Part shown: positions 1-21,010 of the stretch, piece after piece
How the letters are laid out: each line of letters opens with the position of its first letter
Position numbering within the stretch: position 1 is the stretch's first letter
Source of the DNA: a virus
Length of the DNA stretch: 21,010 bases
Direction: 5' to 3' (one strand)
Virus record (IMG/VR): IMGVR_UViG_3300032088_000113
Span: 1 to 21,010 of that record
The notes under the pieces: model-generated
The model's input: the letters and a program-made list of their open reading frames with translations, nothing else
Database searches by the model: none
What the model was told of the DNA's origin: nothing
Program-made: the position numbers and the translations under genes

Positions 1-2
1 TA

Positions 3-263
3 GGATACTCACAGTCTGCCTACAATAACTTGTGGCAGTTCTATGCGGATAACATGGAGTGGGCTTGGACCTCTGCTGAGAATGAACGTAAACGTATTAA
101 TGATCTTGCTGTAGTTCAGTTACAAGCTGATTCGCAGTTTGAAGCAATGAAGTATAAATCAGACGCTGAATCAAGTTCAGGTTTTGGTAAGTTGATTGGT
201 GACGTACTTGGTGCTAAATCCGACACGATTGCTGGCACAATTCTTGGACCTCTGTTTGGCTAA
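3..263 (+). CDS. Virion protein, C-terminal part (cut by window edge)
   Basis: The frame is open from the first bases of the window to a TAA TAG double stop, so only the last 86 residues are seen and the real start lies outside. A TTG at 30 could be read as a start, but the frame continues upstream without a stop. The visible part is a charged, probably helical stretch (NERKRIND...QLQADSQFEAMKYKSD) followed by a Gly/Leu/Ile-rich end (GFGKLIGDVLG...TILGPLFG). It heads the row of virion genes that ends in a giant protein, the place held by the smallest internal core protein (gp14) in T7-like phages. That role is inferred from position and the helical then glycine-rich character, not from a recognised domain. 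Confidence 0.6.
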   Translation, partial: GYSQSAYNNLWQFYADNMEWAWTSAENERKRINDLAVVQLQADSQFEAMKYKSDAESSSGFGKLIGDVLGAKSDTIAGTILGPLFG

Positions 264-280
264 TAGGAGAAATATATATA

Positions 281-481
281 ATGTATAATGTAGGCTATCA
301 AGCAATGAAGAATTTGGCACTACCCAAAAAGCAAGCACCTAAAAAGACTACAGGTACAGGGTTACTTGCACGTAATACTATGGGTAGGTCTGCACCAAAG
401 AAAGAACAAGACGTTAGAGAAAGGGTTGCAGGTTATGTAACTCAGATACGTAAAGCAAGAATGGACCTTAAAAATGATTGA
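281..481 (+). CDS. Small basic protein of the virion cluster, 66 aa
   Basis: The start ATG has a good ribosome site, AGGAGA at 265-270, ten bases upstream. The protein is strongly basic with many Lys and Arg (PKKQAPKKTTG, RERVAGYVTQIRKAR), no membrane segment and a GLLAR motif near residues 27-31. Its last 8 bases overlap the start of the next gene, which suggests translational coupling. I do not recognise the family. A small DNA-contacting or assembly protein of the virion is possible from its charge and its place among structural genes, but that is inference only. Confidence 0.65.
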   Translation: MYNVGYQAMKNLALPKKQAPKKTTGTGLLARNTMGRSAPKKEQDVRERVAGYVTQIRKARMDLKND

Positions 482-1001
482 ACCTGCTACACCAATGATA
501 GATGCCCCAATAGCAGGGCAATCGCTAACGGCTGAGTTAGGTAATCGTCCTTGGCAACAGCCACCACAGTACAATACTGTTGAAGAGGCTCTTGAGTTTT
601 ACATTCCTCGCCTTACTAATCCTAATATGTTAGAGGATTTACTAGATGTAATGGAGACAGGGATACCCCTTACCTCTATAGCAAACGCATTGCAAAGCGG
701 TGGCGTTATGGAGGGTAAACATTCTGTTGATGTAGGCATACTGGTAATACCTGTACTCATAGAGACAATGGCGTACCTTGCTGATGAGGCTGGGGTAGAA
801 TATACTGTAGGTACAGGAAATGAGGAAGACCCCGATAAAATTTCTGATGCTGCTATAGCTCGTGCTGTAAGTAAAGCCCGTGAGAAAGAAGGGCAAGCAC
901 CCGTAAGGGAACCCGTAGAAGAAGAAGCAGAGCAAACAGAAATGGATTTGGAACCCCCTAGTGGTGGGCTAATGTCACGGAGAACAGAAGATGGCGTTTA
1001 A
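474..1001 (+). CDS. Virion-cluster protein, 175 aa, unknown function
   Basis: The ATG overlaps the previous gene by 8 bases and has no clear Shine-Dalgarno site, so translation is probably coupled. The N-terminal third is Pro-rich (PATPMIDAPIAG, RPWQQPPQYN), the middle holds predicted helices with hydrophobic runs (GILVIPVLIETMAYLADEAG), and the last 40 residues are acidic (EPVEEEAEQTEMDLEPP) before a short GLMSR end. No catalytic motif is visible. The last 11 bases overlap the next gene. Size, order and lack of enzyme motifs suggest a minor structural or scaffold-like part of the virion core. The family is not recognised. Confidence 0.65.
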   Translation: MIEPATPMIDAPIAGQSLTAELGNRPWQQPPQYNTVEEALEFYIPRLTNPNMLEDLLDVMETGIPLTSIANALQSGGVMEGKHSVDVGILVIPVLIETMAYLADEAGVEYTVGTGNEEDPDKISDAAIARAVSKAREKEGQAPVREPVEEEAEQTEMDLEPPSGGLMSRRTEDGV

Positions 1002-2127
1002 CTTTGGAGCATTTGTAGGCGGTTTATCTGAAAGTATTTCTGAAGACATTCAGGAAGCGCAAGACCGTGAATTAAAATTTGATCTTATGGCTGAGGATGA
1101 AGCAACTAAGATGCGTTTGGCAAGTGCCTCAGAACGCAGAGCTAGGAAAGCAACAGAAGATAAACTTACTCAGGGATTAGCCGCCTATATAGGTGCGGCT
1201 CATGCAGGTGCTATTGTAAAACAACATGGTGTAGCTGGGGCAGAACAATTTTTAAGTGCAGCACAAAATTATGATGGTGACTTTGCTGCAGCTGTTAAAC
1301 TTCCTGAGTTAAAGAATGGTGTTTTTGGTGGAGATTTTGCTAATAAACCTTTGATGTCTCTTATTCCAGAAGTACCAGATAAAGTTGATGATCCTAAAAC
1401 TCATGCCGATTGGGAGTTACGTTGGTTAGACGAAGAACTAACTATTGCTCAAATGACTGATGGTGAAGAGAAAAACAAAGCTAAAACTGCACATCAATCT
1501 AAGTTAGAACAATACTACAAATTGATAGCTGATCGTGAGGCTGCTAAACGAGAAGATGATGCAGGTGAAGACAAACCATTCTACACAAATGACCAACGTG
1601 AAAAAATATTAAAGACACAAAGAGATATTGCCTTTAGTACTCTTACAGGATTTGCAGGTGCACGTGAACTGTCTACTCAAGAACGTGCAGGAACAAATGT
1701 CATTTCTATTGCAGATTATATTGCAGCTATTAACACGTATAATCAAAACGATCAAGGACAAAAGGATAAAAATCTTACGAATGATGCAACTGCCGCTGCT
1801 GAGACAGCAAAGGTAAGTATTCAGAATTTTGCAGCTAAAATACGCAGAGATGTATTCAAAAAAATTGCTTCGGGTAAACCTTTAAGTTGGGAGGCAAGAG
1901 AAATTTCTCCTACAGCGTTGTACGATGAGGATTTCTTTGATAGTTTGGCGAGGCGAAATGAACTAGAAATTGGTGGCGTGTATCTTGTAAAAACAAGTGA
2001 TAACAAACTTAAAGTTCGTACATATCTAGGATACACTGATGTATTCTCTGAAGTAGATAAAAATTATATTGGGTCAGGCGTTATAACGGGGCCGGAAATT
2101 GCGGCTTTACGAGCAACAGAATTTTAA
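991..2127 (+). CDS. Probable internal virion protein, 378 aa
   Basis: The ATG sits inside the end of the previous gene, with GGAGA at 979-983 as ribosome site. The protein starts with a hydrophobic stretch (MAFNFGAFVGGLSESI) followed by long charged helices rich in Ala, Glu, Lys and Arg (ASERRARKATEDKLTQGLAAYIG and the region around residues 150-210), with no Cys-rich or enzyme motif. In T7-like phages the gene just before the giant gp16 codes gp15, another internal core protein that is ejected into the cell. The position fits, but the protein is about half the size of T7 gp15 and I see no direct sequence match. The stop is followed after 15 bases by the giant gene, whose AAGGG site lies in the gap. 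Confidence 0.65.
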   Translation: MAFNFGAFVGGLSESISEDIQEAQDRELKFDLMAEDEATKMRLASASERRARKATEDKLTQGLAAYIGAAHAGAIVKQHGVAGAEQFLSAAQNYDGDFAAAVKLPELKNGVFGGDFANKPLMSLIPEVPDKVDDPKTHADWELRWLDEELTIAQMTDGEEKNKAKTAHQSKLEQYYKLIADREAAKREDDAGEDKPFYTNDQREKILKTQRDIAFSTLTGFAGARELSTQERAGTNVISIADYIAAINTYNQNDQGQKDKNLTNDATAAAETAKVSIQNFAAKIRRDVFKKIASGKPLSWEAREISPTALYDEDFFDSLARRNELEIGGVYLVKTSDNKLKVRTYLGYTDVFSEVDKNYIGSGVITGPEIAALRATEF

Positions 2128-2142
2128 TTAAGGGTTACTAGA

Positions 2143-5100
2143 ATGGAAGAAGAAGAAGAGTTTTCACTATCTGAATTTGATGGTAGCGTTGATGAAGAAA
2201 ACGACACATCCTTATCAACAGACGTTGAGTCTGCTGTTGATCCTGTTAATAGTGTACCTACTTCAGCGGAGGATGAAGAGTTTTCACTATCTGAATTTGA
2301 TCCTACCATCAATGTTATGGACGATGCGCCTGTAGCTGAAGATATTACCCAAGATATAACTGATGTAGATAGTCAAACTGAAGATGCTTTAGGTTCTTCA
2401 ATTGATCCACGTATTACGGCATTGTTTGACGCAGAGCAACTGGAAATACAGGAACGATTTGAAAACCCAGAAGTAATAGCAGAAACTGAGGCTAAACTTG
2501 ATAGTATCTTTGACCGTGAAATGCAGGCGGCTGCTATGGAATCTTCAATGGGACCAGATTTCCCTGAAGGAATGCTGCCTAGACCTAGTGGTGGTGAGAT
2601 ACAGTTACTACTAGATGATAAAAAAAATACACTAAAGAGACATGCAGAACTTCGTGACAGTATACAAGCATTATTAAATGACGGTAATAAATTTCGTGCT
2701 GCATCTGTAGACGCATTACTTAATTCTGGTCTATCATTAAACGCAATAGGTATTATTACAAACACAGCAGACTTTACGCCTTTTTATGGTACGGCGCTTG
2801 GCATAATAGATATTCCAGAAAACGTACAGATTAGTAGAGAACTGTGGAGCCAAGGCCATGAATGGGCCGCAGCATTTGTGATGGGTGCTGTTATTGCTGA
2901 AACTGCGGCATCTGCCATTGGTGCAAAAGTTGCTATAGATAAAGCTACTAATCTAGTACAGTCTAGAGCAAAGAAAGTTGGTAAACAAATCCGCACAGCA
3001 ACTGATGCAGAACTAACTAAGAAAGTACAAAAGGCTGAGACTTTAGTAAATGACAATAGGGAATTTACAGAAAAGTTAGTTAAAGAATTTGAATTGTCTA
3101 TAGACCCCACAGGTAATACGTCTATTGCAAACGTAGTTGATGGCAAGATTGTACTGGACACAGAAGCTGCCCGTAAGATTGGCCTTGGTATATCCGATGA
3201 TGTATACAACTTGCAAAAAGAATACATGGATGAATTTGTAGCTGCAGTTAACGCTAAAGATAATGCTAAGATACTAGAACTTGAACGTACTACAGGCATA
3301 AGTGCAAATCAAATTATTGCTATAGCAGAAGAGAACGCAGAGGGCTTTGCATCTCCTCTATTAAAGGCTGAAAGCTTTAACTCTGTAGTTGCTGTGGCTA
3401 TTGACCTAAAGAAAAAGTTTCCTAAAGCATTTGATAATGATAAGACAGTCATTGATAATTTATTTGAACTAACCGTTAGTGATAAGTTTGATGCTGATGA
3501 CCTTGCAGATACTTTGGCAGAGTATGGATTAAACTTTGATCAGTACGTACTGACTGTTGTTGGTTCAGGTTCTGAAGCTGGTAAGATACTTAACAAGCTA
3601 TCACAAATCAAACGTGCTGGTTCATTTAAAATAGACAACGTACAAACACGTGAGCTTGAACGTACTCAGGGTAGTATTGTATCTGCGTGGCGTAGGATTG
3701 AAAACATTCGCCGTGGTAGCATGACATCCATGCTTAAAACTGCAATGCGTAACTTTCAGTCTGCTACTATCCGTGCTCCTATGGAGGCATTGGAAAATGT
3801 CATGGACACTACCTTGCTTTCAATGTCTAACGAGTTTAACAGAAGGCCAGATCAGAGGTTACTGACTAGAACAATAAAGGCAACAGGTAGAGGTGCACAA
3901 ACTTTTGTTTCTCCCTCTCAGTGGGCTGGAAGTCTTGCTCCACTAAAGCGTATCTATGCTACACCCGCACTGTCAAAAGAAATAACTGACATTATATTGA
4001 ACCGTCCAGAGTTTGCACAGCAACACACTGCGCTGTTTGATAATGTAAACGAGTATCGTAAACGTACAGGTGCAGGTTCTGGTGGTGCCGTAGACGCAAC
4101 ACTGAGCGCCGTAGAGAGTGTAGTAGACGTACTGAGTACTCCTAACCGTATTCAGGAATACATCATTCGTAGGGGCGTATATACAGGTGAGATGGAACGT
4201 CTGCTAAAACGTGACTGGGGCATCAACATGATGCAAGCACTAGAAGATGGTAAGCTAGGTGACTTGATTGCCAATGCATCTAGTGTAAGGCCAAAAGGTG
4301 CACGTCCGTTTGACGAGATTGTAGAAGAGGCAACTAGACGTGCTCTTGATGTAACGTATGCCAAGGCTCCTGACGTTAAACTATTTAGAGAAACATCTAA
4401 CTTCCTGTCCCGCACAGGTTTGACCGCTGTTACCACACCATTCCCACGCTTTATGTTTAACTCAATGGAATTGATGGGTCAGTATAGTGCAGGTGCATTT
4501 AATCCTGCAATCAAACGTATCATGGGTATGAAGAAGGGACCACTTGACGCTAAGGATAGACAAAATATTAGTCGTAACTTGTCTGGCCTTGCAGCAATTA
4601 CTGCAGCGTATCAGTACCGTATATCAGAGGGTGCTCCTGCAGACTACAAACAGATTGATGGACAAGACATTGGTACAGGAGAGGACACTGTTGTTGATGT
4701 AACTAGTCAGTATCCTATGCGTCAGTTCCTATGGATTGCAGAGGCAATGAAACGTCTTGATCCTAATGTACAGCAGTACTTACCTGTATCTGGCCCACTA
4801 ACAGCTGTTGGTATAGCTGGTGAAGGTAATGCAACCTTTGATGATTGGTTTGATGGTGCAGACGCACTAGAAGTTTTTGTAGGCACAGGCGCACGAACAG
4901 GAACTACAAGTGTATTTGTTGATGAAATTGCTAACATCCTTGCTGGTGGGGGTGAGGATATTGTATCGGATGAACGTAAGAAAAAAGTAGTAGGTCGCTT
5001 GTTAGGGGATTACCTACGTACACATTTGATTCCTGTAACACAGGTTGTAGAAATACAACGCATGATAGGACTACGACCTGTAGAATATACAGACTACTCT

Positions 5101-5787
5101 ACGGATGATCCAACAACTATTGGTGGTGAAATAGAACGTTCCTTAGATCAGAGTGGAGTTACATCTATCTTTGATCCATCACAAGAGGGAGAGTTACCGT
5201 CACGTGAGTTTGTTTTATCTGAAGATCGTAGACGTGTAGGACTTGGTAAGAGTTTATTCTTAGGTCTGTCGGTACTGCAGAAGAATAATCCTGATGCAGA
5301 GTATCTGATGGGTAAAGGTATAGAAGAGTTTGAAGTAAGTAGTCGTGGTAAAGGTTCTGTTCGCCGTGAGGAGAATGCTTTAATGCGGGAAGAGATGCCT
5401 TTAATTGTTGACTTGGCAAAGGGTGTGGAGACAGATGCTCGTAAACAATATATAAACGAATCTTCCACGTATAAAAAACAATACACTCTTGAAGAACACG
5501 TGAATGCAGAAGTACTAGCTGCACTAAACTCTATGATCAGGACAACACGGGCAGCCTTCATTGGAGATGCTAAGTACGATACAGCACCTGAGTTTGTTCA
5601 GACATATGATCAATTCAAACGTCAGCCACGTACTGTACGCAGGTATGCTCTTAGAGAGTACTATAGGGAGTACGATAAGGCACCAGACATAACAAACTTA
5701 GATGACTTAGATGATCTACTATTCTATGCAAAAGACTTAGATGAGTTTAAGGTAAACAAACCATCAACGAAAAGACGTAGCAGATAA
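2143..5787 (+). CDS. Giant internal virion (ejection) protein, 1214 aa
   Basis: This is the largest gene in the window and the last of the + strand block. The start ATG follows AAGGG (2130-2134) by 8 bases. The N-terminus is a low-complexity acidic tail holding two copies of EFSLSEFD (residues 6-13 and 46-53). A hydrophobic stretch lies at about 241-262 (WAAAFVMGAVIAETAASAIGA), and the rest is mostly helical, with a basic middle (about 500-900) and a very basic end (KPSTKRRSR). No lysozyme or transglycosylase motif of the T7 gp16 N-terminus is visible. Length (T7 gp16 is 1318 aa), place at the end of the structural genes and general make-up suggest an ejected core protein that helps form a channel through the host envelope. 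This is inferred from context, and it could also be a large polyvalent-type virion protein. Confidence 0.7.
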   Translation: MEEEEEFSLSEFDGSVDEENDTSLSTDVESAVDPVNSVPTSAEDEEFSLSEFDPTINVMDDAPVAEDITQDITDVDSQTEDALGSSIDPRITALFDAEQLEIQERFENPEVIAETEAKLDSIFDREMQAAAMESSMGPDFPEGMLPRPSGGEIQLLLDDKKNTLKRHAELRDSIQALLNDGNKFRAASVDALLNSGLSLNAIGIITNTADFTPFYGTALGIIDIPENVQISRELWSQGHEWAAAFVMGAVIAETAASAIGAKVAIDKATNLVQSRAKKVGKQIRTATDAELTKKVQKAETLVNDNREFTEKLVKEFELSIDPTGNTSIANVVDGKIVLDTEAARKIGLGISDDVYNLQKEYMDEFVAAVNAKDNAKILELERTTGISANQIIAIAEENAEGFASPLLKAESFNSVVAVAIDLKKKFPKAFDNDKTVIDNLFELTVSDKFDADDLADTLAEYGLNFDQYVLTVVGSGSEAGKILNKLSQIKRAGSFKIDNVQTRELERTQGSIVSAWRRIENIRRGSMTSMLKTAMRNFQSATIRAPMEALENVMDTTLLSMSNEFNRRPDQRLLTRTIKATGRGAQTFVSPSQWAGSLAPLKRIYATPALSKEITDIILNRPEFAQQHTALFDNVNEYRKRTGAGSGGAVDATLSAVESVVDVLSTPNRIQEYIIRRGVYTGEMERLLKRDWGINMMQALEDGKLGDLIANASSVRPKGARPFDEIVEEATRRALDVTYAKAPDVKLFRETSNFLSRTGLTAVTTPFPRFMFNSMELMGQYSAGAFNPAIKRIMGMKKGPLDAKDRQNISRNLSGLAAITAAYQYRISEGAPADYKQIDGQDIGTGEDTVVDVTSQYPMRQFLWIAEAMKRLDPNVQQYLPVSGPLTAVGIAGEGNATFDDWFDGADALEVFVGTGARTGTTSVFVDEIANILAGGGEDIVSDERKKKVVGRLLGDYLRTHLIPVTQVVEIQRMIGLRPVEYTDYSTDDPTTIGGEIERSLDQSGVTSIFDPSQEGELPSREFVLSEDRRRVGLGKSLFLGLSVLQKNNPDAEYLMGKGIEEFEVSSRGKGSVRREENALMREEMPLIVDLAKGVETDARKQYINESSTYKKQYTLEEHVNAEVLAALNSMIRTTRAAFIGDAKYDTAPEFVQTYDQFKRQPRTVRRYALREYYREYDKAPDITNLDDLDDLLFYAKDLDEFKVNKPSTKRRSR
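2155..2301 (+). repeat. Exact 27-bp direct repeat coding EEFSLSEFD
   Basis: Bases 2155-2181 and 2275-2301 are identical over 27 nt and lie 120 nt apart, which is exactly 40 codons in frame. Both encode EEFSLSEFD in an otherwise divergent acidic tail. Codon use is identical in the two copies, pointing to a recent duplication or gene conversion. Confidence 0.9.
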
Positions 5788-5820
5788 AAAAGGGCGGCTT
5801 AATTGCCGCCCGATTTCTTT
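5786..5820. terminator. Bidirectional intrinsic terminator between convergent blocks
   Basis: GGGCGGC (5792-5798) pairs with GCCGCCC (5805-5811) around a TTAATT loop. Reading rightward, the hairpin is followed by ATTTCTTT; reading leftward it is followed by an unbroken run of six T, which on the + strand is the A run that begins inside the TAA stop of the giant virion gene. It therefore closes both the late block and the leftward early/replication block, whose last gene (MazG) stops 8 bases away. Confidence 0.92.
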
Positions 5821-6149
5821 CACCTGTTGTCACCACTTCCACCTAGTGTGCCTTGCTCCTTACGCCTATTAAGCTTGGCCTCATTCTGTGCTGCAATCAT
5901 ACCTAGCGTCAAGTTTAAATCAGATGCAAGAGCAGCGCAGTACCACAACACATCCCCTATCTCACTAGATAATTGTTCCCGCCAATCTTCTGGCATGCTT
6001 TCTGGGCCATCACGAATGATCTTCTTTACTTTGTTTGCCACCTCACCTGCTTCACCAGCTAAACCTAAAGCTGGATAAAGTATTTTATGTTGCTCTGGGT
6101 AGATGGCTGTACGTGATGCCGTTCTTTGATATGAATTAAAATCAGACAT
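5820..6149 (-). CDS. mazG: MazG-like nucleotide pyrophosphohydrolase, 109 aa
   Basis: All-alpha NTP pyrophosphatase family: these enzymes split (d)NTPs or (p)ppGpp-like nucleotides, and phage versions are thought to adjust the host nucleotide pool during infection. Metal-binding residues are visible as ExxE (E33 and E36 in GLAGEAGEVANKVKK) and ExxD (E63 and D66 in SEIGDVLWY). I chose the ATG at 6149 instead of the ATG at 6200. It gives the usual family N-terminus (MSDFNSYQRTASRTAIYPEQ), has AAAGGA about 10 bases upstream, and overlaps the upstream gene by 8 bases like other pairs here. The 6200 start has its GGAG almost touching the ATG. This is the last gene of the leftward block, next to the terminator. 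The true substrate cannot be told from sequence. Confidence 0.88.
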   Translation of the reverse strand: MSDFNSYQRTASRTAIYPEQHKILYPALGLAGEAGEVANKVKKIIRDGPESMPEDWREQLSSEIGDVLWYCAALASDLNLTLGMIAAQNEAKLNRRKEQGTLGGSGDNR

Positions 6150-6399
6150 GTCGTACTTTTCCTTTAGAAACTGTTCCGCTTCTTCCTGTAACTTGTTCAT
6201 GCTCCTTCACCCGTTCTAACTGCTCATAGTAGGCTTTGTTAAACCCACGTTCCCACTCCCTGTACTGCATAGTATTACTAAGGAATGGATTAACGACACG
6301 CCCCTGTCGAAAATCTTTGTAACCTTTCTCGTGTTGAAATTTTAACGGTGCATCATACTTGCCAAGGCCACGTTCTTTGCGGGACAGCTGTTGTTTCAT
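6142..6399 (-). CDS. Small RMF-like protein, 85 aa
   Basis: The ATG is preceded by GGAG seven bases upstream. Residues about 25-60 (KGYKDFRQGR, then NPF, then YREWERGFNKAYYEQL) follow the pattern of ribosome modulation factor from gamma-proteobacteria: G-Y-x3-x-x-G-R, a short Asn/Pro linker, then a W-x-x-G-(W/F) helix. RMF binds the 30S subunit and promotes ribosome pairing in resting cells, and Rmf/CrpP-fold proteins are known in mobile elements. The N-terminus is basic and the C-terminus is a charged tail (KEHEQVTGRSG). The match rests on a short pattern judged by eye, so the family call is moderate and the ribosome role is inference. The end overlaps mazG by 8 bases. Confidence 0.55.
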   Translation of the reverse strand: MKQQLSRKERGLGKYDAPLKFQHEKGYKDFRQGRVVNPFLSNTMQYREWERGFNKAYYEQLERVKEHEQVTGRSGTVSKGKVRHV

Positions 6400-6410
6400 A
6401 TGTATTCTCC

Positions 6411-6857
6411 TTACGCTACGTTAATTAATTCTGCTTCGGTATAAGGTATGTGATAGAATAATTCACCCTTCAAGATGTTACGTCCACGTGCCTCACGCAA
6501 TCGTTCATCTCTCAGGCTTGTATCCTTGATACGCCACACTTGTTTCATATCTTTACGGAAGATATAGAAGTTAAGTACCCCCTTCTCCCCCTCATATTTT
6601 GAAAGTAATCTACCCTTACGTTCTGGTATACGTATGTCCTTCCAATCGGTAGGCCACTCCTCTTTCCATGCCAGCTTAACCTCTGCCTCATTGAAATATG
6701 TATAGTCATCTTTCTCTGACACAATATCTACATAGAAGTTCTCTTGTGTTTCTTTGATCTCGTGACCTGCACCTACTAGATACTCCACTAGTTTATCTTT
6801 CGCAGGGGCATCGTAGGCTTCGTACAATGCACGGCTAAATTGTTTACGTGTCGCCAT
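6411..6857 (-). CDS. Conserved phage protein, possible PD-(D/E)XK nuclease, 148 aa
   Basis: The start has AAGGAG 8 bases upstream and lies inside the end of the glutaredoxin gene (14-nt overlap). A candidate nuclease core is seen as D44 (FYVDIVSEKDD) followed 15 residues later by E59-V-K61 (NEAEVKLAW), the spacing and strand pattern of PD-(D/E)XK enzymes. A predicted strand (KGVLNFYIFRKDMKQVWRI) follows. The context of nucleotide and DNA metabolism genes is consistent, but the leading motif is weak and the helix arrangement was not checked. It could instead be an unrelated conserved phage protein. Confidence 0.6.
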   Translation of the reverse strand: MATRKQFSRALYEAYDAPAKDKLVEYLVGAGHEIKETQENFYVDIVSEKDDYTYFNEAEVKLAWKEEWPTDWKDIRIPERKGRLLSKYEGEKGVLNFYIFRKDMKQVWRIKDTSLRDERLREARGRNILKGELFYHIPYTEAELINVA

Positions 6858-7077
6858 TTAAATACTCCTTCAATTCTGTATACCCACCTATGTGCTTTCC
6901 CTCACTGTCAAACACTTGGGGTACAGTTGTTATACTTGATCTCTTCAACAAAGACAATACCCATTTACTACTTTTACTTTGGATATTATATTCTACGTAA
7001 GGTATGCTGGCCTCTTTTAATAATGCCTTGGCAGTATCACAGAAGTTGCATTGGTCTCTACTAATTAATGTCCACAT
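6844..7077 (-). CDS. Glutaredoxin, 77 aa
   Basis: A compact thioredoxin-fold protein: active-site C10-N-F-C13, the cis-proline loop T51-V-P53 and the G64-G65 turn before the last helix (HIGGYTELKEYL) are all present. Length matches short glutaredoxins of the NrdH/GrxC kind. GGAGG lies 4 bases upstream of the ATG. It sits two genes downstream of ribonucleotide reductase, so the likely job is to re-reduce the C-terminal cysteines of that enzyme, either with glutathione or with host thioredoxin reductase. The gene starts inside the end of the DUF1289 gene (17-nt overlap) and itself overlaps the next gene by 14 nt. Confidence 0.9.
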   Translation of the reverse strand: MWTLISRDQCNFCDTAKALLKEASIPYVEYNIQSKSSKWVLSLLKRSSITTVPQVFDSEGKHIGGYTELKEYLNGDT

Positions 7078-7252
7078 CTTTCCTCCCTAATAGTTCAAGT
7101 AATAGTTGCTGTTGTTCATACTCTGACATTACCATCCAGTCACGTATTTCGTCAATGGTTCTTCTGCACCCTGCGCAATACCCATCTTTTATGTGACAGA
7201 TATTTACGCAGGGTGAAGGTGCAGACCCTACACTAGGTCTACGATTTCGCAA
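7061..7252 (-). CDS. DUF1289 family cysteine-rich small protein, 63 aa
   Basis: The family signature is clear: SPCVNICHI, then GYCAGCRRTIDEIRDW, then SEYEQQQLL. Four cysteines (C15, C19, C26, C29) form a likely metal site. The family is common in Proteobacteria and their phages and has no known function. No ATG exists upstream of the conserved region; the best start is TTG at 7252, which lies 25 nt inside the ribonucleotide reductase gene with only a weak GGTGA site, so reinitiation after NrdJ is likely. The frame differs from that of NrdJ, so the overlap is a true dual-coding stretch. Confidence 0.85.
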   Translation of the reverse strand: MRNRRPSVGSAPSPCVNICHIKDGYCAGCRRTIDEIRDWMVMSEYEQQQLLLELLGRKDVDIN

Positions 7253-9123
7253 GAGTCACCAGAGCAAGCCATAGTCTGCATACTTACCGTGTTGTCCTCA
7301 CTTTCATAGTTAGACAGGGCCGACCAGTCAATACTACTAGGCATCAGCGATAACAGTTCTTTATATACACTCTTGCCTACCTCTTGGTAAGGAGCCTGTT
7401 GATAGGTGTGATCTGAGTGTGGTAAGAATGACACACCTGACATCTCATCAAAGTGTTCATACACAAACGCACCCACAGACATCCACTCAGCATCACGAAC
7501 TGAGATAGTCACACTTGGCTTATGTTCACACCAGTGTCGCTGGTAGGTCAGCCACAACTCTAGCTGCTCTACTGCTGTCATATCGTTACGTGTCACTGCC
7601 TGCTCAGGTGACTTGACAGGGAAACTAAACACTACAGTAGAGTCAGGCTTCATAACGCAAGGCTCATTAGGGATACCTTGATCAATCATAAAATGTGTCA
7701 GAGGGTCTTTATTATCGCCCCGCACAGTACGAATATAATAGGGGCTGTGACGAGCGTGAATACCAGAGGCACTGTCAACCAACTGTGATACTGTTCCCGA
7801 AGGTTTATTGCAGCTGATAGCAGCAGAGACAGGGATGCCAAGGCGTTCAGCCCACTCAGCGTTAGTAGTAACAGCGATATAACGTAAATGCTCAAGTGTT
7901 CTATCCAATCCTTTGTTAGCGTTTGTCATTAATGGATTATCCATAATGCCAGTCATAGATACGCCAAGAAGTCTTTCTTCTGCCGTATTGTTTTGCCATA
8001 CCTTTCGTAGGTAGGGGAACTTGATAAGGGTAGACTGTATAGTACCCAAGATCGTAGCAAGTTTTACCTTGCGTTCAAGGTCTTTCAATGTATCCGTTGC
8101 TCGTACAACACATTCCGTTAAGTTACAAAATTGATACGGACGTAAAATGATTTCAGAACAAGGGTTTGTACCGAACTCATAGTTAGGATCACGTCTACCA
8201 AACTTGGCTGCTTGCTTCTTGGATGCCTCACGATTAAAGATACCACGCTCACCAGACTTAGACTCAACGAGAGAGAGCCACTCACGCATGAATGTTTCCA
8301 TGTCTGGCTTCTCAGTGTACGACACGCTGTTGTTAGCCAAGGCACGATGCCCTGCTGTCTCCCACCACTGTCCTGACTTAGCGTGACGCATACGGTCATC
8401 ACTCAGGTTAGACAGAGAGATCATAGCTGAACGCCTCACTCCACCTACGACCACGATCTGACCAATGAAGCACATCAAGTCGTGACACTCCATAGATGAT
8501 AGCCTGCGTCCTTGTGCCGCCTTGAAAGTAGCTACGGAAAAGTTAAATAATTCTACGAGAGGTGCTGGGCCTGATGCCCTACCACCAAACGTTTTAAGCC
8601 TTGCACCTGCAGGGCGTACCTGTGACACATCCCACTTAGGGATTTCACCAGCCCATAGGAGTGCAAGAACTTGACGGAACCCCTTAGCCCAGCCTTCCTT
8701 ACTGTCCTTAACGACAACGATAGACTCACTCTCGTACAACTCAGGCACTTCTGGGAGCTTGCTGATGAACTGGCGCTCGACACTGAACCCGACACCAGTA
8801 CCACAGAGCAAGATGTACATAGCTTCGTCAAATGACTTAGGGTCATCGACAGGTAGGTAACTACAGTTGTAGCCTGCCGTGTTGTCACGATCTAATGCAG
8901 GGCCAGCTGTCATCATAGCTCTCATAGAGGGCATGATCTCTAGCCCCAATATAGCTTGCTCTAGTTCTTGTTTAGTTTTGGAATCTACTAGATCACCGAT
9001 TACATTTGTGCTGTAACGTTCGACTGTATCACCCCATGATTCACGCCCCATACTGTCAAAGTACTTTGCGTACCGTGACTTATGAATGAACGCTTGATAG
9101 TCTGTAGGTAAATAATTGTTCAT
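7228..9123 (-). CDS. nrdJ: Class II (adenosylcobalamin-dependent) ribonucleotide reductase, 631 aa
   Basis: Reduces ribonucleotides to deoxyribonucleotides using a radical made from coenzyme B12, so no oxygen or second subunit is needed. It resembles the monomeric Lactobacillus type. Numbered from a GTG six bases upstream: N-C89-S-Y-L-P and C335 (QFCNLTEC) form the redox pair, TNPC324SE326II holds the radical cysteine and its glutamate, and C622-SGDS-C627 near the end is the shuttle pair. I start at the ATG at 9123 because GGGAG lies 5 bases upstream; the GTG at 9129 overlaps that site. The first bases overlap the end of the 52-aa gene. Glutaredoxin two genes downstream can recharge it. The host must make or take up B12 for it to work. 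Confidence 0.95.
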   Translation of the reverse strand: MNNYLPTDYQAFIHKSRYAKYFDSMGRESWGDTVERYSTNVIGDLVDSKTKQELEQAILGLEIMPSMRAMMTAGPALDRDNTAGYNCSYLPVDDPKSFDEAMYILLCGTGVGFSVERQFISKLPEVPELYESESIVVVKDSKEGWAKGFRQVLALLWAGEIPKWDVSQVRPAGARLKTFGGRASGPAPLVELFNFSVATFKAAQGRRLSSMECHDLMCFIGQIVVVGGVRRSAMISLSNLSDDRMRHAKSGQWWETAGHRALANNSVSYTEKPDMETFMREWLSLVESKSGERGIFNREASKKQAAKFGRRDPNYEFGTNPCSEIILRPYQFCNLTECVVRATDTLKDLERKVKLATILGTIQSTLIKFPYLRKVWQNNTAEERLLGVSMTGIMDNPLMTNANKGLDRTLEHLRYIAVTTNAEWAERLGIPVSAAISCNKPSGTVSQLVDSASGIHARHSPYYIRTVRGDNKDPLTHFMIDQGIPNEPCVMKPDSTVVFSFPVKSPEQAVTRNDMTAVEQLELWLTYQRHWCEHKPSVTISVRDAEWMSVGAFVYEHFDEMSGVSFLPHSDHTYQQAPYQEVGKSVYKELLSLMPSSIDWSALSNYESEDNTVSMQTMACSGDSCEIVDLV

Positions 9124-9125
9124 GT

Positions 9126-9284
9126 TCACTCCCTTATTATTTTAATTGCTTTAATTGACATTCCATCAATGTCATAGATAAATTCCTCAAGGCATTGAGC
9201 AACTTCTTCATCAAGTACATTGTCTACTGGAACAGGATATTCTTCTTGATCTATATCTAAGGTTAGAAATACTTTAACTATCAT
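9126..9284 (-). CDS. Small acidic phage protein, 52 aa
   Basis: This short gene fills the apparent gap between DUF3310 and ribonucleotide reductase. It starts with ATG at 9284 behind GAGGA (5-base spacing) and begins 11 nt inside the end of DUF3310. It stops with TGA at 9126-9128, where the last codons (AGG GAG) supply the ribosome site of nrdJ. The product (MIVKVFLTLDID, YPVPVDNVLDEEV, FIYDIDGMSIKAIKII) has an alternating strand-helix-strand make-up and is acidic. I do not know a function; similar small proteins next to DNA metabolism genes are common in marine phages. Tight coupling to nrdJ and complete start and stop signals support it being real. Confidence 0.75.
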   Translation of the reverse strand: MIVKVFLTLDIDQEEYPVPVDNVLDEEVAQCLEEFIYDIDGMSIKAIKIIRE

Positions 9285-9537
9285 CTACTTCCTCTATAAG
9301 TTTAGTCAAATACCACTGTGCTTTCTTCAAGTCCTCTGCACCATTCTTGTATCTGTATCTCCACACATACTTCTGAATGTTTCCTTGTAGATAATACTCG
9401 TACCCATCACCAGTGGCGGCACGAATGGCATCAATACATTCAATACCTGCTTGGTTATAGTGTGATGGACTATTAACAGGATCGTTTAATGTTATAGTTG
9501 TTTCACCTAAAGTGAGTGTGTCAATTGTATCTGCCAT
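9274..9537 (-). CDS. DUF3310 family protein, 87 aa
   Basis: The family pattern is clear: VNSPSHYNQAGIECIDAI, then YLQGNIQKYVWRYRYKNG, then EDLKKAQWYLTKLIEE. DUF3310 proteins are widespread in phages and sometimes labelled nucleotide kinase-like, but there is no P-loop here and the role is not settled. The ATG has AAAGGAG seven bases upstream. The first 25 residues are a variable Thr-rich leader before the conserved core. It sits among nucleotide metabolism genes, 13 bases downstream of the 105-aa gene, and overlaps the 52-aa gene by 11 nt. Confidence 0.88.
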   Translation of the reverse strand: MADTIDTLTLGETTITLNDPVNSPSHYNQAGIECIDAIRAATGDGYEYYLQGNIQKYVWRYRYKNGAEDLKKAQWYLTKLIEEVDDS

Positions 9538-9550
9538 TCGTATCTCCTTT

Positions 9551-9868
9551 CTAAAAGTTTACTGTTACTACGTTACCGTCACGTTTTTCTACTAGTGGTT
9601 TAGTATCCCCTTCTTCAAATTCTAAATCATCCACCAAGGTAAATAGCTTCCTCCGTACTTCTGCATCTTCTTCAATTAAAGGTATAGCAGCTATCAACAT
9701 ATCAGTCAACACCTTTATTTGTGCAAAGTCTTGATCTTTCATGGTGTTGTCATCTGTGGTTAGCATACCTATTTGAATATCCCCTGTCCAATCTCCTTGT
9801 TCATCCACGTCAGGAGAGATGCGGATAATAAAATCATTTGGTGCAAAGTTTATTAATGAATTTAACAT
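9551..9868 (-). CDS. Conserved phage protein, 105 aa, unknown function
   Basis: The ATG follows GAGGAG by 6 bases and comes one base after the TAA of endonuclease I (TAATATG junction). The protein is acidic (DVDEQGDW, TTDDNTMKDQD, DDLEFEEGD), with a central amphipathic helix (AQIKVLTDMLIAAIPLIEEDAEVRRKL, split by Pro) and no Cys pairs, P-loop or membrane segment. I recognise no family. Its place between a resolvase and DUF3310 suggests a part in DNA metabolism, but nothing in the sequence shows which. Confidence 0.7.
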   Translation of the reverse strand: MLNSLINFAPNDFIIRISPDVDEQGDWTGDIQIGMLTTDDNTMKDQDFAQIKVLTDMLIAAIPLIEEDAEVRRKLFTLVDDLEFEEGDTKPLVEKRDGNVVTVNF

Positions 9869-9869
9869 A

Positions 9870-10322
9870 TTAACTCCTCTTTATTTTATCGTAAGGAAAC
9901 TCCACCAAGTCAGGGTGTTTGTCTTTACCCTTTTCTTTCAACCATTCTTCTGGAACAACCCTATCTGCATACAAGAATTTATTTCTCTCACACCATGTAG
10001 CATATGTACTTTTAGCACCCTTACTTAACTTACGTTTACTGTTTTCAAACACGAACCGTATGTCTAAGTTTGGGTGCTGTTTCTTTACAGCTAAGTGTTT
10101 ACGTCTATCATCTGAAACAAACCGTCCCTTTACTTCAATGATGATACCGTTCTGCAATATAAAGTCAGGAGTATAGGTGCGGTACATCAAGTCTTCCCAT
10201 TCAATCTTAATGGCTTCATACTTAAACTTTACTTTCTTTTCGTTCAAGTAATCTTTGACTTTGATTTCTAATCCACTCCTATACCCATGCTTTAGTGCAG
10301 CCTTGAACTGCTTACCATTCAT
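9870..10322 (-). CDS. Endonuclease I, T7 gp3-like Holliday junction resolvase, 150 aa
   Basis: Cuts four-way and branched DNA; in T7 it also helps break down host DNA and resolves replication intermediates before packaging. Length (T7: 149 aa) and layout match along the whole protein: RSGLE19, TPD53FIL, IIIE63VK65G, SDDRRKHL, then HPNLDIRFVFE and the end PEEWLKEKGK. E19, D53, E63 and K65 correspond to the four catalytic residues of T7 endonuclease I. A TTG at 10334 could add four residues, but the ATG at 10322 shares one base with the stop of the upstream gene (TAATG) and gives the family length. Only one base separates it from the next gene. Confidence 0.93.
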   Translation of the reverse strand: MNGKQFKAALKHGYRSGLEIKVKDYLNEKKVKFKYEAIKIEWEDLMYRTYTPDFILQNGIIIEVKGRFVSDDRRKHLAVKKQHPNLDIRFVFENSKRKLSKGAKSTYATWCERNKFLYADRVVPEEWLKEKGKDKHPDLVEFPYDKIKRS

Positions 10323-10528
10323 TAGAAAGTCCAACCGCCTCGCACAGTACGAATGCCAAGACTCTTTAGCTCTTCCATGATGCCTATGTCTGCAGCCTTA
10401 CGTGCTTCCATAGCTGTACGTAAACCTGCATAACGTTTGTCATGTAGCTCACGCTTACGTTCCCTTAGCTCCTTTTCCATTGCAGAAATCTCTTCTTGCA
10501 TTTCCTTTACTTCATCATCACCTAACAT
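10322..10528 (-). CDS. Small coiled-coil protein, 68 aa
   Basis: The ATG has GAGGAG 7 bases upstream, in the end of the nuclease gene. Residues about 5-45 are a highly charged helix with heptad spacing (VKEMQEEISAMEKELRERKRELHDK), a likely coiled coil, followed by a conserved-looking end (GIMEELKSLGIRTVRGGWTF). The stop overlaps the start of endonuclease I by one base, so the two are translationally coupled. No function is recognised. A dimeric partner or regulator of a nearby nuclease is a guess from position. Confidence 0.65.
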   Translation of the reverse strand: MLGDDEVKEMQEEISAMEKELRERKRELHDKRYAGLRTAMEARKAADIGIMEELKSLGIRTVRGGWTF

Positions 10529-10531
10529 AAC

Positions 10532-11383
10532 TTACTCCTCTATATATGCCACCGTCTTGGGGGCTTTTGCTTTCGACATACGTGCTGGTTCCTCTACCAT
10601 AGTGGGCCAACAAGTGTGCCTATAGTCACAGAACCTACAGCCATCATTTAGTACTGTATTTCCTGTAGGCTTACCCCGAAAGAACTCGGGTACTGGACTG
10701 AAACAACGTTTAAACTCATTGTCATTTACAGTCTCTACTGTTGTCTTGATTTTATCAAGCTCTTCTTGCATGTCTAGGTTGTCGGCAGGTACATACTTGA
10801 ACTCACCAGTACCTTTATTAACTACCCACCAGCCACCTGCTTTGTATCCAGATGCCTTGGCATACCCTGCAAGCTGTCCAACATAACCGAAGCTATCTCC
10901 TTTAGCAAGTGTGTCAAAGGTATCAAACTTGTTTACATAAGACCAAGGCGATGCTGACTTCACATCATCAACAGCACCGTCTATTACAAGATCATAACTA
11001 CCAGAAATCCTAGTATCATTATCATCTTCCACTGAAAGGCTAACTTTATCAGTGTCTTTATAGTCCACGCCAGCACCCCGAAGAAGACCTTTAAAAACAG
11101 CTTCAACTATATCTCCTATCATCATGTTCATTACAAAGGTTGTCGGCTTAGGTAGTGCTTTCTCTGGCATGTTCTTAGCAAACCAGAGTTGGCAAGTAGG
11201 ACGCCCAATGTTGGACATCCTTAGTGTGAACTTGTCACGAGACTTACCACTACCAAACTGACGGAGAACTGCATCAGTAACTTCCGCACCAATTTCTTTA
11301 GCAACCTCAGCGTCAAAGGTTGTCTTTCCATTGGCAGCGTCAGTCATAAACTGATGCAGCTTTAACTCAGCTGGATGATGCAT
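10532..11383 (-). CDS. Cas4/RecB-like Fe-S exonuclease (PD-(D/E)XK), 283 aa
   Basis: The nuclease core is visible as G90-D-I-V-E94, D131 (SGSYDLVIDG), D140-D-V-K142 and the Q170-L-A-G-Y174 motif that marks RecB/Cas4-type enzymes. One cysteine far upstream (C64 in RPTCQLWF) and three near the end (C249-x2-C252-x5-C258) form the four-cysteine set that binds an iron-sulfur cluster in AddB and Cas4. Such phage enzymes are thought to trim DNA ends for recombination or degrade host DNA. The start overlaps the upstream gene's stop by one base (TAATG), so it is probably co-translated with the putative binding protein, a pairing that fits a recombination or replication role. Confidence 0.87.
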   Translation of the reverse strand: MHHPAELKLHQFMTDAANGKTTFDAEVAKEIGAEVTDAVLRQFGSGKSRDKFTLRMSNIGRPTCQLWFAKNMPEKALPKPTTFVMNMMIGDIVEAVFKGLLRGAGVDYKDTDKVSLSVEDDNDTRISGSYDLVIDGAVDDVKSASPWSYVNKFDTFDTLAKGDSFGYVGQLAGYAKASGYKAGGWWVVNKGTGEFKYVPADNLDMQEELDKIKTTVETVNDNEFKRCFSPVPEFFRGKPTGNTVLNDGCRFCDYRHTCWPTMVEEPARMSKAKAPKTVAYIEE

Positions 11384-12273
11384 TAGACAAAATCCTCTGC
11401 ATCAATGTCTACAAATGCTTCAACAGTATCCGTATCTGTATCGTCATTCTTGTAAGCATTGTCATCCCAAGAACCCTTGATGTATTCATTGTAGTTCTGA
11501 ATCCATGCAAGGAAGTTTGCGAATGTCTCTTGCTCTGGATCAGTGACATCAAGTGTCTCGTTTAGATCAAGTGCCAGAGTAGGCAAGTAGAACGAACTAC
11601 CGTTAGGCAATTTCTGTTCTTCTGTTGCTGCCTTGATGTTGTGCTGCACTGGCAATCTCCGCATCTTACCTAGCTTGGTGAACAGAGTACCCGCAGTTTT
11701 AAATGCGTCACGGTTTTCAATCTCCCAGATAAATGATTGTTCGTCTAGGTCCACGGGATTACCTTGTGCATCTGTAACGTCATGCAGCTGTACTGTACCA
11801 AACATAACCCGAACACGTTTGATCTGACGTATCAGGTCTTGTGTCTTCTCAGGCAATGCCTTGAAGTCTTCAATCCACCCCGCTGGTTTACCACAGTTGA
11901 AGCCACCGTCATTGTCTTTAAGGTCACTGTTCAAATCGTTAGCCATCAATGTCTTGACGAAACGATTGGGTGAATTATCATTGCCCTTGATGAAACGCTT
12001 GTACATAAACCGCTGTACGAAGGGACGTATAGTTGCAGTAGATGCATAGTAGGTTGGCCCATCTGGGATTTCCAACTTGTATGTGCCGCCTGCCACGACT
12101 TCCATCTTTACCTTCTTGCCATTGATTGTATCCTCACCCATGATAGCTGAGTGATTGATACGTAAACGTGCAAGAGTACTCGACTGTGACTTCTGTTTGT
12201 TGTCAACAGACATACCCATTGCCTCTGCCATTGCAGAAAAATTACCTGTGTTAATTGTTGCGATCTGATTCAT
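11383..12273 (-). CDS. Putative single-stranded DNA binding protein, 296 aa
   Basis: AAGGAG lies 7 bases before the ATG. Residues about 35-110 form a likely beta-rich core with conserved basic and aromatic positions (LARLRINHSAIMG, GTYKLEIPDGPTYY, IRPFVQRFMYKRF). The last 30 residues are strongly acidic and end in an aromatic (NDDTDTDTVEAF...DAEDFV), the same plan as the C-terminal tails of T7 gp2.5 and bacterial SSB, which bind other replication proteins. It is the first gene after a strong promoter-like site and lies between the polymerase and an exonuclease. The call rests on tail and context, not on a recognised domain; another replication accessory protein is possible. Confidence 0.5.
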   Translation of the reverse strand: MNQIATINTGNFSAMAEAMGMSVDNKQKSQSSTLARLRINHSAIMGEDTINGKKVKMEVVAGGTYKLEIPDGPTYYASTATIRPFVQRFMYKRFIKGNDNSPNRFVKTLMANDLNSDLKDNDGGFNCGKPAGWIEDFKALPEKTQDLIRQIKRVRVMFGTVQLHDVTDAQGNPVDLDEQSFIWEIENRDAFKTAGTLFTKLGKMRRLPVQHNIKAATEEQKLPNGSSFYLPTLALDLNETLDVTDPEQETFANFLAWIQNYNEYIKGSWDDNAYKNDDTDTDTVEAFVDIDAEDFV

Positions 12274-12296
12274 AAAAATCTCCTTTTGTTTTGCGA

Positions 12297-12332
12297 GTCT
12301 ATAGTTATATCACGACACATCTTTTGTGTCAA
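12297..12332 (-). promoter_or_regulatory. Sigma70-type promoter inside the 3' end of the polymerase gene
   Basis: On the - strand, TTGACA (12332-12327) and TATAAC (12309-12304) are separated by exactly 17 bases. The -35 lies in the last codons of the polymerase and the -10 directly after its stop. The start would be near 12297, giving a leader of about 24 bases to the putative SSB, including its AAGGAG. It would let SSB, exonuclease and downstream genes be made without reading through from the right. Confidence 0.78.
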
Positions 12333-14361
12333 GCCAATTAGGACCAATCTTTGCCTCTAATAATAGAGGTACGTTGAAGTCCAGTTTCCATTTCTTATTT
12401 ACAATAGTAAGAAGCCTGTCATTGGCTGCATGTATGGTCTGTAGTACTTTGTCCTTTTCATTTGGATGCACATCAATCACGATAGAATCGTGTACAGTAT
12501 TGACGATACATGATTGCATTTTATTTGCCCCTAATAACTTATCAATGTATATCAGAGATATGGGTACAATGTCAGCCGTAGCAAACGATTGCACGGGAAA
12601 GTTTTTAATCTGTGTGAAATATGACACAGTACCATTGGCACGGCGAGTCACATCAGGGAAAGAAAACTCACGACCAGATGGTGTCTTGATCTTACCTGTG
12701 GCTAGAGCCTCACGTGCAAGCTCCTTGTGCCACTTACCAATACCTGAGTACTTCTTAGTGAACTGCTCATAGTATGCAGCCTCTGCTGGTGTACGCCCAA
12801 ACCCACTAGCCCCATACAAGGGCGCAAATGTGTGTGCCTTGGCATCCTGACGTGATATGCTTTGCCCTGCATCAGATATAACCTTTGCGGTATAACTGTG
12901 TACATCAAAGCCAGTAGTCACCTCGTCAATGGCAGTCTTGTCCTGAGATAGAAACGCAGCAACTCTAAATTCTAACTGAGCAAAGTCTGCTTCCATAATC
13001 TCCCCGCCATCCCAACGTGACTTGAACACACGCTTCACTGGAAACGTACCTCCACGTGGCATGTTCTGCATGTTGGGGTCTGCACCTGACAGGCGACCAG
13101 TAGCAGTACGGTGTTGAAGTAACCTGACGTGCAGCTTACCATCTTGTTTTACATGTGTTGTGATACCTTCCACAAAGCTTGATAGATATGTATCAACGGC
13201 AGACAAACGGCGAACTCGTTGTAAGAACAACACTGCGTCCTGCATATTACGTTGTCTAGCGATACCTTCAAGGTATTCAAGTTTATCTTTACTTGTTGCG
13301 AAACCGTTAGCTGAGGCCCATTTTGCTGTAGGTGCATTGAACTTTAACCCAGCCACATGCGAATTAATATTATTAAAAGTGTAACCCGTACTATCACAGC
13401 TAGTACATCTGTTAGTTCTGGTATATGGTGTTCCATCTTTTCTTACCTTTCTAATTTGTCCAGTGCCATTACACTTATGACACCGCTTTGCTTTCTGCTT
13501 ATACAACTTCTCTGTATTCTGCCGTACAGTGCTACGGTAATCAGTGTCGGACATACGGAAGTCGTCAAACAAATCTGCCCACACCTTTTTGTCTTGTGGT
13601 TTCTTACTATAGATGACCCAAGACAATTGTTCTGGGCTGTTCAAGTTGATAGGACGATCCCCCATTAGGTCACGTACCTGTAGTTCTAGTTCACGTACTA
13701 GTTCGTCACGTTCCTGTTGGAACTCTGTACGCACAGCCTCAAGTGCGTCCATGTCTACACTAAAGCCACGCTGGTATATCTTGGCAAGGTGTACAGCCAA
13801 CTGATTAGTCAGTGTGATTGTTCCTGCCAGTGTACTGCATTCCTCGTATGATTTCTGCAAACAAAGGTACAGTTGCTGCGTAGCATGTAAGTCATGGGAC
13901 AGGTACTCCGATAACTCTGCATGTGGAATGTCACGCACAGAGTAACCTTGCTTGAAGTATTCCTTCAGTGTGTCCTGTTTCTGCGTGTCAAGATTGTACC
14001 GTTCAGCACAAGCCTCAAGGGACAGGGGTTCCTTCTGCCCACGTTGCAGCACATACTCACCCAGCATTGTGTCAAATATAGTACCTTCATAGGTGAAGCC
14101 AGACTCCCATAGCCACATAAGATCGTGCGCTGCGTTGTGCATAATTAGAAGGGCGGTTTCATCCAAGTTCTTCTGGACAATGTACCGCCCCTCTTCAGTA
14201 GGTTGATGCTCTGAGTGATCAAATGTTACACAATATTCGTTTCCAAGATCATCTAACATACCTACCATAACCAATGTATTCTCTGCTTCAAACGGATCAA
14301 GATGCATCTTGCCGTTGCGTTTCACCACAGTGTTTTCTACGTCTAGGGTAAGGTGTTTCAT
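12310..14361 (-). CDS. polA: Family A DNA polymerase with DnaJ-like zinc finger, 683 aa
   Basis: Replicative polymerase. Exonuclease residues: D7 and E9 (LDVENT), D80 (HNAAHD), Y153-x3-D157. Polymerase motifs: RTATGRL (418-424) before PNMQNMP, motif A D459 (ADFAQLEFRV), motif B R504-x3-K508-x3-F512-x3-Y516-G, motif C V623-H-D625. Between the two domains (about 290-330) lies an insert with C294-x2-C297-x-G-x-G and C319-x2-C322, the repeat of the DnaJ zinc finger. This is the published hallmark of HMO-2011-type phages. The insert is at about the place of the thioredoxin-binding loop of T7 polymerase. F512 is at the position of E. coli Phe762, unlike Tyr in T7. AAGGAG lies 11 bases upstream; the ATG directly follows the stop of the preceding gene. 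Confidence 0.96.
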   Translation of the reverse strand: MKHLTLDVENTVVKRNGKMHLDPFEAENTLVMVGMLDDLGNEYCVTFDHSEHQPTEEGRYIVQKNLDETALLIMHNAAHDLMWLWESGFTYEGTIFDTMLGEYVLQRGQKEPLSLEACAERYNLDTQKQDTLKEYFKQGYSVRDIPHAELSEYLSHDLHATQQLYLCLQKSYEECSTLAGTITLTNQLAVHLAKIYQRGFSVDMDALEAVRTEFQQERDELVRELELQVRDLMGDRPINLNSPEQLSWVIYSKKPQDKKVWADLFDDFRMSDTDYRSTVRQNTEKLYKQKAKRCHKCNGTGQIRKVRKDGTPYTRTNRCTSCDSTGYTFNNINSHVAGLKFNAPTAKWASANGFATSKDKLEYLEGIARQRNMQDAVLFLQRVRRLSAVDTYLSSFVEGITTHVKQDGKLHVRLLQHRTATGRLSGADPNMQNMPRGGTFPVKRVFKSRWDGGEIMEADFAQLEFRVAAFLSQDKTAIDEVTTGFDVHSYTAKVISDAGQSISRQDAKAHTFAPLYGASGFGRTPAEAAYYEQFTKKYSGIGKWHKELAREALATGKIKTPSGREFSFPDVTRRANGTVSYFTQIKNFPVQSFATADIVPISLIYIDKLLGANKMQSCIVNTVHDSIVIDVHPNEKDKVLQTIHAANDRLLTIVNKKWKLDFNVPLLLEAKIGPNWLDTKDVS

Positions 14362-14553
14362 TTAAAATATGTCTCCTTCGCTCCAGTAATCCCAATCATC
14401 AAATACCATAACGTTATATCTTTCGTCAAGGTCTTTTTGGAATTGCTTATCATTTTCATATATCTTCATAGCTTCCATTGCTTCTGTTAGTGTTAGTTTT
14501 AGTCGTGACATTTCCGAAACCAAGGCGGCTGCATTCATTTCATCTTTATTCAT
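14362..14553 (-). CDS. Small helical protein upstream of polymerase, 63 aa
   Basis: I start at the ATG at 14553 because it overlaps the stop of the upstream gene in the form ATGA, and not at the TTG 18 bases further up. The protein is mostly helical and acidic at the end (MNKDEMNAAALVSEMSRLKL, then DDWDYWSEGDIF). Its TAA directly abuts the ATG of the polymerase, and the ribosome site of the polymerase lies in its last codons, so the two are coupled. No family is recognised. Confidence 0.65.
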   Translation of the reverse strand: MNKDEMNAAALVSEMSRLKLTLTEAMEAMKIYENDKQFQKDLDERYNVMVFDDWDYWSEGDIF

Positions 14554-14726
14554 GGCAGTAACCCCAAGCAAGGCATAAGAATACTCTGTTCACAGTTATC
14601 AACGTAGCTGTCTACCCCAAGCAGTAGCATGGTTATGACTATAGGCAGCACTGTCAGCGTAAGTATAATTAGTAGGAACGCCCAGCCCAACCCTTTAGTT
14701 GTACAGTAGTTTACTTTATCACTCAT
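14550..14726 (-). CDS. Small single-pass membrane protein, 58 aa
   Basis: One long hydrophobic segment runs from about residue 14 to 38 (WAFLLIILTLTVLPIVITML), after a short polar N-terminus with Lys and before a C-terminus with two Cys (DNCEQ, MPCLG). The start at 14726 is chosen because GGAGG lies 7 bases upstream and the ATG overlaps the TAA of thyX by one base; an ATG 27 bases upstream has no such site. The positive N-terminus suggests an N-in, C-out topology. It might be a holin-like or envelope-targeted protein, but position among replication genes gives no support for lysis. Confidence 0.7.
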   Translation of the reverse strand: MSDKVNYCTTKGLGWAFLLIILTLTVLPIVITMLLLGVDSYVDNCEQSILMPCLGLLP

Positions 14727-15379
14727 TATGTTTCCTCCGTTAGTGCATCCCATGATACAGGGAATAGTTCAATCATCTTGTAGTCAATCTGTTGTGCAAC
14801 TAGCCGTGTCTCTGCCTGTGTGTCAGGCTTGCAACGTAGGTTACACATATCAGCGAAGGCATCTAGGCTACCACTCCAGTACCACTCAGTCATTGTGGAC
14901 TGTGGCAGTACCATACGTGCTTGCTCTGGTGCTACACCATCTTCCAACAAACCTTTGTATAAACTTAAACAATTGTTATTGTATTCTGTTACAGCTTCGT
15001 CTGAAAAAGAAACAACCTCACCTTCACTGCCTTGCTTCTTATCGGCACTACGTCCACGCCACACTGAAGGCTCATGGAACTCAGGCTCACTATCCACATA
15101 CCTACGGCTGATCTCATTCCAACGCAGGAACTTATGCTTGACTAACTGTCGTGCTACAAATATCGGAGCCTTGACGTGGAAGCTGGCAAAGCAGTGACCA
15201 AACGGACTGATGTGCTTGTGCTTGGCTAGATAGCGGATCAGCTTGGTATCCTTATCCTTAAGGTAAGGTGGACCCCACATGTTAGGCTCCATCTCGCTTG
15301 TCTTTCCAAACGATACACGTGCTGCATTGGCTACGGTTAGATCGTTACCCATGTGGGCAATGTAGGTTGCTTTAATCAT
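14726..15379 (-). CDS. thyX: ThyX, flavin-dependent thymidylate synthase, 217 aa
   Basis: Makes dTMP from dUMP using FAD, NADPH and methylene-tetrahydrofolate. Features of the family are seen at residues 55-62 (HKHISPFGH) and 76-95, where K81-H-K83 and W87-N-E-I-S91-R-R-Y94 stand for the RHR-x7-S signature. The two Arg are both Lys here, and the SPFEH glutamate is Gly. Variant motifs of this kind occur in phage ThyX, so activity is likely but not proven. The start has GAGGAG 8 bases upstream and overlaps endonuclease VII by 8 nt. With ribonucleotide reductase it supplies DNA precursors independent of host ThyA. Confidence 0.92.
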   Translation of the reverse strand: MIKATYIAHMGNDLTVANAARVSFGKTSEMEPNMWGPPYLKDKDTKLIRYLAKHKHISPFGHCFASFHVKAPIFVARQLVKHKFLRWNEISRRYVDSEPEFHEPSVWRGRSADKKQGSEGEVVSFSDEAVTEYNNNCLSLYKGLLEDGVAPEQARMVLPQSTMTEWYWSGSLDAFADMCNLRCKPDTQAETRLVAQQIDYKMIELFPVSWDALTEET

Positions 15380-15797
15380 GTGTTATCTCCTCATGGTTTT
15401 GTAGGTATGCTACTGCCTTTTTTATTCGGTTAATGTCATCTTTGAAAGCACCAAGTCCTGTGTTGCAATGATGACACAACCAACCTCTATATGTTTCTGT
15501 GTCATGGCAGTGATCTAGTACCCAATTCTGTAATCTCTTCTGTCCCTTCTTGCCTATCTGATCAATGCTGCGATCACATATAGGACAAGTATATGTATCA
15601 TCAGGATAAGGATGCACCTTCTTTAGGTAACTAACCAAACTAGATTGTTCTCTGGCACAGGTTCGACACTTTCTTTTTATCTCACCTGATGCCATGTGCT
15701 GAAAGTTTTCAACTGGTTGCACAACACCACAGTTGTTGCACTCTAGCCCATCCTCATAGTGCTGCACAGCCAGTTCAAATAATTCTAGTTGGTTCAA
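15372..15797 (-). CDS. Endonuclease VII-like resolvase (HNH-type), 141 aa
   Basis: The C-terminal half matches the T4 endonuclease VII core: C71-x2-C74, then D95-H-C-H98 (VLDHCHD), then RGWLC108-x2-C111-N112. In T4 the four cysteines hold zinc and the Asp, His and Asn bind the catalytic metal. The family cuts Holliday junctions and other branched DNA. The N-terminal half has its own four-cysteine site (C20, C23, C44, C47). No ATG precedes it; the start is TTG at 15797, overlapping the helicase stop as TTGA, with GAGG 9 bases upstream. An HNH homing-type enzyme of related fold is the alternative, but the spacing of residues favours endonuclease VII. Confidence 0.88.
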   Translation of the reverse strand: MNQLELFELAVQHYEDGLECNNCGVVQPVENFQHMASGEIKRKCRTCAREQSSLVSYLKKVHPYPDDTYTCPICDRSIDQIGKKGQKRLQNWVLDHCHDTETYRGWLCHHCNTGLGAFKDDINRIKKAVAYLQNHEEITHD

Positions 15798-17017
15798 ACT
15801 ACATACCTCGCAGTCTTGTACTCCAAGTCACAGTGAACAACACCATGCCAACCAGATAGTTTGTTCTTCACAACATTCAAGTGACGTTGTGTATCCTCTT
15901 CATCTTGACCATCAACCACAGGGTTCTTGGCAATCAATACCATAAGGTCAGCCTCTGCTGCCTTACCAGTACGTGATCCTTCCATCATGCTCTGATTCAG
16001 CAGTACCTTACCCTCTGCATCAGCAGATAGCTGGGACATGTAGAAGATAGCACAGTTGTGTGACTTGGCAATCTGTCGGGCATAGATAGCATTAGCTTTC
16101 AGTGCCTCGTCAGGTCTAGCAAAGCCACCAGTCCTAGCGAACTTGTCACCCATGTCAAGTATTACAATGTCAGGCTTGTATGACTTACACACTGACTCCA
16201 CCCATGACATGTCACGATCACTGGCATCCTTGATCTTGATGTTGTCAGCAATCACAGAGTACAGGTCACGAGCACGGGCTGGATTGTCCTTCACCTCTTG
16301 CATTGTCATACCTGTAGCAGCAGTAAGATACCTCGCACCAACACGGTGTGATGCTTCCTCATTGCACAGGATAACACACTTGGCACCCTGATGTGCAAAG
16401 CCACCCGGCGATGCTATCAGAGAGGCGTGGAACGATGTCTTGCCTGTGTTGGGACGTGCACCCACTTCAATCAAGTGTCCTGCATTAACGCCCTCTACCT
16501 TGCGTGTCAGGGTAGGTACGTTGAACGTCCACTGTGACTCCAAATCATTCTTGGCAAGCAACGTTTCAATATCAATGTCATCCCATTCAATACGTAGGTC
16601 AGGTGTGAAGTCATCTGAATAACGTTCAAGTATGTCACGCAGTGGTTCAAGGCTACCCTTGCTACCATTCACGTAATCAAATCCAAGGTTGGCAATGTCC
16701 TCACCAACTACCTGTTGGAATAGTTTAGACAACACCTCTTGTGCTATGTCGCTGCCCATAGGGGCTTCCTTCTTGACCTGATTAAACAGTGAACTGTATG
16801 CAGTCTTCTGTGCGGTGGTCAGTGTAGGATTGTTCGACATGAACAGTGCCTCTATCTCGTCTGGTGTTACGGTACGCTCGTAACGATCCATTGCTTTATC
16901 AATGGCCTGTTTTATTTTACGTACATCTTTACTGAATAGCCGATCAGGACACTTGGCTCCACGATGATCGTCGTAGAACTCCTTGTCCATTAGACTACGT
17001 ACAAGTGATAATTCCAT
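15794..17017 (-). CDS. DnaB/T7 gp4-type replicative helicase, 407 aa
   Basis: A RecA-fold hexameric helicase. Walker A is G186-ARPNTGKT194, the catalytic glutamate region is C218-N-E-E221, Walker B is D283-IVILD288, followed by a MSQLS motif and KNKLSGWHG near the end, where an arginine/lysine finger usually lies. The first 150 residues are a helical N-terminal part without a recognised domain, probably the place where primase or SSB contacts are made. The start has AGGAGA 7-8 bases upstream and shares one base with the primase stop (TAATG). T7 has primase and helicase in one protein; here they are two coupled genes. Confidence 0.93.
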   Translation of the reverse strand: MELSLVRSLMDKEFYDDHRGAKCPDRLFSKDVRKIKQAIDKAMDRYERTVTPDEIEALFMSNNPTLTTAQKTAYSSLFNQVKKEAPMGSDIAQEVLSKLFQQVVGEDIANLGFDYVNGSKGSLEPLRDILERYSDDFTPDLRIEWDDIDIETLLAKNDLESQWTFNVPTLTRKVEGVNAGHLIEVGARPNTGKTSFHASLIASPGGFAHQGAKCVILCNEEASHRVGARYLTAATGMTMQEVKDNPARARDLYSVIADNIKIKDASDRDMSWVESVCKSYKPDIVILDMGDKFARTGGFARPDEALKANAIYARQIAKSHNCAIFYMSQLSADAEGKVLLNQSMMEGSRTGKAAEADLMVLIAKNPVVDGQDEEDTQRHLNVVKNKLSGWHGVVHCDLEYKTARYVV

Positions 17018-17811
17018 TATGTTTCTCCTAGTGTTAGTAAGTTTTCAATGTCGGTAGGGTTACGATACTTCAAGTCATCTATCAAACGTAATACTTTTAC
17101 GTTGTCTACATAACCTCTTAATTCTTTTGCGAACTGCAATGTCTTGGGTAATGCGTCAGGGTCTAGTGCAATTATAACCGTTGTGAATCGTGATAAGTAC
17201 TGCTTATGTGCCTCAGAGAGTGAGGTGCCCAACACTGCTACCCCAACATACACCTCACTCCCCAAGCATCCAGAATCATTTGTCGCACCCACAATGGCTG
17301 CACTCACACAATCCTCAACGACTACACCAGTTCTACCATACCCCGATACGTAGGGCAAGGGGCTTTTACCATATCTTTTCCATTTAGGTAACTTTTTTCC
17401 TAGTGCTCTGCCTGTAGCATCCACCATGATATTGTTGTGTACCACAGGAAATACCACACGGTGCTCACGAACATCATACATCAATCCCAAGACACGTGCT
17501 TGAATATTCCACTCGTTACAGTACTCATGTATTGCTACATTATCCTTCACGAAATACTCAGGCCGCTGAAACTTTACTGCCTCTGTTTCATCAGCCACAA
17601 CTCCCAGAGACTTACGTATGTCGTCACTTGTTAGGTGTACTCTTGTGCCACCACCGACACTACACCCTGCCTTGTAACAGTTCCACATAAGCTGACCCAT
17701 ATTATTGGTAGCTGTAAATGTTTTAATGCCTTTACATACAGGACAGTTAGTACGTTTAGTTTCACCACTAACTAAGTTCATATCACTTATATGTTCTATC
17801 ATACTTATCAT
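17017..17811 (-). CDS. DNA primase, zinc finger plus TOPRIM, 264 aa
   Basis: Lays RNA primers for the polymerase. The N-terminal zinc finger is C23-x2-C26 and C45-x4-C50 (NCPVCKG, NCYKAGC). The TOPRIM domain shows V-V-E166-D (acid of motif 4) and A-L-D217-P-D219 (DxD). The order and size equal the primase half of T7 gp4. I start at ATG 17811, which follows the integrase stop as TAATATG, the same junction as between endonuclease I and its neighbour. A GTG at 17841 would add 10 residues and is possible, but it lies at the predicted transcription start of the nearby promoter. Neither start has a strong ribosome site. The end is coupled to the helicase. Confidence 0.9.
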   Translation of the reverse strand: MISMIEHISDMNLVSGETKRTNCPVCKGIKTFTATNNMGQLMWNCYKAGCSVGGGTRVHLTSDDIRKSLGVVADETEAVKFQRPEYFVKDNVAIHEYCNEWNIQARVLGLMYDVREHRVVFPVVHNNIMVDATGRALGKKLPKWKRYGKSPLPYVSGYGRTGVVVEDCVSAAIVGATNDSGCLGSEVYVGVAVLGTSLSEAHKQYLSRFTTVIIALDPDALPKTLQFAKELRGYVDNVKVLRLIDDLKYRNPTDIENLLTLGET

Positions 17812-17812
17812 A

Positions 17813-18931
17813 TTAATTACTTTCTGTGTTGTTCGTTTCACTCAAGCATACAGGCATGTCTCTTTGTGTCAAGGCATTATTTGCACTTTCGTAAGTATGC
17901 TTCATGTATGGTTTCACAGATGCAACATGTGTGTGTCCTGTAACTGCCATAATCTGTGGCAATGGGACGCCCTTGTCTACCATTTGTGTTACACCAGTAC
18001 GGCGTATGTCCATCAGACGTAACTCCTCATCTAACTTTGCTAACCGCATGATCTTGCGTCCAACCTTGGACAGTCTTTCCATAGCGTATGGTTTGAACCT
18101 ACCGTCACGTGGCTGTGGATGTGGTACTACCCACTCTTGAAAACCAAAGTCCTCTTTGTGTTCCAGCAGCATACTATTTAGATTGTCACTGATAGGCAAG
18201 AACACCTCTGACCTACGCTTGCTTTGCTCCAACACAAGCTGTTGCTTCTTTAGGTCAAGGTTATCCCAACGTAACATACGCATGTCACCTAGTCGCTGAC
18301 ACCACTCGTATGCCATGTGTACAATCAAGCCAATATTACGGTACTGAAAATCACTATAGGCTACGTCAAGAAATTTGTTCACCTCACCATGCGACCATAT
18401 AACTTTACGTTGTCTCTGTTGCTTACGTTTAATCTTGGCGAAGGGATTTTGTTCTGCGTGTTCCATTTGGATAGCGTAGTTGTATACCCTGCTTGCACAT
18501 GTTGCTGCATGATTAGCAAAGCTTACACCACGCTCCACCCATTGCTCATATACTCGCTTCGCAAGCTTAGGTGTTACCTCTTTGTACTTTCGGTGGCCCA
18601 TTGTCTGATGTACGATGGTTAAGAAATACCTATAGTCTACCTTAGTAGTATCACGTAACATCCTGAAATCATTAGATAGATAGTAGAAGTTGATAAGGTC
18701 TGTGACCTTGCTGCTCTCCTTCAAGCTAACAACCTTAGACTGTACATCACGGTATGCGTCTATGTCTTTGTTATAGTCACGTGCAATCTGCCTAACCGTC
18801 TTGGGATCGTTACCTAATTCTTCACGGCATACTACTCCTGCATTCACAAGTTTTTGTGGTGGATTAAAGCGATAAGAGATGTCACCCGAAGGTGACACTC
18901 TCTGTTGTACGTATCGTGGTAGCGTTCTCAT
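17813..18931 (-). CDS. int: Tyrosine recombinase (phage integrase), 372 aa
   Basis: Catalyses site-specific integration or excision. An N-terminal SAM-like DNA-binding part spans about 70-170. The catalytic domain shows R213 (CQRLGDMRML), K238 in the beta-hairpin (QSKRRSE), R310 (LMDIRRTGV), H333 (VTGHTH) and the nucleophile Y342 (VKPYMKH). The first His of the usual HxxR box is Met307, and the residue after R310 is Arg, a variation also found in other phage integrases. All other core residues are present and the gene is intact, so it is likely active. GGAGG lies 11 bases upstream. HMO-2011-type phages typically keep an integrase. No attachment site was recognised nearby. Confidence 0.93.
   Translation of the reverse strand: MRTLPRYVQQRVSPSGDISYRFNPPQKLVNAGVVCREELGNDPKTVRQIARDYNKDIDAYRDVQSKVVSLKESSKVTDLINFYYLSNDFRMLRDTTKVDYRYFLTIVHQTMGHRKYKEVTPKLAKRVYEQWVERGVSFANHAATCASRVYNYAIQMEHAEQNPFAKIKRKQQRQRKVIWSHGEVNKFLDVAYSDFQYRNIGLIVHMAYEWCQRLGDMRMLRWDNLDLKKQQLVLEQSKRRSEVFLPISDNLNSMLLEHKEDFGFQEWVVPHPQPRDGRFKPYAMERLSKVGRKIMRLAKLDEELRLMDIRRTGVTQMVDKGVPLPQIMAVTGHTHVASVKPYMKHTYESANNALTQRDMPVCLSETNNTESN
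17838..17872 (-). promoter_or_regulatory. Possible promoter inside the 3' end of the integrase gene
   Basis: On the - strand TTGACA (17872-17867) is followed after 16 bases by TATGCT (17850-17845). The -35 is perfect, the -10 weaker (4 of 6). The bases TTGACACAAA are the same as in the promoter behind the polymerase gene. It would drive primase and helicase separately from integrase, with a start near 17838. Confidence 0.5.
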
Positions 18932-18934
18932 GTG

Positions 18935-19765
18935 TTATGCGGCCTCCAATTCAAGGAACTTTTTATCTGATACCCACTTAGATACCTCTTGCTCACGTGA
19001 CCACATGCTGATTGCTTGTGTGTCATTGCCAGTGTTACGTAGGTTGAACCCATTGCGTTCATCAGCATATGATGCATAGTTCGTAAACGCAGAGTACAAT
19101 GCCCACTTGTTGTGACCACGTGTCGCAGCCTCTTGCAGGTACAGCATGTACATCTTCTCTGCCTTACGTTCAGACGCAATCATTTCATCTAGCAGCATTC
19201 TAATGTCTACGTACTTAGTAGAAGTCTGCGCCCAGACCTGCATCTTGCTGGCCTCTGTGTAGAAATCAGTACGAGCACGAGCCAATTCATATATAAAACT
19301 TTCCATAGAAAAGTTGGCGGTGTTCTTCTTACGAATCTTGTCATACTCTCCACGTATCTGACCATTGGTACAGAAGAAATCAATAGCACCAAAGAACACT
19401 TGGTTGCTGCATGACCCATCAATACCATGCAGTGATATGATACGATTGCCAATGCTAGTCTGGTGCTTGTCAGTTGTGATCTCTACCTGCATGTCCGGCA
19501 GTTGGATGTCCAGCATAGACCATGCACCATTACGTGCAGTCTGCCAGTTGTACTTGGCATTAGTTAGGTCAGAGGCATCTAGCTCCTCTGTCACAGTGTC
19601 CATGACACCACGGTAAAAGTCACCGTGGGATGCACACTTGAATGACTTGCCGACAATACCAAGGTATTCGCCAGTGTCCTTGTTTATTACGTACTTTTTG
19701 TCGTTAACTTTGGTAGGTTCAAACTCTACGTCAAAGTCTAGGTAGGTAGGAATGTCAAACGGCAT
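18935..19765 (-). CDS. DUF932 family phage protein, 276 aa
   Basis: The family (phage/plasmid-like, TIGR03299 relatives) is recognised by GIVGKSFKCASHGDFYRGV in the first third and by HGIDGSCSNQVFFGAIDFFC followed by TNGQI in the middle. The role is unknown; genes of this kind are frequent in plasmids and phages near replication functions. The second half is helical and charged. I start at the ATG at 19765 because AAGGAG lies 7 bases upstream; an ATG 42 bases further up has no ribosome site. Three bases separate it from integrase. A 71-base leader with two small hairpins lies before it, the only non-overlapping gap of note on this strand. Confidence 0.87.
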   Translation of the reverse strand: MPFDIPTYLDFDVEFEPTKVNDKKYVINKDTGEYLGIVGKSFKCASHGDFYRGVMDTVTEELDASDLTNAKYNWQTARNGAWSMLDIQLPDMQVEITTDKHQTSIGNRIISLHGIDGSCSNQVFFGAIDFFCTNGQIRGEYDKIRKKNTANFSMESFIYELARARTDFYTEASKMQVWAQTSTKYVDIRMLLDEMIASERKAEKMYMLYLQEAATRGHNKWALYSAFTNYASYADERNGFNLRNTGNDTQAISMWSREQEVSKWVSDKKFLELEAA

Positions 19766-19836
19766 GTAAAATCTCCTTATCAGTTGTTTGTGGGGCAACT
19801 GTGCCATAGTTGTATGACTATGTATACCCCGTCATG
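19766..19836 (-). promoter_or_regulatory. Leader region with two small hairpins before the DUF932 gene
   Basis: Read on the - strand, CATAGT-CATACA-ACTATG (19822-19805) can form a 6-bp stem, and CAGTTG-9 nt-CAACTG (19801-19781) another, ending one base before the ATAAGGAG ribosome site. Neither has a T tract, so they are not intrinsic terminators. They could protect the message, tune translation, or the first could be an operator. I saw no convincing -35/-10 pair here. Function is not shown by the sequence. Confidence 0.35.
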
Positions 19837-20229
19837 TTATTTATAGAATATGTGTGATCCATATGTCACAGTCTTTGTGTAGTGCTTACTCCAATAGGGA
19901 CGTACATAGTTTGCATGGTAGTAGACCGCCCCATCAGTAGAATCTTTATAGTAACCATACGCCACGTTGTGTGCTACAATCTGAGCGGATAGCCATGCTG
20001 TCTTCTCTCTTGGTATATCTGACTTACCGTCACAGTACCAACTGAACTGACATCTGCCTATGCCTTTGTGTAAACCCTGCTTGACCACTTTACATGCATC
20101 ATCAGGGAACCTTGGACTAGCCACACGATTGAGCACGACATGTGCCACAGCATACTGACCCTCTATAGGTTCACTGCGTGCCTCATAGTATACGTTAAGT
20201 GCAAGGCACATAAGTATTTCGGCTATCAT
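19837..20229 (-). CDS. Cell-wall hydrolase, SleB type (probable endolysin), 130 aa
   Basis: The Hydrolase_2 pattern covers the whole protein: CLALNVYYEARSEPIEGQYAV holds the expected catalytic Glu at residue 18, followed by VVLNRV, FPDDACKVVKQG, CQFSWYCDGKSD and near the end DGAVYYHANYVRPYW and GSHIFYK. The family cleaves peptidoglycan (SleB is a lytic transglycosylase-type spore cortex enzyme), so this is the likely lysis enzyme. The ATG at 20229 has GGAG 8 bases upstream and overlaps the 58-aa gene as ATGA; a TTG upstream is not needed. No signal peptide or membrane anchor is visible, so export needs a holin or another factor. Its place in the leftward block, not the late block, is notable. 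Confidence 0.92.
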   Translation of the reverse strand: MIAEILMCLALNVYYEARSEPIEGQYAVAHVVLNRVASPRFPDDACKVVKQGLHKGIGRCQFSWYCDGKSDIPREKTAWLSAQIVAHNVAYGYYKDSTDGAVYYHANYVRPYWSKHYTKTVTYGSHIFYK

Positions 20230-20402
20230 TCTTGTATCTCCACCTCTAAACAAGCCACTGTCTCTGACCTGTGCGTGGTCATCTTTGTAGCTTTAGCCAA
20301 TTCAATCTGACATTCTTCTAGCGTAGGGTACGTACCCAATTGATAGTATTCTAACCCCTGTGTGCTAAACACTTGCATCCACATTAATACATAAGCCATC
20401 AT
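20226..20402 (-). CDS. Small protein coupled to the cell-wall hydrolase, 58 aa
   Basis: This gene fills the stretch between the hydrolase and the 169-aa gene and overlaps both as ATGA. The N-terminus is hydrophobic and Met-rich (MMAYVLMWMQVF), like a short signal or membrane anchor, followed by a polar part with two Cys (LEECQIE, VACLEVE) that could form a disulfide outside the cytoplasm. Small proteins with this plan, an N-terminal hydrophobic stretch and a 'G-x-Y-P-T-x-E-x-C' motif, occur in phages near lysis genes. A helper in lysis is possible by position. No family name is assigned. Start and stop are both tightly coupled, which supports a real gene. Confidence 0.72.
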   Translation of the reverse strand: MMAYVLMWMQVFSTQGLEYYQLGTYPTLEECQIELAKATKMTTHRSETVACLEVEIQE

Positions 20403-20908
20403 GCATACTCCCTTTCAAATTCAAACCATGTAGGTACAGAACGGTACTTCCATGTCATGTTAAACCTATGTTGCTTCGTCATGTAGAACTTACGGTAGCT
20501 ATCAACAGGCCAATCGTCACCTGTCTTGAGGTCAGTGTGTTCACTGAAACACTCAGGGTGTGGTGTCATGTCACCCTCTGGCACAAACTGTGCACCCTCA
20601 CGTAGGGCATCCAAGTGACGATCTGATGCGTGTTGCTTACCGTATCGGTATGTATACTCTACGCTCATGTGATTCCACAATCGGAATGCATACATGTAGT
20701 TGGTACGTGTTTGCCCTGCCCACAGTGTGCATGGGTGCTTGGCATGAGCAATGCGATACAAGTTGTGCTCGTCTGCATACTCTGGGTTAGCTTGTCTCAC
20801 CACAGTACATAGCATCTGCGCTTCTTCTAAAGGCATCTTGACCACGTGCTTGTCGCACATAGACTGTGCAATTGCCTGTGGTGTGTTGGCTATAATAAAA
20901 CGGTTCAT
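20399..20908 (-). CDS. Conserved phage protein, 169 aa, unknown function
   Basis: AAAGGAG lies 5 bases before the ATG, which overlaps the upstream gene's stop as ATGA. The N-terminal block (MCDKHVVKMPLEEAQMLC) and the following HPCTLWAGQTRTNYMY region have the look of a strongly conserved phage family that I have seen without a firm function in marine and other phages; several His, Cys, Asp and Glu residues (D19, H21, E28, E29) could be catalytic. The C-terminus is aromatic-rich (TWKYRSVPTWFEFE). A nuclease or glycosylase role is thinkable from the charged conserved core, but I cannot support it. Confidence 0.75.
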   Translation of the reverse strand: MNRFIIANTPQAIAQSMCDKHVVKMPLEEAQMLCTVVRQANPEYADEHNLYRIAHAKHPCTLWAGQTRTNYMYAFRLWNHMSVEYTYRYGKQHASDRHLDALREGAQFVPEGDMTPHPECFSEHTDLKTGDDWPVDSYRKFYMTKQHRFNMTWKYRSVPTWFEFEREYA

Positions 20909-21009
20909 GGTTTCTCCTTTGGTTTGGGTATTTTATGACCCGACCAATCATCACATGGATCATCAGTCGGATCAGGTTTGTCATTGAATAACGTCAGGTG
21001 CTTCGTGTA
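20905..21009 (-). CDS. Partial gene running off the right edge
   Basis: A frame is open on the - strand from the window edge to a TGA at 20905-20907 that overlaps the next ATG (ATGA). Thirty-four C-terminal residues are seen, rich in Asp, Pro and Lys (DKPDPTDDPCDDWSGH, then KIPKPKEKP). The overlap and the absence of stops support a real gene whose start is outside. The fragment is too short to identify. Confidence 0.6.
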   Translation of the reverse strand, partial: YTKHLTLFNDKPDPTDDPCDDWSGHKIPKPKEKP

Positions 21010-21010
21010 T

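Follow-up and report, generated by a model that had tools for sequence, protein, structure and literature searches.

HMO-2011-type phages encode DNA polymerases with a "partial DnaJ central domain" that contains two CXXCXGXG motifs (PMC9038755, PMC6918029). In one ocean survey, up to 19.7% of the family A polymerases of the viral datasets came from such phages (PMC9038755). We found no published explanation of the processivity of these enzymes. The thumbs of other polymerases provide points of reference. The processivity of E. coli Pol I falls upon truncation of its thumb (PMC10061031). The thioredoxin-binding domain of T7 gp5 binds the tail of the SSB protein gp2.5 (PMC7699545), and basic residues of this loop touch DNA in simulations (PMC5984650). 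In the solved structure of phiVC8 DpoZ, the thumb contains a beta-turn (beta 8-9) with a large hinge motion that was measured at G276 (PMC8599892).

The window, that is, the whole 21,010-nucleotide stretch of DNA analysed here, is a fragment of an HMO-2011-type phage, a common marine type. Its polymerase is 89.8% identical to that of CRP-1 and 66.9% identical to that of HMO-2011, and between its Pfam matches to the exonuclease and the polymerase it carries two CXXCXGXG-type motifs, consistent with the definition of the HMO-2011 type. The insert is thus already known as a sequence feature, as the earlier note had recognized. The polymerase matches DNA_pol_A (E 2.4e-54) and the 3'-5' exonuclease family (E 3e-8). 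Active-site residues D80, Y153, D157, D459, R504, K508, F512, H624 and D625 are invariant, and exonuclease residue E9 is at least 90% conserved. The presence of both the palm/fingers motifs and the 3'-5' exonuclease residues identifies the protein as a family A polymerase with proofreading. F512 aligns with Phe762 of E. coli Pol I (E. coli numbering), and this residue is Phe throughout the family. HMO-type phage contigs (L308/L309 and L312/L313) were also encountered in bins named Flavobacteriales, Neomarinimicrobiota, Euryarchaeota and others. These placements look like binning artefacts because identically named and equally long contigs occur in two different bins.

Features of the window (positions in nucleotides of the window, residues of the polymerase)
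Feature	Position	Strand	Basis or remark
Family A DNA polymerase with 3'-5' exonuclease, 683 aa	12310..14361	(-)	Pfam matches and kept active-site residues
Thumb helix H, residues 204-233	13663..13752	(-)	AlphaFold2 DSSP; Klenow alignment
H-H1 turn GDRPINLNS, residues 234-242	13636..13662	(-)	T7 loop slot; no insert here
Thumb helix H1, residues 243-251	13609..13635	(-)	AlphaFold2 DSSP; corresponds to Klenow STKQLQTIL
Whole H1-H2 insert, residues 252-357	13291..13608	(-)	Two short helices, then beta-hairpin with predicted zinc head
First zinc knuckle (predicted) CHKCNGTG, residues 294-301	13459..13482	(-)	Sequence and conservation
Basic hairpin loop QIRKVRKDGTPYTRTNR, residues 302-318	13408..13458	(-)	Charge scan
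Second zinc knuckle (predicted) CTSCDSTG, residues 319-326	13384..13407	(-)	Sequence and conservation
Thumb helix H2, residues 358-370	13252..13290	(-)	AlphaFold2 DSSP; corresponds to Klenow SEEVLEELA
SSB candidate with acidic C-terminal tail, 296 aa, directly downstream of the polymerase	11383..12273	(-)	Possible partner
Glutaredoxin, 77 aa	6844..7077	(-)	Pfam E 6.2e-11

The zinc-finger motif that the earlier note had reported at 13380-13500 is real and its coordinates are right, but the second motif is CxxCxGxG-like and not the plain CxxC listed there. Homologues were collected from viral and genome contigs by peptide patterns that lie outside the finger for most queries, although a single pattern from the CRP-3 query falls inside it. 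In the published sets the motif was required, a circularity that this sampling largely escapes. The four cysteines, with their CxxC spacing, are kept in 293 of 293 distinct homologues that span the site, without a gap or a substitution. Because all four are retained in homologues that were gathered mostly with non-finger peptides, the cysteine motif is not a product of chance. Among the 67 sequences left after redundancy removal at 90%, the four cysteines and G299, G301 and G326 are invariant, and their neighbours vary freely. The dN/dS ratio of residues 287-336 is 0.14, compared with 0.08 for the palm/fingers and 0.11 for the exonuclease (75 independent close pairs), which points to purifying selection on a constrained, not a decaying, module. 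As judged from its sequence, the four-cysteine module probably binds zinc.

Two variations were observed within the family. In one sub-lineage (L056, L057, L058, L059, L062, L066, L068, L069, L071 and L072; also L038 and L040), a fifth cysteine directly follows the second pair, so that the sequence reads CVGCDGCG or a close variant and contains CxxCxxC. The stretch between the cysteine pairs is 12-13 residues longer in 28 of 208 relatives, including CRP-738 (L085 301-2451) and L242, and is still strongly basic.

From which part of the polymerase does the insert emerge? Direct profile alignment of HMO-type and T7-like polymerases is ambiguous across the thumb, and each group was therefore anchored on Klenow (E. 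coli Pol I). In multiple and profile alignments, HMO-type INLNSPEQLSWVIY aligns with Klenow FNLSSTKQLQTILF, which forms helix H1, and the insert comes next. In the profile alignment of T7, FNPSSRDHIQ corresponds to Klenow FNLSSTKQLQ, and T7 residues 258-333 precede this H1 motif. Because the T7 loop lies before and the HMO-type insert lies after the same H1 motif, helix H1 lies between the two inserts. Residues 233-242 of the window polymerase are the counterpart of the T7 slot, which is ten residues long in all 208 sequences compared, and the H1-H2 stretch (residues 252-353) ranges from 100 to 127 residues in the same set. The proposal that the finger sits at the site of the T7 thioredoxin-binding loop is therefore not upheld, and the agreement in residue numbers (245-335 here, 258-333 in T7) is a coincidence. 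Given the known architecture of the family A thumb, both the H-H1 and the H1-H2 loops are located at the thumb tip. Alignments and AlphaFold2 helix assignments bear out the expectation that the insert leaves the thumb tip and not the exonuclease domain. The placement between the exonuclease and polymerase domains, which the earlier note shared with the literature, is correct in terms of Pfam boundaries, but it is a boundary effect in that the DNA_pol_A match begins at residue 344, and the actual site lies inside the thumb between H1 and H2.

The AlphaFold2 model of the polymerase (62 sequences; mean pLDDT 91, pTM 0.83) has a fold that matches Pol I structures in a fold search. In the model, H1 is followed by two helices (residues 258-265 and 272-282) and then by a hairpin whose strands, 287-293 and 327-336, flank the cysteine head before the chain enters H2. 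The hairpin is modelled with a pLDDT of 84-94.

The H1-H2 slot is also occupied in the relatives of these enzymes. In a palm/fingers tree, the finger polymerases group with the zinc-less polymerases of ICP2, VP41s3, JSF7, PGT2, Fishpie and PollyC with a support of 99/99. QDWS535 and StenR_269 fall inside this group, and their placement within it is unsettled. Klenow, DpoZ and the T7-like enzymes, the last as a separate branch, are located on the opposite side of the tree. Among the polymerases tested, the nearest to the finger enzymes are thus zinc-less phage enzymes, and T7 polymerase is not a near relative. Clear inserts follow H1 in ICP2, VP41s3, JSF7, PGT2, PollyC, Fishpie and QDWS535, with StenR_269 as the exception, and the H1-H2 slot is therefore a place where this branch tolerates inserts. 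An insert-only profile and sequence comparison of the finger with the zinc-less inserts gave nothing significant (best E 0.013, in the flank only). A shared ancestry of the finger with the zinc-less inserts of this slot is retained as an idea only, since the motif resemblances noted by eye, KxGKxxGxP and G[LFY]xxP, had no significance. Two genes, divided just past the thumb, encode the polymerase in each of ICP2, VP41s3, QDWS535 and ctOsX528 (L086 2953-5046, L090 253-2583, L087 286-2201, L301 826-2950), and L297 3785-4981 is an N-terminal polymerase part of the same extent as in the split polymerases. Scans of viral contigs for relatives of the split polymerases yielded few or no loci.

What could such a hairpin do at the tip of a polymerase thumb? 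Averaged over the 67 relatives, residues 301-318 rank first among the 666 windows of 18 residues for positive charge, with a mean of +5.8 and a minimum of +4, whereas the mean for the whole protein is about 0. K305, K/R307, K308 and G310 are conserved in the loop. This family-wide charge maximum favours the view that the loop touches DNA or the acidic tail of a protein, and it is plausible that the thumb insert holds DNA or docks a partner.

Thus, we propose, with somewhat more confidence than doubt, that the finger is a zinc-pinned basic thumb arm that grips duplex DNA, docks an acidic-tailed partner, or both, and that it is independent of the T7 loop. The proposal is built on four observations, namely the slot, the conservation, the charge and the predicted hairpin. 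The H1-H2 loop at the thumb tip would have been elaborated into the beta-hairpin, and the far end of the hairpin would be pinned by a single zinc ion held by the two CxxC(xGxG) knuckles. The basic arm would lie on the duplex that leaves the active site and thereby raise DNA grip and processivity. Less surely, the basic loop may dock the acidic tail of a partner, such as the neighbouring SSB candidate, much as the T7 loop does with gp2.5. The basic loop is compatible with several kinds of partner.

The neighbouring gene is relevant to an alternative in which the finger serves chiefly to dock proteins without DNA contact, and its basic loop ties the polymerase to the replisome through the acidic tail of the SSB candidate, the primase or the helicase. 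In 175 genes downstream of the polymerase, the last 20 residues carry a net charge of -3 to -10. The model of the 296-residue protein is beta-rich (pLDDT 82.5) with a disordered C-terminal tail. The window member has no Pfam match, Pfam and PHROGs gave no informative match, and a sequence-profile search against solved structures gave none. In a PDB fold search, no match fell below E 0.001, and the SSB-like matches were weak. Predicted viral structures matched by this protein are mostly unnamed, with a few annotated SSBs among the weaker matches. To read this protein as an acidic-tailed SSB is reasonable but unproven. A purely protein-docking finger would agree with the conserved basic loop, with the acidic tail of the neighbour in 175 relatives and with the behaviour of the T7 loop toward gp2.5 (PMC7699545). 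However, docking is compatible with DNA contact, and the neighbour is an SSB candidate only; we consider this alternative unlikely.

The finger might instead be purely structural, the zinc serving to staple a long thumb-tip loop that makes no direct functional contact. The restriction of invariance to cysteines and glycines, with most other residues of the module varying, would suit such a staple, but the strong positive charge in each of the 67 relatives is more than a staple needs and makes this alternative improbable.

The resemblance to DnaJ raises the question of whether the finger was captured from a DnaJ-type chaperone and brings in host DnaK/DnaJ, as happens when lambda replicates, an analogy drawn in PMC9038755. 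Among solved structures, the module profile best matches repeats 2 and 3 of E. coli DnaJ (1exk, E 2.2e-4), which speaks for this possibility. Weaker matches include the yeast DnaJ homologue MAS5, anti-TRAP and the phage antiterminator Q (7ubj, E 0.19). In PHROGs, the Q-like families 127 and 6060 match 19 of 19 module sequences with best E-values of 4.3e-6 and 5.3e-7, and antiterminator Q families thus match too. The spacer between the two CxxCxGxG motifs is similar in zinc centre II of E. coli DnaJ (repeats 2 and 3) and in the zinc module of Q. However, the four repeats of DnaJ give two zinc centres, whereas the polymerase thumb has only two repeats and a predicted single centre. Furthermore, the gathering cut-off of PF00684 (32.7 bits) is reached neither by the whole protein (23.5) nor by the module alone (29.5, also 28.1), and the polymerase contains no match to the J-domain, through which type I DnaJ/Hsp40 contacts DnaK. 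The module therefore reads as one DnaJ/Q-like zinc centre and not as a DnaJ central domain, and its content gives no support to the DnaK/J link that had been suggested. A chaperone role would also leave the conserved and strongly basic loop unexplained, and it appears very improbable to us.

A phage glutaredoxin had been named as another possible partner of the finger. Glutaredoxin is encoded in 7 of 39 loci that are at least 10 kb long and have a complete finger polymerase, a count in which some loci miss the reductase region. It was not found in the stretches of HTVC033P or CRP-3 examined, which are parts of each genome. Given its absence from most finger loci, glutaredoxin is unlikely to be a general partner. 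In the fetched loci, all tblastn matches to glutaredoxin lie in loci that also encode ribonucleotide reductase, and in the window the glutaredoxin, a 63-residue cysteine-containing protein and ribonucleotide reductase adjoin one another (6844-9129). In a further alternative, the finger would take the place of the T7 loop in the H-H1 slot and recruit a processivity factor of thioredoxin fold, such as host thioredoxin or the glutaredoxin of the phage. This reading draws on the thumb-tip position and similar residue numbers of both inserts and on the glutaredoxin gene in the window, but it is hardly tenable given the different slot, the separate branch of the T7-like enzymes and the sparse distribution of glutaredoxin.

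Returning to the zinc-pinned basic thumb arm, a more specific version is possible, and we offer it tentatively, as doubtful in its full form. The hairpin may be a built-in clamp that does the job of thioredoxin without a host protein, docks the acidic tail of an unrecognised phage SSB and arose in a slot where related phage polymerases have zinc-less inserts. The partial DnaJ motif of HMO-2011-type polymerases was known as a sequence feature; the present analysis adds its location between H1 and H2, the peak of positive charge in its loop across the family and a candidate partner encoded by the adjacent gene. The thumb-loop placement clears away the misleading interpretation of the motif as a chaperone or thioredoxin element. 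With a definite thumb loop, a conserved charge and an adjacent candidate partner, the "DnaJ" label becomes a simple mutagenesis question.

The window polymerase can be compared with known systems. The polymerases of HMO-2011, CRP-1, CRP-2, CRP-3, HTVC033P and others are the same protein with the same motif and do not differ in kind, but the papers on them describe the motif as lying "between exonuclease and polymerase domains", whereas we place it in the thumb H1-H2 loop. The zinc-less inserts of ICP2, VP41s3, JSF7, PGT2, PollyC, Fishpie and QDWS535 share the slot of the finger but have no cysteine pairs. G276 of phiVC8 DpoZ aligns to the same H1-H2 slot; the beta-turn of this enzyme is mobile, but it is short, lacks zinc and belongs to a distant branch. 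The T7 gp5 thioredoxin-binding domain precedes H1, has no CxxC pairs and belongs to another polymerase branch, and yet it resembles the finger as a thumb-tip insert with a basic surface that may act as a DNA clamp and a dock for the SSB tail. Thus, the thumb arm is probably a functional analogue of the T7 loop that occupies a neighbouring slot and is not its positional equivalent.
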